From contig NZ_CP058990.1 in the NCBI RefSeq assembly GCF_019021925.1, forward strand, positions 922,001 through 986,000: 64,000 bases of DNA. Reading direction: 5' to 3'. The notes under the pieces were generated by a model, which searched no databases, was not told the DNA's origin, and was given only the letters and a program-made list of their open reading frames with translations. Below, one piece after another: positions 1 to 64,000 of the stretch. Each line of letters begins with the position of its first letter. The first letter of the stretch is position 1. A program made the position numbers and the translations under genes. Origin of the DNA: Cellulophaga sp. HaHaR_3_176 (GTDB lineage: Bacteria > Bacteroidota > Bacteroidia > Flavobacteriales > Flavobacteriaceae).

Positions 1-1138
1 TGTAATAAATACCAAAAGGGACAGCAATTAATAGAAGTGCTATTCTCACAATTATCTTAATATATTCTTGTTTGAGTGATAAATCTGTTCTACCTATTAT
101 ATGCAAAAGATTTACGTTTATTCCTGAAATAGTAGATATCAATCTAGAAAGGCAAAAGATTTGCATGATAGGTATACACATAGCCCATTTATCAGTTAAT
201 AAAAAACGAATTAAAGGGTCTGCGATAACGATTAAGCCAAAAAAAATAGGAACAGTAACTAATGCTGTCATCTTTATAATTGTTTTGAAATAAGACCTTA
301 AAAGGTTTAAATCTTTTTGAATAGCACTTAAACTAGGTAGTAAAACATTGTTTAAGCTAGATGTTAAAATATTGAAAGGAAAATCAGCAAATTGTACACC
401 TCTTGAATAGAAACCTAAATCTTTTACTCCAATGTATTTACCAATTAAAATTGAATTTATTTGATTAAATGTTTTATTAAGTAAAGATGATATTAACAAT
501 TTTGAGCCATAAGAAAAGAGTTCTTTAAATGACTGTTTTGAAAAAACTAATAAAGGTTTCCATTTAACAGCAACCCACATACTTACGCAAGTAATTATTG
601 ATCTAGCTAATGTTTGATATACTAGAGACCAAACCCCATAACCATTATAGGCTAAATAAATAGCTAGACTACCAGATAAAACAGTTGCTATGAAATTAAC
701 TTTTGCAAGTAATTTGAAGTTGAGTTCAATTGTTACTAATGTTGTAGATACTGTATATAATGCATTTATGATTAAAGATATAGCTGCAACTCTTAAAAGT
801 GAAACTAGTGTTGGTGTTTCGTAGAATTCTCCAATCCAAGGAGAAATAAAGTAAATTAACACAAAACACAAAACACTAACAAAAATATTGAAAAAATAAA
901 CTGTTGAAATATCAATTTGAGTTCGATCAACCTTATTTATTAAAGCTTTTGTAAATCCACTCTCTATAAAAACTTGAGAAATAGATATAAAAATCATCAA
1001 AATTGCAAATACTCCATATTCTTCAGGTAGAAGGATTCGTGCGAGAATAATTCCTAAAAAAAATTGAATGGCTTGAATTGCAATTCTTTCAATTGCACTC
1101 CAAGCCAATCCATTTAACATTTTGTTACCTAAGCTCAT
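1..1138 (-). CDS. Wzx-type polysaccharide flippase (MOP superfamily), 3' end outside window
   Basis: Reading the minus strand from the ATG at 1138 gives 379 codons without a stop, running off the left edge. The product begins MSLGNKMLNGLAWSAIERIA and is strongly hydrophobic, with the alternating membrane segments of the polysaccharide transporter (COG2244, WzxC-like) family. Typical pieces are EYGVFAILMIFISISQVFIE and the loop with LGFYSRGVQFADFP. Members flip undecaprenyl-linked repeat units across the inner membrane before polymerisation. It begins 17 nt after fcl ends, so it is probably co-transcribed with gmd and fcl. Most family members have about 480 residues, so roughly a fifth is missing. 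The family call is firm; the substrate is inferred from the fucose genes. Confidence 0.85.
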   Translation of the reverse strand, partial: MSLGNKMLNGLAWSAIERIAIQAIQFFLGIILARILLPEEYGVFAILMIFISISQVFIESGFTKALINKVDRTQIDISTVYFFNIFVSVLCFVLIYFISPWIGEFYETPTLVSLLRVAAISLIINALYTVSTTLVTIELNFKLLAKVNFIATVLSGSLAIYLAYNGYGVWSLVYQTLARSIITCVSMWVAVKWKPLLVFSKQSFKELFSYGSKLLISSLLNKTFNQINSILIGKYIGVKDLGFYSRGVQFADFPFNILTSSLNNVLLPSLSAIQKDLNLLRSYFKTIIKMTALVTVPIFFGLIVIADPLIRFLLTDKWAMCIPIMQIFCLSRLISTISGINVNLLHIIGRTDLSLKQEYIKIIVRIALLLIAVPFGIYY

Positions 1139-1155
1139 TTATAAATCGCTTATTA

Positions 1156-2241
1156 CTATACCTGATTATTATACCAGCTATAAATTTTAGAAATTCCATC
1201 TTTTAAATTTACTTGATGTTTCCAACCTAAGTTATTAAGCTTTGATACATCAGTTAATTTTTTCATGGTACCATCAGGTTTTGAACTGTTATATATAAAA
1301 CCACCTTTAAAATTAATTTCTTCTTTAATTAAATTAGCTAATTCAGATATAGCAATATCAGAACCAGTCCCTATATTAATATGTGTATTTCTTATTTCTT
1401 CTGTGTTAGAAAAAGTATCTTTAAAATCTCTGTTTTCCATTATAAAAACACAAGCATCAGCCATATCTTCAGACCAGAGAAATTCTCTCATCGGTTGACC
1501 ACTTCCCCAAATTTCAACAGTTACTTCTTCATCATTTTTAATTATGCCATATTTTTCAAGCACATTTAAAATTTCAATTTGACTGCTACTACCATTAACT
1601 CCTTCAATAGGTAAATATGTCAAATCCTTTTTAATACTATCCCAATTTTCATTTTCTAAAGCTTTTGCCAAATGTATTTTCCTTATCAAAGCAGGTAAAA
1701 CATGAGATTTTTCTAAATCAAAATTATCATTAGGACCATATAAATTAGTTGGCATTACAGATATAAAATTTGTGTTATATTGTAAATTATAACTCTCACA
1801 CATTTTTATACCAGCAATTTTTGATATTGCATAAGGTTCATTAGTATACTCTAGCGTATCTGTTAACAGATATGCTTCTTTCATTGGCTGAGGACTATTT
1901 TTAGGATAAATACATGTACTGCCTAAAAACAATAATTTCTCTACATTATTTAAATAAGACTGATGTATTACATTATTTTGAATCATAAGATTCTCATAAA
2001 TAAAATCAGCTCTATATGTATTATTTGCGACAATACCACCAACTTTTGCAGCAGCTAGAATTACAAAATCAGGTTTTTCTTTTTGAAAAAATAATTTAAC
2101 AGCAGATGCATCGGTTAGGTCTAACTCTTTATGGGTTCTATAAATAATATTAGAGAACCCTTTTGAAGTTAAGTTTTTAACAATCGCACTACCAACTAAG
2201 CCTCTATGTCCTGCAACATAGATTTTTGAATTTTTTTTCAT
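1156..2241 (-). CDS. fcl: GDP-L-fucose synthase
   Basis: It converts GDP-4-keto-6-deoxy-mannose to GDP-L-fucose by epimerisation and NADPH reduction, using the product of the neighbouring gmd. The SDR fold is visible: nucleotide-binding GHRGLVG (residues 11-17), the GSTCIYP motif with Ser108 and Cys110, and the catalytic YAISK (Tyr137, Lys141). At 361 residues it is longer than the usual 310-320 because of an insertion of about 40 residues around 200-240, before VTVEIWGSGQPMREFLW. The insertion is often seen in Bacteroidota versions. It begins 9 nt after the gmd stop, a tight operon. The start follows directly in the gmd-fcl gap. Confidence 0.95.
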   Translation of the reverse strand: MKKNSKIYVAGHRGLVGSAIVKNLTSKGFSNIIYRTHKELDLTDASAVKLFFQKEKPDFVILAAAKVGGIVANNTYRADFIYENLMIQNNVIHQSYLNNVEKLLFLGSTCIYPKNSPQPMKEAYLLTDTLEYTNEPYAISKIAGIKMCESYNLQYNTNFISVMPTNLYGPNDNFDLEKSHVLPALIRKIHLAKALENENWDSIKKDLTYLPIEGVNGSSSQIEILNVLEKYGIIKNDEEVTVEIWGSGQPMREFLWSEDMADACVFIMENRDFKDTFSNTEEIRNTHINIGTGSDIAISELANLIKEEINFKGGFIYNSSKPDGTMKKLTDVSKLNNLGWKHQVNLKDGISKIYSWYNNQV

Positions 2242-2250
2242 ATATAAAAT

Positions 2251-3363
2251 CTATTCGAAATAATTTAAAATTCGATAACCACCATCTTTTAAATACTGGT
2301 CTTTATGCATTAATTTTAAATCACTTTGAACCATATCTTTAACTAAATCTTTCAAGTCATAGTCTAATTTCCATCCTAATTTAGTTTGAGCTTTTGTAGG
2401 GTCTCCAATCAATAACTCAACTTCGGTAGGTCTAAAATATTTAGGATCGATAGATAATACTTCTTTCCCAATCTCTAATTGATAATCAGGGTTGCTGCAG
2501 CTTTTCACAAAAGCTTTTTCATCAACACCAGTTCCTTTAAATTCTAGTTCAATACCTGCTTCAGCAAAACTCATACGAACAAATTCTCTAACTTTAGTAG
2601 TTTTTCCTGTCGCAATTACCCAATCTTCTGCTTTATCAGCTTGTAAGATCATCCACATCATACGAACATAATCTTTTGCATGTCCCCAGTCTCTTTCAGC
2701 ATCTAAATTCCCCAAGTAAAATTTATCTTGAAGACCTAATGCGATTTTAGCTGTAGCTCTAGTTATTTTTCGAGTAACAAAAGTTTCTCCTCGTATTGGA
2801 GATTCGTGATTAAATAAAATACCATTACACGCATACATACCATATGCCTCTCTGTAGTTCACTGTAATCCAATATGCATACATTTTTGCAACAGCATAGG
2901 GGCTTCTTGGGTAAAAAGGAGTAGTTTCTGATTGAGGAACTTCTTGAACTTTACCATATAATTCAGAAGTAGAGGCTTGATAAATTCTAGTTTTTTCAGA
3001 TAAGCCTAATAATCTAACAGCGTCTAATATTCTTAAGGTACCAATACCATCTGCATTTGCAGTATATTCTGGTACTTCAAAAGAAACGTGAACATGACTC
3101 ATAGCGGCCAGGTTGTATATCTCATCTGGTTGAATTTCTTGTATCAATCTTATTAGATTGGTACTATCAGTCATATCACCATAATGTAAAATGAAGTTTC
3201 TGTTTTCAATGTGCGGATCTTGGTATAAATGATCAATTCTATCAGTGTTGAATAGAGAAGATCTACGTTTTAGACCATGAACTTCATATCCTTTTTTTAA
3301 TAAAAATTCACTTAAATATGCGCCATCTTGACCAGTGACTCCTGTTATTAGAGCTTTTTTCAT
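2251..3363 (-). CDS. gmd: GDP-mannose 4,6-dehydratase
   Basis: First step of GDP-L-fucose synthesis: GDP-mannose to GDP-4-keto-6-deoxy-mannose. The 370-residue length is normal for the family. Visible motifs are the NADP-binding GVTGQDGAY (residues 8-16), RRSS (33-36), the active-site TSE (132-134) and YxxxK (Tyr156, Lys160) in SPYAVAK. It is the first gene of the minus-strand gmd-fcl-wzx operon. A possible promoter -7 box (TAAGTTTG, minus strand of 3428-3435) lies about 65 nt upstream of the ATG, but no convincing TTG element accompanies it. Confidence 0.97.
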
Positions 3364-3559
3364 TTCAGTTTATGTATTATGTTGTATGTTATTTTTTTGC
3401 AAAAGTTCTATTTTATAAAACGAATTCCAAACTTATTCTACTAAAATGTGATTAAACACGATTTAAAGCAATTCTCTTTTTTGAAAGTGCAAATATAAAT
3501 TAAAATACTAGGAGGAGATATAACTCATTAAATAATTAAATAGTATTTAATCTATTATT

Positions 3560-3603
3560 AAAAAGCAAGAGCTTAATTCATTTGAATTAAGCTCTTGCTT
3601 TTT
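3560..3603 (-). terminator. Rho-independent terminator after the 600-residue lipoprotein gene
   Basis: The 21-nt arms 3560-3580 and 3583-3603 are perfect inverse complements (core GCAAGAGCTTAATTCA), with a run of T at the end of the stem. It begins 18 nt beyond the stop of the minus-strand gene ending at 3621. Because the hairpin is flanked by A and T runs it could also work in the plus direction, but no plus-strand gene precedes it. Confidence 0.85.
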
Positions 3604-3620
3604 AAGTTGTTCGAGTGAAA

Positions 3621-5423
3621 TTAATATTCTTCAGGATAGAATGGTTTTCCATCATCTAAAATTTTTCTATTATTAGCAATAACACCCATGGCTTGTGATT
3701 CTCTAAATGGAATAGCTTTTATAGTGTAATATTTTTCTATACGCTCTTGTAAAGTTTCATTAAATCTGCCCAATGTTATATAATTATGAAAACCAGCATC
3801 GATAAGGCTAGATCCTCCAGAGCCATCTATGTAAGTTGTGAATTTCAAGCCGGAATTGCTTGTCCAAATTACTTTGTCAAATGTTGTTACTAAAGCATTA
3901 ATATCATTAAAGCCCCAATACATATCATTTTCATAAGCACCTACAAAATACCCGATGATATCTGAACCATGAGAAGTATCTTGAATTTCATTTTCTGTCC
4001 AATCAGTATACCAAGAAATAGCTCCTGAAACATTTGTGTTGCTATATATTCTTGATTGTATACTTTGATTAGAATATAACTCTATACCTGCGTAAGTAAT
4101 ATTGTCGAAAACTTCTTTATATAGAGGTTTGCCTGTAATCAAATAAAGTTCCATTGATATTCGGGCCCAATGTGAAGCCATATGGGCTTTTATTCTATAC
4201 ACCTCAGTGTGATTCCAAGTATTGTAATACCATTTTTCAAATATATTTGTTTCTACGAAGTTTAATAATTCATCATACTGATATTGGTAATTATCTGTAG
4301 CACGTAAATTTGGAGATTTGTCCATTATACGTAATAAAGTAGCAACATATTTATATAAGAAAGATTCCCATAGTGAAACCCCGTTATTTACACTGTTTTC
4401 TCCGTAGGATGCATCTGCTGGCCAACCTAAATAATTACCACCCATTACTGGAGATGCATCTTGTATAGTATTATCAATTAATTCTAAAATGGTGTCTAAA
4501 TAATCGTTGTCTCCTGTTGCTTGCCAAATTTCCATTAATCCGTGGATACGATAAGATAAAAAATAATATTCTTGAAATAAATTTTTACTTTTTGAATGAC
4601 TATATGCTTCTGGAGCCTCTAAAACCCAAGCGATGTCAAATTGATTTTTGTAGTATAACACTTCAGGGCTTAATACTTGTGCTGCATTTTTATCATCGCT
4701 TATTGTAATTCTTATTTCAGCTGTTTCAGTAGTTATAGTTTCATTAGGTTGTACTACACTTGCCTCATAAAAAAAAGTATCGACCCCTGTTTCTCCATTA
4801 TTAGGTGTGTATGTTAACAGGTTTTCAGCGCTTATTGTAGCGGTTCCTTTTGTTGGTAAACTAATTGATGAAATGTATACATCGGTATTTTCGTCAAATG
4901 TGTCATTTGTTAAAGGACTTAAATAAACTTTAGTTTCGTAAGGTGTGGTGGCTGTATTGTCTGTAATGTCAGTAACAGCATTAATGGTAACATTCATAGT
5001 ATTTATCTGTTCTATGTTGTTACCGATACTATCTTGAGTATTAACAGTATAAGAAAAAGAATCTACCCCATGAAAATCTTTTGTAGGTGAGTAAACTATT
5101 TCATTATTATTATTAATAGCAGTTTTTCCGTAATTGGGTTGTGTAATGCTTTTAAGTGCTATTGTTTTTGCATTAGAGTTTGCTTTAGCGTCTTTTGATA
5201 TGTCTAATGCAATTTCACCATCTTCTGAAATAACGATAGTTCCATTTTGATAATCAACAACAGCTTCTATTGGAGGCTCTTCTTCAGTAATTTCGGTACT
5301 TATTCTTTCGTTTTCGGCTGCAATTACATCAGAGAAAAGAACATCATTGTTAGAGCATGAAATTGCAGTTAAAACTAAGGTCAGTAGGAGACCCGAGTTT
5401 TTTAGGAATTGGGGTTTAATCAT
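3621..5423 (-). CDS. Lipoprotein: tandem Ig-like (cadherin-like) repeats plus putative alpha/alpha-toroid carbohydrate-active domain
   Basis: The N-terminus is a lipoprotein signal with lipobox TAIS-Cys23, so the mature protein is membrane anchored. Residues about 60-245 hold two repeats of the secreted Ig-like type: GxxxxNNNExVYSPTKDFHGVDSFSYTV, then the similar GETGVDTFFYEASV. Residues about 255-600 are helix-rich with many Trp and Tyr (WLEAPEAYSHS-like start, YYFLSYRIHGLMEIWQATGD, AHMASHWARISMELYLITG). That pattern fits the (alpha/alpha)n barrels of polysaccharide lyases, hydrolases and epimerases. No catalytic residues can be assigned by eye. It stands alone inside the capsule locus with its own terminator, so a role in modifying or degrading a polysaccharide is inference. 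Confidence 0.6.
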   Translation of the reverse strand: MIKPQFLKNSGLLLTLVLTAISCSNNDVLFSDVIAAENERISTEITEEEPPIEAVVDYQNGTIVISEDGEIALDISKDAKANSNAKTIALKSITQPNYGKTAINNNNEIVYSPTKDFHGVDSFSYTVNTQDSIGNNIEQINTMNVTINAVTDITDNTATTPYETKVYLSPLTNDTFDENTDVYISSISLPTKGTATISAENLLTYTPNNGETGVDTFFYEASVVQPNETITTETAEIRITISDDKNAAQVLSPEVLYYKNQFDIAWVLEAPEAYSHSKSKNLFQEYYFLSYRIHGLMEIWQATGDNDYLDTILELIDNTIQDASPVMGGNYLGWPADASYGENSVNNGVSLWESFLYKYVATLLRIMDKSPNLRATDNYQYQYDELLNFVETNIFEKWYYNTWNHTEVYRIKAHMASHWARISMELYLITGKPLYKEVFDNITYAGIELYSNQSIQSRIYSNTNVSGAISWYTDWTENEIQDTSHGSDIIGYFVGAYENDMYWGFNDINALVTTFDKVIWTSNSGLKFTTYIDGSGGSSLIDAGFHNYITLGRFNETLQERIEKYYTIKAIPFRESQAMGVIANNRKILDDGKPFYPEEY

Positions 5424-5787
5424 CTTTAGGTTAATGTTTTTAATTATATAGTTGAATGTGTTTTTGGGAACACAATAATATTTAAAAAAATTGATTCAAT
5501 CGATAAAAAGAATATAAAATTCGATGAAATACATCTTTTTGTCTCTAGTTTATACGCGTGAAAATCATTTTTAGTCTTTTGGTTTTGATTTTTTCGTTTA
5601 AATACTTGTTTTTTTAACTTTTGAGTTAAAAAATAAGTGCATTTGGGTTAATTTTTTTAAAGCTATTTATGTATTCTAATAACGTGCTATATGGTAGTTT
5701 GAGTATTTGGAAATCGTTGAAAGGGAAATAATATCGTTATTTGTTTTGGTTGAAAATTTAATCTGAAGTGCGAGAATTTTAAATATT
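5424..5787. other. Non-coding gap, no gene seen
   Basis: 364 bp of extremely AT-rich sequence between the start of the lipoprotein gene and the terminator of the next minus-strand gene. It must contain the promoter for the lipoprotein gene, but I see no good TTG-N18-TAnnTTTG match on the minus strand. No open frame worth calling and no repeat was found. Confidence 0.5.
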
Positions 5788-5824
5788 AAAAAAGGGCTTG
5801 AAATTAAATTTCAAGCCCTTTTTT
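5788..5824 (-). terminator. Rho-independent terminator after the UDP-HexNAc dehydrogenase gene
   Basis: Arms AAAAAAGGGCTTGAAAT (5788-5804) and ATTTCAAGCCCTTTTTT (5808-5824) pair fully around a 3-nt loop. It lies 22 nt beyond the stop of the minus-strand gene ending at 5847. Confidence 0.88.
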
Positions 5825-5846
5825 GTAGTTGATGTATTAAGTTTAA

Positions 5847-7127
5847 TTACAGCCTTGCATCTACATGAGATTTTAAAGTTCCTTTTACATCATATACGAC
5901 ACCATTTTCATTTAAAAGACTTTTGAGATCTAAGTCATTATATTCTTTATGAGATACAGTTAAAACAATAGCGTCAAATTTCTCATTTGGTAGTTGTTTT
6001 GTTGTTTCGAGTTTGTATTCATGTTCCATCTCATCAGGAGAGGCCCATGGATCATATATTGTAGTTTTTACACCATAACCTTTTAATCCAAAGATTACAT
6101 CTACAGCTTTTGTATTTCGTACATCAGGACAATTTTCTTTAAAAGTGACTCCTAAAATTAAAACATTTGAATTTTTAATTTTAATATCATTTTTAAGCAT
6201 AAGCTTAATAACTTCTGAAGAGACATAACCTCCCATGCTGTCATTCATTCTTCTTCCAGCTAATATTAACCCAGGATGATAACCATATTCTTGAGCTTTT
6301 TGAGCTAGATAATAAGGGTCCACACCAATACAGTGTCCACCGACTAGGCCTGGTTTGAAAGGAAGAAAGTTCCATTTTGTACTAGCGGCATCTAAAACTG
6401 ACTGTGTATCAATATCCATTAAGTTAAAGATTTTAGCTAATTCGTTTACAAATGCGATATTAATATCTCTCTGTGAATTTTCAATAACTTTAGCAGCTTC
6501 TGCTACTTTTATAGTAGGGGCAAGATGTGTTCCTGCAGTAATTACAGATTTATATAAGTTGTCTACTAATTGTCCGATTTCCGGAGTAGAACCAGAAGTT
6601 ATTTTTAAAATTTTATCTATAGTATGCTCTTTGTCTCCTGGATTAATTCGCTCAGGAGAATAACCTGCATAAAAATCAGTGTTGAATAGTAATCCACTGT
6701 TTTTTTCTAAAACAGGAATACATTCATCTTCTGTTACTCCAGGATATACAGTTGATTCGTAAATAACAATGTCGTCTTTTTTTAGAACCTTAGCAACAGT
6801 TTCGCTGGCTTTAATAAGTGGCGTTAAATCTGGTCTATGGTTTTTATCAACAGGAGTAGGGACAGTTACTATATAATAATTGCAATCTTCAAGCTCTTCA
6901 TTTTTAGTAGAAAAATAAAGTCCATTTGCATCTGAATTTTCATTTTTTAAAACAGATTTTAATAATTCAGCGTCAAGTTCTAAAGTGCTATCTATTCCGT
7001 TATTTAATTCACCAATTCTTTTAGTATTTATGTCAAAACCAACAACAGCGTATTTAGTAGCAAACAATCTTGCTAATGGTAAGCCAACATAGCCTAGACC
7101 AATAATACCAATTTTTATTTTTCCCAT
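5847..7127 (-). CDS. Nucleotide-sugar dehydrogenase, TviB/WbpA-like (UDP-N-acetylhexosamine 6-dehydrogenase)
   Basis: It oxidises the C6 hydroxyl of a UDP-N-acetylhexosamine to a uronate with two NAD, supplying an acidic capsule sugar. The N-terminal Rossmann motif is GIIGLGYVGLPLA (7-19). The catalytic Cys266 lies in GGHCIGVDPYYL, and TPTPVD-type and ESTVYPG motifs mark the UDP-glucose/GDP-mannose dehydrogenase family. Length (426) and the start MGKIKIGIIGLGYVGLPLAR match the TviB/VipA group better than UDP-glucose dehydrogenase. It has its own terminator. Which epimer it uses (GlcNAc or GalNAc) cannot be read from the sequence. Confidence 0.9.
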   Translation of the reverse strand: MGKIKIGIIGLGYVGLPLARLFATKYAVVGFDINTKRIGELNNGIDSTLELDAELLKSVLKNENSDANGLYFSTKNEELEDCNYYIVTVPTPVDKNHRPDLTPLIKASETVAKVLKKDDIVIYESTVYPGVTEDECIPVLEKNSGLLFNTDFYAGYSPERINPGDKEHTIDKILKITSGSTPEIGQLVDNLYKSVITAGTHLAPTIKVAEAAKVIENSQRDINIAFVNELAKIFNLMDIDTQSVLDAASTKWNFLPFKPGLVGGHCIGVDPYYLAQKAQEYGYHPGLILAGRRMNDSMGGYVSSEVIKLMLKNDIKIKNSNVLILGVTFKENCPDVRNTKAVDVIFGLKGYGVKTTIYDPWASPDEMEHEYKLETTKQLPNEKFDAIVLTVSHKEYNDLDLKSLLNENGVVYDVKGTLKSHVDARL

Positions 7128-7213
7128 ATTTGTTTTCTATCTAGAACTTACGTTTTATTATTTTTTTTGATATTGTTTCTTTGCAAGAAAACTGTGGTAT
7201 TTAATTATAAATA

Positions 7214-7271
7214 AAAACAGCTATAATTGCTTTAATATAGTTACGTATATAAAAGCAATTATAGCTGTTTT
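7214..7271 (-). terminator. Hairpin between the two dehydrogenase genes, probable terminator
   Basis: 20-nt arms (7214-7233, core AACAGCTATAATTGC; 7252-7271) are perfect inverse complements around an 18-nt loop. It lies about 60 nt beyond the stop of the minus-strand UDP-glucose dehydrogenase gene. The T tract is only four bases, and the loop is large, so termination is probable, not certain. Confidence 0.6.
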
Positions 7272-7331
7272 AAAAACAAAAATTATAATAATTTTAAGAA
7301 AATAAGCTTCTTGAAATTATGGTATGTAGTT

Positions 7332-8729
7332 TTAAGATTGTCCTATTCTGTAGTATTTAAATCCTATTTTTTCTAATTTTTCTTTGTCTAATAAACGTCT
7401 ACCGTCAAAAACAAAAGCAGGTTTAAGCATTTTGTCATAAATTGCTTGCCAGTCGTATGTTTTAAACTCGTCCCATTCAGTAAGTATAGCAATTGCATGT
7501 GCATTTTCTATACCATCCATCGGATCTTTTACAACAGTTAAAAGATTTTTGTTTTCTTCAGGAGTTCGAGTGTTTAAGTAATCAAGATCTCTATAAACAA
7601 TTTTATCAGTTACTTGAGGATCGTAAACTGTAATTTCTGCTTTTTCTTCTAAAAGAGCGTCTGCAACATAGATAGCTGCCGATTCGCGAGTATCATTAGT
7701 GTCTTTTTTAAATGCCCAACCTAAGAATGTGATTTTTTTACCAGATACTGTATTGTATAATGTAGTTACAATGTTATCTGCAAATCTTTTCTTTTGGTAA
7801 TCATTCATTATAATTACTTGTTCCCAGTAATCAGCAACTTCTGGTAAGCCGATACTTTTTGAGATATATACTAAGTTAAGAATATCTTTTTGAAAACAAG
7901 AACCTCCGAAACCAACTGATGAACTTAAGAATTTAGACCCAATTCGAGAGTCGAAACCAATAGCTCTTGAAACTTCTTCAACATTTGCATCAGTTTTTTC
8001 ACATAAAGCAGATATAGAATTTATAGAAGATACACGTTGTGCTAAAAATGCATTAGCAACTAGCTTAGATAACTCAGAAGACCAAACATTTGTTTGTAAT
8101 ATTCTTTCTTTAGGTAGCCAGTTTTCGTAAATACCACTTAAAAGGTCTTTAGCTTTTTTACCAGAAGTAGTTTCATCACCGCCAATTAAAACTCTGTCGG
8201 CATTTAGTAAATCTTCAACAGCAGTACCTTCTGCTAAAAACTCAGGATTAGATAGTATTTCAAAATTAACACCGTTACCTGTATTCTCTAATATATTTTT
8301 TAAAGCTTCGGCAGTTCTAACAGGTAAAGTTGATTTCTCAACAACTATTTTATCATTTTTAGCAACTTTAGCGATGTTTCTAGCACAAAGTTCAATAAAT
8401 TTTAAATCTGCAGCTTGGCCTTTTCCTTTTCCATAAGTTTTTGTAGGTGTGTTTACAGAGATGAAAATAATTTCAGCGTCATTAATAGCTTTATCTACTT
8501 CTGTAGAAAAAAATAAGTTTTTATCTCTAGTAGCGCCTACAATTTCTTTTAATCCTGGCTCATAGATAGGTAAATTATCTAAGTCAGTATCATTCCATTG
8601 TGCTATTCTTTCTTTGTTGATGTCAACTACAGTAACTTTAATGTGAGGACACATTTTTGCAATAACAGACATTGTAGGTCCGCCAACATAGCCTGCGCCA
8701 ATGCAACAGATATTTGTGATTTTATTCAT
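7332..8729 (-). CDS. ugd: UDP-glucose 6-dehydrogenase
   Basis: It makes UDP-glucuronate from UDP-glucose with NAD. The protein has the Rossmann motif [11 protein letters not shown] (9-19), [18 protein letters not shown], and the catalytic Cys278 in [10 protein letters not shown]. The last is the form shared by the eukaryotic-like UGDH subgroup common in Bacteroidota. At 465 residues it has the full length of that subgroup. The gene is monocistronic between a terminator and a 248-bp divergent gap shared with the plus-strand capsule operon. Together with the TviB-like enzyme it suggests at least two uronic acids in the polymer. Confidence 0.94.
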
Positions 8730-8917
8730 GGTAATGCTTTAATTAACTTAAGTTGCAAATATTGCAAAATAATTTTAATCTTTAGATACAATACTAGTTT
8801 AAACGTCGTTTTTTTAGGATAAATAGTTTTGAAGCATATTTTTTGTTTAAATGTTTTTCTACATTTTGTTTTTAATCGATATTTTTAAAGGTTAAACGAA
8901 ATATAATATAAGAATTG

Positions 8918-8946
8918 TTGGAAATGGAAAACATTGATTATTTTTG
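8918..8946 (+). promoter_or_regulatory. Promoter of the plus-strand capsule operon
   Basis: TTG at 8918-8920, an 18-nt spacer, and TATTTTTG (8939-8946) match the Bacteroidota sigma consensus TTG-N17-23-TAnnTTTG. Transcription would begin near 8953, giving a leader of about 25 nt before the GTG start at 8978. Motif match only. Confidence 0.55.
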
Positions 8947-8977
8947 ATTTTTAATACAACACTAATTATATTTATTT

Positions 8978-10102
8978 GTGAGTAACGAATCTAAAATTTG
9001 GCTTTCTTCTCCGCATATGGGGAATACTGAAGAGAAATATGTTAAACAAGCTTTTGACACCAACTGGGTGGCACCTTTAGGACCTAATGTAGATAGTTTT
9101 GAAGTGGCTATAAAAGATTATGTTGGTAGTGGAGTACATGCGGCAGCATTAAGTTCAGGTACGGCTGCTATTCATTTAGCTCTTGAGATTTTAGGAGTTT
9201 CGGCAGGAGATGAAGTACTATGTCAGAGTTTTACATTTTCAGCATCAGCTAACCCTATTATGTATTTAGGGGCAACACCAATATTTGTTGATAGTGAGAG
9301 TGAAACTTGGAATATTTCTCCTGAATTATTAGAGAAAGCAATCAAAGAAAGAATAAAATTAGGTAAAAAACCTAAGGCAATTGTGGCTGTACATTTATAT
9401 GGTATGCCTTATAATGTAAAAGAGATTGCAAGAATATCGAACGAGTATGATATACCTGTAGTTGAAGATAGTGCTGAAGCTTTAGGGAGTTCTGTTGATG
9501 GGGTTAAGTGTAGTAGTTTTGGAGCTATTGGTATTTTGTCTTTTAATGGTAATAAAATCATTACAACTTCAGGCGGGGGAGCTTTAGTATCTAAAAAGAA
9601 AGAATATAAAGATCAATCAGTATTTTTAGCAACACAAGCTAGAGATAATGCACCACATTATCAACACTCACATGTAGGTTATAATTACAGGATGAGTAAT
9701 ATTTTAGCTGGTATAGGTAGAGGTCAGATGGAAGTTCTGGATGATAGGGTAAATGCTAGAAGAGCTAATTTTGAATTATATGATGATAATTTAAAAGGGA
9801 TTGATGGTATTGAACTTTTATACGAACCAGAAGGATACTTCTCTAACCGTTGGTTGTCATGTATTTTAACGCCTTCATTTGAGGTAAGAGAAAAAATAAG
9901 AGAATTTTTACTAGAACATAACATCGAATCTAGACCGTTATGGAAACCAATGCATATGCAGCCAATTTTTGAAGGATATCCATCATATACAAATGGTACT
10001 TCAGAAGATTTTTTTGAAAGAGGTTTGTGTCTGCCAAGTGGTTCAAATTTAGACTCTAAGGATGTGCTTAGAGTTATTGAATTAATTAAAACAGTATTAT
10101 GA
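8978..10102 (+). CDS. DegT/DnrJ/EryC1/StrS-family sugar aminotransferase
   Basis: PLP-dependent transfer of an amino group to a keto-sugar nucleotide. The PLP lysine is Lys193 in SFNGNKIITTSGGG, and VVEDSAEALG (161-170) carries the aspartate that contacts the cofactor nitrogen. SSGTAAIHLAL (59-69) is the phosphate-binding region. Translation begins at GTG (8978); no ATG lies in a suitable place before the conserved N-terminus. It overlaps the following WbpM/CapD-like gene by 4 bp (ATGA). This pairing is typical for making UDP-4-amino-4,6-dideoxy-GlcNAc (bacillosamine or related sugars), as in PglF/PglE. That product is inferred from context. Confidence 0.9.
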   Translation: MSNESKIWLSSPHMGNTEEKYVKQAFDTNWVAPLGPNVDSFEVAIKDYVGSGVHAAALSSGTAAIHLALEILGVSAGDEVLCQSFTFSASANPIMYLGATPIFVDSESETWNISPELLEKAIKERIKLGKKPKAIVAVHLYGMPYNVKEIARISNEYDIPVVEDSAEALGSSVDGVKCSSFGAIGILSFNGNKIITTSGGGALVSKKKEYKDQSVFLATQARDNAPHYQHSHVGYNYRMSNILAGIGRGQMEVLDDRVNARRANFELYDDNLKGIDGIELLYEPEGYFSNRWLSCILTPSFEVREKIREFLLEHNIESRPLWKPMHMQPIFEGYPSYTNGTSEDFFERGLCLPSGSNLDSKDVLRVIELIKTVL

Positions 10103-12048
10103 TAAAAAGTTATATTTCAAATTCAGTAGCTAGATATGCATCGAAGTGGTTAGTGCTTGCTATAGATATAGTTATAGTATCTATGTCTTTCATATTATCT
10201 TACTTTATATTATTTAACCTTACTCTAAATTTTGATATTAGTAAACTTTTTGTTCAATTACCTTTGGTAGCTTTACTTTCTTTAGTTTCTTTTTTAATTA
10301 TTGGGTCTTACAAAGGTGTAGTTAGACATACAGGTGTACGAGATGTATATAATATTTTTAATGCAATATGTCTGTTCAGTATCATGACAATTCTATTGGT
10401 TGTAGCGAATAGAAAATTAGGTATGATGGACGACTTTACTGTTCCTTTAACGATAATAATCATTCATAGTTTATTAAGTTTTATAGGCTTAACGGCATCT
10501 AGATATTTGTTTAAAGCATTATATAATAACATAGTTTTTGGATTTGATTATAAATCGGTTAAAAATGTTTTAATTTATGGAGCTGGAGAATCGGGTATTT
10601 TAACTAAAAACGCTTTAAGTAGTAACTCAAAAAGTAAATCTAAAGTTGTTGGATATATTGATAAAGATGCTCAAAAAGTAGGGAAACATATAAATGGAGT
10701 TAAAGTTTTTAACCCAGAAGCTTTGACAGAAAGCTTTATTTTAAAGAACAATGTTTCAGAAGTAATTTTTTCAATACAAAATATAGATCATAAAAAACTA
10801 CGTGTTTTAGTAGAAAGCCTAGTAGATTACCCTGTATTAGTGAAAATTGTTCCACCTGTCGAGGATTGGATTAATGGGGAGTTAAAACTTTCGCAAATTA
10901 AACAAGTTCAAATTGAAGATCTTTTAGATAGAGCAACTATAAATATAGAAAATTCTAAAATAAGCGGAGAATTAGAAGATAAAGTAGTTCTTGTAACTGG
11001 TGGCGCAGGATCTATAGGTAGTGAAATTGTTAGACAGATATGTACATATAAATACAAATCTTTAATTGTTATAGATCAAGCAGAATCTGCTTTATATGAT
11101 TTACAACAAGAATTGAAACAAAATGGGTTTCATAATTTTATTCCTATAGTTGCAGATATCCGTGATAAAAACAGAATGAATAATATATTTCAAGAATATC
11201 TTCCTAATATAGTTTTTCATGCTGCAGCTTATAAACATGTTCCTTTAATGGAGTATAACTCTTATGAAGCAATAAAAATAAACGTAGCCGGAACAAAGGT
11301 TGCTTGTGATTTATCAGTAGCCTACAATGTAGATAAATTTGTTTTTGTATCAACAGATAAAGCTGTTAATCCTACAAATGTTATGGGTGCAACTAAGCGT
11401 ATTGCAGAAATGTATATCAGTTGCATGCAACAACAAAATAAAACTAAATTTATTACCACAAGATTTGGTAATGTATTGGGGTCTAATGGTTCTGTAATAC
11501 CTTTATTTAAGAAACAAATAGAAAAAGGAGGCCCTTTGACGGTTACTCATAAAGATGTAACTCGTTTTTTTATGACAATACCGGAAGCTTCTCAATTAGT
11601 ATTAGAGGCAGGTGCAATGGGTACTGGAGGTGAAATTTTCATATTTGATATGGGAGAATCTGTAAAGATTTTTGATCTAGCTAAAAACATGATTAAATTA
11701 TCAGGTTTAAATTATCCAGAAGATATTGATATAAAAGTAACCGGTTTAAGACCAGGAGAAAAATTATATGAAGAGTTATTAGCTAACGGAGAAAACACAT
11801 TGCCTACCTATCATAAGAAAATAATGATTAGTAAAGTACGAAATTTAGATTTTACTAAAGTTCGCTCTAATATAGACCAGTTATGTGTTTCTAACATGTT
11901 TTTTGATATAGATACAGTTAAATTAATGAAAGAAATAGTACCTGAATATATTTCAAAAAATTCAGAACTATCTGCACTAGATAAAAATTCAACATCTAAA
12001 GAAGAAAACTCAGTAGATGATAATAAAAATAAAATTTTACAACTATAA
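10099..12048 (+). CDS. WbpM/CapD/PglF-like membrane UDP-N-acetylhexosamine 4,6-dehydratase
   Basis: Residues about 15-140 form four membrane helices, followed by a CoA-binding-like Rossmann part (VLIYGAGESGILTK). The catalytic extended SDR domain begins about residue 297 with VTGGAGSIGSE. FVSTDKAVNPTN (about 414-425) and MGATKR (about 428) are the signature of this subgroup, where Met replaces the usual SDR tyrosine. The C-terminal GLRPGEKLYEELL motif is also present. The enzyme removes water from UDP-GlcNAc at the inner membrane, giving the 4-keto-6-deoxy sugar that the upstream aminotransferase would use. Length 649 is normal. Confidence 0.93.
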   Translation: MIKSYISNSVARYASKWLVLAIDIVIVSMSFILSYFILFNLTLNFDISKLFVQLPLVALLSLVSFLIIGSYKGVVRHTGVRDVYNIFNAICLFSIMTILLVVANRKLGMMDDFTVPLTIIIIHSLLSFIGLTASRYLFKALYNNIVFGFDYKSVKNVLIYGAGESGILTKNALSSNSKSKSKVVGYIDKDAQKVGKHINGVKVFNPEALTESFILKNNVSEVIFSIQNIDHKKLRVLVESLVDYPVLVKIVPPVEDWINGELKLSQIKQVQIEDLLDRATINIENSKISGELEDKVVLVTGGAGSIGSEIVRQICTYKYKSLIVIDQAESALYDLQQELKQNGFHNFIPIVADIRDKNRMNNIFQEYLPNIVFHAAAYKHVPLMEYNSYEAIKINVAGTKVACDLSVAYNVDKFVFVSTDKAVNPTNVMGATKRIAEMYISCMQQQNKTKFITTRFGNVLGSNGSVIPLFKKQIEKGGPLTVTHKDVTRFFMTIPEASQLVLEAGAMGTGGEIFIFDMGESVKIFDLAKNMIKLSGLNYPEDIDIKVTGLRPGEKLYEELLANGENTLPTYHKKIMISKVRNLDFTKVRSNIDQLCVSNMFFDIDTVKLMKEIVPEYISKNSELSALDKNSTSKEENSVDDNKNKILQL

Positions 12049-12088
12049 ATTAATAAATATATTTTTACCTTAAATTATTATAAACACT

Positions 12089-12892
12089 ATGTCAAAAATG
12101 AATCGCCCTTTTATATTATTATCTTTAATAGCATTATCTACATTATTATTTGTATCCTGTGGGTCTAAAAAAAATGTAGTTTATTTTCAAGATGCAGGTA
12201 ATTTTGAAACTATAGTAGAAGAATCTCATTTTGTTCCAAAATTTAAGGTTGATGATGAAGTTAGTATTTTTGTTTCAACATTAAACCCTGAAGCGAGTGC
12301 TCCTTTCAATTTATATAGAGGAGGTAGCAATTTATCTAGTTTAGGTGGTTCAGTTTCAAGTTCACAAAGAGAACAAGTAAATTACTTAATTGATCAAGAC
12401 GGTACTATTGATTTTCCTGTAATAGGAAAATTAAAAATAGTAGGTCTTTCTTCTGATGAGTTGAGAAATTTATTAATTGAAAAATTATCAGATTACTTAA
12501 AAGATCCAATTATTAATATTCGATTGAATAATTTTACAGTTTCTATATTAGGTGAAGTGTCAAGACCAGGCACATATCAAGTTAATGGAGAGCAAATTAC
12601 TCTGCTAGAGGCTATTGGTTTGGCTGGAGATCTTACGATTAAAGGTAAAAGAGATAATATTTTAGTTATCAGAAATTTTGATGGTACTTTTGTGCACAAT
12701 AGAATAGATTTGACATCGAAAGAAGCTATGAAGTCTCCTGTTTATTATTTAACACAAAATGATGTAGTTTATATAGAACCTAATAAATCAGCTATTACAT
12801 CTTCTTCATTAGATAATAGAGCTACAATAGCTATATCTATAGCTTCTGTTTTGATTACCTCTTCAGTGCTGATTTTAACGCGTAATAATTAA
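12089..12892 (+). CDS. Wza-like polysaccharide export lipoprotein (Poly_export and SLBB)
   Basis: It forms the outer-membrane/periplasmic exit channel for capsule or EPS. The signal ends at lipobox FVS-Cys24. Residues about 48-150 are the polysaccharide export domain (YLIDQDGTIDFPVIGKLKI). Residues about 155-225 are an SLBB domain (VSILGEVSRPGTYQV). The last 25 residues are hydrophobic, as in many Bacteroidota homologues. Met4 is an alternative start. It is followed 44 nt later by the Wzc-like kinase, its usual partner. Confidence 0.93.
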   Translation: MSKMNRPFILLSLIALSTLLFVSCGSKKNVVYFQDAGNFETIVEESHFVPKFKVDDEVSIFVSTLNPEASAPFNLYRGGSNLSSLGGSVSSSQREQVNYLIDQDGTIDFPVIGKLKIVGLSSDELRNLLIEKLSDYLKDPIINIRLNNFTVSILGEVSRPGTYQVNGEQITLLEAIGLAGDLTIKGKRDNILVIRNFDGTFVHNRIDLTSKEAMKSPVYYLTQNDVVYIEPNKSAITSSSLDNRATIAISIASVLITSSVLILTRNN

Positions 12893-12936
12893 TATTATTT
12901 TTATAAATCAAAAACAATATTCCTAGAGAAATAACT

Positions 12937-15294
12937 ATGGAAAATACAGATTTAAAAGATATAATTAGACCCTATTTGAAAAAATGGTTTTGGTTTATAC
13001 TCTTTCCAATTATAACAATTGCTGTTGCTTTTATGTATATAAGATATACTGTACCTAAATATTCTGCAGAAGCTCAAATACAAATATTAGAAGAAGAAAG
13101 CTCAGGATCTACTTTAGATGTTTTTCAGGATTTAGATTTATTTTCAGGAAGTAAAAATAAAATTGAAGATGAAATTCAAATTATAAAATCTAGATCTAAC
13201 ATTACAGAATTAGTTTTAGCTTTAGATTTAAACACGAAGATGTATGTTGATGGTACTTTAAAGGATTCTGAAATATATAAAAATCAACCTATTAAATTAA
13301 GTTTTATAGGTAATGATACATTGTTGTATAAATCTAAGTTAGAATTTTTTATTGAATTAATTGGAGATACTAAATTTAATTATTATGAAGGAGAAGGTTT
13401 ACCTAAAAAAACATATGATTTTGGTAAAAATTTAAATTCATCAATAGGTGATCTAGTATTAACACCAAATGATGAAACTTTTTCAAAGTATAAGGGAAGA
13501 ACATTAAGAGTCGTAATAAATCCTCTAGAAGATGTTGTAATGGGATATTTAACAAACATATTGGTATATCCCACAAATGAAACTTCTAATATTATTAATA
13601 TATCATTAACAGACCCTATTCCGGATAAGGCTAAAGATGTTTTAAATTTATTAATAGATATATATAATAAGAACGCAATTGCTGATAAAAAAGAAATTGC
13701 AGATAAAACTTCGCAGTTTATAAATGATAGGATTACTGATATTTATGATAATTTAGCATCTGTAGATCAAAATGCTCAAGATTTTAAAACCGATAAAGGA
13801 TTAACCGATATTGCTTCTGAAGCAAATATTAATTTAAATGTTGGTGCAGCAAATAATCAAGAGCTTCAAAATACAACGACTCAATTGCAAATAGCCTCTT
13901 CAATGAAAGATATCATTGAAAACCAGTCGGGTTATGAAATATTACCTTCAAATATTGGCTTGTCAGATCCATCAATTGTTAGTACAACAGCTAAGTATAA
14001 TGAGTTGGTTTCAGAGCGAAAAAGAATGTTGAAGAGTTCTAATGAGAAAAACCCAATTATTGTAAACTTGGATCAAGAATTAGCAGGATTAAAGAGCTCA
14101 ATGAAATCGAGTCTTACTGGTATGACTAATAATTTAGGTTTACAGGTTAATAGTTTGAGTAATCAGAGATCTCAAATTTATTCTAAAATATACTCAGCGC
14201 CTAAAAACGAAAGAGCTTTAAGGGATATTACAAGAAAGCAACAAACAACAGAGTCTTTATATTTATACTTATTACAGAAAAGAGAAGAGTCTCAAATTAC
14301 TTTTGCTTCATCAACACCAAAGTCAAAAATTGTAAATCAAGCTTATAGCACAAGTAGATTTCCAGTTTCTCCGAAAAAAACTCTAATATATTTAGCATCA
14401 CTTATATTAGGTTTATTGATTCCTTTTTCAGCTATTTACGCAAGTGGTCTTATTGATAATAAAATTCATAATAAAACAGGATTAGAGAAAGTATTGAATG
14501 ATACTCCTGTTTTAGCTGAATTACCTAAGTTATCTAAAAAAGATTCTAAAATTGTTTTAAAAGACGATAGATCTGTATTGGCAGAATCTTTACGAATATT
14601 GAGGACTAATTTAGATTATTTAATGAAATCTAAAAAAGGGCCAGGTAAGAAGAATGTAATTTATGTTACGTCTAGTGTTTCTGGAGAAGGTAAAACATTT
14701 TTGTCATCAAACCTTTCAATGATTTTGGCAAATACGAATAAAAAAGTGCTTTTAATTGGTGCAGATATTCGTAACCCTAAACTATATTCATTTTTTGATA
14801 AGTCTGATAAAAATGTAGATAAGTTAAAAAGTAAAAACCAAACAGGAGACTTAGGTTTAACAGAGTATCTATATAATGATGAACTTACATCAAAAGATAT
14901 TACAAACTCTTTATTAGTACATACGAATACTATTGATGTAATTTATTCGGGTAAAATTCCACCTAATCCAGCAGAGCTTTTAATGAGTGGTAGGCTTAAA
15001 GATTTACTAGAAGAATCTAGTGAGAATTATGATTATGTAATTGTTGATACAGCTCCTTTAATGGTCGTTTCTGATACTTTAATTATAAGCGAATACTCAG
15101 ATCATATTATTTATGTGACTAGAGCAGGAATGACTGAATTAGATGTCGTAAACTTTCCATTGAAACTTCAAGAAGAAGGGAAATTAAATAACCTTTGTTT
15201 TGTAGTTAATGATGTAAAAGAAAATAACCTTGGCTATGGAGGTAAATATGGCTATGGTTACGGAAAGACATTGAGAAAATGGTGGAAATTCTAA
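12937..15294 (+). CDS. Wzc-like polysaccharide co-polymerase with C-terminal BY-kinase
   Basis: An inner-membrane protein that controls chain length and export. The N-terminal Wzz domain starts with a membrane helix at about 17-35; the periplasmic coiled-coil/GNVR part follows; the second helix is near residue 485 (LIYLASLILGLLIPFSAIYA). The cytoplasmic kinase has Walker A SVSGEGKT (about 580-587), Walker A' GADIRNP (about 607-613) and Walker B VIVDTAPL (about 700-707). The C-terminus is a tyrosine cluster (GYGGKYGYGYGK) that can be autophosphorylated. The convergent phosphatase gene only 6 nt away is the expected antagonist. Confidence 0.95.
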   Translation: MENTDLKDIIRPYLKKWFWFILFPIITIAVAFMYIRYTVPKYSAEAQIQILEEESSGSTLDVFQDLDLFSGSKNKIEDEIQIIKSRSNITELVLALDLNTKMYVDGTLKDSEIYKNQPIKLSFIGNDTLLYKSKLEFFIELIGDTKFNYYEGEGLPKKTYDFGKNLNSSIGDLVLTPNDETFSKYKGRTLRVVINPLEDVVMGYLTNILVYPTNETSNIINISLTDPIPDKAKDVLNLLIDIYNKNAIADKKEIADKTSQFINDRITDIYDNLASVDQNAQDFKTDKGLTDIASEANINLNVGAANNQELQNTTTQLQIASSMKDIIENQSGYEILPSNIGLSDPSIVSTTAKYNELVSERKRMLKSSNEKNPIIVNLDQELAGLKSSMKSSLTGMTNNLGLQVNSLSNQRSQIYSKIYSAPKNERALRDITRKQQTTESLYLYLLQKREESQITFASSTPKSKIVNQAYSTSRFPVSPKKTLIYLASLILGLLIPFSAIYASGLIDNKIHNKTGLEKVLNDTPVLAELPKLSKKDSKIVLKDDRSVLAESLRILRTNLDYLMKSKKGPGKKNVIYVTSSVSGEGKTFLSSNLSMILANTNKKVLLIGADIRNPKLYSFFDKSDKNVDKLKSKNQTGDLGLTEYLYNDELTSKDITNSLLVHTNTIDVIYSGKIPPNPAELLMSGRLKDLLEESSENYDYVIVDTAPLMVVSDTLIISEYSDHIIYVTRAGMTELDVVNFPLKLQEEGKLNNLCFVVNDVKENNLGYGGKYGYGYGKTLRKWWKF

Positions 15295-15300
15295 AGAATT

Positions 15301-16038
15301 TTAATTAAAGCTATAAATTGTTTTTTCTATAATAGGAAGTAGTTGATTTATAGCTTTATTAGATAATTTGATAGATTTTAACTGATTCATTTGATTCATA
15401 TTATGAATATCTGATCCGATAAAATCTATCATATTTTTATCTAGCAATTTTTGCCCCATTGCAAAAACATCTTTTCCATAATAATTACTTAAAGAAAGTA
15501 AGTTTAGCTGAAACAATATACCGTTTTGTTTATATGTGCTATACTTATTAGTTTTATGTAAATAGGTATATCTTTCAGGGTGTGCCAAAATTGGAAAATA
15601 TCTTTTAGATCCTATTTTTTGAATAGCACTATTAAAATTAATAGAAGGTTGTAAATATGACATTTCTACTAAAATGTAGTTTTTGTTTAAAGGCATTATA
15701 AGGCCTTTCTCTAAAATATCTTCAAAATTTGAATCTATCATATGTTCAGCTGCTGCAGAAATCTGTATTTGATTTAAATTTTGTTTTTTTAATTCATTTT
15801 GAACTAAAGTTAATGAGCTGTTTATAGTATCGGGTGTGTTAGGGTAATAGGTATCCATAATGTGAGGAGTAGCAATAAACTTTTCAATACCTATTTCAGA
15901 AAACTCTTTAATGAGCTGAATAGAATCGTTTACAGTTTTAGCTCCATCATCAATGCCAGGTAATATATGATTATGGATATCAATAAAACCGTTTAAGTAG
16001 TCTATTAAAAATTTTTTCTTAATAAAAATTTGGAACAT
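15301..16038 (-). CDS. CpsB/YwqE-type PHP-family protein-tyrosine phosphatase
   Basis: A metal-dependent phosphatase that dephosphorylates BY-kinases of the Wzc type. The PHP metal site is visible as DIHNHILPGIDDGA (His22, His24, Asp30, Asp31), then ATPHIMDTYYP, a central SAAAEHMID and HPERYTYL, and a late GSDIHN. Length 245 is normal. It converges on the kinase gene with a 6-nt gap and no terminator between them, so antisense overlap of the two transcripts is likely. The ATG at 16038 is the only start that precedes the first metal motif by a sensible distance. Confidence 0.93.
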   Translation of the reverse strand: MFQIFIKKKFLIDYLNGFIDIHNHILPGIDDGAKTVNDSIQLIKEFSEIGIEKFIATPHIMDTYYPNTPDTINSSLTLVQNELKKQNLNQIQISAAAEHMIDSNFEDILEKGLIMPLNKNYILVEMSYLQPSINFNSAIQKIGSKRYFPILAHPERYTYLHKTNKYSTYKQNGILFQLNLLSLSNYYGKDVFAMGQKLLDKNMIDFIGSDIHNMNQMNQLKSIKLSNKAINQLLPIIEKTIYSFN

Positions 16039-16124
16039 TGTTTTAATTTAATATAGGTTGTATTCTGAATATTTTCAACTAAGATTAGGGGTTAAAATTT
16101 TAGTTTTTTTTATGATTATAATAG

Positions 16125-16154
16125 TTCGCAATGTACTAAGTAACATTAATTTTG
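16125..16154 (+). promoter_or_regulatory. Promoter of the small membrane protein gene
   Basis: TAATTTTG (16147-16154) fits TAnnTTTG; 19 nt upstream lies TTC (16125-16127) in place of TTG. The predicted transcript starts near 16161, about 12 nt before the GTG start at 16173. Confidence 0.4.
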
Positions 16155-16172
16155 CAAAAAAAATAATATAAA

Positions 16173-16634
16173 GTGATTCTTGAATTTTTAAAAGCCATGT
16201 TGTTAAGTATTTCCCCCTTTGGAGAAGCAAAGGTAGGTATTCCTTACGGTATGTTTAGGGGTTTGAATATATATATGGTTTTTTTACTTTGTTTTATTTC
16301 AAACGTATTAGTCTTTCCATTGATGCTTTTCTTTTTAGATAAAGTAAATGGTTATTTTTTGAAATGGCATTTTTATAAAAAATCTGCCATTTATGTAGCT
16401 CGAAAAGCAAAAACAGGTTCTGAAACCAAAATCAAAAAATATGGTTTTTGGGGGTTAATGTTTTTTGTAATGATACCTTTGCCTGGAACGGGTGTTTATG
16501 CAGGTAGTATTGCTACGTACCTTTTTAAAATAGATAAAAAACAAGCTTTTTTGGCTAATGTAATTGGTATCTTCTTTTCTTCTTTAATTATATGGATAGC
16601 AACTTATTTATCAATGAAAGGTCTGTCTAAATAA
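16173..16634 (+). CDS. Small multidrug export-like integral membrane protein (Sm_multidrug_ex, PF06695-like)
   Basis: 153 residues with about four membrane helices. The N-terminal ISPFGEAKVGIPYGMFRGLN and the central FFVMIPLPGTGVYAGSIATY are characteristic of the COG2426/PF06695 family. That family is named for small multidrug export, but its function is poorly established. GTG at 16173 is the likely start because the conserved segment begins soon after and no ATG is better placed. The gene stands alone on the plus strand, 135 nt from the capsule phosphatase gene. Confidence 0.85.
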   Translation: MILEFLKAMLLSISPFGEAKVGIPYGMFRGLNIYMVFLLCFISNVLVFPLMLFFLDKVNGYFLKWHFYKKSAIYVARKAKTGSETKIKKYGFWGLMFFVMIPLPGTGVYAGSIATYLFKIDKKQAFLANVIGIFFSSLIIWIATYLSMKGLSK

Positions 16635-16680
16635 TTCAAATTTATTTTTTTTAAATTTTATTCTAAACTATATTTGTAAG

Positions 16681-17046
16681 GTGAAAAACACTGTACTCAT
16701 AATAGCTTTTATAATATGCTTTAAGCCTGCATTTCCTTTTTTGGAATATGTTTGTAATTATGATTACATTGCTAATGTTCTTTGTATCAATAAAGATAAA
16801 GTAGAGCTGAATTGTAACGGTAAGTGTTATTTGATGACTAAGTTAGCAGAAGAGTCAAAAGAAGCTAGCAATTCAGAAAAAAGAATTCCTTTAGAATATA
16901 CTTTTTCTATCTTATTTTTAAATAAAATTCAAGATTTTAAACCCACTTTTTTTATCAATATTTCTAAGTTAGAGAATACAATTTTTAAAGTGGCTAATTA
17001 TAAGTGTAATTATTTCTTCGAACTTATTAAGCCACCCATTTTATAA
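16681..17046 (+). CDS. Small exported Cys-rich protein with LNCNGKCYLM motif, metal-module associated
   Basis: 121 residues with a short hydrophobic N-terminus (a likely signal or anchor) and then CNYDYIANVLCINKDK and LNCNGKCYLMTKL. This conserved Cys pattern is known from small unnamed Bacteroidota proteins encoded beside copper or other metal uptake genes. The function is unknown. Translation starts at GTG (16681), with no downstream Met before the conserved part. A TATATTTG box sits at 16669-16676, so close that the message would be nearly leaderless if it is used. The MbnP gene begins 159 nt downstream. Confidence 0.7.
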   Translation: MKNTVLIIAFIICFKPAFPFLEYVCNYDYIANVLCINKDKVELNCNGKCYLMTKLAEESKEASNSEKRIPLEYTFSILFLNKIQDFKPTFFINISKLENTIFKVANYKCNYFFELIKPPIL

Positions 17047-17205
17047 TTATTCATTTAAGTTTAATATTAGAAATTTATTTATTGTAGTTGTTAACTATAT
17101 ATAGATATTTCTATGGCTATGCTATTAAAGTATTTAATAGTCTTCTAAAAATGTTTAATGCCCATTTATACTAATAAATAGGCCAACTTATTTTAAAAAT
17201 ATAAA

Positions 17206-18000
17206 ATGAAAAATTATAAATTAACTTTAGCAGCAATTTGCTCTTTAGTAGTAATCTCTTGCGATAAAAATGATGATAATACTTCAGACCTAAGCGGTAC
17301 AGGTGAGGTGTCTATAACGTATGATAATGGCTTTAATGGCAACGATTTAGTTTTAGAAACAAAAAATGCTGCTAATGTAAACGGAGAGTCACTTACCGTT
17401 ACACGATTAAATTATATTGTATCAAATTTTAGTTTGATAGATGTTGAAGGAAATGAATATGTGTTTCCGAAAGATGAAAGCTATTTTATAATTAGCCAAG
17501 AAATAGACCAGGATGATGTTGTATTGCCAGAAATACCTGCAGGTGAATACACTACACTTAAATTTGGTTTAGGTATTGACGAAGAAAAATACCAACAAGG
17601 TGCTGATGGCCAAGGTGATTTTATTACCGAAGCAGAAAATAATAATATGATGTGGACTTGGGCAGCTGGTTACAAGTACTTAAATTTTGAAGGTACTTTC
17701 ACAACTGAAACAGAATCAGAAGAAGTACCTTATAAAATACATTTAGGGAGAATGGGAGACGATTTAAGCAACTATCAAGAAGTTTCTTTACAATTACCTA
17801 CTAATGTACAAGTAAGTGATGAAATGGATTCTAATATTCATTTAAAAATTGATGCTTCTAAAATTTTAACAGCAATAACAAATATCAAATTATCAGAAGG
17901 AGAAACAATTATGTTCGATCCTATTAAATCTCCACAAATAGGTGAGAATGCATCTCAAATGTTTGTGGTAGATCATATACATAATGGAAATGGCCATTAG
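17206..18000 (+). CDS. MbnP-family copper-binding lipoprotein
   Basis: The signal peptide ends at lipobox VIS-Cys19. The 264-residue product matches MbnP-like proteins: an early SITYDNGFNGNDLVLE strand, VTRLNYIVSNFSLID, and the core MMWTWAAGYKYLNFEG (about 147-162) rich in Trp. In characterised MbnP proteins one tryptophan is oxidised to kynurenine by the partner MbnH, creating a high-affinity copper site. The MbnH-like gene is directly downstream, which supports the assignment. Localisation is expected at the outer or inner membrane facing the periplasm. The residue modified here cannot be told by eye. Confidence 0.88.
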   Translation: MKNYKLTLAAICSLVVISCDKNDDNTSDLSGTGEVSITYDNGFNGNDLVLETKNAANVNGESLTVTRLNYIVSNFSLIDVEGNEYVFPKDESYFIISQEIDQDDVVLPEIPAGEYTTLKFGLGIDEEKYQQGADGQGDFITEAENNNMMWTWAAGYKYLNFEGTFTTETESEEVPYKIHLGRMGDDLSNYQEVSLQLPTNVQVSDEMDSNIHLKIDASKILTAITNIKLSEGETIMFDPIKSPQIGENASQMFVVDHIHNGNGH

Positions 18001-18031
18001 TCTTTGAAATTTTAGTTTTTAAAATTTAATT

Positions 18032-18068
18032 ACCACCAGTACATAGATAATCTATGACTGGTGGTTTT
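18032..18068 (+). terminator. Hairpin between mbnP-like and mbnH-like genes (terminator or attenuator)
   Basis: ACCACCAGT (18032-18040) pairs with ACTGGTGGT (18057-18065), and CATAGAT (18042-18048) pairs with ATCTATG (18050-18056), leaving one bulged A. Four T follow (18065-18068). The long stem and T run look like an intrinsic terminator 31 nt after the mbnP-like stop. It may cut expression of the two genes downstream. Confidence 0.65.
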
Positions 18069-18083
18069 AAACACTATGTATAT

Positions 18084-19124
18084 ATGGTAAGATTAATAAG
18101 TGTATTGAGTATCATATTTTTATTTTCATGTTCACCAGATAATGAAGAATATGTAAAGGTAGATAAGCCTTTAAATTTTCAAATTCCTGCTAATTTTCCT
18201 GCAACAGTTTATGATTTAGAAGCAAACCCACCTACTGAAATTGGTTTTGAATTAGGAAAGAAACTTTTTTATGATGGTAAGCTTTCTTCAAACGGTGTTA
18301 TTTCTTGTGGTTTCTGTCACGAACAAAAAACAGCATTTACACATCATGGTCATCAATTTAGTCACGGAATAGAAGGGAGGGAAGGAACAAGAAATACACC
18401 TTCTATCCAAAATGCGGCATTTATGAAAGCATTTACTTGGGATGGCGCAACGAATCATTTAGATCTTTTTCCGATAATACCTATAACAAATGAGGTTGAA
18501 ATGGGAGAGACGATGACAAATGTGTTGGAGAAAATAAAAGAAGATAAAGAGTATCAACAATTATTTACATCAGCTTTTGAAGATGGAGAAGTTAATTTCG
18601 AAAATTTTTTTAAGGCACTTTCTCAATTTATGGTAATGATGGTTTCATCTAACTCTAAATATGATAAGTATGTTAGAAATGAAATTAATGGTGAGTTTTC
18701 AGAGGAAGAAAAGCAAGGGTTACTGGTTTTTCAAGAAAAATGTGCAAGTTGCCATTCTACCGATTTATTTACTGATGATAGTTTTAGGAATAACGGCTTA
18801 CCACCAAATCTGAAATTAGACGATTTTGGAAGAGCTTTGGTAACAGGTGCAGAATCTGATAAATATAAATTTAAAGTTCCTAGTTTAAGGAATGTTGCCT
18901 TGACAGAGCCTTATATGCACGATGGTAGATTTGGAAGTTTAGAAGCTGTTTTAGACTTTTATTCTGACGGAATCTCAGATTTACCAACACTTGATAAAGA
19001 ATTGAAAAAAGAAAATAGTTTAGGCTTGGCTTTATCAACTACAGATAAAAATGTTTTAATAGCCTTTTTGAATACATTAACAGATGAAGAATATATAAAT
19101 GATGAAAGATTTTCTGAATATTAA
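18084..19124 (+). CDS. MbnH-like di-heme cytochrome c peroxidase-family lipoprotein
   Basis: Two CXXCH heme sites are visible: CGFCH at about residue 75 and CASCH at about 219. The AFTHHGHQFSHGIEGREGTRN segment, TRNTPSIQNAAF and PSLRNVALTEPYMHDGRF are typical of the MauG/CcpA/MbnH superfamily. With the MbnP gene upstream, the expected role is oxidation of a tryptophan on that protein. I start at 18084 because MVRLISVLSIIFLFS-Cys16 then forms a normal lipoprotein signal. The upstream ATG at 18054 lies inside a terminator-like hairpin and would add 10 residues before it. The 3' end overlaps the next gene by 26 nt. Confidence 0.85.
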   Translation: MVRLISVLSIIFLFSCSPDNEEYVKVDKPLNFQIPANFPATVYDLEANPPTEIGFELGKKLFYDGKLSSNGVISCGFCHEQKTAFTHHGHQFSHGIEGREGTRNTPSIQNAAFMKAFTWDGATNHLDLFPIIPITNEVEMGETMTNVLEKIKEDKEYQQLFTSAFEDGEVNFENFFKALSQFMVMMVSSNSKYDKYVRNEINGEFSEEEKQGLLVFQEKCASCHSTDLFTDDSFRNNGLPPNLKLDDFGRALVTGAESDKYKFKVPSLRNVALTEPYMHDGRFGSLEAVLDFYSDGISDLPTLDKELKKENSLGLALSTTDKNVLIAFLNTLTDEEYINDERFSEY

Positions 19125-20109
19125 AAGCATATTAATAGTACTTATTATAACAAGTATTAAAGTAGTAACACCTTTGTTAGCTAATAATAAAGAGCTAACC
19201 GAAAATTATACCTGTATAAATAAAGATCATAATCATGAAGAGTTCTTATTTTTCTGTGATACCTGTGGCTGTGGTAGTAGTGGTGGCAGCATGGGATATG
19301 GTACGGGTTTAAATACAAATTTTATAGGTGTTAGATATATAAATCAGCAATACCGTTCTAGAGATGGTATTTTTAACGACTCTCCTTGGATAGAAGAAAA
19401 CTTTAATACTATTCAAGCATGGGGCAATTTTCCTATTACAGAAAGAATTCTTTTAAATGTTATAGTGCCTTATCAATTTCATAATCGGACAATGCCAGAT
19501 AATACAGATCAGCATATAAGTGGAATAGGAGATATGAGTGTTCTGGTTTTTTATAATTTAATAAAAGCAACGCCTGATAGTATAGTATCTATAAAGCCAG
19601 AACATTTTTTGCAGATAGGAGGTGGGGTAAAATTACCTACTGGTACTTACGAAAAAGCTAACAATGAAGGTAGTGTAAACCCAAGTTTTCAATTAGGTAA
19701 CGGGAGTTTGGATTATGTAATAGGGCTTAATTATGGTTTTTCATATAGGAATTGGGGTATAAGTACTATGCTTAACTATACTATAAAGACAGAAAACCCA
19801 AAAGAATATCAATTTGGTAATCAGGTTAATTATGGTATAAATGCATTTAAGACATATTTTGTGTCAGATAATTTATCGTTAACTCCCATTTTAGGTTTAG
19901 CAGGAGAGAGGTATGGTACAAATAAAGAGTTTGGTTTTGATGTTTTAAATACAAAAGGAGATATTTTTTTAGGAAAGGTTAGTATGGAGGCTTCTTACAA
20001 AAGATATTCGTTAGGTCTTGTAGGAATGTTACCTATTTCACAGAATTTAAATAATGATAAAGTAGAATTGAATAATAGAACCTCTATTTATTTGAACGTT
20101 AATTTTTAA
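19099..20109 (+). CDS. Outer-membrane beta-barrel protein of the MbnP/MbnH module
   Basis: 336 residues with a hydrophobic N-terminus, a Cys/His-rich stretch (CINKDHNHEEFLFFCDTCGC, about 42-61) and a Gly-rich SSGGSMGYG. A barrel of alternating strands follows and ends in an aromatic residue (IYLNVNF), which suits outer-membrane insertion. Strands such as GGGVKLPTGTYEKAN resemble the Phenol_MetA_deg-like transporter barrels. It overlaps the MbnH-like gene by 26 nt, so translation is probably coupled. The Cys/His motif may bind metal. A role in copper passage or sensing is inferred from the neighbours only. Confidence 0.72.
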   Translation: MMKDFLNIKSILIVLIITSIKVVTPLLANNKELTENYTCINKDHNHEEFLFFCDTCGCGSSGGSMGYGTGLNTNFIGVRYINQQYRSRDGIFNDSPWIEENFNTIQAWGNFPITERILLNVIVPYQFHNRTMPDNTDQHISGIGDMSVLVFYNLIKATPDSIVSIKPEHFLQIGGGVKLPTGTYEKANNEGSVNPSFQLGNGSLDYVIGLNYGFSYRNWGISTMLNYTIKTENPKEYQFGNQVNYGINAFKTYFVSDNLSLTPILGLAGERYGTNKEFGFDVLNTKGDIFLGKVSMEASYKRYSLGLVGMLPISQNLNNDKVELNNRTSIYLNVNF

Positions 20110-20126
20110 AATCTTCGTTCTTTCAA

Positions 20127-20172
20127 AAAAAAAGTCACAAGAATTAATTTATTAATTCTTGTGACTTTTTTT
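20127..20172 (+). terminator. Rho-independent terminator of the MbnP/MbnH module
   Basis: AGTCACAAGAATTAAT (to 20148) pairs with ATTAATTCTTGTGACT (from 20151) around a 2-nt gap, extended by A and T runs, and followed by more T. It starts about 17 nt beyond the stop at 20109. Confidence 0.88.
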
Positions 20173-20448
20173 GTTTTTTTCCGTTTAACGACACTTTGGT
20201 ATCAGTCAACGGTTCTAATTATTTTCTAATAAACGACCAACAACTCTTAACAGACGTTGAGTGGTATTTACCTCGTTAAAAGGTCGTTTAGTGTCGGTGA
20301 AAACCATGAAAATAGTGTTTTATATACCTGATTAGCAATAAGTTACACTTTAGCGAATAAAACGTTCCATACGTATAATATATTCTTACGAATACTGATA
20401 TGCGATGTTTCTTTGCATAGGAATTAACCTACAGAAATATTCAAAACT
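20173..20448. other. Non-coding gap with nested inverted repeats
   Basis: No gene is seen. CGACAC (20189-20194) can pair with GTGTCG (20291-20296), and directly inside it TAAACGACC (20230-20238) pairs with GGTCGTTTA (20282-20290). It could be a structured leader or small RNA in front of the CAP-domain gene. A weak -7-like box TTTCTTTG (20408-20415) precedes that gene. Confidence 0.35.
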
Positions 20449-20931
20449 ATGTTACGTATTAAATTTTTAACAATCGCAATCCTTACTTCATTAATCACAT
20501 TAACATCTTGTTCAACAACAACACAAGACGAAGAAGTTGCGATTTATGAAACAGTATCTGTATCTACAATAGAAGAAGAAGTTTTAGATCTTGTAAATGA
20601 GTATAGAGCATCTCAAGGTTTAAATGTAGTTGAATTTGGTAACGTAGCTTATAGCTTTGCAGAGTCTCATAATGAATATATGATAGAACAAGGAGTTATT
20701 AGTCACGATAATTTTAATGTTAGATCATCTAATTTAACAGTAGAAGCTAAAGCAAATTTTGTTTCTGAAAATGTAGGTAAAGATTTTGTAACAGCACAAG
20801 GGGTAGTTAATGCTTGGATAAATAGTCCTACTCATAAAAGAGTAATGGAAGGTGATTTTAACTACACGGCAATAAGTGTTAAAGAAGATTCTAATGGTGT
20901 TCTTTACTTTACACAATTATTTTATAAATAA
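20449..20931 (+). CDS. CAP-domain (SCP/PR1, YkwD-like) lipoprotein
   Basis: 160 residues. The signal ends at lipobox LTS-Cys21. A CAP domain follows: EEVLDLVNEYRASQGL, a conserved AESHNEYMIEQGVISHDNF with the two His expected in the cleft, and VNAWINSPTHKRVMEG. The last is the classic W-x-x-S-x-x-H signature. The function of bacterial CAP lipoproteins is not settled. Length is short but complete for a single-domain member. The gene is flanked by a structured gap upstream and by the heptamer array downstream. Confidence 0.88.
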   Translation: MLRIKFLTIAILTSLITLTSCSTTTQDEEVAIYETVSVSTIEEEVLDLVNEYRASQGLNVVEFGNVAYSFAESHNEYMIEQGVISHDNFNVRSSNLTVEAKANFVSENVGKDFVTAQGVVNAWINSPTHKRVMEGDFNYTAISVKEDSNGVLYFTQLFYK

Positions 20932-20978
20932 AAAATAATTTTTTTCTGTAGGATATTATTTTTAAATTTTTTCTTAAA

Positions 20979-21237
20979 CTTCTCACTTCTCACTTCTCAC
21001 TTCTCACTTCTCACTTCTCACTTCTCACTTCTCACTTCTCACTTCTCACTTCTCACTTCTCACTTCTCACTTCTCACTTCTCACTTCTCACTTCTCACTT
21101 CTCACTTCTCACTTCTCACTTCTCACTTCTCACTTCTCACTTCTCACTTCTCACTTCTCACTTCTCACTTCTCACTTCTCACTTCTCACTTCTCACTTCT
21201 CACTTCTCACTTCTCACTTCTCACTTCTCACTTCTCA
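20979..21237. repeat. Perfect heptanucleotide array, (CTTCTCA)37
   Basis: The 7-bp unit CTTCTCA repeats from 20979 to 21237, which is 37 units with no interruption that I can see (259 bp). The strand shown is open in every frame, because a 7-mer cycles through all frames and encodes only L, T, S, H and F. The complement contains TGA in all frames. No gene reads into it, since stops lie directly upstream. It sits 115 bp before the -7 box of the adhesin gene. Confidence 0.97.
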
Positions 21238-21351
21238 CTCTTTTTTCATTGCTCAATGGGTTTAAATCAGTAAAATATCTTGTTTAAGCTAGTATAATGT
21301 GCATTTCATCGAAAAAATAGTTTTTTTTATAAATTTATTAGTAAGAAATTT

Positions 21352-21359
21352 TATGTTTG
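21352..21359 (+). promoter_or_regulatory. Possible -7 box of the CHU_C adhesin gene
   Basis: TATGTTTG matches TAnnTTTG and would start a message about 33 nt before the ATG at 21399. The -33 region is only a T run, so this is weak. The heptamer array ends 114 nt upstream. Confidence 0.35.
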
Positions 21360-21398
21360 TAGTCCAAATCTTACTTAAATCATAAATAATCTACTAAT

Positions 21399-24300
21399 AT
21401 GGATACATTTCTACTTTCAGGTAAAAAGATTTCATTAGGTCTTTTAATTACCTTTTTATTATCAACATTAACTACTTTTTCACAAACCAGAAACTATGCA
21501 GAAATTGTTTCTAGCGAGAGTAATGTAGATAATTCGGCTAATAGTATTGATGAAAATTTAAATACAAGTGCATTAGTAAAAGCTAGTTCAGGAGCATTAT
21601 TGGGACTGGGCGCTTATTCTGGACATCTAGAGCTTCAATATCCAAATTCCGTTCCAGCAAATACAACCAGCTTTGTTAAAATTAATTCAGAAGATGAAAT
21701 TCTACCATTTTTATTAGGCGGTAATTTAGGAAATTTACTTGCAGATGTAGGCGGTGTTGTTCTTTTAGGAAATCAACAGTTTTTAGTTGAAGCTAAAGAT
21801 GGTACAACTACCGTTTTACAAGGAAATTCAGGTAACCCTAATGATTTCTCAACAGACTCTATGCGCGCAGTTGTTGATCAGAATGGAGATTATTTTTTAG
21901 CTCTTACACCAAATACAGCTTATGATAATATTCGTCTAACCAATAGTTTAGGTTCTTTAGTAGGTCTTGGTAATACTAAGGGTTTAGAAGTTTTTGGTAG
22001 TTATTATGGTGATGGAATTATTGATTGTGGTACACCTTCTTTTACATCTTTTGATGGTAATGGAATTACACTCGATTTATTAAACCTTGGTGGTGCTGGA
22101 GTAACGAATCCAGAAAATGCGATTGATAATGATATAAATACAGCATCAGAGCTAAGTTTAGGTTTAATAGCTGTTGCAGGAGATGTAGAGCAAACCTTTT
22201 ATTTTGATTCGCTTTCAAATGCAACAGATCAAGTATATATAGTAATGGCTATAGACCCTTCTTTACTACAATTGGGTTTAGCAGATAACATAAGTGTAGA
22301 GGGTAGTAATGGTACTGATCAACAATTTACAGAAAGCTTATCATCTTTATTAGATTTAGATGTTTTAGGCCTTTTACAAAGTGGAGATGCAACAATACTT
22401 AACTTAAACCCAGGCGAAAGTGTAGATAAGGTTACCGTAAATATGTCATCTTTATTAAATGTTGCTTTAGTACAAAACTTGAAAATATTTGATGTTTTTA
22501 TAGCTCCAGGTGTTCCTGTAATTGATGCTTCGGCTAGTGATTTATCTGTTTGTATTAACTCGTCTGCTAATTTAGTAGCCAATGCTCAAGATAATACTTC
22601 AGAGTTACGTTGGTATGACGCAGAATCTGGTGGTAATTTATTAGCAACAGTAAATTCTGGCGATACATTTACAACTCCTGTTTTAAATTCAAATCAAACG
22701 TATTATGTTTCAGCGGCTACAATAGGTTGTATAAATGAGTCTCCTAGAGTAGAAGTTCCAGTAAATGTTGTTGCAATACCAACAGCTGATGATATTATGG
22801 TTACAGGTAATGAGTTTCCTTTATGCTCATCAAGCGATGTAGTATTGCACCCTTTTAGTGCAATTGATGGAGAGTTTTTGTGGTATTTTGATGCAAATAA
22901 AGTCAATCAAATTACTGACGGAATGGTTGTTTCTGGTGTAACATATTCTATAAGTAGTACAGATGGAACTTTGACTGTTACAGGTCTAGATCAATCAAAT
23001 AGTCCATACACTTATTATGTAGGAATTAAAGAGAGTAGTGCTGGTTGTGAAAATGTACCAGGTGATTTAAAAGAAGTAGAAGTTACAGTTGTAGACTCTA
23101 ATACAAGTGTAGCTGTTGATTTAAGTGTAGATTCAAGTATGTTATCATTAAACGATTTATTTGAATTTTTTAATGGTGATAATTCAGCAAATGTAACTGG
23201 CTCAGTATCTGGTGATGCAAATGCAGGAGATATTATTAATGTTTTAGTTAATAATGTAATTTATACAGGAGCATTAGATGCAAACTTAAATTTTGATATA
23301 GCTTTAGATGGTATAGATTTAGCAGCAGATTCAGATAATGTTTTAGATGTGTTTATTGAAGGTGGTGTTTGTACCGATTCAGGTGATGTGTCTATAAGTT
23401 TACCAGATTTGGTTATAGATGATGTTTTACAAGTATTCTGCGCATCTGATAACCCAACATTAGCTGATATTGTTCTTGACTCTAACATATCATTATTTAA
23501 TCTTTTAGATTCAGATGTCGCAGTAAGTTTAGATACTCCTTTAGTAGACGGTGATGTATTTTTTGCAGGTATTTTAAATATACCAACATCTATATTAGAT
23601 AGGGTCCAGATTACTATAGAATTTACGACTGTTCCTCCGCCAACGACAACATCTATTATTCAAAATTTTTGTATAACAGATTTAGCTACAGTAGCTGATA
23701 TTCAAGTAAATGAATCAGAAGTTGTTTTTTACGATGCAGAAACAGGAGGTACTATGTTAACTCCATCGGTTGTATTAACAGATGGTATTTATTATGTAGC
23801 TACTATTGAAAATGGATGTGAAAGTACAGAAAGGTTAGCTGTAACAGTAGGTATAATTAATGTTCCCGCACCAACAACAACATCTACTAATCAAGATTTT
23901 TGTGAGAGTAATTTATCTACAGTGGCTGATATTCAGGTAAATGAAACAGAAATTATTTTTTATGATGCTCAAACAGGAGGTAATGCGATAGACCCTTCTA
24001 ATATATTAGTTGACGGTACATATTATGCTGCCAATATCCAGAACGGTTGTGAGAGTACAGAAAGGTTAGCTATTACGGTTACGATTTTAGAAGGTGTAAC
24101 GGCTACCATAACAGGTGAGAAATTAGAAGCGTGTATTTCTCGCCCGTATACATATACAACCGAAGATAATCATCAAAATTATAGTTGGACAATAACTGGG
24201 GGTACAATTTCAGAAGGAGGTACAACTACCGATAATTTTGTTTCAGTGTTATGGACTGATTTAGAAGACACATCAATTAGGGTTACTTATGAAAATACTG

Positions 24301-24653
24301 TTGGTTGTGGTTCTATTGTAAGTGAAGATGTAACAACAAGAACATGTGGCGAGGTTTTAGGAGAAGAGTTTGGGTTACTCGTTTATAATGAATTTACACC
24401 TAATAATGATGGTTATAATGACTATTTTGAAATAAAAGGTATTTTAGATTATTCGTCAAGCATTCAGGTTTATAACCGAAACGGGAATCTTGTTTTCGAA
24501 ACTACAAATTATCAAAATAATTGGGATGGAATAGCTAGTGTATCTGGTATTCTAAACCCTGGTGAAGAATTACCTTCAGGTACATATTATTATGTGATAA
24601 ATCTTCCAGAAATACAAAGAAATCTGATGGGTTGGCTACAATTAGTTAGATAA
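21399..24653 (+). CDS. Large secreted adhesin-like protein with type IX type-B sorting (CHU_C) C-terminus
   Basis: 1084 residues. The signal peptide is near residues 9-29 (LGLLITFLLSTLTTFSQ). Two related N-terminal modules begin NSANSIDENLNTSALV and NPENAIDNDINTASEL. Ig-like segments with NLVANAQDNTSELRWYDAES and YYVSAATIGCINESPR follow, then two similar repeats containing FYDAETGG and FYDAQTGG. The last 95 residues are the CHU_C domain (YNEFTPNNDGYNDYFEI, VYNRNGNLVFE, NWDG, PSGTYYYVI), which routes proteins through the type IX system. Its neighbours, a PorP/SprF protein and an OmpA protein, are the usual partners. Ligand unknown. Confidence 0.9.
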   Translation: MDTFLLSGKKISLGLLITFLLSTLTTFSQTRNYAEIVSSESNVDNSANSIDENLNTSALVKASSGALLGLGAYSGHLELQYPNSVPANTTSFVKINSEDEILPFLLGGNLGNLLADVGGVVLLGNQQFLVEAKDGTTTVLQGNSGNPNDFSTDSMRAVVDQNGDYFLALTPNTAYDNIRLTNSLGSLVGLGNTKGLEVFGSYYGDGIIDCGTPSFTSFDGNGITLDLLNLGGAGVTNPENAIDNDINTASELSLGLIAVAGDVEQTFYFDSLSNATDQVYIVMAIDPSLLQLGLADNISVEGSNGTDQQFTESLSSLLDLDVLGLLQSGDATILNLNPGESVDKVTVNMSSLLNVALVQNLKIFDVFIAPGVPVIDASASDLSVCINSSANLVANAQDNTSELRWYDAESGGNLLATVNSGDTFTTPVLNSNQTYYVSAATIGCINESPRVEVPVNVVAIPTADDIMVTGNEFPLCSSSDVVLHPFSAIDGEFLWYFDANKVNQITDGMVVSGVTYSISSTDGTLTVTGLDQSNSPYTYYVGIKESSAGCENVPGDLKEVEVTVVDSNTSVAVDLSVDSSMLSLNDLFEFFNGDNSANVTGSVSGDANAGDIINVLVNNVIYTGALDANLNFDIALDGIDLAADSDNVLDVFIEGGVCTDSGDVSISLPDLVIDDVLQVFCASDNPTLADIVLDSNISLFNLLDSDVAVSLDTPLVDGDVFFAGILNIPTSILDRVQITIEFTTVPPPTTTSIIQNFCITDLATVADIQVNESEVVFYDAETGGTMLTPSVVLTDGIYYVATIENGCESTERLAVTVGIINVPAPTTTSTNQDFCESNLSTVADIQVNETEIIFYDAQTGGNAIDPSNILVDGTYYAANIQNGCESTERLAITVTILEGVTATITGEKLEACISRPYTYTTEDNHQNYSWTITGGTISEGGTTTDNFVSVLWTDLEDTSIRVTYENTVGCGSIVSEDVTTRTCGEVLGEEFGLLVYNEFTPNNDGYNDYFEIKGILDYSSSIQVYNRNGNLVFETTNYQNNWDGIASVSGILNPGEELPSGTYYYVINLPEIQRNLMGWLQLVR

Positions 24654-24709
24654 CAATTAAATCATTTTAAACAAACCTCAATTACAAGTCTTACCAAAAC
24701 TTAAACCTT

Positions 24710-25630
24710 ATGAAGTTATTTCAATTAAATATAAAATTGTTATTACTAATTCTAGTAATACCAGTATATGCAGTTTTTGCCCAGCAACCACCACAGTATA
24801 CGCAGTACATGTACAATACTATGGTTTTAAACTCAGGTTACACCGGTACGAGTTCTAAAATAGAAGCTCTTTTATTACACCGTTCTCAATGGATAGGAAT
24901 AGATGGAGCTCCAGAAAACCAATCTTTTTCAATACATGGAAAATTAAAAGATAAAATAGGAATAGGTTTAAGTGCAACCAATGATAATTTAGGAGCGTCA
25001 AATACTATTGAAGTTAACGGAAATTTTGCTTACGAAATAAGAACAGGATATTATACAAAACTTTCGTTAGGTGTTAATGCAGGTGTGAATATCTTAAATG
25101 TAGACTATTCAAAAGGTATCTATGCTGATGGTATGGATCCTTTGTTTCAAGAAAATTTAAGTTCAACACGTCCGGTTCTTGGTGTAGGTGCATTCTTTTA
25201 TAGCACTAAATGGTATGCTGGTTTGTCTACCCAAAACTTGTTAAACTCAGAAATATATAATGATGATGAGATGGTATCAAACAGAAAAAGTCAATATTAT
25301 ATAATGGGAGGTTATGTTTTTGATCTTTCAGAAACTTTAAAGTTTAAGCCAGCCGTTTTGGCAAAGCATGTTGCAGGGGCACCTTTAACGGTTGATATTT
25401 CTGGTAACTTCTTAATCAACGAAAAATTAAGTTTAGGTCTTGCATATAGATATGACGATGCCGTAAGTGCGTTAGCTGGTATAAACTTATCAAGCAAATT
25501 CTTTGTAGGCTATGCGTACGATTATTCGCTTACTGATTTAAATAACTATAACGACGGATCTCACGAAATTATACTTAGGTATAATGTATTTGATAACAAT
25601 AAGAGAGCATTATCTCCAAGATTCTTTTAA
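24710..25630 (+). CDS. PorP/SprF-family type IX secretion outer-membrane protein
   Basis: 306 residues with a signal peptide ending near AVFAQQPP, then the family hallmark QYTQYMYNTMVLNSGYTGTS, LLHRSQWIGIDGAPENQSFS and a barrel-like remainder (LGLAYRYDDAVSALAGINLS). PorP/SprF proteins are needed for export or anchoring of the CHU_C protein encoded beside them. It starts 57 nt after the adhesin stop, consistent with one operon. Its stop lies 11 nt before the start chosen for the OmpA-like gene. Confidence 0.93.
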   Translation: MKLFQLNIKLLLLILVIPVYAVFAQQPPQYTQYMYNTMVLNSGYTGTSSKIEALLLHRSQWIGIDGAPENQSFSIHGKLKDKIGIGLSATNDNLGASNTIEVNGNFAYEIRTGYYTKLSLGVNAGVNILNVDYSKGIYADGMDPLFQENLSSTRPVLGVGAFFYSTKWYAGLSTQNLLNSEIYNDDEMVSNRKSQYYIMGGYVFDLSETLKFKPAVLAKHVAGAPLTVDISGNFLINEKLSLGLAYRYDDAVSALAGINLSSKFFVGYAYDYSLTDLNNYNDGSHEIILRYNVFDNNKRALSPRFF

Positions 25631-25640
25631 AAAAAATAGT

Positions 25641-27557
25641 ATGAAAAACATTATTCTAATATTTATTCTTTTTTCTTCTACTATTATATTATCTCAAAGT
25701 AAAGAAGAAAGAGCAGACGACAATTTTAAAGAGTTTAAATTTGATGCCGCTATAAAATTATATGAAGATTTAGCTGCAGATAAAAAAAAACCATCATTAC
25801 ATATAATACAGAACTTAGCAGATAGTTATTTTAATATAAACGATTACCACAATGCTAAAAAATGGTATAGTAGGTTATATACAATACAAGGCAAAAATAT
25901 AGAAGAGGGTAACTTAATAAAATTAGTGCAATGCCTTAAAGTAGATTTAGAAACAGAAGAGGCTGATAAGTTACTGAAAGAGTTTTATACAAAGCCTGAA
26001 AAGCTAAAAATGATATTAGCTCAAAAAGCATATTTAGATAGTATTTCTAAAGAAAAACCGAAATATAAAATTGAAAATTTAACTTTTAATAGCAAAAAGT
26101 CAGATTTTGCTCCGTATTTATATACTAATGGATTAGTTTTTACTTCGGCAAGAGATACAGCTAAATCAAACAAAATTTACCCTTGGAATAAGCAACCTTA
26201 TTTAGATTTGTATATCACAAACCCGAATCAAAAAGATTATGTTCCAGAAAAATTCCTTGAAAATTTAGAGTCAGATTTTCATGATGCAACAATTGCACTT
26301 TCTTGGGATACTAAAACAGTTTATTTTACGCGTAATTTTATTAAAAAAAACAAACTCACAGCAAATTCTGACGGTCTTTCTAATATGCAAATATTAAAAG
26401 GTACCATAGTCGATAATGAATTAACAAACATAACGTCATTAAGTTTTAATAGTGAAGATTATTCTTGCGGACATCCTGCTATAACTGCAGATGGTAATTA
26501 TATGTATTTTACTTCTAATATGCCTGGTGGTTATGGGGCAACTGATATTTATCGTGTAGAGTTAAATTCATCTGGAGATGTAGGTAAAGAACCTGTTAAT
26601 CTAGGCCCGACTATAAATACTAGAGGTCGTGAAATGTTCCCTCATGTGGTAGATGATGTTTTGTATTTTTCCTCAGATGGTCATTATGGCTTAGGTGGAC
26701 TAGATGTGTTTGCTTCGGCAATTTTACAAGAATCAGAATTTTCATTACCGTTAAATAGAGGAGAACCAATTAATAGTAATATGGATGATTTCTCATATAT
26801 AAGAGAAGTTGCTTCTAATAACGGTTATATAGCCTCGAACAGAGCAGGTGGTGTAGGTGATGATGATATTTACTATTATGAAGGTATTAAGCCAACAGAC
26901 TGTTTAGAGTATTCTGGTAATGTTTTTGATAAAAAAACGGGTGTTCAGTTGCGTGATGCTACGGTAGAAATATACGATTCTGAAGAAGGTTTAATTTTAG
27001 TTACAAAAACAGATATGGAAGGGTATTATAATTTTATCCTACCTTGTAATAAAACAAACAAGCTTGTTTTTTCTAAGAATGATTATTCCAAACAATCAGT
27101 TACAGTTACTACTGATGAAAACCCTAAAGAACCATCAGCTAATAATAAAGTGTATTTAACACCTTTAGAAAGTTTGATTGTAAAAGATAATGGTGTAGAA
27201 AAAATTAAAGTAGAACCTATCTATTTTGATTATGATAAATACAATATTACAACTAGGGCAGAATTAGAATTAGAAAAAGTATTATTTGTTTTAACAGAAT
27301 TCCCAGATATTAAAATAAAAATAGAATCACATACAGATTCTCGAGGGAAAGATAGTTACAATTTAAAATTATCTGATAATAGAGCAAAATCTACTAGAGA
27401 CTACTTAATATCAAAAGGCATTTCAGAATATAGAATTGAAAGTGCTAATGGGTATGGAGAAAGTCAATTAAGAAATGAATGTAGTAATGGTGTTAGATGT
27501 TCAGAGCAAAAGCATTTGGTAAATAGGAGATCCGATTTTATCATCGTTTCAAAATAA
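25641..27557 (+). CDS. OmpA-family protein with PD40 repeats and carboxypeptidase-regulatory-like domain
   Basis: 638 residues from the ATG at 25641. An upstream in-frame ATG at 25584 would add 19 residues in front of a good signal peptide (MKNIILIFILFSSTIILS) and overlap the previous gene, so I reject it. The order is: TPR-like helices (about 20-110), PD40/WD40-like blades (TSNMPGGYGATDIYRVEL, FSSDGHYGLGGLDVFAS), a CarboxypepD_reg domain (SGNVFDKKTGVQLRDATVEI), and a peptidoglycan-binding OmpA domain (IYFDYDKYNITTRAE, ESHTDSRGKDSYNLKLSDNRA). It is the third gene of the CHU_C - PorP/SprF - OmpA triad and probably anchors the complex to the cell wall. Confidence 0.92.
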   Translation: MKNIILIFILFSSTIILSQSKEERADDNFKEFKFDAAIKLYEDLAADKKKPSLHIIQNLADSYFNINDYHNAKKWYSRLYTIQGKNIEEGNLIKLVQCLKVDLETEEADKLLKEFYTKPEKLKMILAQKAYLDSISKEKPKYKIENLTFNSKKSDFAPYLYTNGLVFTSARDTAKSNKIYPWNKQPYLDLYITNPNQKDYVPEKFLENLESDFHDATIALSWDTKTVYFTRNFIKKNKLTANSDGLSNMQILKGTIVDNELTNITSLSFNSEDYSCGHPAITADGNYMYFTSNMPGGYGATDIYRVELNSSGDVGKEPVNLGPTINTRGREMFPHVVDDVLYFSSDGHYGLGGLDVFASAILQESEFSLPLNRGEPINSNMDDFSYIREVASNNGYIASNRAGGVGDDDIYYYEGIKPTDCLEYSGNVFDKKTGVQLRDATVEIYDSEEGLILVTKTDMEGYYNFILPCNKTNKLVFSKNDYSKQSVTVTTDENPKEPSANNKVYLTPLESLIVKDNGVEKIKVEPIYFDYDKYNITTRAELELEKVLFVLTEFPDIKIKIESHTDSRGKDSYNLKLSDNRAKSTRDYLISKGISEYRIESANGYGESQLRNECSNGVRCSEQKHLVNRRSDFIIVSK

Positions 27558-27577
27558 ATAAAAAACAATTTTAAAGT

Positions 27578-27608
27578 AAAAAAGCATCACTATTGTGATG
27601 CTTTTTTT
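27578..27608. terminator. Bidirectional terminator between convergent genes
   Basis: AAAAAAGCATCAC (27578-27590) pairs with GTGATGCTTTTTT (27595-27607) around TATT. The A and T flanks allow it to end the plus-strand OmpA-like transcript and also the minus-strand DUF6882-like transcript. Confidence 0.85.
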
Positions 27609-27647
27609 ATGCCAATTATCTAGAATAAAAGAAAGAAAATAATTTCT

Positions 27648-28364
27648 TTAAATTTTTCCATTTAATGATATTAACCTGTTTGAAGCATCAAATTCTGCAC
27701 TTAAAATTTTCTTGTTTTTAAGGCCTTCTATCTTATGTTCTGTATGGTGTATTTTAAAATCACGATCTATTAAATAATTTAGAAAAGCATTTTCATGGTG
27801 TACAGTTATTCCTCCGATTAGTTGAGGAAAACAGGTTAATACTTTTTCAATCTTATCCATCTCAATTTCAGGTATTCTGTCATCATCTATGGTAATCACA
27901 AGAGTTCCTTGACCGTAATTAGCGCAGTAATAACTTTTAGATGAAAATTGGCCACATGCTAACATTCCTATTTTGTGTTCAAAACCTTCATCAACATTAA
28001 AATGGCCTTCAATGAGTTCTTTAATATCTTTTTGTTCTCCTAGTGCTTTAAGCTGTTTAGATTGTATTAATAAGTTTTCAGGAATACCACTTTGCGTATT
28101 TGCCCAGCCCCACATCCAAGAACTGTTATTAAAAGATAAAGAACCAATTACTTGAATAGGTAGTTCTAAGTCTCCAAATAAGATACTTCCTTTTCCTAAA
28201 TCTAATTGCCATGCATTAGAACCAATAAAGTCACCAAAAATTAATTGTTTTTCAAAAGATAAACCTGCATGTGCTTCAAAAAGAGATTCTAAGCTATTCC
28301 ATTCAGTTTTATTGATGGTCTTAAAATTAGTGAGTTCTGGAGTTCTATCTTTATCTTCTGACAT
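27648..28364 (-). CDS. DUF6882-like protein of unknown function
   Basis: 238 residues, soluble, no signal. The segment GSILFGDLELPIQVIGSLSF followed by SSWMWGWANTQSGIPENLL resembles the DUF6882 family, in which a short strand and a Trp-rich motif are conserved. No catalytic pattern is evident. It lies 6 nt after the DUF2314-ankyrin gene, so the two are translated from one message. Family assignment by eye; function unknown. Confidence 0.6.
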   Translation of the reverse strand: MSEDKDRTPELTNFKTINKTEWNSLESLFEAHAGLSFEKQLIFGDFIGSNAWQLDLGKGSILFGDLELPIQVIGSLSFNNSSWMWGWANTQSGIPENLLIQSKQLKALGEQKDIKELIEGHFNVDEGFEHKIGMLACGQFSSKSYYCANYGQGTLVITIDDDRIPEIEMDKIEKVLTCFPQLIGGITVHHENAFLNYLIDRDFKIHHTEHKIEGLKNKKILSAEFDASNRLISLNGKI

Positions 28365-28370
28365 CGTTTT

Positions 28371-29138
28371 TTATTTTAAAATTTCAATAATAGGTTGCCA
28401 ATTCATTTCTTTAGCATAGGTTAATGCCGTTTTGTTGCTTTTAGATTTTAGTTCCTTATCGGCTCCTAAATCTAATAAAATTTTAACTATTTCAGCATTT
28501 CCAGCAATAGCTTCTTTATGTAATAAGCTAAGTCCGTTCTCATCTTGAATTGTTATTTCATCAGGATTTTTATTGATATAAGCACGAACATTGCTTCCCA
28601 TAATTTTACACATAGGATGCTCTATTAAATTACCAGGATTTTCTTTTTGTTGATGAACAAGAAGAACGTCATTAAAATCCCCAAAATTTAACCCCCATGC
28701 TTGATCATGACGTTCTCTTTCTTCTTCACCCATTGTTGCACGCATGGTGTGAATAGTAAAACCACCATACGTTTTTTCTTCAATAGAAATCATCCAGTCA
28801 CTTATTTCATTAACTTTTCTGCTTACTATATCTCCTTTTTCTATATTGGTCAGTTGGTGTGGTTCATTTACCAATTCACCAGTTATATGTTCACCATCAA
28901 AATTTAGATTATTAACCCACATGTGTTCTACTTTAGGAGTTTCGTCCTCTGTAAATTGCTGTGTAAAGGCTAATTTAATCATAGCAAAATCATGAGCAGG
29001 TATGATTCTTCTAGACTCCCAATACAATTCTCTCCAGAAATACTTAAAACTCTCTTGAGCTCTCACGTTTGCTGCATTCATTTTTTCATTCTGTTCTTTA
29101 TAAATAACAGACGGCTTATTTTCTTCGTTTTGATCCAT
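28371..29138 (-). CDS. DUF2314 domain fused to ankyrin repeats
   Basis: 255 residues, cytoplasmic. Residues about 25-135 fit DUF2314: AQESFKYFWRELYWESRRI, VEHMWVNNLNFDGEHITGEL and GDIVSRKVNEISDWM. The C-terminal about 60 residues are two ankyrin repeats (NGLSLLHKEAIAGNAEIVKI, LLDLGADKELKSKSNKTALT), which suggests protein binding. DUF2314 proteins are uncharacterised, although related YegJ-like proteins often occur in small accessory clusters. It precedes the DUF6882-like gene by 6 nt. Confidence 0.75.
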   Translation of the reverse strand: MDQNEENKPSVIYKEQNEKMNAANVRAQESFKYFWRELYWESRRIIPAHDFAMIKLAFTQQFTEDETPKVEHMWVNNLNFDGEHITGELVNEPHQLTNIEKGDIVSRKVNEISDWMISIEEKTYGGFTIHTMRATMGEEERERHDQAWGLNFGDFNDVLLVHQQKENPGNLIEHPMCKIMGSNVRAYINKNPDEITIQDENGLSLLHKEAIAGNAEIVKILLDLGADKELKSKSNKTALTYAKEMNWQPIIEILK

Positions 29139-29191
29139 TTGTTTTAACTATAAGGTTAATTGCTGGCTTTAAGATTTTACAAGACATGTAA

Positions 29192-29217
29192 AGCCTTGTA
29201 AAATGTAATACAAGGCT
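29192..29217 (-). terminator. Weak terminator-like hairpin
   Basis: AGCCTTGTA (29192-29200) pairs with TACAAGGCT (29209-29217) in the gap after the minus-strand gene ending at 29253. Only three T follow on the minus strand, and a second hairpin (TTTACA with TGTAAA) could form beside it, so it may only attenuate. Confidence 0.35.
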
Positions 29218-29252
29218 CTATTTTAAATTTAGATAAAAATATAGTAACTCTT

Positions 29253-29714
29253 TTATTTTTTAGAGATAGCATATTTCATAGTTGCCATAATAGGTTCAAA
29301 AAATACGGTTTCTTGAGAACCAATTCTTTTTTGTACAATACTATACGGAAAGGTTGTGTATTCTGGGTTTTCATGGCGTATACAAATCTCTTCACCATAT
29401 TCATCCGCAATATGTTTCCATTGGGTGTCAAATGCAGTATTTAATACTTCGCCATAAGCACTACCTAAAGCAAATTCAATCATTTTTGCATTTGGTTTTT
29501 CTAAACTTACAGAATTAAAATTTTCAATATCATTGTCTGCAATATATGCTGTTGTATCTGCCAACCAAAGACCAAAAACTTCAGTCAATAATTTAGCCGT
29601 AAATGTGCCGTCAAAATCTGACACATATTTTTTACAAATTGAATATCCTAAATCTAAATGACGCTCCAAGACATCAAATTCTAAAGTTGTTAAATTTCTA
29701 AGAGTAGATTGCAT
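29253..29714 (-). CDS. DUF3806-like small protein of unknown function
   Basis: 153 residues, no signal or membrane segment. The middle (FALGSAYGEVLNTAFDTQWK, then EYGEEICIRHENPEYTTFPYSIVQKRI) resembles the DUF3806 pattern of a conserved Gly pair, a Trp and a late PF-x-x-V-x-K-R-like stretch. It follows the unknown 136-residue gene by 13 nt, so these two form a small operon. The hairpin at 29192-29217 may end it. Function unknown. Confidence 0.55.
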   Translation of the reverse strand: MQSTLRNLTTLEFDVLERHLDLGYSICKKYVSDFDGTFTAKLLTEVFGLWLADTTAYIADNDIENFNSVSLEKPNAKMIEFALGSAYGEVLNTAFDTQWKHIADEYGEEICIRHENPEYTTFPYSIVQKRIGSQETVFFEPIMATMKYAISKK

Positions 29715-29727
29715 ACAAGTAAGTATC

Positions 29728-30138
29728 TTAAAGGTTATTTTCTAATAACTCTACAAGTACTTTTGTTCTTCTGTCTACATCAGGTGCATTACTAACCGGG
29801 CAGTGGTTTACTTCTAAAACACCATCTTTTAAAGTATAAGCATGTGTTGGGTTATGGTGATTATCTCTATTAACAATCACTATTTTTTTAACCCCTTCTT
29901 GTAAGGCTTCTTTACCTAAATCGTCTGCAGTAATGGCTGTAAAAGCGTCAATAAATGGCTCAAAATATATTTTTGAGTACGTATCCATATATAAATGTGT
30001 GAAACGATCTTCAAATAAAGTATCCCATTCTATTTCTAAAGGCACATCAAAACCAGCAGCTTTAACTATTTGCTCTTTTAATGCAGGAAGTTTTTCGTCT
30101 TGAAATTGTTTTGTAATTTTTTTTTCTTTAAGTCCCAT
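29728..30138 (-). CDS. Conserved-looking hypothetical protein
   Basis: 136 residues, acidic and soluble, not recognised. It is alpha/beta in appearance: LPALKEQIVKAAGFDVPLEI, then KKIVIVNRDNHHNPTHAYTL. No catalytic motif is obvious. It is the first gene of a two-gene operon with the DUF3806-like gene. Codon use and composition are like those of its neighbours, and the ATG at 30138 fits the operon start. Confidence 0.6.
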   Translation of the reverse strand: MGLKEKKITKQFQDEKLPALKEQIVKAAGFDVPLEIEWDTLFEDRFTHLYMDTYSKIYFEPFIDAFTAITADDLGKEALQEGVKKIVIVNRDNHHNPTHAYTLKDGVLEVNHCPVSNAPDVDRRTKVLVELLENNL

Positions 30139-30253
30139 GTATATTTTAATTTAAATAATTTATCGTTCGGATATAAAATTATATTAAATGAGACTACTTA
30201 TAAAAACGGTTTTAAAAGCGTTGATTTTTGTTTTAAAAGCGTTATGATTTTAG

Positions 30254-30988
30254 TTACAATTTAGACAAAAACTGCTTTATAATGCTTTTTTTTCTTGAGG
30301 ATACGGGAACTTTTTCGCCGTCTTTTAAAATTATAGAATTAAGCGCCAGAGTATCAATATAATTACTGTTGATGAGGTGTGATTGGTGCACGCGGATAAA
30401 TGCAGTATCGTTTAACATGCTTTCATAATATTTTAAGTTTCGAGCACTCATGATTTTTTTATCAGCTGTATAAAATGTGGTATAACTTCCATCAGATTGG
30501 CATCTGATAATATCATCAATAACTAAAACGTGTTGTTCTTGTGTAGTTTTAATCAGCAAGGTTTTTTTAGTCTCACGCATATCATTATTTACCGTTTTGG
30601 TAAGTAAAGATTTATATGCTTCATCTTTCTGAAAGGAAGTTTTAAAACGATCTACAGCCTTCGTTAATTCATCAGAATCTATAGGTTTTAATAGGTAATC
30701 TATAGCTTCTGCACGAATTGCTTTTATAGCAAAATCTGTATATGCCGTAGTAAATATTATTTTAAAAGATACCTTATCTAAGGCATCTAAAATAGAAAAT
30801 GCATTACCACCAATAAGTTCTATATCTAAGAATACAAGATCTACACTATTGTTTTTTAAAAATAAGATAGCATCGTTAACCGTACCTATTTTTGCTACAA
30901 TATCCACTTCTTTTTGCGTATACTGTAATAATTTGGATAAGGTATTTAATGCATTATATTCATCTTCTATTAGTACTGTTTTTATCAT
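30254..30988 (-). CDS. LytTR-family response regulator
   Basis: 244 residues. The receiver domain has the acidic pair E8/D9, the phosphoacceptor Asp55 in VFLDIE, and LLKP with the conserved lysine near 107. The C-terminal LytTR DNA-binding domain covers about 140-244 (FIRVHQSHLINSNYI, PVSSRKKSI). Its ATG overlaps the stop of the sensor kinase gene by 4 nt, so the two are made together. Targets are unknown; the neighbouring hypothetical genes are possible candidates, without direct evidence. Confidence 0.94.
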   Translation of the reverse strand: MIKTVLIEDEYNALNTLSKLLQYTQKEVDIVAKIGTVNDAILFLKNNSVDLVFLDIELIGGNAFSILDALDKVSFKIIFTTAYTDFAIKAIRAEAIDYLLKPIDSDELTKAVDRFKTSFQKDEAYKSLLTKTVNNDMRETKKTLLIKTTQEQHVLVIDDIIRCQSDGSYTTFYTADKKIMSARNLKYYESMLNDTAFIRVHQSHLINSNYIDTLALNSIILKDGEKVPVSSRKKSIIKQFLSKL

Positions 30989-32832
30989 GTATAATAAATT
31001 TTAAAAGACACTTTCGTTCCAATAGCATGGCCATCTAAATCGTATAAATCTTCTATTTTAAACGTCTTTTCTTCAGTTTTCTTACGCAGTTTTAATCGCT
31101 CTATAAAAATAGCTGTAGCATGTAATTCGGTTGGGTTTTCTAGTTTTTTAGCTTGTAATGATCTGCCAATACCATTATCTGTAATTATGAAGCAAAGTGC
31201 ATTGCCTTCTTTTAAAATTTGTAATTTTAAAGTACCTCCAGATTTTCTATCTTTCAAACCATATTCGATAGCATTTTCTAAAAAAGGTTGTAAAAGCATA
31301 GGAGGAACCTTTAGGTTTTTAAGCGCAGCATCATCTTCAAGAATTAAATGGTATGAGAATGAATGATTAAAACGTAATTGTTGAGTTTCAATATAATTCT
31401 CAAGCATACTTATTTCTTGCTCTAATGAAATCTCTTCTTTTCGAACGTAATCAAAATTTTGACGTATTAATTTAGAGAATTTAGAAATATAATTTGATGC
31501 TTTTAAAGGATCTCTATCTAAGGTTATATTTTGTATTGCGGCTAGGGTATTGAATATAAAATGAGGGTTCATTTGTGCTCTTAAAACACGTTGTTCTAGT
31601 GCTGATGCCTTGTTTGCAGCTTTTAGTTTAGAAGCATAAAAGTAGGTCGCTATTAATATAAGTAGTAGTAGTAAAACAACGATTAAAACCCCATAAAGCC
31701 AATTATTCTTTTTATTAAGTTGCTTTTGATATGCTAAATCTACTTCTTTCTTTTTTGCCTTATATTTTATCGTTGCAAAATGTAATAACCTTTCTTTTTC
31801 TTTTATTTGATGTTCTATTTGTAATTGATCTCGTACTATTTGGTACTTAAGAGCCTTTGCAGAATCTTCAGATTTTATAGCTAATGTGATTAATTTATCT
31901 AGTATTTGTATTTGCTCAGGTATGTTTTTGTCCTTTTTATAAATACGTAATGCTTCTTTATAACTTTCTTGAGAATTTAGGATGTCATTCTGTAAAAAAT
32001 AAACATAACCTAAGCCTTTATGAGGGGCTGCATTAACAGCGCTAATGTTTTTATTTACTTGAATTGCACCTTTTAAAAATTGAATAGCAAGCTCATATTT
32101 TTCGGCTTCTATATAGGTGTATCCTATATTATTTAAAATCTTTACAATCATCTGAGGCGACTTAATATTTTGCCCTAATTTTAAAGATTCTTGATAAGTC
32201 GCTAAAGCTTTATTGAATTGCTTTTGCTTTAAATGTAATGCCGCGATATTATTATTTAAAGAGATAATGGATACTGTATCTTTTTGATCAGAAAAAATGT
32301 GATTTGCCTCTAGTATAAATTGCATTGCTTTAGGGTAATCTTCTAAAGCATAATGGAGTTGAAATAATTGATTATTTGCTTTTGCAAGTAACCTTTTGTC
32401 ATTTAATTTTTCTGAATTATGTAAAGCTTCTAAAGCATATTCCTGTGCTTTTTCTATATTTTCTAGTCTGAGGTTTGCAGCACTCAACGTAATTAGACAT
32501 CTAGTGTTATTAAAAACATCTTGTTGTTCTATAAATAAAGCTGAAGCATTTTTATGTTCAGCGATAGCTTCTGAGTATAGGTTATTTATATAATACAATT
32601 CTCCTTTTTTGAAGTAGAGTAGGGCCTCTTGTTCTGGTGTGATTTTAGAGAATTTTAGCTGTATACTATCTAATAAACCTATAGCTTTTAGCCCGTCTTG
32701 TTGGGTAAGACTGTCTATGACATTTAAGGCCACTGTAAATTCTTTTGTTACTTTTTCTGATTGAGAACAACTGAAAAATACCAGAACTATTAATGGGTAA
32801 AAAATAAGTTTAAATAAAAAAGAATAGTTCAT
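30985..32832 (-). CDS. LytS-type sensor histidine kinase with periplasmic TPR domain
   Basis: 615 residues. The N-terminus carries a lipobox-like signal (VFFS-Cys22). Residues about 65-330 are tetratricopeptide repeats (ALATYQESLKLGQNI, IGYTYIEAEKYELAI). A coiled coil leads to one membrane helix at 378-400. The cytoplasmic His_kinase domain has His424 in QMNPHFIFN and the ATP-binding PMLLQPFLENAIEYGL and DNGIGRS. This architecture is common in Bacteroidota and pairs with LytTR regulators, as here with a 4-nt overlap. The sensed signal is unknown. The lipobox with a second membrane anchor is odd; the signal may simply be cleaved. Confidence 0.93.
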   Translation of the reverse strand: MNYSFLFKLIFYPLIVLVFFSCSQSEKVTKEFTVALNVIDSLTQQDGLKAIGLLDSIQLKFSKITPEQEALLYFKKGELYYINNLYSEAIAEHKNASALFIEQQDVFNNTRCLITLSAANLRLENIEKAQEYALEALHNSEKLNDKRLLAKANNQLFQLHYALEDYPKAMQFILEANHIFSDQKDTVSIISLNNNIAALHLKQKQFNKALATYQESLKLGQNIKSPQMIVKILNNIGYTYIEAEKYELAIQFLKGAIQVNKNISAVNAAPHKGLGYVYFLQNDILNSQESYKEALRIYKKDKNIPEQIQILDKLITLAIKSEDSAKALKYQIVRDQLQIEHQIKEKERLLHFATIKYKAKKKEVDLAYQKQLNKKNNWLYGVLIVVLLLLLILIATYFYASKLKAANKASALEQRVLRAQMNPHFIFNTLAAIQNITLDRDPLKASNYISKFSKLIRQNFDYVRKEEISLEQEISMLENYIETQQLRFNHSFSYHLILEDDAALKNLKVPPMLLQPFLENAIEYGLKDRKSGGTLKLQILKEGNALCFIITDNGIGRSLQAKKLENPTELHATAIFIERLKLRKKTEEKTFKIEDLYDLDGHAIGTKVSFKIYYT

Positions 32833-32995
32833 GCGTATGCTATGCGTTTCAAGAAAAACGAAACTACTGTATTCCTTTTAAAGGAGAAATTATTTTAACA
32901 TCTAAAATAGCAAATACAAAACAATTAGTAACACTTATAAAAGACAATTAAAATTATAGAAAATCAATACTACATTAGTTTTTCAAAAAAAAAAA

Positions 32996-33451
32996 ATGGA
33001 TTATACAAAGACAGTAGATGGTATATGTAAAGGTGGTGGATTTGAAATAACGCACAAAATAGAAGTAACCAAAAAAATTACACCTAAAATTAGCATTGAT
33101 GATGCCCATTTTTTAATATATGACTGGCCAGACGATAAGGAAGGTGCCAATACAACTATTGCTATAAATTTGACCTATTTTTTTATTTTAGAAGATAAAA
33201 AGTATGAAATAGGTACTAAAAATACATTTTATGATTATGATGTTATAGCTTATAAAAACACTCTAAAAAACTGGTATACTAACGATGTTTACCCTTTAAT
33301 TGTAAAAAGAGCTTTAGAAATTTGCAAAGAAAAATTAGAAGAGGAATTAGGGATTTCTTTAACTAACATTGCTCCTTTTGATACACAAGCAACTAAAGCA
33401 AAAAGACTCGCTAATAAAGCTTTAAAAGGCTGTTTAATAGATACTATTTAA
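32996..33451 (+). CDS. Hypothetical protein, 151 residues
   Basis: Not recognised. It is soluble with no signal: a beta-rich N-terminal half (GGGFEITHKIEVTKK, TTIAINLTYFFILEDKKYEI) and a helical C-terminal part (KNWYTNDVYPLIVKRALEIC). The ATG follows an unbroken A run directly upstream. It diverges from the sensor kinase gene across 163 bp. It is followed 53 nt later by another unknown gene, so they may be co-transcribed. Confidence 0.6.
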   Translation: MDYTKTVDGICKGGGFEITHKIEVTKKITPKISIDDAHFLIYDWPDDKEGANTTIAINLTYFFILEDKKYEIGTKNTFYDYDVIAYKNTLKNWYTNDVYPLIVKRALEICKEKLEEELGISLTNIAPFDTQATKAKRLANKALKGCLIDTI

Positions 33452-33504
33452 ACAACGAACACCACTAATTTATAAATTAAGTAAAATTTAAATTGTCGGA
33501 TAAC

Positions 33505-34308
33505 ATGGAAAACGATGTATTAAAAAAGCAAGAGACTTTATATGGTAATTTAAACTTTGCTGTAGCGATTAAAAAAGATAACGTTGGAATTATAAAGCAT
33601 TTTATAGCGAGTGAAAAAGAAGCATACGAAAACAATTTTCAAGGACAATTTTATCCATCGTATCATAATGAAATTAATAGAGTAATGAGTACTAAAATGC
33701 TTAAAATTTCTGATGAAGATATCTTTTTAGCATTCTATTACAGACTTAAATTAGGAATTATAGATAAACCTATAGAAAAACATTTTTCTTTGTTTTTAAA
33801 AGCTGTTGAGCATAATATAACTGACAATGATTTAGAAAATACCTATTTAGATGCTGCACAGTTATATTTGCTTTTTGGTATAAAAAATAACGAAAACTCT
33901 GATGCTGTTAACGATGTCATTTATGAAGATTATATAGAACTATTAAAGTTTTTAAACCTTTGTAGCACATATAATACATACCCCAACTTGCGAAAAAAAA
34001 GTATTCGTTTTTTACCTTTTCTAGAAAATGAAATTCTAATGAGACGTATTACAGAGGGCTTTTCTTTTTATTATGGTAGTACGTTTATAGCAGCGGGTTC
34101 TCTAGTTTTACTTTTGTTGGACACAAAAAAAGACTCTAAGAATGTTTTACTAGACTTACATAAAAATGACTTAACAAATACCAATGTTTGGCTTTTAGGC
34201 AGCTTTTATGAAGATTTTCAGAAAACAGAAATTAATAAATCGTTATTGAAAGATCTGTATAACAAGTATCCTAAAGAATGGATAGACGAATACCAGAAAA
34301 CAAATTGA
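33505..34308 (+). CDS. Hypothetical all-helical protein
   Basis: About 267 residues, predicted helical and soluble, not recognised. Segments such as KHFSLFLKAVEHNITDNDL suggest a HEAT- or Imm49-like helical solenoid, as in several unnamed Bacteroidota families, but no assignment can be made. The start is taken as the ATG at 33505. A TTG at 33493 would add four residues, and TTG starts are uncommon in this group. It converges with the large LRR gene across a short gap with a hairpin. Confidence 0.6.
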   Translation: MENDVLKKQETLYGNLNFAVAIKKDNVGIIKHFIASEKEAYENNFQGQFYPSYHNEINRVMSTKMLKISDEDIFLAFYYRLKLGIIDKPIEKHFSLFLKAVEHNITDNDLENTYLDAAQLYLLFGIKNNENSDAVNDVIYEDYIELLKFLNLCSTYNTYPNLRKKSIRFLPFLENEILMRRITEGFSFYYGSTFIAAGSLVLLLLDTKKDSKNVLLDLHKNDLTNTNVWLLGSFYEDFQKTEINKSLLKDLYNKYPKEWIDEYQKTN

Positions 34309-34342
34309 GATTAAAGGGACACACTACTTTTCTTAATCTCAA
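34305..34342. terminator. Possible bidirectional terminator
   Basis: TTGAGATTAA (34305-34314), which contains the stop codon of the plus-strand gene, pairs with TTAATCTCAA (34333-34342) around an 18-nt loop. The stem is AT-rich and the T tract poor, so function is uncertain. Confidence 0.4.
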
Positions 34343-34384
34343 TTATATAAACTTGAACCTGTTACTTATACTACTATTCTTAAA

Positions 34385-37300
34385 TTATCTTTTTAATGAA
34401 AAATGACCAGATGATGTAATAGCTCCATCTGGTGTTTTAAATCTGAACCAATAATCTGTAGCAGGAACCATAATACCATTGTAACTTCCATCCCAACTAC
34501 CATTTTCAGCATTAAATTGTGCTAAAAGTTTACCATATCGATCATAAATAGAAATAGTACCTTCTATGGTAAAGAGCTCTTGATCTACTTTCCATAAATC
34601 ATTAATACCATCATTATTAGGAGTAAAAAACTTAGGGAATTTGGCTTTTGTAGCATCTTCAGAATCGTTACAAGCTAGTAAATCGATAAAAACAGTAAAG
34701 CTAGATTCATCAGAACAAGATCCTGATTGATTATAAATGTAAATGGTTTGCGTTTCAGTTATAATATCACCATCATTTAACATTGATCCTTGCCCATTAC
34801 TTTCTGTAAAATAAGTACCGTTTGTAAGTGTTGCTAAAGTGAAAGATTCACATTCTGTAACATCACCTAGTTGGTCTACTATAGCAGGTTGATCAATAGT
34901 AACGGTGAAACTAGTTTCATCTGCACAACTTCCTGTTCCTGCATAAATATAAATTGTTTGAGTTGTTGTAATTAAATCTCCTACTTGTAATTGTGTTCCA
35001 CCTGCATTTGTTGCTGTATAATAATTATTACCAGGGCTCAAAGCTGTTAATGTATAGCTGTCACAAGCGATAACGTTAGCTACAGTGTCAGCAATTATAG
35101 TAGTACTTATAGAAACAGTAAAGCTAGATTCATCAGAACAAGATCCTGATTGATTATAAATGTAAATGGTTTGCGTTTCAGTTATAATATCACCATCATT
35201 TAACATTGTTCCTTGCCCATTACTTTCTGTAAAATAAGTACCGTTTGTAAGTGTTGCTAAAGTGAAAGATTCACATTCTGTAGCATCACCTAATTGGTCT
35301 ACTATAACAGGTGGATCAATAGTAACGATGAAACTAGTTTCATCTGCACAACTTCCTGTTCCTGCATAAATATAAATTGTTTGAGTTGTTGTAATTAAAT
35401 CTCCTACTTGTAATTGTGTTCCACCTGCATTTGTTGCTGTATAATAATTATTACCAGGGCTCAAAGCTGTTAATTTATAGCTGTCACAAGCTACAATGTC
35501 AGTAATAATATCTGCTGTTTCAGGTAGTATTGTAATAAGGCTAAAAACACTTTCATTGTAACAACCTCCCATATCTGATACTCTCGCCGTAATTTCTTGA
35601 CTATTAGCAGTTGTATTAGTATAACTATTAGTAAGCGTTAAAGGGTTTCCAGAAGTATCAAAATAAGAAATTGTAAGACCAGCTTGTGAACCAAAAGCTT
35701 GTGACTCAATATCAGCAAGATTTAAAGAAAAAGTAGTAAATCCATCAGCATCTAAATCGCAGGCTAAAATATCATTTACAGTATTTGCTGTTGGGCCACT
35801 AGCACTTACGGTTAGTGTAATAGGGTTACGCTCTAAAGTAAGGTCGGTAACAATGGTGCTTGTAATTAAACAAGTATATACTCCAGCATCAGAAACAGCT
35901 ACGGGGTATAATACTAAATCTGCATTATTTGAACCGGTAATAGCAGTACCGTCTTTAAACCATTGGTATACGTTTGCAGAACCACTAACCACTGTAGATA
36001 GTGTTATAGAAGAACCTACACAACTGCTCAGGTCTTCAATAGTATTTACTTTAGCTTGTGGATTATCAGTAAAAATTGAAATATTTGAAATGTATGTATC
36101 GAACTCATTTTCAAAATCGCCAAACTCAAAAGCATTATTATTAAATTTAAATTGACTAAAATTTGTATTTGATGTAAAATCAGGAATAGTATTATTTAAT
36201 AAATTATTATCTAAAGTAAGAACCTCTAGTATACTTGAATTAGCTAATTCTTGAGGGATCTGACCTGAAAGTTGATTTTCTTCTAAAAATAAAAATCGAA
36301 GATCAGGCAGACTAGCGACACTTGCCGGAATTTGACCATCAATTAAAGCTCTGCGAATACTAAGAAAATATAGATTGGAAAGATTACCTAATTCATTAGG
36401 AATAGTACCAGTAATATTTTGAAAACCTAATGAAAGATATTCTAAGTTGGACAGGTTACCCAATGTATTTGGGATTGTTCCTGATAATAAATTGTTTCTT
36501 AAGCGTAATATTTTAAGATTTGAAAGATCTGAATATTCAGGATAGATAAAGCCCGTAAAATTATTGCTTTCTAAATTAAGTAGCTCTAAAGATAACATTT
36601 GCGTAATTTCAAAAGGAACATCACCTGTAAGCTCATTATTTGACAAGTCTATATAAACTAAATTATTTAAAGTAGTTACCGAAAATGGTATATCTCCCGT
36701 AAAATCATTACCGAATAACAATAATGATTGTAATTCTGTTAAATCTCCAATGTTTAAAGGAAGAGGACCTGTGAAATTATGATTTGATAAATTTAAATAA
36801 ACTAACTTATCTAGTGTTAATAAAAAATCGGGGAAAGAGCCATTTAAATTACCATCATATAAATCTAAGTAAGTTAACTCCGTTAAATCTGCCATTTCAA
36901 TAGGTAAAGTACCTGATAAGTTATTACTTCCTGTAGAAATATTAGTATCATTTAAATCGATGCCTACAACACAACCATTACTGTTTATAGTTACACCGTA
37001 CCAAGTACTTAGTGGAGCAGTAGTATTCCAATTTGTGTTATTCACCCAATTAGGGCCATCTGTAGCATTATAAAGTGCAACTAATGCAGCTCTATTCGAA
37101 ACTTCGCAACTAATAGTAACATTTAAATTAATTTCATTACGCTCAAGAATTAGATCAGTTACTATATCACTAGAAATTTCTGCATGATATGTACCCGCAT
37201 CTGTTGTTTGTAAATTACTTAGTACTAAATTTGGACTATCAGGCGCTGTAGTTATTTCAATACCATCTTTAAACCATTTGTAATGATTTTGAGCTCCGCT

Positions 37301-38731
37301 TACAGTTGTTGATAATGTTACAGTATTTCCTATTTCTCCAGTTATATTTTCAATGTCATTTACTTTTGCTTGGGGGGTATCAATAAAACTAGTTAGATTA
37401 ATTTTGTATAAATTAAATTGATTTTCAAAATCACCAAATTGAAAATTATTATCTCTAATTATAAAAGTATTCAAGCTCGTGTTGCCTGTGAAATTAGGTA
37501 AGGTACCTTCAAAATTATTATTTTGAATAGAAAAATTTTTGATATTATTCCATTGAGTATAAACATCTGGAATTGTACCTGTGAATTGATTATTATTAAT
37601 ATAGAATATTTCTAAGTCTTGCCATAAAGAAAAATTGGGAGGTAAAGTTCCGGAAAGTAAATTATCGTTAACAGCAAAAACTTCAATATTTGAAAAAACG
37701 GAATAGCTATCAGGAATAGTTCCTTCTATTTTGTTATTTAATACAGAAAACTCATTAATATTAACCCAACTACTAAATGTAGGGGAAAGCGTACCAGAAA
37801 TATCATTATGGGAAATCTTAAATTCTTGTAAATCTACTAAGTTAGCTAATGATTCTGGTATTGATCCAGACAATGCATTACCCCATAAATCAATTTTTTT
37901 CAATTTTGTTAAATTACCAAAAGAATCTGGAATTGAGCCAGTAAGACCACCATCCAAGATATTACTATATGAACTTAGGTCAATTTTTTCTAAATTAATT
38001 AATTGGCCATATTCAGTTGGAATTTCTCCTGAAATGTAAGTACTCGCAATTGAAAGCTCAATTAAATTAGCCAAGTTGCTTAACGAGGTAGGAAGTGTAC
38101 CTGTGAGTGATTGACCTCCTAAAATTAGGTAGCGAAGCGATAATATGTTACCGAGGCTTACGGGAACAGTGCCTGTTAACTCGTTTTCACTTAAATTTAA
38201 ATAAGTAAGATTTGTTAAATTTCCGTATTCAGGACGAATAAATCCTGTGAAGGTGTTGTAATATAAGTTTAAGTACGTTAATTGAGTCATGGTGGTCACT
38301 TCAAGAGGAATATCTCCAGTAAGGTTGTTTCCCCATAGATTTAATGAAGTTAATGTTGGTATTGTTGTTAAAGAAATAGGGAGACTTCCGATGAGGTTAG
38401 CTCCTGAAATATCTAATGATACAAGATTTTGAAGATTAGCCAACTCATCAGGAATAATGCCTGTTAAATTATTACCTCCTCCAAACAAATTTGAAGTATT
38501 CATATCAATACCACGCACACTGCCCCCAGCAATACTAAGACCTTTCCAAGCATTAGTTACAGGTCCTGAAAAATCCCAATCGTTTGATATATTGGCATCA
38601 GTTTGACTTGTCCAATTATCACCACCTGTAGCAGTATAAAAAGCTTGTAGTGCAGCTTTTTCTGCAGGTGTCACTTGTGCAAGCATAATGTGAGCAAATA
38701 ACAGGAACAATATTGTAGTAAAAAATCTCAT
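34385..38731 (-). CDS. Giant secreted LRR/Ig-like adhesin with CHU_C type IX sorting domain
   Basis: 1448 residues with a signal peptide (MRFFTTILFLLFAHIMLAQ). Two LRR blocks of the plant extracellular type begin with AALQAFYTATGGDNW and, about 540 residues later, AALVALYNATDGPNW. Each has many LxxLxxLxLxxNxLTGxIP repeats followed by an Ig-like segment (GxAVSDAGVYTCLITS, LQTTDAGTYHAEISS). Four Cys-containing modules follow at about 1080-1345, partly as exact duplications. The C-terminus is CHU_C (PKFFTPNNDGINDLWKV, IYDRYGKLLAQF, SWDGSYNG). It is probably surface-exposed and may bind glycans or other cells. The internal doubling points to module duplication. Confidence 0.9.
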   Translation of the reverse strand: MRFFTTILFLLFAHIMLAQVTPAEKAALQAFYTATGGDNWTSQTDANISNDWDFSGPVTNAWKGLSIAGGSVRGIDMNTSNLFGGGNNLTGIIPDELANLQNLVSLDISGANLIGSLPISLTTIPTLTSLNLWGNNLTGDIPLEVTTMTQLTYLNLYYNTFTGFIRPEYGNLTNLTYLNLSENELTGTVPVSLGNILSLRYLILGGQSLTGTLPTSLSNLANLIELSIASTYISGEIPTEYGQLINLEKIDLSSYSNILDGGLTGSIPDSFGNLTKLKKIDLWGNALSGSIPESLANLVDLQEFKISHNDISGTLSPTFSSWVNINEFSVLNNKIEGTIPDSYSVFSNIEVFAVNDNLLSGTLPPNFSLWQDLEIFYINNNQFTGTIPDVYTQWNNIKNFSIQNNNFEGTLPNFTGNTSLNTFIIRDNNFQFGDFENQFNLYKINLTSFIDTPQAKVNDIENITGEIGNTVTLSTTVSGAQNHYKWFKDGIEITTAPDSPNLVLSNLQTTDAGTYHAEISSDIVTDLILERNEINLNVTISCEVSNRAALVALYNATDGPNWVNNTNWNTTAPLSTWYGVTINSNGCVVGIDLNDTNISTGSNNLSGTLPIEMADLTELTYLDLYDGNLNGSFPDFLLTLDKLVYLNLSNHNFTGPLPLNIGDLTELQSLLLFGNDFTGDIPFSVTTLNNLVYIDLSNNELTGDVPFEITQMLSLELLNLESNNFTGFIYPEYSDLSNLKILRLRNNLLSGTIPNTLGNLSNLEYLSLGFQNITGTIPNELGNLSNLYFLSIRRALIDGQIPASVASLPDLRFLFLEENQLSGQIPQELANSSILEVLTLDNNLLNNTIPDFTSNTNFSQFKFNNNAFEFGDFENEFDTYISNISIFTDNPQAKVNTIEDLSSCVGSSITLSTVVSGSANVYQWFKDGTAITGSNNADLVLYPVAVSDAGVYTCLITSTIVTDLTLERNPITLTVSASGPTANTVNDILACDLDADGFTTFSLNLADIESQAFGSQAGLTISYFDTSGNPLTLTNSYTNTTANSQEITARVSDMGGCYNESVFSLITILPETADIITDIVACDSYKLTALSPGNNYYTATNAGGTQLQVGDLITTTQTIYIYAGTGSCADETSFIVTIDPPVIVDQLGDATECESFTLATLTNGTYFTESNGQGTMLNDGDIITETQTIYIYNQSGSCSDESSFTVSISTTIIADTVANVIACDSYTLTALSPGNNYYTATNAGGTQLQVGDLITTTQTIYIYAGTGSCADETSFTVTIDQPAIVDQLGDVTECESFTLATLTNGTYFTESNGQGSMLNDGDIITETQTIYIYNQSGSCSDESSFTVFIDLLACNDSEDATKAKFPKFFTPNNDGINDLWKVDQELFTIEGTISIYDRYGKLLAQFNAENGSWDGSYNGIMVPATDYWFRFKTPDGAITSSGHFSLKR
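34691..35536. repeat. Tandem 423-bp direct repeat inside the LRR adhesin gene
   Basis: Sequence beginning AACAGTAAAGCTAGATTCAT at 34691 recurs from 35114, an offset of 423 bp (141 codons). The two units are nearly identical at DNA level, with scattered single-base changes. Each encodes a pair of modules, one with SCSDESSFTV and one with ACDSYxLTALSPGNNYYTAT. The repeat keeps the reading frame. Confidence 0.85.
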
Positions 38732-38910
38732 TGAATAATGAATTTATTTATTGTAATATATAACGAATATAATATATACGTATTGCTAAAGTACAATTTT
38801 GATAATTCTATTTTTTATGCCATTGATAAGAGTAATGTATTTTTTTATACTTATTAATATAACGTAAACCTTATTTTATTAAGGCTAACAAAGTTTACAT
38901 TGTACATGAA

Positions 38911-39010
38911 AACTAACAATAAAACTCTACTAAAAAGGTCATTCGTATAAAGGCTATAACACTGTCTTGAGCTAAATGTAAAGGAGTATCTAAACAGGTA
39001 ACCTCATCAC
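38911..39010 (-). pseudogene. Relic of the 3' end of a gene related to 43247-43663
   Basis: On the minus strand this stretch encodes GDEVTCLDTPLHLAQDSVIA and then FIRMTFLVEFYC and a stop. The intact protein at 43247-43663 ends DGNEVTTLETPLVLTEESVI, then AFIRMTFLVGSYW and a stop. The match continues to the stop and a few bases beyond (AACTAACAATAAAACTCTAC against AACTACCAATAAGACCCCAC). Only the last 30 or so codons remain, and they have no start. Confidence 0.75.
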
Positions 39011-39182
39011 CACTTCAACACCATCTTCGGAGGGTATTAAAGTAGAATTTAAGTCCTACTTTGAGTCAAACCCAATTACTTGGTTTTAAAATAGGATATA
39101 TTTTTTATCACTATTTTTAGTTTGCTGAATGATTTTTTCTATTTCTTCTTAAGATTTTTTTTATGTAAAGTGTACCGCTCAT
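39011..39182 (-). pseudogene. Decayed 5' end of a DUF1444-like paralogue
   Basis: From the ATG at 39180-39182 the minus strand encodes MSGTL, as in the intact gene at 39292-39927. It then shows an in-frame TAA, where the paralogue has SPEEIEKIIEQTKNSDQK, and a frameshift within YPILKPSNW before a further stop. The homology ends near 39011, where it joins the relic of the other family. Promoter and leader are retained upstream. Confidence 0.8.
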
Positions 39183-39208
39183 AATTTTTTAAGTTTTACT
39201 ATACACTA

Positions 39209-39250
39209 CAAAATTAGAGAAGCATCTCAGTTTTTTATTAAGGTATTCAG
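39209..39250 (-). promoter_or_regulatory. Shared-type promoter in front of the decayed DUF1444-like copy
   Basis: On the minus strand: CTGAATACCTTAATAAA (39250-39234), 17 nt, and TAATTTTG (39216-39209). It is the most divergent member of the set, with two changes in the ACCGTGATAAA part and a spacer one base shorter. Confidence 0.5.
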
Positions 39251-39291
39251 CTATTTGAAGATGTAATAGTTTACTTTCTAAGCGATATGTT

Positions 39292-39927
39292 TTATTGGTA
39301 ATCAGACAAGTTATGTAAGGCAATATGTCCCGTAATTCGGCCTGCTTTCATGGTGAAGAGAATATTTGCTATTGGCGCATTTCCATAGCTATCGTCTTCC
39401 CAAGCATCTTTGTGTAAGCTTAAAAAAGCTTCAAGTAGTTCTTCGTCAGCGTTTCTCGAAATTACCATCATACAAGAGCGCCTTGGTACAGAAACAAATA
39501 ATTCGTCGGCTTCTAGCATGGTGTGTGCTTTTAACATATGTGCTTCATTGAGTATACGTTCACTAGAAAAATTGTTTCCACTAGAGGTTAAAACCTTATT
39601 TTGCAGTACTTCAGAATAGGTGAATTCTGTTTCATAATTTCCTAAATTTCTAAAAGCTTCATTTGTAATTTGCTTACTGTCCATGGTTTCCAAATGTTGT
39701 TGCGTTAAAAACACAAAATTATCTGGTGTATCTATACCGTAAGCAATAACAACCTTTGGTCCGGCTTCTGTATTTATTAAATTAGAACTTAATGCCCCAG
39801 CTTTAAGCCCAGCCCAATTTCCTGGTTTTAAAATAGGATAGATTTTTTGATCACTATTTTTAGTCTGCTCAATAATTTTCTCTATTTCTTCTGGAGATTT
39901 TTCTTTACCGTGAAGTGTACCACTCAT
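39292..39927 (-). CDS. DUF1444/YtpQ-like protein, paralogue 1
   Basis: 211 residues, soluble. The pattern TPDNFVFLTQQHLETM, EAFRNLGNYETEF, FSSERILNEAHMLKAHTMLE and FVSVPRRSCMMVISR resembles DUF1444 (YtpQ), where a bound-ligand-like fold ends in a VP-R segment. The similarity is judged by eye. It is a close paralogue of the gene at 40049-40663 (shared KIYPILKPGxWxGLKAGALS) and a more distant one of 41631-42251. It has its own conserved promoter. Unlike the 40049 copy it ends with HIALHNLSDYQ. Function unknown. Confidence 0.7.
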   Translation of the reverse strand: MSGTLHGKEKSPEEIEKIIEQTKNSDQKIYPILKPGNWAGLKAGALSSNLINTEAGPKVVIAYGIDTPDNFVFLTQQHLETMDSKQITNEAFRNLGNYETEFTYSEVLQNKVLTSSGNNFSSERILNEAHMLKAHTMLEADELFVSVPRRSCMMVISRNADEELLEAFLSLHKDAWEDDSYGNAPIANILFTMKAGRITGHIALHNLSDYQ

Positions 39928-39951
39928 AACCTTAAGTTTTAATATTTACTA

Positions 39952-39994
39952 CAAAATTAGAGAAGCCTATAATTTTATTTATCACTGGATTCAG
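39952..39994 (-). promoter_or_regulatory. Shared-type promoter, paralogue 1
   Basis: On the minus strand: CTGAATCCAGTGATAAA (39994-39978), 18 nt, TAATTTTG (39959-39952), then a 24-nt leader region to the ATG. The same box and spacer occur at four other places in this window. Confidence 0.65.
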
Positions 39995-40048
39995 CTATTT
40001 TGAGATTTAATAAATTAGCCATAAGGTTTAAGTCTTTATTTAATTAAA

Positions 40049-40663
40049 TTATAATGGAATATGACCAACAATGTTACCATCTTTTACAATAAAAAATGAA
40101 TTTGTAATAGGTGCATTACCAAAACTATCATCCTCCCAAGTATGGTTGTGTAAAAAAGCAAACTTATTAATCGTGTCTTCATCTGCTTGTCTTGAAATAA
40201 TAGTCATACAAGTTCTTCTTGGAATAGATACTAATAATTCTTCAGCGTCTAACATAGCATGTGCTTTTAGCATATGGGTTTTAGAAAGAATGGTTTCACT
40301 AGAAAAGTCGTTCCCGTTAGCACCAACGGCTTTGTTATCTAGAGCACCAACAAATGTTAGTCCTGGATCACATTTTTCTAAATTGGTGAAGGCTTCTTGC
40401 GTAATTTGTTTAGCATCCATAGTTTCTAAATGCTGTTTAGTTAAAAACACAAAGTTATCTGGTGTATCCATACCGTATCCTATAACGACTTCTGCGCCAT
40501 CTTCAGAAGGAATTAAAGTAGAACTCAAAGCCCCTGCTTTTAATCCAACCCAGTCTCCGGGTTTTAAAATAGGATAGATTTTTTTATCGCTATTCTCTGT
40601 TTGTTCTACTATTTTAGCTATTTCTTCAGGTGTTTTTTCGGGACCGTGAATGGTATTACTCAT
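40049..40663 (-). CDS. DUF1444/YtpQ-like protein, paralogue 2
   Basis: 204 residues, closest to 39292-39927 over almost the whole length: TxHGxEKxPEEIxKIxEQT, TPDNFVFLTKQHLETMDAKQ, MLKAHAMLDAEELLVSIPRR. The C-terminus is shorter (NIVGHIPL). An intact start and frame and the retained promoter show that it is a working gene. Neighbouring paralogues on the same strand, each with its own promoter, indicate tandem duplication without operon fusion. Function unknown. Confidence 0.7.
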   Translation of the reverse strand: MSNTIHGPEKTPEEIAKIVEQTENSDKKIYPILKPGDWVGLKAGALSSTLIPSEDGAEVVIGYGMDTPDNFVFLTKQHLETMDAKQITQEAFTNLEKCDPGLTFVGALDNKAVGANGNDFSSETILSKTHMLKAHAMLDAEELLVSIPRRTCMTIISRQADEDTINKFAFLHNHTWEDDSFGNAPITNSFFIVKDGNIVGHIPL

Positions 40664-40687
40664 AATCTTATTTTTTTATTATTATTA

Positions 40688-40730
40688 CAAAACTAAAACA
40701 ACCATCCTTTTTTTTTATCACTGTTTTCAG
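40688..40730 (-). promoter_or_regulatory. Shared-type promoter, paralogue 2
   Basis: On the minus strand: CTGAAAACAGTGATAAA (40730-40714), 18 nt, TAGTTTTG (40695-40688). Matches the other copies in box and spacer. Confidence 0.65.
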
Positions 40731-40764
40731 CCATTATTAAATATAATGGTTTGTCTGATTCATT

Positions 40765-40798
40765 AAAAAAAAGGTATTCTTATAAATAAGAATACCTT
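40765..40798 (-). terminator. Rho-independent terminator after the SH3-like protein gene
   Basis: On the minus strand AAGGTATTCTTA (40798-40787) pairs with TAAGAATACCTT (40782-40771) around four bases and is followed by six T. It lies 41 nt beyond the stop at 40839. Confidence 0.85.
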
Positions 40799-40838
40799 GG
40801 TTATTTTTGATAATTAGCCTGTTTTAGACTGAAGTTCT

Positions 40839-41540
40839 TTACGGACAGTCTAGTGATGATATTAAAAATAGACCGTCTTGATTTTCAATAATTGCGATAC
40901 TGCGTGTAATGCCTATGCCTTTAAAAATGTATTGGTTATCTCTTTTTTCTATAAACTCAGGCATTAAAATAAAATTTCCTTTTGAAGTGATATCAATATT
41001 AGGATCATGAACAGGCAATTGATGATAGACTTCATGTAATGTCATATGTTTATATAGGTAAGTATTCTCAAAACAATCATTAAAATCAGTGTAGGTATGA
41101 ATTAGATGGTCATAGGTTGTTATCTCTTCTTCAATTTCAAATGGCTTGTCGTTAAATGTTTCAATTCTCTTATCTGTAGTTTTACGTGTCATTTGTCCTT
41201 TAAAATCAGGAATAACGACACCATTGTAAATAGGCTCTAATTGAGGTCTAAATGTTGTCAAGTCTGAACTGTGAATAAATCCAGAACAGACTTGATTTTT
41301 TACTTTAATAAAATTTCCATAAAGTTGAAAGCCTTCACCAATGTGTATGGATTGTTTTGTTTCAATAATGTGCTCTGCAACAATTTTTTCTCCAACTGAA
41401 ATGCGTTTTATCAGTTTTGAATTTAATGAAGGTTTTTCATAGAGTGGAGCTCCAAAAACATTGATGACAAAGAACGAATTCTTGTCACTTATTTCTTTTA
41501 AAGAATTACCCGTTGTCGTTTTAAGACCTGCGCTGTTCAT
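40839..41540 (-). CDS. SH3b-like domain protein of unknown function
   Basis: 233 residues, no signal seen. Residues about 25-85 look like a bacterial SH3 domain (VFGAPLYEKPSLNSKLIKRI, a conserved strand with VGEKIVAEHI, then GNFIKVKNQVCSGFIHSSDL). The rest is unassigned and beta-rich. Without a signal peptide a cell-wall role is less likely than for most SH3b proteins. It lies between two DUF1444-like paralogues, 90 nt from the upstream one and with a strong terminator after it. Confidence 0.6.
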   Translation of the reverse strand: MNSAGLKTTTGNSLKEISDKNSFFVINVFGAPLYEKPSLNSKLIKRISVGEKIVAEHIIETKQSIHIGEGFQLYGNFIKVKNQVCSGFIHSSDLTTFRPQLEPIYNGVVIPDFKGQMTRKTTDKRIETFNDKPFEIEEEITTYDHLIHTYTDFNDCFENTYLYKHMTLHEVYHQLPVHDPNIDITSKGNFILMPEFIEKRDNQYIFKGIGITRSIAIIENQDGLFLISSLDCP

Positions 41541-41630
41541 TGTTTCAATGTTTTGAATTGAACACCTTTTTTGTAAATTGTTTCCTTAGAAATAGAAAAC
41601 GTTACTAAATCTATAACATAGCGTTTAGAT

Positions 41631-42251
41631 TTATAGATATACGATTCCTTCACTATTACCACTTTTTATGTATAAAAGTATATTAGCGATATGCGCATTG
41701 TGGTTAGTTTTATCGTTCCAATTATGTCTATGTACGTATAAAAACATATCTAACAGCTCTTTGTCCGAATCTTTAGGAATAATAAGGATATTACCACGTC
41801 TAGGTATAGATACAAATAATTCTTCTGACTCTAAAAAATCATGAGCCATACGCATTTGTGTATAACTAAGAGCTCTTTCATTAGAAAATCGAGTTCCATT
41901 TGAACTCAATACTTTATTATCAAATTCTTTTTCAAACTTAAATTCTTGTTCAAGCTCGTCTAAGTTGTCGCTAGCTTCTTGATATAAGTTTCTATTTCCA
42001 AAAAAATCTTTATGTTTCTTTGATAGATATACCAAACCATTTGGCGTTTCTACGGCATAAGATTTAACAACTAAAGGAATTTTATCATCATCATTATCTT
42101 CAAGAACTTCTACATTATAGAGTGCTCCATTTTTAACACCTGGCCAACTTGCTGGTTGTAGTACAGGATAAAGTTTATATTCTCCATCTACAGCTTTTTG
42201 CACGTCTTGGTCTATTTCTGCTAAATATTGTTTTTTTTCTTGTTCTGTCAT
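41631..42251 (-). CDS. DUF1444/YtpQ-like protein, paralogue 3
   Basis: 206 residues, the most divergent member of the local family: YKLYPVLQPASWPGVKNGAL, TPNGLVYLSKKHKDFFGNRN, FSNERALSYTQMRMAHDFLE and FVSIPRRGNILIIPKD align with the same blocks in the other two. It ends NSEGIVYL. The order and spacing of motifs are kept, so it is probably functional. It is transcribed from its own copy of the shared promoter. Function unknown. Confidence 0.7.
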   Translation of the reverse strand: MTEQEKKQYLAEIDQDVQKAVDGEYKLYPVLQPASWPGVKNGALYNVEVLEDNDDDKIPLVVKSYAVETPNGLVYLSKKHKDFFGNRNLYQEASDNLDELEQEFKFEKEFDNKVLSSNGTRFSNERALSYTQMRMAHDFLESEELFVSIPRRGNILIIPKDSDKELLDMFLYVHRHNWNDKTNHNAHIANILLYIKSGNSEGIVYL

Positions 42252-42278
42252 GAGTATAGTGTTGTAATTAATTTAATA

Positions 42279-42321
42279 CAAATGTATAAGAGTATATGAC
42301 CAAGTTTATCACGGTATTCAG
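42279..42321 (-). promoter_or_regulatory. Shared-type promoter, paralogue 3
   Basis: On the minus strand: CTGAATACCGTGATAAA (42321-42305), 18 nt, TACATTTG (42286-42279). This copy is closest to the consensus of the five. Confidence 0.7.
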
Positions 42322-42360
42322 CCATTTAAAGATTTAGTGGTTTACATAGTTTTATGTCCA

Positions 42361-42390
42361 TAAAAAAAAGGTTTACAAAAATGTAAAACC
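42361..42390 (-). terminator. Rho-independent terminator of the DUF4132 operon
   Basis: On the minus strand GGTTTTACA pairs with TGTAAACC (one extra base), followed by eight T (42369-42362). It starts 6 nt beyond the stop of the gene ending at 42396. Confidence 0.8.
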
Positions 42391-42395
42391 CTCTT

Positions 42396-42881
42396 TTATT
42401 CATTTAATAATTTCTCTTCTTTCAATATTTTTTTTGCTTTTTCGGTTTCTTTTGTGCCATTTTTCATTGAACCTGGTAACATTATTATACGTTTCTTAAT
42501 TTTTCCTTTTTCGTCTTTAAAAAGGACTTCAAATCTAGAACGCGTTATTCCGAATATTGCTTTTTTAAATTTGATACTCTTAATATCTTTTCGTTCAATT
42601 ACTGGTGTTGCAGAATTATTAATGCTTTTAAAGATTCCATACATAAGAAATAAACTAATTATTGAATAAAATATTGATATCGGAACTTGACCTGTTTGAA
42701 AGCTATCAAATGCTGAATAAAGTAAGAAAGCGGAAATTCCTCCATAAATTATTAAAACTCGAGTGATGCTTTTTCCAACAGCCACTTTTGCTACATTTCC
42801 AATAATTCCATCTCTTGTGAGTATAATTTTATCTGGTAAAATATGACAAAATCCTGTTTTAGTTTTAAATTGTTTTTCCAT
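42396..42881 (-). CDS. Two-helix membrane protein of unknown function
   Basis: 161 residues. Two membrane helices are clear: about 41-58 (VLIIYGGISAFLLYSAF) and about 68-86 (ISIFYSIISLFLMYGIF). The termini are cytoplasmic in appearance, with a basic C-terminal region (KIKKRIIMLPGSMKNGTKET). Small proteins with this PH-like layout are common in Bacteroidota, but no function is known. It is the last gene before a strong terminator, 24 nt after the 107-residue gene. Confidence 0.7.
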   Translation of the reverse strand: MEKQFKTKTGFCHILPDKIILTRDGIIGNVAKVAVGKSITRVLIIYGGISAFLLYSAFDSFQTGQVPISIFYSIISLFLMYGIFKSINNSATPVIERKDIKSIKFKKAIFGITRSRFEVLFKDEKGKIKKRIIMLPGSMKNGTKETEKAKKILKEEKLLNE

Positions 42882-42905
42882 TAACTTTCTATTCGTTTCT
42901 AAATC

Positions 42906-43229
42906 CTACTCTTCAATTTTTAGTTCTGTAAGATGAATTGTTTTGTCATCTGTAAATTGATAACTTCCTTTACCGGAAACTTTTTTTGTAAAAAGCCTAA
43001 TATCATCACCCGAAGAAACACCTACATTAACATCAAATAAAAATTCTGCTTTTTTAAAAGTGAAGGAATTAGTTATAATATCTACAGAAATATTAGTCGG
43101 TTGCAATGCAACAGTCCAATAACTAGAAGCCTCGTTACCAAAGTTTGTATTCGCTAATAAATTTCCCCAGGTTTTATTATGGTTAGAAATTTGTACAGCT
43201 AATTGGTTTTGTATGTTTTCTATATTCAT
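42906..43229 (-). CDS. Hypothetical protein of the DUF4132 operon, 107 residues
   Basis: Not recognised. A beta-rich, soluble protein (YWTVALQPTNISVDIITNSF, FKKAEFLFDVNVGVSSGDD). I start at the ATG at 43229; an ATG at 43253 would add eight residues and overlap the previous gene's stop. It lies between the 138-residue gene and the two-helix membrane protein gene on the same strand with very short gaps, so it is probably part of the same message. Confidence 0.6.
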   Translation of the reverse strand: MNIENIQNQLAVQISNHNKTWGNLLANTNFGNEASSYWTVALQPTNISVDIITNSFTFKKAEFLFDVNVGVSSGDDIRLFTKKVSGKGSYQFTDDKTIHLTELKIEE

Positions 43230-43246
43230 AATTGATAAATAAAAAA

Positions 43247-43663
43247 CTACCAATAAGACCCCACTAAAAACGTCATTCTTATAAAAGCAATTACACTTTC
43301 TTCCGTTAAGACTAAGGGAGTTTCCAAGGTGGTAACTTCATTACCATCTACAAAAACCACAAACAATCCGTCTTTAAAAGCGACTAATACATTGTCTATA
43401 GCTTCTTGTTCTACTGCCAGATTTTTATTGGTCAAATCACCAAAATCGACTTTACCACTTTGGGCTTGTTCTTGTATTTCGGTTGGACTTAAAAATCCAA
43501 TAATGTTTACTTCGGTTCGCTTTTTATTAAAGGCTTCTACTTGGTTTTTCACACAACCTACCAATAACTCGTTTAAGTTTTTTGGTATAGCATCTAGGGT
43601 TAGTGGTATTTGCTTTACCTTTTTTTTGCCTAATCGTTTAAGTTGTAATGTTATTTGTGGCAT
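43247..43663 (-). CDS. Hypothetical protein of the DUF4132 operon, 138 residues
   Basis: Not recognised. Basic N-terminus (QLKRLGKKKVKQIPLTLDAI), then a helical KNLNELLVGCVKNQVEAFNK, and a beta-rich C-terminal half. A second, decayed C-terminus of the same family occurs at 38911-39010, so the family was once present more than once here. Gene order after the giant DUF4132-like gene (85 nt away, across a GC-rich palindrome) suggests a partner, but this is inference. Confidence 0.6.
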   Translation of the reverse strand: MPQITLQLKRLGKKKVKQIPLTLDAIPKNLNELLVGCVKNQVEAFNKKRTEVNIIGFLSPTEIQEQAQSGKVDFGDLTNKNLAVEQEAIDNVLVAFKDGLFVVFVDGNEVTTLETPLVLTEESVIAFIRMTFLVGSYW

Positions 43664-43697
43664 ATACGCTTGTTGTTTTTTGGTGCGTTAGGGATTG

Positions 43698-43735
43698 TCG
43701 TGAAAAGCCCGCCCCACCTAAGTGGGGAACGCCTT
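43698..43735. repeat. GC-rich palindrome, REP-like
   Basis: CCCCAC (43712-43717) and GTGGGG (43722-43727) form a hairpin, flanked by GCCCG on the left and GAACGCC on the right. The high GC content is striking in this AT-rich region. I recall similar GGCGTTCCCC...GGGCTTT palindromes scattered in flavobacterial genomes. It lies between two genes of one operon. Confidence 0.55.
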
Positions 43736-43748
43736 TATAATTTTAAAA

Positions 43749-46700
43749 TTAGCTATTTATTTGTGCTAAAATAGTTGGATCTTGTATTTTATTATCTTCG
43801 GATAAGAGTTTCATTTTTGAAATAATCTCAGCCGATTTTGGATCGTCATCTACAAAGGGTAAAAACATGCGACCTCTATGCTGGCTATGCACCGGAATTA
43901 TAGATAATTGCAATCCGTTTTTACTCACTTGGCCGCTTCCTAAATGTATGCTATACTCACCCAATGTACCTGTTACCAGTATATGACGCTCTTTAACCGT
44001 AATATTTTTAAGTTTAAACAGCTGTGCAGATTCGGTTGCTAAAACAGCACGCATTTGTAGTGTACTGTGGCTAGCTTCTGGGTCTACGCCACCTACGTGA
44101 GCAACACTTACCACAAGATCTATGTCTCTCATGATTTCACTAAAAACAACCGAAGGCACTTCTTTTAAAGGAATTGGCTTGTAATTTTCTAAGGAGTAAA
44201 AAACAATATGCTCTAAAGTTGGTGCTTCTATATCTGCTGGTGAAAACCAGTCTGCCATAGCATACATGGTTGCCATAAACCCTAGTTTGTGATATACTTT
44301 TTGCAAGCCGTCTTCATGGCTCACTGTCCAACCACGACCGCGCAATAAAGCGACCGTTTTTTGTGGCTGAATTTGATGTCCTTGGTAACGCTCTGACTTT
44401 GCACCAAGCTCCAACTCATCTTTAGTCACCAAATACAGCTCTCTAAAAACTTGCTTAAAGGGTTGTACTAAACGTTCTGCAAAGAGGTGTTTCTGGTACA
44501 TATCCCATTGTACAGCTTTGTATAAGTGAGATGGATGTGCAATGACCAAAACATCGTCTTCTTGTAAATTATGTTTTTTACCTTCTGTATCTTTTAATGC
44601 GCCGTCTGCATAAAAACCAGAAAATTCTTTTTCTGGAGAAAATAACACCAATTTGTTTAGCATAACCTTTACAATAGGGTGCTGCATTATTTTATGAATC
44701 TCGGCTGTAGTAAACTTATCTTCGTTTACCATAGCATTTTCTAGCGACAAACGGGTTCTGCTATATTGTTTTGATAAATAAGACTTGTCTTCTTTTAAAG
44801 CCAATACTTGCTTGTCTTTTTTATACTTAGCAGGAATAGACTTTTGTTTTTTATCGCCTTTGGTTACAATAATATCTGTTTTACCTTCATCTGTTATGAC
44901 CAACTCTATAACAGCATCATCAAAGATGAGCACTGCATTTTCCATTATAGCTATGGTAGCTTTACTTTCCATAGCCCAACTAAAACGTACGCGGTCTTGA
45001 AAACCTGCATTTCTAGACAAGTTATCTAAGGCAATTTCTACCGCATTTTTCTCACTTTCTTGTCGCTGTGCTCCAAACTGTTTGCTCTCTTTTAAAAATT
45101 GCTGTAATAGGTTATAGCGTTTTAATAAATCTTTTTCTGGGATGGTTTTACTCAACGGAATTAACCCCAATGCACGCACATAATCTTTATCTCTTTTATC
45201 TGTAATTTTCTTTAAGGTTTCAGTAATTTTTACCTCACCTAGCATTACACTAGAATATAATTTTACCTGTCTATGCCCATTACCATCGGTAATATATTTT
45301 GCAGCATCGTGTAGAATTTTCCAATTGGCTTTGCCTATACTTTTGTACACTTTATTAAACCAATCTATATCTATGGCACCAATGGAGAAGTCTGATTTTG
45401 GAATGTTAGAATATCTAGAAATAATCGTTTCTTTTTCGCTACTCATATAATCAGATGCGTGCGCTTGAAACCACCAAACGGCATCTTCTAATTTTTCTAA
45501 GCCAAGATATTCACCTACAAAACCTGCCCATTGCGTAGCGTAACAAGCTAGTTCTACTAAACGCTTTTTAGGAATGTTAGCTTCGTCTGCAAGCGCAGCA
45601 AAATCTGCATAGCTTTCCGTTTCTTTAAGTACACTCTTTTTTAGAATAGCACTAAACTTAGATTTTTTAGTATCGCCATAATAACTATAGCCACGCTCAA
45701 AAGTATCTTTGCCCATACGCTGTAATATTTTAAACACATACGCCACACCTTCTACTTTACTAAGGCTAGAAATATATTCTGATGCCTCTGTAGCTAAATC
45801 TCCACGTTCTAATTCTACCGAAAGTATATTTGTTTTTAAATCATTAAAAACACCTTTTGGAACTAAATTTCCATCTAAATTACCATTACGTATTCTGTAA
45901 TTTTGAGCACCATCTAAAATAGACATTAATTCAGCAGAGTTTAGTGCCTGAAAAAGTAAATCGTCTTCAGTAATTAAATTCTTTTGAAAAAGAATTAAAG
46001 AGATACCAGTGAAGGGTAGTACAAGACCTCTATCGGTGTTTCTTTTTTCTGTTGCGGCAGTTATAGCGGTTATAGGTTTTGGATACCCAATATATTGAGC
46101 TACTAAAAACATTTTTATATCCCAAAACTTTTTCAGCTGCACATCATCTGCAAACTGTTTTAACTCTTCTTCATCTATTACGCAAACTAATCCATCGATA
46201 GCATTAATCCAGTGATAGTTGCTGTATCTATAGTTTTTATCATAAGAAAATGTACTTGTTTTAAGGTTTTCAGGAAAGTTAGCTATGACATCTTCCCATA
46301 AATTTAATTTAAAACTAAATACAGCAGCCCTATCAGCATACACATTAAATAAACGTTTTAAAATTTTTGTATACTTAGAATTTGTACTGTAATAGCTGCG
46401 TTTTGTAACCTCTAATTTTATTTGAGTTAAGTCAGGTACGTATTGTTTCGTATACTCTTCTAAAGTTTCATAATTACCATAGGGTGCATTAACTCTATTG
46501 ATGTAACGAATGGCTGAATACATCTCAAAGTCGTTAAGATTACTCTCTTCATACCATTTTATCCAAACATCTGCTAAAGGAATATTTTGTAAATGTACTT
46601 CTGGAGCAACATCTTCTTTAATTCTCTTAATCTCTTGAATACCTTTAGAAATTAAAGTTGTACTCGTTTCTTCATCATAGGCTTCAAATTGATATTCATA

Positions 46701-48740
46701 ATTTCTATGTTCATGTACAAGCGCTATTAAATTATTGATAGCAGTTACAATTTTAGATTCATCTATAAAACTTCTAAATTTAAAATTAGCAGTGGTAATC
46801 CCCAGTTTATTGAAAAAACTTTTTTTATAATCAAAGTTAATTTTTGGTGTATATAAAGGGGAGAGATTGTTATAATCTACAGCTCCGAAACCATTACTAT
46901 ACGAGTATCCAATTTTTGTTTTAGAGAATTTGCTTAAAAAAACACTTTCGTTTTTTGTATGCTTTGGTCGTTCTTTGAACAAATCAATCTGTTCTTTAAC
47001 AAACACTGGGTATTGTTCTTTCTCTTCTACAAGGGTTAGCATTTCAAGCGCTGCCAAACGCTGATCAACATTTTTGGCAGTAATCAAATGTTGTGTGCTT
47101 TCTTTAAAAGTATTTTCGGGTTGTTTAATCAATAACTTGATTAAACCAGAACGTAGGCTTTTATTTTTTCTACCTAAAAGATCTTCTACAATAACTAAAT
47201 CTTCTTGGTATAAGGGCATATGATGAAATACTTGTATACCGGTAGACATTACGGATTCATTCCTATCTCTAATAGCTTGTTGTGCTAAATTTCTTTGCCA
47301 AGCATCTTTAGATAATTCTAATTGCTTAGGTGTTGTGTTGTGGTAATTGTACCCAAATGAATAGGTAAAATGATTAGGAAACACTTTTCTAATAAAACTT
47401 TCACGTACTTCAGAAGGTAAGTTACTTAAGTTATTAGCTAGTAAAGACAAATGATTTTCTGTGGCATTGTTTATTATAAAATTAAAGAAGAAATTAGGTT
47501 GTACCGTAAAGCTATTCCAAGAGAATACTTTGCCGTCATAAACCTTGCCTTCTTTTGGTAAACTTTCTGCCACCTTTTGTATGCGAATGAAAAGTTCTTC
47601 ATCAATGTCTAATGAAGGTAAGCTAACAGTTAACCAATAATCTAAGGCAGGGTTGTTTCCTAGCTCTTTTTTATAATAGTCTACAATAGATTGATTGGTG
47701 CGTTGCGTCTGACTCACAAAATAAAGACCTAATAATTTTTTCTCTAACTTATCTGTCGTATAGACTAATTCTAATGCTTTTTGATTTGCTACATCTACAT
47801 CTACTAAAGCTATAGCCCATAGGCCAACATAGATTTCTATATTGTCGTCACTTTTTAATAGGGTATCAATGTCTTTCAGGTTTAAAATATACTGCTGACT
47901 CAGTTCTAGTATTCTTTTTATGGTTGTTTTTTTAGGTGCATCCCAACCAAAACCAAACCATGTATCTACCGCTCTTACCACACTACTAAAGCGTGTTAAG
48001 TCGTGCTCTAAAATAACACCGATGATATGTTTTAAAGCACCGTGACTCGTTTCGTCTAAAGACTCTAAGATGGTTTGTCTTAAACCTTCTTGGCGCTGTG
48101 CTGCCAGTAGTAATTTAGAAACTAATTCCCAATTCTCCTCTTTTTGGGTTAGTAATAATCCTTTTATAATATCTTTACTTACCCCACCAATTTCATCTTC
48201 AGCTTGTATAATGTCTTTTACAACATCGATAACTAATTCTGTTTTGTATTGAAGTACGGTACCAAAAAAGTAACTGTTTTTATGATCGTAATACGTGCTG
48301 TATTGAAACTGCTCAACTAGAGATAAGGCTCCGAAACCTTTGCGACTAAACGCTGAAAAATTTCTAAAATAATTTAGCTTGTTGTAAAGGTGCTGGGTGT
48401 TCACTTTGGCTCTAAAAGATCTTCTGTTATATCCAGTTTGATAGGGTAGGTAATCAAACAAACTCCACATGGCAGCTAAATACGGTGCTTGTATCTTTCC
48501 ATATAATAATATGCCTAAACGCATACCTTCATCTGTTAACCAGGGGTTTACGGTAGTGGCATCGTCAAAAACATCTGAAAAAATAGCTATTGTTTCGTGT
48601 TGCTGCCTCGGTTTTAGCAAATCTGCGATAATCAATCCTAATATTTCATAGGGACGAGTAAATTTTTTAAAATCTGTATCTTTTAATGCTGCCTTTTGGT
48701 GCTTTTTTATGTACTCTTGTGCTTTTTCAAATGGAATCAT
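43749..48740 (-). CDS. Giant DUF5724/DUF4132-like protein
   Basis: 1663 residues, no signal or membrane helix, so cytoplasmic. The N-terminal two thirds look like a helical HEAT-like solenoid (DUF5724-like region). The C-terminal part, about residues 1360-1570, carries the DUF4132 pattern: RLVQPFKQVFRELYLVTKDE, WTVSHEDGLQKVYHKLGFMA and a following HVGGVDPEASHSTLQMRAVL. DUF4132 occurs in E. coli MolR-type proteins next to a WGR domain; no WGR is seen here. Biochemical function is unknown. It is preceded by a signal-peptide gene (27-nt gap) and followed by the 138-residue gene. Confidence 0.75.
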   Translation of the reverse strand: MIPFEKAQEYIKKHQKAALKDTDFKKFTRPYEILGLIIADLLKPRQQHETIAIFSDVFDDATTVNPWLTDEGMRLGILLYGKIQAPYLAAMWSLFDYLPYQTGYNRRSFRAKVNTQHLYNKLNYFRNFSAFSRKGFGALSLVEQFQYSTYYDHKNSYFFGTVLQYKTELVIDVVKDIIQAEDEIGGVSKDIIKGLLLTQKEENWELVSKLLLAAQRQEGLRQTILESLDETSHGALKHIIGVILEHDLTRFSSVVRAVDTWFGFGWDAPKKTTIKRILELSQQYILNLKDIDTLLKSDDNIEIYVGLWAIALVDVDVANQKALELVYTTDKLEKKLLGLYFVSQTQRTNQSIVDYYKKELGNNPALDYWLTVSLPSLDIDEELFIRIQKVAESLPKEGKVYDGKVFSWNSFTVQPNFFFNFIINNATENHLSLLANNLSNLPSEVRESFIRKVFPNHFTYSFGYNYHNTTPKQLELSKDAWQRNLAQQAIRDRNESVMSTGIQVFHHMPLYQEDLVIVEDLLGRKNKSLRSGLIKLLIKQPENTFKESTQHLITAKNVDQRLAALEMLTLVEEKEQYPVFVKEQIDLFKERPKHTKNESVFLSKFSKTKIGYSYSNGFGAVDYNNLSPLYTPKINFDYKKSFFNKLGITTANFKFRSFIDESKIVTAINNLIALVHEHRNYEYQFEAYDEETSTTLISKGIQEIKRIKEDVAPEVHLQNIPLADVWIKWYEESNLNDFEMYSAIRYINRVNAPYGNYETLEEYTKQYVPDLTQIKLEVTKRSYYSTNSKYTKILKRLFNVYADRAAVFSFKLNLWEDVIANFPENLKTSTFSYDKNYRYSNYHWINAIDGLVCVIDEEELKQFADDVQLKKFWDIKMFLVAQYIGYPKPITAITAATEKRNTDRGLVLPFTGISLILFQKNLITEDDLLFQALNSAELMSILDGAQNYRIRNGNLDGNLVPKGVFNDLKTNILSVELERGDLATEASEYISSLSKVEGVAYVFKILQRMGKDTFERGYSYYGDTKKSKFSAILKKSVLKETESYADFAALADEANIPKKRLVELACYATQWAGFVGEYLGLEKLEDAVWWFQAHASDYMSSEKETIISRYSNIPKSDFSIGAIDIDWFNKVYKSIGKANWKILHDAAKYITDGNGHRQVKLYSSVMLGEVKITETLKKITDKRDKDYVRALGLIPLSKTIPEKDLLKRYNLLQQFLKESKQFGAQRQESEKNAVEIALDNLSRNAGFQDRVRFSWAMESKATIAIMENAVLIFDDAVIELVITDEGKTDIIVTKGDKKQKSIPAKYKKDKQVLALKEDKSYLSKQYSRTRLSLENAMVNEDKFTTAEIHKIMQHPIVKVMLNKLVLFSPEKEFSGFYADGALKDTEGKKHNLQEDDVLVIAHPSHLYKAVQWDMYQKHLFAERLVQPFKQVFRELYLVTKDELELGAKSERYQGHQIQPQKTVALLRGRGWTVSHEDGLQKVYHKLGFMATMYAMADWFSPADIEAPTLEHIVFYSLENYKPIPLKEVPSVVFSEIMRDIDLVVSVAHVGGVDPEASHSTLQMRAVLATESAQLFKLKNITVKERHILVTGTLGEYSIHLGSGQVSKNGLQLSIIPVHSQHRGRMFLPFVDDDPKSAEIISKMKLLSEDNKIQDPTILAQINS

Positions 48741-48767
48741 AATTATGCTATTCTTTTGATGTGTTTT

Positions 48768-49523
48768 TTATTTTATTAGTCCGTTTTTGTAGGCTCCTAA
48801 TTTAAAATCTATTTGACTTTTAAAAACCTCTTTAAGATTTTCTTTTGGCTGTAGTGTAAGTCCTAGTTGAAAATGTTTATTGTGATCATATCCTATATAT
48901 TCTTGAGCAACAAAGCGCACCTGTGCCTCATTAGTAGCGCTATTATAATCTAGCACAGCAAAGCTTTGTGTTGAAAACTGCATTGAAGTAGTATCGCTTA
49001 AAAAATATAAAAATGTTTTAAAGGTTTTAATTTTTGAAATAGGAATGTTATTTAATTGCCCTAGTTCTTTAATCCAAGAATCATTTTTTAATGCTTTTAA
49101 AAGAGATTTTTCGGTAAAAAGCTCTTGTAAAGTAACTTTTTGCATGGTATTTATGTTAACTGTTGCAATACCTAAGGTGTTACCCATAAGGCCACAAGCT
49201 TCTTGGGTAGCAACACCATATTCATAACTATAGTAAGGCCCAACTAAAGAAAGCGGATTGTAATGGGACGAAAAGAAGACTTTACATTCTGTAGGTTCAG
49301 TTATATTGTTTTTAAAAAAGTTGAGGCTATCTTTTTTAGTATTATAGATAACAGTATCATTATGAGTAGCTTTTGTTGCTGTTATTTTAAAATTGTTCCG
49401 CTCAAAAAGAAGGGAGTCTTGTGGTGTGTTTTTTAACTGCGCACGAAGAGGAGCGATACCAAAGAACAGGAGGATTAGTAGGTAGCAATATCTTTTAATT
49501 CTTAACGTGTGTAGTGTTTGCAT
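48768..49523 (-). CDS. Exported protein of unknown function, RsiV/DUF3298-like tail
   Basis: 251 residues with a hydrophobic segment at about 12-28 (CYLLILLFFGIAPLRAQ), a likely signal peptide. The C-terminal region (MQKVTLQELFTEKSLLKALK, then AQVRFVAQEYIGYDHNKHFQ) is similar in layout to the extracytoplasmic RsiV/DUF3298 domain, but this is a weak call. It is the first gene of the minus-strand operon with the DUF4132-like protein, although one product is exported and the other cytoplasmic. Confidence 0.55.
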   Translation of the reverse strand: MQTLHTLRIKRYCYLLILLFFGIAPLRAQLKNTPQDSLLFERNNFKITATKATHNDTVIYNTKKDSLNFFKNNITEPTECKVFFSSHYNPLSLVGPYYSYEYGVATQEACGLMGNTLGIATVNINTMQKVTLQELFTEKSLLKALKNDSWIKELGQLNNIPISKIKTFKTFLYFLSDTTSMQFSTQSFAVLDYNSATNEAQVRFVAQEYIGYDHNKHFQLGLTLQPKENLKEVFKSQIDFKLGAYKNGLIK

Positions 49524-49605
49524 ATGTTATAAACAGAAACCTTTTTATCTTATTTTATATCCTACTAAATTCTTTTGCAAATTAGAATGAATACCTCGCT
49601 TCTAC

Positions 49606-49623
49606 ATCCCTGAATTAAGGGAT
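49606..49623. promoter_or_regulatory. Near-perfect palindrome between divergent operons
   Basis: ATCCCTGAATTAAGGGAT has a single mismatched pair of positions. It sits 12 nt upstream of the shared-type promoter of the first LRR gene and about 83 nt upstream of the divergent exported-protein gene. It may be an operator; it could also form a small hairpin. Confidence 0.35.
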
Positions 49624-49635
49624 ATTTTAGCTCTA

Positions 49636-49678
49636 CTGAATACCGTTAGAAAGCCTGTTGATTTATAACTTAGGTTTG
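49636..49678 (+). promoter_or_regulatory. Shared-type promoter of the first LRR gene
   Basis: CTGAATACCGTTAGAAA (49636-49652), 18 nt, TAGGTTTG (49671-49678). Same box and spacer as the three intact DUF1444-like genes, but on the opposite strand and in front of an unrelated gene. The ATG follows 24 nt later. Confidence 0.65.
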
Positions 49679-49701
49679 TAAAACTGAAATAAAACAACCT
49701 T

Positions 49702-52215
49702 ATGATACTTGCTAAGCACGAACTTGGTTTCAATTTTTATGAAGATGAAACATCTTTTGAAAAAATTAAAGCTTGTAAAAATTACCCAGAAGATTTTTAT
49801 TACGAGATTTTTGTACTTGCTAAATCTACTAAAAACAAGCAGATTAGAACTGAATGTACCAATATCATAAAAAAACAGGCGCCAGAAGCTTTACAACTCG
49901 CTTTTAAGAGTCGAAAAAAAATAACGACAATACATGATTCTCAATCTTTTAACAAGAAGCTGATTGCTATATTAGAGTACGGAGTACTCTCAGAAGACTT
50001 AGACCTTTTTAAACTTTACACACTTGTTTGTAAGCGTTTAACGCTTTCGCTTGAATATAGAAGTAAAGAAGTTATTGAACTTTTCATAGAAACACCACGT
50101 CTTTTAAGTCAGTTTAATGGTATTAAAGAATTAACAATTAGCACCTCTAGACAGAAAGAAGGTTTTAGTAACGTTGTAAACAACATAACGCAACTTACTT
50201 CATTAGAGAAACTTGAGCTTGACATTGATTATAAATACATACCAGAAGAACTAGAACGATTAGTTAACTTAAAAGAGTTTATACTAGCAGCACCTAATTT
50301 GGTATGGGTTCCCGTAGGAATAACAAAACTAAAAACACTTAAAAAGTTGGAGTTTAGAGGGAGTTTTTCTTTTGGTAATGACGATCCTAACCCTAACATA
50401 GTTAACTTTACTTGGCTTACAGAATTGACAAGTTTAAAGCATTTAAGAATAGGTTCCTTTACGGTACAAGACCTCTCTGATGTAGAGCTTCCGGCAAGTT
50501 TAAAAGAATTAGAGCTTTTTAGGTTAGAAAATATAACCGCTTTACCAGAAACACTTGGTCACTTACCAAAACTAAAAACATTGAGGCTAAGTGGTATGGA
50601 ATCGTTAGAACACTTTCCTGCATCTGTTAGTGAATTTAAAACCTTAGAGGTTTTAGAAGTTATTCATTTATCTAAATTAAAGAAAGTTCCTGCATCCTTT
50701 ATTTTTGGACCAAATATTAAACGTTTACTAGGTTTGTATACAGAGTTTATGCCTTATGGTGAAACCCCTGTAACTAAGCTAAAAAGAATCGTTTTTACCC
50801 ATCCAGAGCTTCTTAGTTTTGTATTAGGTAATGCCTTGTCTTTTACTAATTTAAAAGAGATAGAAATTACTTGTGATGCACCACAAAGAAGAAGTGCACA
50901 TACGCTTTCTGCATTTAAAAAACTTAAAAACCTTAAGTATAAGTTAGCACATCATTTAGAATGGGTTTTAGAGGATATTCACGAATGTAAAAAGCTAGAA
51001 GACGTTCTTATTTATGGAATATACGATGCGAGTAATGCTAAAATAACAAACGCTGATGTTGCTAATTTTCCTCAGTCATTTTCTAGAATAGAGCATTTGC
51101 AAACCTTAAAAGTGCACAGTGCAAAAGCACTTGTTTTAAATACAGATTATTTACCTATAAAGACAGATAGTCTTACCATTACAGATATAAAAGTAATTGA
51201 GCCCGGTGTTGAAGATTTTGAGGTAAATCATATAAAAGTAGTAGGTACACCTATTACCGCATTACAAAAGTTTTATTCAGTAATACGTGCTAAAAAAATT
51301 GAGTTAGACGATGTAAACAGTGTTAAAAATGAGACTTTAGATTTTGATACTTTTAAAGCCCCTGAAAGCTTTAAAGATTTTATATTTAATAGTAATGTAA
51401 AAGGTTTAGATAAGGCATTAAAAGCACTTTGTAATTTACAATCACTAACCATTGATTTTAATAAAGATAATGCCAAACAAAACAACGGTTTAACCGCTTG
51501 TACACACCATAATTTAAAAAACTTAACCATTAAAAATTTTAATGGTAACACTAATGTTATTAAATTATTATTAGAGCATACGCCTCATCTAGAGTTTTTA
51601 GAAATTTACGATTGTGTAGGACTTGCCGATTTACCTAAGGTTACTTTAAACAAACTAAAAACACTGAAATTATTTTATAGCGATGATATACAGTCTATAG
51701 AAAACTTAACAGTGCCCAACATAGAGCTTTTTAAAGTTTTATCGTGTGACAATTTTGGTTACGATGCTATGGTTACGGCATCACATTGGAAAACGCTTAA
51801 ATTTCTTTGGTTACAAAGCATTAGTAGAGATCTTGAAACCTACCCAGAGACCATTGCAGACTTAAATTTAGACACCTTTTTTATTGATGGATTTTTAACT
51901 AAAAGACAAATCCCGAAATGGATAGGAAGAATGAAATCCTTACGAGTTTTAGGCATAGAAAGCTTTAAGTATTCCCCATTACCGGAAGAATTAGCTGAAT
52001 TAACCCAATTAAAAATAATGAGCATTAGAAGGTGTGATTTTACAGAACAAGTGTCTGATAAATTTAAGAATCTGAATTTAGAGGAATTAATTTATAGGTT
52101 TTCAAAATTTAATGGAAACAATATGAAGTGGTCTAAATTTTACGCATTAGCTAAAAATAAAATCTTAAAAGAGGATTTTGATAACAGAGATGAAAAATAT
52201 AATCTGTACTGTTAA
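49702..52215 (+). CDS. Cytoplasmic leucine-rich repeat protein, paralogue A
   Basis: 837 residues, no signal peptide. The N-terminal about 95 residues are helical and shared with the next gene: CKNYPEDFYYEIFVLAKSTK and NIIKKQAPEALQLAFKSRKK. The rest is LRR-like from about residue 150 (LTSLEKLELDIDYKYIPEEL, LPKLKTLRLSGMESLEHFPA, RMKSLRVLGIESFKYSPLPE), with degenerate repeats in the middle. LRR proteins without export signal usually bind other proteins. No effector domain is seen. It follows a shared-type promoter and diverges from the DUF4132 operon. Confidence 0.8.
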   Translation: MILAKHELGFNFYEDETSFEKIKACKNYPEDFYYEIFVLAKSTKNKQIRTECTNIIKKQAPEALQLAFKSRKKITTIHDSQSFNKKLIAILEYGVLSEDLDLFKLYTLVCKRLTLSLEYRSKEVIELFIETPRLLSQFNGIKELTISTSRQKEGFSNVVNNITQLTSLEKLELDIDYKYIPEELERLVNLKEFILAAPNLVWVPVGITKLKTLKKLEFRGSFSFGNDDPNPNIVNFTWLTELTSLKHLRIGSFTVQDLSDVELPASLKELELFRLENITALPETLGHLPKLKTLRLSGMESLEHFPASVSEFKTLEVLEVIHLSKLKKVPASFIFGPNIKRLLGLYTEFMPYGETPVTKLKRIVFTHPELLSFVLGNALSFTNLKEIEITCDAPQRRSAHTLSAFKKLKNLKYKLAHHLEWVLEDIHECKKLEDVLIYGIYDASNAKITNADVANFPQSFSRIEHLQTLKVHSAKALVLNTDYLPIKTDSLTITDIKVIEPGVEDFEVNHIKVVGTPITALQKFYSVIRAKKIELDDVNSVKNETLDFDTFKAPESFKDFIFNSNVKGLDKALKALCNLQSLTIDFNKDNAKQNNGLTACTHHNLKNLTIKNFNGNTNVIKLLLEHTPHLEFLEIYDCVGLADLPKVTLNKLKTLKLFYSDDIQSIENLTVPNIELFKVLSCDNFGYDAMVTASHWKTLKFLWLQSISRDLETYPETIADLNLDTFFIDGFLTKRQIPKWIGRMKSLRVLGIESFKYSPLPEELAELTQLKIMSIRRCDFTEQVSDKFKNLNLEELIYRFSKFNGNNMKWSKFYALAKNKILKEDFDNRDEKYNLYC

Positions 52216-52293
52216 AGAAATTAAAGCACAACGTACTGTATCTAAAAAAACTGTTTCCAAAAGAAATTTATACTTTAAAAATTAACGATTACT

Positions 52294-54828
52294 ATGACAA
52301 AACCAGCAGAAGTCCCTGAATTCACCTATTATAAAATGGATGAATATTATGAAGATATTAAAAAGTGTAAAAACTTTCCAGAAGATTTTTACTATGAAAT
52401 TTTTACGATTGCAAAAGCAACCTCAGATAAAAAAAATAGAGCAGAGTGTGCTAACATTATAAAAAAACAAGCCCCAGAAGCTTTGCAACTAGCCTTTAAA
52501 AGCCGAAAAAAAATAACACAAAAAGGAAGAAACGCAGCTAGAATGATTTCCTTTTTAGAATACGGGTTGCTATCTAAAGACTTAGACCTTCTTAAATTAT
52601 ATGATCTAATGACGAGAAAGAATAGAAAACTGGGATTTTTTAGGTTTTCGGTAGATTTTTTAGATCGCTTGTTAGAACATCCTCATATATTAAGACGATT
52701 TAATGGCGTAAAAAGTTTAGAAATCCATTTAAAAGGACAAGGCAATAAATATGATAGTATTCTTAATGAGATATCAAAATTAACGTCGTTAGAAGAAATA
52801 GATCTCGAGGGAGAGTTTGAGCAACTACCAGAGGATTTTGGTAATTTATCAAAATTAAAAGAATTAAAGCTTGTTGCGCCTTGTTTAAAAAGGTTTCCAA
52901 GTACAATGTCTCAGTTAACATCCTTAAAAAAAATACGTATAGAAGGTGATTATTGGATTGGAAAAATTATTCCTAATATGAATCTAACCGATTTTAATTG
53001 GCTTACAAAACTTACTAAATTAAAAGTGTTCAAACTACGTTATGTAGGCGTGCAAGACCTATCTCAAGTCGTGTTTCCTGCATCCTTAAAACGTATAGAA
53101 TTGTTTTACTTAAATGAATTAACAACATTACCTAAAGATGTTAGTCATTTAAAGCAACTAAAAAAGTTTCAGATTTTATCTAAAAGCATAGATAACTTAC
53201 CAAGTGGTTTTGAAGATTTACCAAAATTAGAGCTTTTTGAACTTAACGCCCCTAAGATAGATTCCTTATCAGCTACCTTATTTTTTGGCGATGCGTCTAG
53301 ATGTTTTGGAGATACACCTAGACCTGAATTAATAACAAAAATTACATATAGCGAAACTAATATTTCACCAATGACGGAAATTAGTCTGCGAGAATCTATA
53401 GAAATAGATTCACCCAAACTACTTAATTTCGTGTTAGATAACGCGTCGTTTTTCCCTAATTTAAAGACGATAACTATAGATTGTGAAGCACCAGAAACCC
53501 CACATAAAACATCATTAGCTGCATTTAAAAATTTAACAACGCTTCATTACAAACTAGAACATAAACTAGATTGGCTTTTTGAAGGGATTGAGCAATGTAC
53601 AAAACTTAAAAATATTGAATTATACAGATTTCAAGAGTGGCATACTAAAGATATAAAATTAGCTGTTAGAATTTTCCCTTCAGTATTTTCAAAAATTGAA
53701 CAGTTAGATAACCTGACGATTAAAAATGCGAGTGCTTTAGTTGCAGACACTGACCATTTACCTAAGCATATTACCAATTTAACTATTTCTGAAATTAAAG
53801 GCATAAAAGCAGGAACAGAACCTTTTGAGGTGTTTAATGTGGAAGTTAAAGCCACACCAATTCTTAATTTAGAGGAATTTTATGCAGTAATTAGTGCGGC
53901 TAAATTTAATCTTGGACATAGAAATAATGATGTAAATAATGTTTTAAATTTTGAAACTTTTAGACATCCTGAAAAAATTGAATCGTTTGATTTTACCAGT
54001 GATGTGAGTCAGTTAGATAGCTTACTTAAAAACTTCATAAATTTAAAAGAGCTTACCATTACGTTTAAAAAAGCCAATCCCGAACATAACAATGTATTAA
54101 CGGCCTATAAACACAACAATTTAAAAGTGTTAAGAATTGATGATTATAACGGAACTACCGAAGCCTTAGAGCGTTTATTAGCCCAGATACCAAATCTTGA
54201 ATTTTTAGGGATATTTGAAGCCAAAGGCTTTGATGCTTTTCCTGCTGTAAATTTGCCTCAGCTTAAAAAATTAAGAATGCAAAGTGTAGCTTTTAAAACC
54301 ATAGACAACCTAAACGTTGAAACTATTGAAGCGGTAAAACTGATACATTGTGATCATATTAACGATGAAAGTATTGAAGCAATATCGAATTGGAGTTCTT
54401 TAAAACACCTTTGGTTAGAAGGCTTAAATGAAAATGGAGGCACATATCCAGAATCAATTTCTGAGTTGAATTTAGAAACACTTTTTATTAGCGCACATAA
54501 CAGAGAAGAAAAAATACCAACTTGGATTGCGAATCTAAAAAATCTACGTGTTTTAGGAATAAACAATTTTAAGCAAGTTGTTTTACCGGTAGAACTAGCC
54601 ACATTAACACAGCTTGAAGTATTAAGTATTAGTGGTTGTGATTTTTCTGAAAAAGTATCCGAAGACTTTAGAAATATGAATTTAAAGAAGTTGGTATACT
54701 GGACCTCTAAATTTAATGGTAGTAATATGAAATCTGAACTCTACGAGCCTTTAGAAAATAAATTGGTATCTCAAAGAGATTTTGATGATGTAGATAGTGA
54801 AGCGCCTTTTAGGGTGGAATTAAAATAA
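52294..54828 (+). CDS. Cytoplasmic leucine-rich repeat protein, paralogue B
   Basis: 844 residues, a full-length paralogue of the preceding gene. The N-terminal block (CKNFPEDFYYEIFTIAKATS, IIKKQAPEALQLAFKSRKKI) is almost the same. The LRR body follows the same order (LTSLEEIDLEGEFEQLPEDF; LKNLRVLGINNFKQVVLPVE), ending in the same KFNGSNMK stretch. The copies differ mainly in the middle repeats. It lies 78 nt after paralogue A with no clear promoter, so it is probably co-transcribed. Function unknown. Confidence 0.8.
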   Translation: MTKPAEVPEFTYYKMDEYYEDIKKCKNFPEDFYYEIFTIAKATSDKKNRAECANIIKKQAPEALQLAFKSRKKITQKGRNAARMISFLEYGLLSKDLDLLKLYDLMTRKNRKLGFFRFSVDFLDRLLEHPHILRRFNGVKSLEIHLKGQGNKYDSILNEISKLTSLEEIDLEGEFEQLPEDFGNLSKLKELKLVAPCLKRFPSTMSQLTSLKKIRIEGDYWIGKIIPNMNLTDFNWLTKLTKLKVFKLRYVGVQDLSQVVFPASLKRIELFYLNELTTLPKDVSHLKQLKKFQILSKSIDNLPSGFEDLPKLELFELNAPKIDSLSATLFFGDASRCFGDTPRPELITKITYSETNISPMTEISLRESIEIDSPKLLNFVLDNASFFPNLKTITIDCEAPETPHKTSLAAFKNLTTLHYKLEHKLDWLFEGIEQCTKLKNIELYRFQEWHTKDIKLAVRIFPSVFSKIEQLDNLTIKNASALVADTDHLPKHITNLTISEIKGIKAGTEPFEVFNVEVKATPILNLEEFYAVISAAKFNLGHRNNDVNNVLNFETFRHPEKIESFDFTSDVSQLDSLLKNFINLKELTITFKKANPEHNNVLTAYKHNNLKVLRIDDYNGTTEALERLLAQIPNLEFLGIFEAKGFDAFPAVNLPQLKKLRMQSVAFKTIDNLNVETIEAVKLIHCDHINDESIEAISNWSSLKHLWLEGLNENGGTYPESISELNLETLFISAHNREEKIPTWIANLKNLRVLGINNFKQVVLPVELATLTQLEVLSISGCDFSEKVSEDFRNMNLKKLVYWTSKFNGSNMKSELYEPLENKLVSQRDFDDVDSEAPFRVELK

Positions 54829-54856
54829 CAGCATTATCATTCCTATTTTTATTACT

Positions 54857-54946
54857 CGTAATTGTTTTAAAAAAAAATAACAATTACGACATCTATCCAT
54901 AGCACTTAAATAATCTAGTATTGTAATAGTACAGTACTAGATTTTG
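54857..54946 (+). terminator. Two AT-rich hairpins after the LRR operon
   Basis: CGTAATTGTT (54857-54866) pairs with AACAATTACG (54879-54888). Further on AATCTAGTA (54912-54920) pairs with TACTAGATT (54935-54943), followed by TT. One of the two probably ends the LRR transcript. Confidence 0.45.
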
Positions 54947-54986
54947 TGTTTTTTAATAGCTATCTAATTTCCAGCAGAAACTTTTG

Positions 54987-54994
54987 TAAATTTG
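54987..54994 (+). promoter_or_regulatory. -7 box of the CstA-family gene
   Basis: TAAATTTG matches TAnnTTTG within CTTTTGTAAATTTGCG. A weak TTT lies 16 nt upstream. The leader would be about 104 nt long. Confidence 0.5.
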
Positions 54995-55006
54995 CGCGCC
55001 TAATTT

Positions 55007-55040
55007 AGGGTACACCCTATTTTATACGGTGTAAAATTTT
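55007..55040 (+). promoter_or_regulatory. Two mutually exclusive small hairpins in the cstA leader
   Basis: AGGGT (55007-55011) can pair with ACCCT (55014-55018), while TACACC (55011-55016) can pair with GGTGTA (55028-55033), which is followed by AAAATTTTT. They share bases, so only one forms at a time. The layout is like a small attenuator, but stems are short. Confidence 0.3.
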
Positions 55041-55104
55041 TGATGAATACTATTAAAAATAGAACACTTATAGGTGTCTTTTTTATAGTTCAACAATACA
55101 AAAT

Positions 55105-56523
55105 ATGATCACATTTATAATTGCTTTTATTCTATTAATAATAGGGTACTTTACATACGGTAAATTCGTAGACAAAACTTTTAATTCTGACGCTAACAAA
55201 ACTACACCTGCACATACCTTACAAGATGGGGTAGATTTTGTGCCTATGAATAGTAATAAAAACTCTTTTATTCAAATTTTGAATATTGCGGGAGTTGGTC
55301 CCATTTTTGGGCCAATACTAGGTGCATTATACGGTCCATCTGCTTTTTTATGGATTGTTTTCGGGTCTATATTTGCCGGAGGAGTACATGATTACCTAAC
55401 AGGAATGATTTCTATACGCTTTGGAGGAGCACATTTGCCAGCCATGGCATCACGGTTTTTGGGTAAATCATTTAGCCACGTTGTTAATTTATTCACCTTA
55501 TTACTTTTAGTATTGGTAGGTACCGTTTTTGTTACCGCACCAGCTGAAATGATTAATGCATTAATAGGCAGCGATACTGACTATCTAAAAATAATTATTC
55601 TAGGTATTTTTATCTATTATATTATTGCTACAGTATTGCCTATAGATAAAATAATAGGAAAAATATATCCTATTTTAGGCATGTTATTAATTCTTAGTGC
55701 TATCGGAATTTGTATCGGAATGTTTATTTACGGAGACCCATTGCCAGAACTAACGCTAGAAAATTTACATCCTAAAAAAATACCATATTACCCAGTAATT
55801 TTTCTAACTATATCTTGTGGTGCCTTATCTGGTTTTCATGCCACACAGTCGCCTATTATTTCGCGTACTATAGATAATGAAAAAGATGGTAGAAAGGTTT
55901 TTTATGGTATGATGATTTTAGAAGCTTTTATTGCCATGATTTGGGCAGCTGCTTCTATGAGTTTATTAAATCCAGAAGAGTTAAGTGCACTATTGGAAGA
56001 GGGGGGACCTGCAGCTGTAGTAAATAAAATTGCCATTATATTATTAGGTACTGTTGGTGGTACTGTTGCTATTATTGGAGTTATTGTGTTACCTATTACT
56101 TCAGGTGACACTTCTTTTAGAGCAGCACGTATGATTATTGCAGATTACTTAAAAATTGATCAAAAAGTATTGCGTAATAGGTTTGCTGTGGCAATTCCTT
56201 TATTTGCTATTTCTTTTATACTTACCAATATGGATTTTCAACTGCTATGGCGTTATTTTTCATGGTCTAACCAAGTTACAGCCGCTATTGCCTTATGGAT
56301 AGGTACGGTATATTTATATCAAAACAAAAAACAATATATCATTGCGTTAGTACCAGCATTTTTTATTACTTCGGTAATATTTTCATACATATTTTATGAC
56401 CCAACTATTGGTTTTAATTTAAGTCCTACCACATCTAACTGGGCCGGTTTATTAATTACATGCCTGTTAACGGCTTTCTTTTTTAGAGTAATGAAAAAAA
56501 GAAAAACACAAGAAGTTCAATAA
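55105..56523 (+). CDS. cstA: CstA-family peptide/carboxylate transporter (short form)
   Basis: 472 residues, about twelve to thirteen membrane helices. The family core is clear: LNIAGVGPIFGPILGALYGP (about 54-73), GGVHDYLTGMISIRFGGAHL (about 93-112), CGALSGFHATQSPIISRT and PITSGDTSFRAARMIIADYL. CstA proteins are induced by carbon starvation and take up peptides or pyruvate in E. coli. The long E. coli CstA has about 700 residues; this short form lacks the C-terminal extension and occurs in many Bacteroidota. The substrate here is not known. Confidence 0.9.
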   Translation: MITFIIAFILLIIGYFTYGKFVDKTFNSDANKTTPAHTLQDGVDFVPMNSNKNSFIQILNIAGVGPIFGPILGALYGPSAFLWIVFGSIFAGGVHDYLTGMISIRFGGAHLPAMASRFLGKSFSHVVNLFTLLLLVLVGTVFVTAPAEMINALIGSDTDYLKIIILGIFIYYIIATVLPIDKIIGKIYPILGMLLILSAIGICIGMFIYGDPLPELTLENLHPKKIPYYPVIFLTISCGALSGFHATQSPIISRTIDNEKDGRKVFYGMMILEAFIAMIWAAASMSLLNPEELSALLEEGGPAAVVNKIAIILLGTVGGTVAIIGVIVLPITSGDTSFRAARMIIADYLKIDQKVLRNRFAVAIPLFAISFILTNMDFQLLWRYFSWSNQVTAAIALWIGTVYLYQNKKQYIIALVPAFFITSVIFSYIFYDPTIGFNLSPTTSNWAGLLITCLLTAFFFRVMKKRKTQEVQ

Positions 56524-56546
56524 AATTACAGTTTTTATAGTTTATT

Positions 56547-56574
56547 AAAGTCACCCATTTGGGTGACTTTTTTT
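56547..56574 (+). terminator. Rho-independent terminator of the cstA gene
   Basis: AAAGTCACCC (56547-56556) pairs with GGGTGACTTT (56561-56570) around ATTT, and four more T follow. It lies 24 nt beyond the stop. Confidence 0.9.
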
Positions 56575-56701
56575 ATTCAAATTATACTCGTTTTAATAGT
56601 TTTCAAGGCAATAAATAATGAGTATACTTTGTTTTTAGAATAGAAAGTCCTCACGGATTACAGTGATAGAAATTAGAAAATGATATAGTACATTTGATAG
56701 T

Positions 56702-57697
56702 ATGGATATAGGATTTAAAGAGATATTAATAAGCATTGTTATTTTAATTGTAATAGTCTTTTACGGCTTGAAAGCAAAATATATGGTATCAGAAAAGGTA
56801 GCCACTCAAAACTTAGAAACCTTTTTAGCTGCTAATTATGGAGAACTTTTAGAGTATAGTGACTTAAAACGATTTTTTAATTCAGGTAATATGAACCCGA
56901 ATTGTTTTTCGGTAAGGGTATATCAAAAAAAAGAACCTAGAGTAGAGCTTTTCATCACTTTTGATGCTAAAACCATAGCAACACAAACCGATATAGCTTC
57001 TGATTATCCAGATGGATTATCTTTTCATGAACGGTATTTACAACGAATTGCTGTAGTTGAAATACATGATGTTATTTCTGCAAAAATGAAACCTCTTGGG
57101 GTTGATTTAGTTTGGGATTATAATGAAGTGTTTTTTAATCTTGAAGCAAAATATTCAGAGGCTGAGGTGCTTGAGAAATCGGATTACTTTCTAAGCCTGT
57201 TTAAAGTTGAAGATTCTGAGCTTTTAGGTTATTATCATGAACTTTCTTTAATCTTAAATATTACATCAAAAAATAATATTAGCTTAGTACGAGAGTTAGT
57301 GCAAGAAGATGGTATTTGGAGTTTTAAAACGATAAAATTATACACTAAAGCTGCTGATTTTGAACGTATAAGAAATGACATAAAGAAAGAGTTAACTACG
57401 TATTTAGATGCGAACTACCCAACACAAAAACTGTATGATTATTACGATACGTATGTGGCACCGAATGATTTTTCTAAGCTGCTTTATATTGAGTTTACAG
57501 AAGCTGAAAAAACCAAGCAAGAAAAGGAAAAACAGCAAAAAGGAGTTTGGGTTTCTCCAGTTACAGGCTATACTGTTATGTACTGGAATTTAGAAAAAGG
57601 AAACATAAAGCAAATTGGTTTTGTAGCGACAGATAATACCATCATTATGGAAGATGTTTTAGAAAAAGAAATAGCTGTTTTTTTAGAGCGGGCATAG
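56702..57697 (+). CDS. Hypothetical protein with one N-terminal membrane anchor
   Basis: 331 residues. A single helix at about 8-25 (ILISIVILIVIVFYGLKAK) anchors a soluble remainder. That part is alpha/beta in character (SFHERYLQRIAVVEIHDVIS, ELTTYLDANYPTQKLYDYYD) and not recognised. It is transcribed alone between the cstA terminator and the array of cassettes, and its end is the last plus-strand gene of the window. Confidence 0.65.
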   Translation: MDIGFKEILISIVILIVIVFYGLKAKYMVSEKVATQNLETFLAANYGELLEYSDLKRFFNSGNMNPNCFSVRVYQKKEPRVELFITFDAKTIATQTDIASDYPDGLSFHERYLQRIAVVEIHDVISAKMKPLGVDLVWDYNEVFFNLEAKYSEAEVLEKSDYFLSLFKVEDSELLGYYHELSLILNITSKNNISLVRELVQEDGIWSFKTIKLYTKAADFERIRNDIKKELTTYLDANYPTQKLYDYYDTYVAPNDFSKLLYIEFTEAEKTKQEKEKQQKGVWVSPVTGYTVMYWNLEKGNIKQIGFVATDNTIIMEDVLEKEIAVFLERA

Positions 57698-57765
57698 GCG
57701 TTCTGAGTTAGTGTAATTGTTAATCGATGTCATGTATCAATAACTTTCTTTGTTGTAACCAGTTT

Positions 57766-58542
57766 TTATTCGTTTTTGAAAATCCATTCCATATTTAAAA
57801 ATTCATAAATAAGGCTTGATGAATTTTCAATAGAATTTTTTATATCGTTTTTATCTCTTTTTTTTACTGATTTTCCGAATTTCTCTATAAGTTGACTATT
57901 CAATAAGTCTCGCTGATTTAAAGTCAATACCGAGCATTGTTCATCTTTGTTATTAAGACTCTCTTTAACTAGCGTCAAACGAATTTCAAGCGAAATTTCT
58001 TTAATTGAACTTAAATTAATTTTGTTTTGCTTGATCAATAATTTATTCCTTTCTATTACTTCATTTACGGGATGTTTTTTTAAAATTATAAAATTCAAAA
58101 ACTCATAATTCAATGCAGTTAAGTCATTTATTAAAAAGGATAAATCAATTGCTGATTTTCTTATTTTTCTGTTCTCACTTTGGGTATATTTATATATACT
58201 GTCATTAGCTATAGAGAGATGATTTAATGCTTCATTATATGCATCGATGTTCGCTATTAATATTTTAGTATTAGTATTATTTTCAAGTTTTGAATAAAAT
58301 TTATTTGTCGCTTCATTAAGTTTTGAAAAGATTTCTATACAATCGTTAACAAATTTAAATTCTTCATTTTCAGATTCAACCTTTATTTTCATATATGACA
58401 ATTCTCTCATTTGGTCAATTTTTTTAGCAGACACTAACTCTCTAGGAAGAAGCTTCTCAGAAGCTATTATAGCTATGTTAGTTTTACTATTTCCAAAAAT
58501 AATTGCGGTTATAAAAAACGATAATATTATAAGTATTCTCAT
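57766..58542 (-). CDS. Exported hypothetical protein, cassette gene
   Basis: 258 residues, signal-like N-terminus (MRILIILSFFITAIIFG), then an all-helical body (FSKLNEATNKFYSKLENNTN, IRKSAIDLSFLINDLTALNY). Not recognised. It is the most downstream gene of the same-strand series separated by attC-like palindromes. An attC-like site starts 16 nt before its start codon. Downstream, 57698-57765 holds only an unclear remnant of such a site. Confidence 0.6.
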   Translation of the reverse strand: MRILIILSFFITAIIFGNSKTNIAIIASEKLLPRELVSAKKIDQMRELSYMKIKVESENEEFKFVNDCIEIFSKLNEATNKFYSKLENNTNTKILIANIDAYNEALNHLSIANDSIYKYTQSENRKIRKSAIDLSFLINDLTALNYEFLNFIILKKHPVNEVIERNKLLIKQNKINLSSIKEISLEIRLTLVKESLNNKDEQCSVLTLNQRDLLNSQLIEKFGKSVKKRDKNDIKNSIENSSSLIYEFLNMEWIFKNE

Positions 58543-58557
58543 AGTTTTTTTGAAATG

Positions 58558-58756
58558 GTGTAGAACGTCTCGTATATGAAAAGTAGCGCTGAAAAAGGCG
58601 ATAACTTTTCGGTTAAGTACGAGCCGAATTTTTTAATTTTCTTATTACCTTTATTTATCAATAAGCCAAATTTAAAAATTTGGCGACCTTGCAAAAATGC
58701 TCGAACCTTTGTGTTGGCAACGACTCGCACTATGTTTTATATAAGTTGTTAGCCAC
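58558..58756 (-). repeat. attC-like imperfect palindrome 1
   Basis: The ends GTGTAGAACGTCTCGTATAT (58558 on) and, on the other strand, GTGGCTAACAACTTATATAA (58756 back) are related inverted arms, each leading to an AGTAGCG or TAGTGCG block. The right end has GTTAGCC, close to the attC core GTTRRRY. The site follows the stop of the beta-lactamase-like gene by 2 nt. The interior is unique sequence. Confidence 0.6.
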
Positions 58757-58758
58757 AG

Positions 58759-59874
58759 TTATTTCTTCAGTTTCTGTATTTCGGGAACAATATATTCGTC
58801 CAATAATTTTGTTGTTTGGTTATGCGATTCCATTCCTCCATTAAAATATGTGCTTGTTAAAACAACTACTAAATCTAAATCAGGGAAAACAGCTATTTTG
58901 TTACCACCTGTTCCTGACATAAAGTACGCCTTTTCTTTATTCTCTTTTCCAAATTCGGAAAGCCACCATAAATATCCATATTCATAATCAAACATACCAA
59001 CTTCTGAATGTGCTGTTGTCGATTGTTTTATAAAGTCAGTCGATATAATTTGTTCGTTATTCCATTTGCCACTGTTCAAGTATAATTGCCCGAGTTTGAG
59101 GAAATCCCTACTTTTTAGTCCTAAACCTCCACCTGTCATTGGTAAACCTGTCGGTGTTATTTGCCAATGGTAATCTGTGATGCCTAATTTTGAGAAAAGA
59201 GCTTTGTCTGCATAATTTTCCAATGAGCCTGAAACGCTATTAATTATATCGCCCAAAACAACAACTCCTGCTGTACAATAACTAAAACTTCTGCCGTATT
59301 TTGTGTCTTTTGGTTTAGTTTTCCATTCGGGAAATCCTTTTATCGGCAAGTCCCAATAAAATTTAACCCAATCTTCGATTATATACATTTTTTCTTCTTG
59401 ACCGCGAGAATTTTGGTCCCAATCATCGCATTCCAAAATCGAAGACATCGTTAACAAATCCTCAATGGTAATTTCGTCTTTTCGGCTGTCGGAATTTTGT
59501 AAATCTTTGACTTTTGAATATTTGGATGCTTTTTCATTGACCGATTTTAACGAGCCATCTTTAATTAAACTACCAATAAGAGTTCCTGTTATAGTTTTTG
59601 TTGCGGAACGAGTATTATGTTTCGTGTCAGAATTGTTGTCGTTGTAATAATTTTCAAAAATAACTTTTCCGTTATGGGCAATTACAACGCTGGAAATCTC
59701 TTTAAAGTGGCCTTTGGTTATAAGGCTGTCCATTTTTTGGATTTTCGTGTTATTTTTTAGTTGATTTTCCGTTTTCCAACCGTCGTTGTTTTCGATTGGC
59801 GTAAATGGATTATTTTGTGCGTTTAGATTGAAGCTGATAAACGCAATTAATCCAAGAAGATTGATTTTTTTCAT
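58759..59874 (-). CDS. Serine hydrolase, class C beta-lactamase/DD-peptidase family (PF00144)
   Basis: 371 residues with a signal peptide (MKKINLLGLIAFISFNLNAQ). The active-site serine is Ser90 in SATK (Ser90, Lys93). Tyr199 in SYCTAG stands in for the YxN motif, and SGTGGNK (320-326) for the third motif. TMSSILECDDW and a G-L-x-x-K-x-R-D-F-L-K-L-G-Q-L-Y-L-N-S block are typical of the broad serine beta-lactamase-like family, most of which are esterases or peptidases. Resistance to beta-lactams cannot be claimed. A cassette gene: attC-like sites lie on both sides. Confidence 0.88.
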   Translation of the reverse strand: MKKINLLGLIAFISFNLNAQNNPFTPIENNDGWKTENQLKNNTKIQKMDSLITKGHFKEISSVVIAHNGKVIFENYYNDNNSDTKHNTRSATKTITGTLIGSLIKDGSLKSVNEKASKYSKVKDLQNSDSRKDEITIEDLLTMSSILECDDWDQNSRGQEEKMYIIEDWVKFYWDLPIKGFPEWKTKPKDTKYGRSFSYCTAGVVVLGDIINSVSGSLENYADKALFSKLGITDYHWQITPTGLPMTGGGLGLKSRDFLKLGQLYLNSGKWNNEQIISTDFIKQSTTAHSEVGMFDYEYGYLWWLSEFGKENKEKAYFMSGTGGNKIAVFPDLDLVVVLTSTYFNGGMESHNQTTKLLDEYIVPEIQKLKK

Positions 59875-59953
59875 TTGTTGATTAGATTTTTGATTGATGA
59901 TTTTATCTATCTGACGCCAATGTTCAATTTATGTTACGTTTTTTTTTATAATT

Positions 59954-60103
59954 GTGGCTAACATTTATGTATAAGAATAGTTGCGTGTTTGTAACGTCTG
60001 ATTTTCCGAAGGAAAATCCATAAGATTTAGCGACTTCATAAATATACACAGACCTTTCGTTTTCACCCTAAAGTCCGCATTACGTTTAGGCATTGTTGGC
60101 AAC
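59954..60103 (-). repeat. attC-like imperfect palindrome 2
   Basis: Arms GTGGCTAACATTTATGTATA (59954 on) and, on the other strand, TTGCCAACAATGCCTAAACG (60101 back) are inverted relatives of each other, with TTGCG/ATGCG at their inner ends. The inside (60015-60062) is almost identical to 63942-63989 in site 4: ATCCATAAGATTTAGCGACT, then AAATATACACAGACCTTTCG. Confidence 0.65.
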
Positions 60104-60109
60104 AGTTAT

Positions 60110-60643
60110 TTATTTCCATTCCCATGATAAATTTTCGAACAAGGGGATTTTCAATTCTTCCCATTTCGTCTTAATTAATTCCCAGTTATCGATTCCTTTT
60201 TTTGAAATAATAAATGAAGTGCCATTTGTAAGTTTAATAAAAAAATTATTTTGAGTTTCATTAATTTTTTCAATTTCAGATATTTTAGTTTTCCTTTCTC
60301 CGTCATTCTCTTTGGTAATTATATGTTCAGAAGTAAACTCCATAGTTTCTTTTTCTCCGACCCTGTCAGCGTAACTGTTTTTCACAATCTTTGTGTAGTG
60401 TTTTCTAAGTTTCGTTTTGTAAATTTTGGTATAGAAAACTAAAGTTAAGATTGCTGAAATTACCAATAATACTGCAAATATCGTTTGGTTGTGATTATAC
60501 AAATCAAAAGCAAAATATAGTAAAAGTCCAACCAGAAATACTTTGGATATATTTAGGGTTTTCATCGTGTTCTTGTTTTCGTCTATTGAAAATAAATGAT
60601 ATTCGATGAAGTTTTCTTCTCTTAATATATACTCAATTTTCAT
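60110..60643 (-). CDS. YcxB-like membrane protein, cassette gene
   Basis: 177 residues with two membrane helices (about 32-48 and 52-70: FLVGLLLYFAFDLYNHNQTI, FAVLLVISAILTLVFYTK). The C-terminal half has the YcxB-like pattern: TMEFTSEHIITKENDGERKT, followed by a TKISEIEKINETQNNFFIKL strand region. YcxB-like proteins have a PH-like fold and unknown function. The stop is followed within a few bases by attC-like site 2, and site 3 ends just upstream of its start. This exact packing is the mark of a cassette. Confidence 0.7.
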   Translation of the reverse strand: MKIEYILREENFIEYHLFSIDENKNTMKTLNISKVFLVGLLLYFAFDLYNHNQTIFAVLLVISAILTLVFYTKIYKTKLRKHYTKIVKNSYADRVGEKETMEFTSEHIITKENDGERKTKISEIEKINETQNNFFIKLTNGTSFIISKKGIDNWELIKTKWEELKIPLFENLSWEWK

Positions 60644-60657
60644 TCTTGCTTATAATT

Positions 60658-60791
60658 GTTGCCAACGGTCTAGTATAAGAATAGTAGCGGATTATTACTC
60701 ACTAGCTTTTCGGTTTATACCTGTCCTTTGTTTTATTATTTATCTTTCGTTTAAGCACCAAAACCGCTATTTTTTATATACGTTGTTGGGC
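60658..60791 (-). repeat. attC-like imperfect palindrome 3
   Basis: Outer arms GTTGCCAACGGTCTAGTATA (60658 on) and, on the other strand, GCCCAACAACGTATATAAAA (60791 back). Both run into TAGTAGCGG or ATAGCGG. GTTGGGC at 60785-60791 fits the attC core GTTRRRY exactly. The stop codon of hamB lies inside the right arm, so the last codons (NAQQRI) are encoded by the repeat. Confidence 0.7.
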
Positions 60792-62888
60792 GTTCGTTAT
60801 TTTTATTCCGTCAAAGAAATAGTTCAATATATATTTATCAAATTCATCTAAATTATTCGTTTTTTCAAAAGTCATTTCTTTTCCAATTTCATTAAGGCTT
60901 TCAACTACGCTATGAATTGTCAATTCGTCATCATAGAAATTAATAATTTCCGATTCGTGTAGTTTTTTTGAAATCATTCGAGGTAAACCATATTCCTCTA
61001 ATTGAAATACCACTTTTGGAAGAAATGCGTGAGAACACCACTTTATAAATTTAGAAATATCATATTGTTTATCCTTTAAAATTCTTTTTTGCAAAGTGTT
61101 TAAATCATTTAATAGAGCAGAAAACTTATATGTTACGTTTCTTTCTAAAAGGAAGAATTTATCGATGCCAACGTCATAATCTTCAAGTTCTTTTAGTAAT
61201 TCGGGAATGGATTTACTCCAATTATATGCCATAATCTTAATAAACTCGACAAAAGTTTTATAAGCCGTATCCCAATTCCCTGGTTGTAATTTTATAACCT
61301 TGTATAATAATCTATCCCAATTTTCAGGTTTGAACTCATTCAAATAATATAAACCATTCCACTCTTCTGGATTTGTAGATAGGTCAATAGCGATTGTTTT
61401 AATTAATTCGGAATTACTTGATTGAAATGCAGATTCTGCTTTAAGCTCGTCATATGCTTGGACGCCTATAAGTTCGCCCATTTCATCATTATAGATTTTT
61501 AATTTTGCAACTTGTTCTTTAGTTAGTAATCCTTCATATTTCGTATCGTTTAAATCTCCCAATATTTCATCTGGGAATGGAATATCTAATTGAGTTTGAC
61601 CTTCAATTGGTGGTTCTTCCAAAATGTATATTTTACCAATAAAGTGTTTAAACATTCTACCGCCTCTTCCAATAATATTTTTGTAAGTGAAGTCATCTAG
61701 TTTTGCACTTCCTTTTCTATTTCGCCATATTATTACATTTTCTGCTGACGTATTCACTCCTTCTATAATTGAAGAAGTTGAAATCAAATTACGAATACCT
61801 GTTTCTTCTTCAAATAATTTTACTTGAATTTGACTTAACGAACGGTGTAATCTACCATTATGGACACCAATTTCACGACTAATTAACTTTGTTAAACTCC
61901 AATTGACATCATAGTTTTTAGAAAGCCAATCTGCAAACATATCAAGCAGTTCATTTTTTACAGGTTCGTATGTGTCAAGAAAAAGATAAGTTAAGCTATC
62001 TATGTTTGAATATGTACCTGCATAAATCAAAGATTTCCCTCTATTTTTAGATAATATTTCTAATAGTTTTTCGCTCTTTTCTTCGTTGTTTTTTATTTGA
62101 TTATATAATTTGTGTTTTTCTAAAAAAACTGTATTAAAATCAAGCCTGATAAATTCCATATCTTCTGTAAATGGATTGCTATCTATAGACGTGATATTTG
62201 GTGCGAGATAATATTTTTGATTAGATTTAGAACCAAGTTTTATCATTGCTCTAATTAAGCTAGGCGACCTTTCTTTATCAAACTTACTACTAGCTTTATA
62301 GAATTCATCAACAATCATTATATCAAATGATTCTACAATATTGATGTAATTCATTGCTCTTTCTTGCGGAAATATAAAAATATTTTTATCTGATAATTTA
62401 ACATCAGAGGTAGTTATGATTTTATATTCGTGTGCAAATTTTTTATATAGTCTTCTTCTAGTTTCATCTGTTAGGGCTAATGTTGGTACAATAATTAATA
62501 CGTTGTTCGGTTTTTTGATTTTGATGTAAGCGTCAATTACAAAACTCTTCCCAAAACTTGTAGGTGCACTTACAGCAATATTTCTACCCTCTAAAAGACT
62601 TTTAAGCAATAATGATTGTTCTCTATGAAGCGTTAGTGGTTTTTCCTCTCCAACGTCCACTTTAAAAGCATTGTAGATAAATCGTTCTTCCCAATTGGAG
62701 GTTTCGGGTTCTAAATAGGGGAAAAGTCCTGTTTCTCTTATTAAATGGTTAACCAATGGATTATAGGCTAATTCATTAGTGTTATGGTAGTCTAATAACT
62801 TAATGAGTTCTTGTCGAGCTTCATTTTCTTGTTTACCAACTAGAAGTTCATTAATTATATGGCATTTATCAAAAACTTGTTCTTGCAT
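60774..62888 (-). CDS. hamB: HamB, superfamily 2 helicase of the Hachiman anti-phage system
   Basis: 704 residues. Motif I APTSFGKS (108-115), motif Ia IVPTLALTDETRRRLY, motif II DEFY (194-197), a motif IV-V region LISTSSIIEGVN and motif VI IGRGGR make a Ski2-like DEAD helicase. Its partner is the DUF1837 nuclease encoded 2 nt upstream. In Hachiman, HamB forms a complex with HamA and releases its nuclease activity on sensing DNA ends or ssDNA. That mechanism is known for homologues and assumed here. The C-terminal part is all-helical and less conserved. Confidence 0.88.
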   Translation of the reverse strand: MQEQVFDKCHIINELLVGKQENEARQELIKLLDYHNTNELAYNPLVNHLIRETGLFPYLEPETSNWEERFIYNAFKVDVGEEKPLTLHREQSLLLKSLLEGRNIAVSAPTSFGKSFVIDAYIKIKKPNNVLIIVPTLALTDETRRRLYKKFAHEYKIITTSDVKLSDKNIFIFPQERAMNYINIVESFDIMIVDEFYKASSKFDKERSPSLIRAMIKLGSKSNQKYYLAPNITSIDSNPFTEDMEFIRLDFNTVFLEKHKLYNQIKNNEEKSEKLLEILSKNRGKSLIYAGTYSNIDSLTYLFLDTYEPVKNELLDMFADWLSKNYDVNWSLTKLISREIGVHNGRLHRSLSQIQVKLFEEETGIRNLISTSSIIEGVNTSAENVIIWRNRKGSAKLDDFTYKNIIGRGGRMFKHFIGKIYILEEPPIEGQTQLDIPFPDEILGDLNDTKYEGLLTKEQVAKLKIYNDEMGELIGVQAYDELKAESAFQSSNSELIKTIAIDLSTNPEEWNGLYYLNEFKPENWDRLLYKVIKLQPGNWDTAYKTFVEFIKIMAYNWSKSIPELLKELEDYDVGIDKFFLLERNVTYKFSALLNDLNTLQKRILKDKQYDISKFIKWCSHAFLPKVVFQLEEYGLPRMISKKLHESEIINFYDDELTIHSVVESLNEIGKEMTFEKTNNLDEFDKYILNYFFDGIKITNAQQRI

Positions 62889-62890
62889 AT

Positions 62891-63811
62891 CTAATCTCTA
62901 TAAACTTTTGCTATTTGAATAAATTTATCTACGATTTTATCTTTGTCAGCAATAGGAAACAGGATAATATGAAAATTAATTTTCTCGTATAAATGTACAT
63001 CTGTACATTTTTGAATTTGCTTTTTAAAATATTGTGTCGCTCTGTCTTTGTGATAATCTACAATCCCTTGTTTATATTCTACTGTTAAAGCTGTTCCTGT
63101 TTTTGTTTGTTCGCATTCATATAAAAGTAAAATAGGAATATTTAAAATTGGCTTTATTTTATCAATTGATACACCTTGAGAAAGACTTGCTTTTATTTTG
63201 GTTTTTAATTCATCTGAAATTTCGTCAAAATCGTTGATGTCACTTAAATTGGTAATAATGCTATTCTCTTTTTTGATTTTTTCTAAACTAATAGAATCTT
63301 TCACAGAAGTGATAATTGTGTCTAAACGGGCATTTTCGATACTGTTGTAAAATTTAGATTCTCCAAACCATAGTGAAAAAGAGTCTTCTGATTCTATAAC
63401 AATGTGGACACTGTCAGAACCTTTGGCTTCATCTTTTGTGTTTTGTTTGTAAAATATTTTAGGTACAATTGGAAGAGCAGAATAGTGGTCTTTCATTATT
63501 CCATAAAGAACAATTTCTGCAATTTCACTACCTCTACCAATTGCATCTACAGATTCAATTAATCGTAATTTCTTTGCTGATTCAGAAAGAATTGTACCTG
63601 CACCATCATTCAACAAAGCTTGTCTTTCGCTATGACTCAAAGCAGTTTCTTTAATGTTATCCCAAACATAGTTTTGAAACTTTTCATATCTCCATTCTCC
63701 ATTCTCAAAATCATTGATTATTCCAAGAACTGATTTGTTGTCAGTCGGACTTAAAGAGTTGTCTAATTTAACGTCATCAAATATGTTATTTACGATAATT
63801 TCAAATTTCAT
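62891..63811 (-). CDS. hamA: HamA, DUF1837 nuclease of the Hachiman anti-phage system
   Basis: 306 residues. The DUF1837 PD-(D/E)xK core is visible: Glu97 in GSEIAEIVLYG, Asp133 in KGSDSVHIVIE, and Glu151/Lys153 in LWFGESKFYNS. A following ENARLDTIITSVKDSISLEK helix and a late basic segment belong to the domain. HamA degrades DNA after activation in studied systems. The stop is 2 nt before the hamB ATG, the normal Hachiman order. No attC-like site lies between them, so both genes travel as one cassette. Confidence 0.87.
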   Translation of the reverse strand: MKFEIIVNNIFDDVKLDNSLSPTDNKSVLGIINDFENGEWRYEKFQNYVWDNIKETALSHSERQALLNDGAGTILSESAKKLRLIESVDAIGRGSEIAEIVLYGIMKDHYSALPIVPKIFYKQNTKDEAKGSDSVHIVIESEDSFSLWFGESKFYNSIENARLDTIITSVKDSISLEKIKKENSIITNLSDINDFDEISDELKTKIKASLSQGVSIDKIKPILNIPILLLYECEQTKTGTALTVEYKQGIVDYHKDRATQYFKKQIQKCTDVHLYEKINFHIILFPIADKDKIVDKFIQIAKVYRD

Positions 63812-63828
63812 TCTCGGTTTTTTTTTAA

Positions 63829-64000
63829 TGACGCCTAACGGTTTAGCTAAGCGTAGTGCGGAGGCAAGGAAACTTTTCGTTTCCGTCTGAGCACGAAGCT
63901 AAAGCTTATTGTTTAGTTTTGTTTTTTCTTGTCCAAAGCTAAATCCATAAGATTTAGCGACTTAGTAAATATACACAGACCTTTCGATTTAGTCCAAAAC
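63829..64000 (-). repeat. attC-like palindrome 4, cut by the window end
   Basis: Starts with ACGCCTAACGGTTTAGC; GCCTAAC (63833-63839) fits the attC core RYYYAAC exactly. The inside shares about 48 bases with site 2 (63942-63989). The other arm is beyond the window. An upstream gene of the array probably lies there. Confidence 0.6.

Follow-up and report, generated by a model that had tools for sequence, protein, structure and literature searches.

In an integron, the circular cassette carries one complete attC site; once the cassette is inserted, the last part of this attC precedes the gene and the remainder follows it. The closest described relatives of the locus considered here are the IntI integrons, with their sedentary chromosomal arrays and CALINs, and the likeness covers an integrase beside an attI-like site, cassettes that read one way, R and L arms, cognate cassette ends, a folded attC and an exchange within GTT (the last two read here from sequence). 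In known non-Vibrio sites, the bottom strand has a folding advantage of 2.1 to 3.1 kcal/mol (PMC5371416). The IntI-specific insertion has been called essential for integron function (PMC8138268); the same source describes an "integron-like" subgroup of tyrosine recombinases in which the insertion is not fully conserved, and its passages cited here link no insertion-free member to attI and attC arrays. For the Bacteroidetes, a large survey recalls, in the part cited, only cassette-less integrases and adds one complete integron, that of Salinibacter (PMC9024848), and a Tenacibaculum genome is reported as integron-free after IntegronFinder 2.0 (PMC10013915). Two other Tenacibaculum records carry an integrase of the type described below. 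We find no account of such a system from Bacteroidia in the literature within our scope, which leaves preprints and most subscription journals outside.

We consider a stretch of 64,000 nucleotides (the window) from the genome of Cellulophaga sp. HaHaR_3_176 (G000 in our coordinates; other G and L numbers stand for the genomes and loci sampled). The first-pass annotation of the window had pointed to four gaps on one strand as attC-like palindromes, and had proposed either an integrase-less cluster of cassettes (CALIN) or a poorly described Bacteroidota cassette system. We trained a covariance model (R2) on 30 sites, none of them taken from the array of the window. It gives exactly four matches in the 64 kb at E≤0.1, all on the minus strand and in these four gaps, with E values between 3.4e-12 and 3.3e-29. 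The features of the region are as follows (positions in the window).

56702..57697, plus strand: conserved flanking gene; in six same-genus genomes the DNA stays similar up to 57,686, the array start, or to just short of it.
57690..57765, minus strand: degraded left arm that ends the array, read by eye and without a model match; its core GGTTACAAC is not the expected cognate.
57766..58542, minus strand: cassette gene of 258 aa, without a family match in profile searches.
58555..58759, minus strand: attC-like site A, left core GTGGCTAAC, right core GTTCTACACC (E 3.9e-28).
58759..59874, minus strand: cassette gene of 371 aa, serine hydrolase of the beta-lactamase family PF00144.
59951..60106, minus strand: attC-like site B, left core GTTGCCAAC, right core GTTAGCCAC (E 2.9e-13).
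60110..60643, minus strand: cassette gene of 177 aa, YcxB-like, PF14317.
60655..60796, minus strand: attC-like site C, left core GCCCAAC, right core GTTGGCAAC (E 3.4e-12).
60774..62888, minus strand: HamB helicase of a Hachiman system (816 bits).
62891..63811, minus strand: HamA of the same Hachiman system (441 bits).
63828..64000, minus strand: attC-like site D, truncated by the window end (whole site G000:985828-986033), right core GTTAGGCGTC (E 3.3e-29).

The arms quoted in the first-pass annotation are correctly read: GTGGCTAAC, GTTGCCAAC and GCCCAAC are left cores, and GCCTAAC is the complement of the right core of the fourth site. Two sites do share their interior (60002-60072 and 63929-63999, 85% identity over 71 nt), all five cargo genes lie on the minus strand, and the stop of gene 60774-62888 falls within site C. 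Over all cassettes scored, the median distance from the stop to the left core that follows is 3 nt. AAC and GTT are invariant in many sites, and the remaining positions of RYYYAAC and GTTRRRY match partly, as judged by eye. The largest cassette of the window is a complete Hachiman system; HamA and HamB sit side by side, as is known for Hachiman, and here the two together are the cargo of a single recombination cassette. An Rfam scan of the whole window matched no family, and a tRNA scan of it gave none.

The array extends over about 22 kb in one direction and continues beyond the window to about G000:1,001.6 kb. From there down to 979.8 kb, 18 ORFs of at least 120 aa follow each other on one strand, with no ORF of that size among them on the opposite strand. 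The two-arm scan places 9 sites at G000 980.7-1000.6 kb; the integrase lies far off, at 1864 kb. The locus is thus a CALIN in the sense of at least two clustered attC with no integrase nearby, as counted with our own site models and not with those of IntegronFinder. We conclude that the window very probably contains an integrase-less, CALIN-like array of a Bacteroidia integron-type system that has an integrase lineage of its own, here called Fint.

What does the split of attC predict for the cores? Because the site is divided upon insertion, the core before a gene should complement the left core behind the same gene, and the two arms of one apparent site, which stem from different cassettes, should not pair at the core. 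Among 35 neighbouring pairs of the own genome (less than 6 kb apart, both cores found, window rows duplicating L041 omitted), a mean of 5.63 of the 7 variable positions pair, with 26 pairs at 6 or more and 15 perfect. Core pairs within a site reach 2.83/7 (0/40 perfect) and unrelated pairs 2.63/7 (21/2087 perfect), and the total of 197 for the neighbours is reached by none of 20,000 permutations (maximum 129). Nine of the 35 pairs stay below 6, some of them spanning an insertion sequence or a long gap. Within the window, the match is 7/7 for B to A and for C to B, and 5/7 for D to C; the right core of site B (981898), which enters two of these pairs, was set by hand from the candidate list after the script missed it, as was that of site 2512682. 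The relatives, with the own genome excluded, provide 66 pairs with a mean of 5.95/7 (55 at 6 or more), against 2.95 within sites.

The same division is seen position by position. In a set of 170 pairs, the other end of the own cassette is complementary at core positions 3-9 and 11-13 in 68-91%, core pairing within a site is about at the shuffled level, and the inner stem pairs better within the site. Of the first-pass description of palindromes with related arms, the hairpin stands, and sites do share it; at the core, however, it is the two ends of a cassette that are partners, and not the two arms of a site. Core pairing between the two arms of one site, being at chance level, is rejected. 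With pairing across the cassette at the core and inside the site at the inner stem, the exchange would lie within GTT.

A consensus hairpin derived from 33 short sites has 16 pairs, 12 of them with compensatory changes. When 139 reconstituted sites are folded with DNA parameters, the bottom strand is the stabler one in 128 (mean -31.8 against -29.0 kcal/mol for the top strand), and the gap of about 2.8 kcal/mol is similar to that of known non-Vibrio attC. At core position 10, a C stands opposite an A on the top strand in 121/139, which becomes a G-T wobble on the bottom strand. Both features are in line with the bottom strand being the one used, which is the case in known integrons. In size, the sites differ from IntI attC: the 219 that the two-arm scan returns fall into 91 of 117-132 nt and 125 of 182-192 nt (together 216/219), with 3 outside, one of which contains unknown bases; the core of the sites is also less strict than GTTRRRY. 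The two length classes are sharp, near 124 and 188 nt and so about 64 nt apart, with almost nothing between.

The first-pass annotation had also said what would tell against cassettes: sites without a common hairpin, repeats scattered or within operons, and a gene order fixed in relatives. The compensated hairpin has been given above. The repeats lie in one-way arrays, where the longest ORF of 163 cassettes is forward in 138, reverse in 6 and undecided in 19. For the gene order, the flanking gene has nine same-genus matches, of which the six above 90% identity were fetched for comparison. DNA similarity ends at window position 57,686 in four genomes and just before it in two; beyond the same flank, the scan finds sites in two of the six (G561, G553) and none in the other four, so that other cassettes, or none visible to the scan, follow. 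G561 and G562 contain segments of 2.8 and 3.9 kb that are 89-90% identical to the part of this array just outside the window and that sit at a different distance from the flank than in G000. The locus looks like a turnover spot for cassettes.

We turn to the rest of the genome, where the annotation had suggested looking for further copies and for a tyrosine recombinase. There are at least 64 sites in the own genome (E≤0.01, with 150 of 5316 first-look candidates scored), and a tyrosine recombinase of 375 aa (G000:1,863,972-1,865,099), about 880 kb from the array of the window, directly precedes an array. The proposal of a CALIN or a poorly described cassette system is borne out, the second half in particular, with the integrase elsewhere in the genome. 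An attI-like core, GTTGTAGCC, lies at +47 nt after the stop of this Fint, and the first cassette ends in GGCTACAAC, a match of 7/7. In the closest relatives the distance of this core from the integrase stop is nearly constant, at 47 to 50 nt. Of 48 loci, the own one included, 39 have a GTT core no more than 250 nt from the integrase stop that matches the left core of the first cassette (25 perfect), against 1.4% of 2256 in a control with exchanged cores. Between closely related integrases (L190, L191, L192; L196, L197, L198; L188, L189), a shared stretch runs to the GTT of attI, often preceded by a dyad, and the sequences diverge directly after it.

The sites are placed on one side of the integrase. 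At 70 relative loci (L062 and L066 not counted), the 207 sites that a two-arm scan trained on the own genome alone finds downstream all lie on the cassette strand (87, 89 and 31 in sets of 30, 20 and 20, the last set with a looser scan that asks for a score of 10 and a paired inner stem), with 0 on the other strand; upstream there are 0 on the cassette strand and 6 on the other. At least one downstream site is present in 46 of the 70 (18/30, 17/20 and 11/20). The scan finds none in the remaining 24, in many of which the contig ends soon after the gene; six loci (L114, L116, L201, L241, L248, L255) have more than 13 kb behind the integrase and still no site by scan, although L116 gives three profile matches. 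On a Chryseobacterium plasmid, the scan sees no site with a related integrase, and phage records searched with the integrase at E≤1e-40 gave no match. Most Fint loci have integrase and array co-directed, which differs from the IntI integrons. Two distant members, L111 and L256, have the array on the other side, reading away from the integrase in the classical divergent layout, with attI-like cores on the array side at 6/7 and 7/7. Two further loci may be mentioned: in L203 (G561:C1:3902756-3903864) the integrase beside a large array is split into two open frames, and in G559 (C1, about 2-70 kb) sites over about 70 kb beside the integrase form a candidate very large array. From this arrangement we infer that the cassettes recombine in a Fint-dependent manner and that Fint, about 880 kb away, serves the array of the window.

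Could this simply be a canonical IntI integron or CALIN, with ordinary attC served by an ordinary IntI? The anatomy is the same, the own Fint scores 202 bits with the IntI model, and in our tree (95 collected proteins minus L130, L182 and L186, plus 3 partial Protein Data Bank chains) Fint and IntI stand together against Xer at 100/98 with a midpoint root. The 202 bits are, however, below the cut-off of 265, and the own genome has no canonical IntI above it. All 48 Fint examined keep the catalytic residues, and the distance from the beta-strand Lys to the box II His is 64-65 residues (29/29 IntI have 106, and 15 Xer have 67-75), so that Fint lacks the IntI-specific insertion. The 30 IntI form one clade at 100/100 without any Fint, in a tree for which the program warns of long branches, and Fint forms a single group in 52% of bootstrap trees. 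We therefore consider a canonical IntI system very improbable. With these two features tested and both lacking, the insertion and a place in the IntI clade, we do not class the system as an IntI integron; as the insertion is not fully conserved in the "integron-like" subgroup, Fint may belong there. The own kind of integrase may also explain why standard integron searches missed the system. On this evidence, the window is very probably an integrase-less outpost of a non-IntI integron family.

A second alternative is that the housekeeping XerC/XerD move the cassettes. Both proteins are found in the own genome and are related, but the 18 Xer loci that served as controls contain no sites (nor do the 30 IntI control loci), and the arrays start behind Fint, with the attI-like core at its short distance in the closest relatives, which makes this reading highly unlikely. 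The own Fint does score 227 bits with NF040815 (cut-off 220), the model of archaeal XerA. XerA differs from Fint in lying on the Xer side of the tree, and we know of no role for it in cassettes. Finally, the sites might be palindromic repeats (REP-like, MITE-like or terminators) of the intergenic kind that do no more than follow a gene. Such repeats would also be imperfect palindromes behind stops in many copies per genome, but they are scarcely credible here, as they leave unexplained the complementarity between the two ends of a gene-sized segment, the one-sided placement behind one integrase family and the conserved sequence that ends at the GTT of attI.

Most Fint have a longer N-terminal part than IntI and Xer, with a median of 232 residues (from 152) before the first catalytic Arg, against 139 and 147. 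An AlphaFold2 model (mean pLDDT 81, pTM 0.56) places a small alpha/beta domain ahead of the usual two domains. Structure comparison barely probes this part, since the matches are taken up by the other domains. A HARP domain is matched in 2/53 members, and 10 further N-terminal fragments give 1 weak HARP and 4 weak DUF5710 matches. An identity with HARP is rejected: one of three fragments reaches 22.9 bits against a cut-off of 25, and the own protein gives none. Four members of 297 aa (L177, L178, L179, L184) are without the N-terminal domain, and three of their loci (L196, L197, L198) have sites and matching attI cores; these array-bearing short members would count against the domain being essential.

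For the integron-type system with Fint that we prefer, the following mechanism can be proposed. The integrase would bind the site as a single folded strand, probably the bottom one, and an exchange inside the GTT core would free the cassette as a circle. In the circle, both cassette ends would meet and form the complete hairpin site. The circle would then insert at the GTT of the attI-like site close behind the integrase gene, or alternatively in trans into other arrays, such as that of the window. The support in sequence consists of the cognate ends, the hairpin, the attI-like cores, the one-way arrays, the differing cassettes at conserved flanks and the catalytic residues.

The orientation of the sites can be compared with that of replication. 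All of the 64 sites found in the own genome are on the minus strand from 308 to 1657 kb and on the plus strand from 1835 to 3244 kb, and the 16S genes or fragments are on the plus strand at 0.54 Mb and on the minus strand at 2.01 and 2.58 Mb. By these directions, the cassettes face the replication fork, with the bottom strand on the lagging-strand template, which is unusual. The GC skew of some non-array pieces agrees with the 16S directions; that of all fetched pieces in bulk is uninformative. Sedentary arrays have been described as tending to carry the recombinogenic strand on the leading-strand template (PMC11023631), and the orientation of most known sedentary integrons is opposite to that of the 64 sites. 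The G559 array most likely has the same orientation as G000, judged from its 16S genes, and two site clusters in G560 do not fit it. The fork-facing orientation is firm in G000; in other genomes it is a tendency.

Sites occur in each of the other 17 genomes from the genus (11 to at least 110), and five IntI-bearing genomes from outside the order have none of this type. At E≤1e-60, Fint is present in 16/18 genomes of the genus, 44/196 of the order and 122/295 of the class Bacteroidia; G560 and G569 have 63 and 34 sites, yet no integrase at this threshold. Canonical IntI exceeds its cut-off in 105/395 genomes of the phylum, a count given without the share of the class, and the 108 phylum genomes with any IntI match include one from the same class and none from the same order.

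Besides the Hachiman system, the cargo includes, in the array behind the own integrase, proteins that match no Pfam family, a regulator of the AraC type and an insertion sequence. An insertion sequence with HTH_Tnp_1 and rve ORFs (L046:10846-12150, end TGACCCGTCCTG) has its end exactly 14 nt past the GTT of a site in 10/11 copies, once at attI (L194); it is also found at sites in L038, L039, L043, L044, L050, L188, L194 and L203, and seems to target these recombination sites. The integrase has matches in 67 plasmid records, 50 of them from Acinetobacter. In two of the sampled loci, an Acinetobacter indicus plasmid and plasmid pHH1107 (L258, L259), tet(X3) is preceded, at a distance of 189 bp, by a shortened relative of Fint (58% identity over residues 146-375). 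This gap has a dyad and, 18 nt ahead of tet(X3), a GTT, an arrangement like that of attI. We rejected tet(X3) as a cassette: there is no attC-like site behind the gene and the best cognate score is 4/7, so this is a lead only.

Seen more widely, and only tentatively, Fint could represent a second integron lineage across the Bacteroidia that recombines folded sites without the IntI insertion, either of independent origin or as an ancestral insertion-free form. If our main reading of an integron-type system with Fint holds, about four in ten of the sampled Bacteroidia (122/295) would carry the integrase of a cassette-capturing system. The function of the IntI-specific insertion would become testable, the arrays would be a counter-example to the leading-strand-template trend for the recombinogenic strand of sedentary arrays, and there would be a route to mining defence and resistance cargo in marine and soil Bacteroidia.
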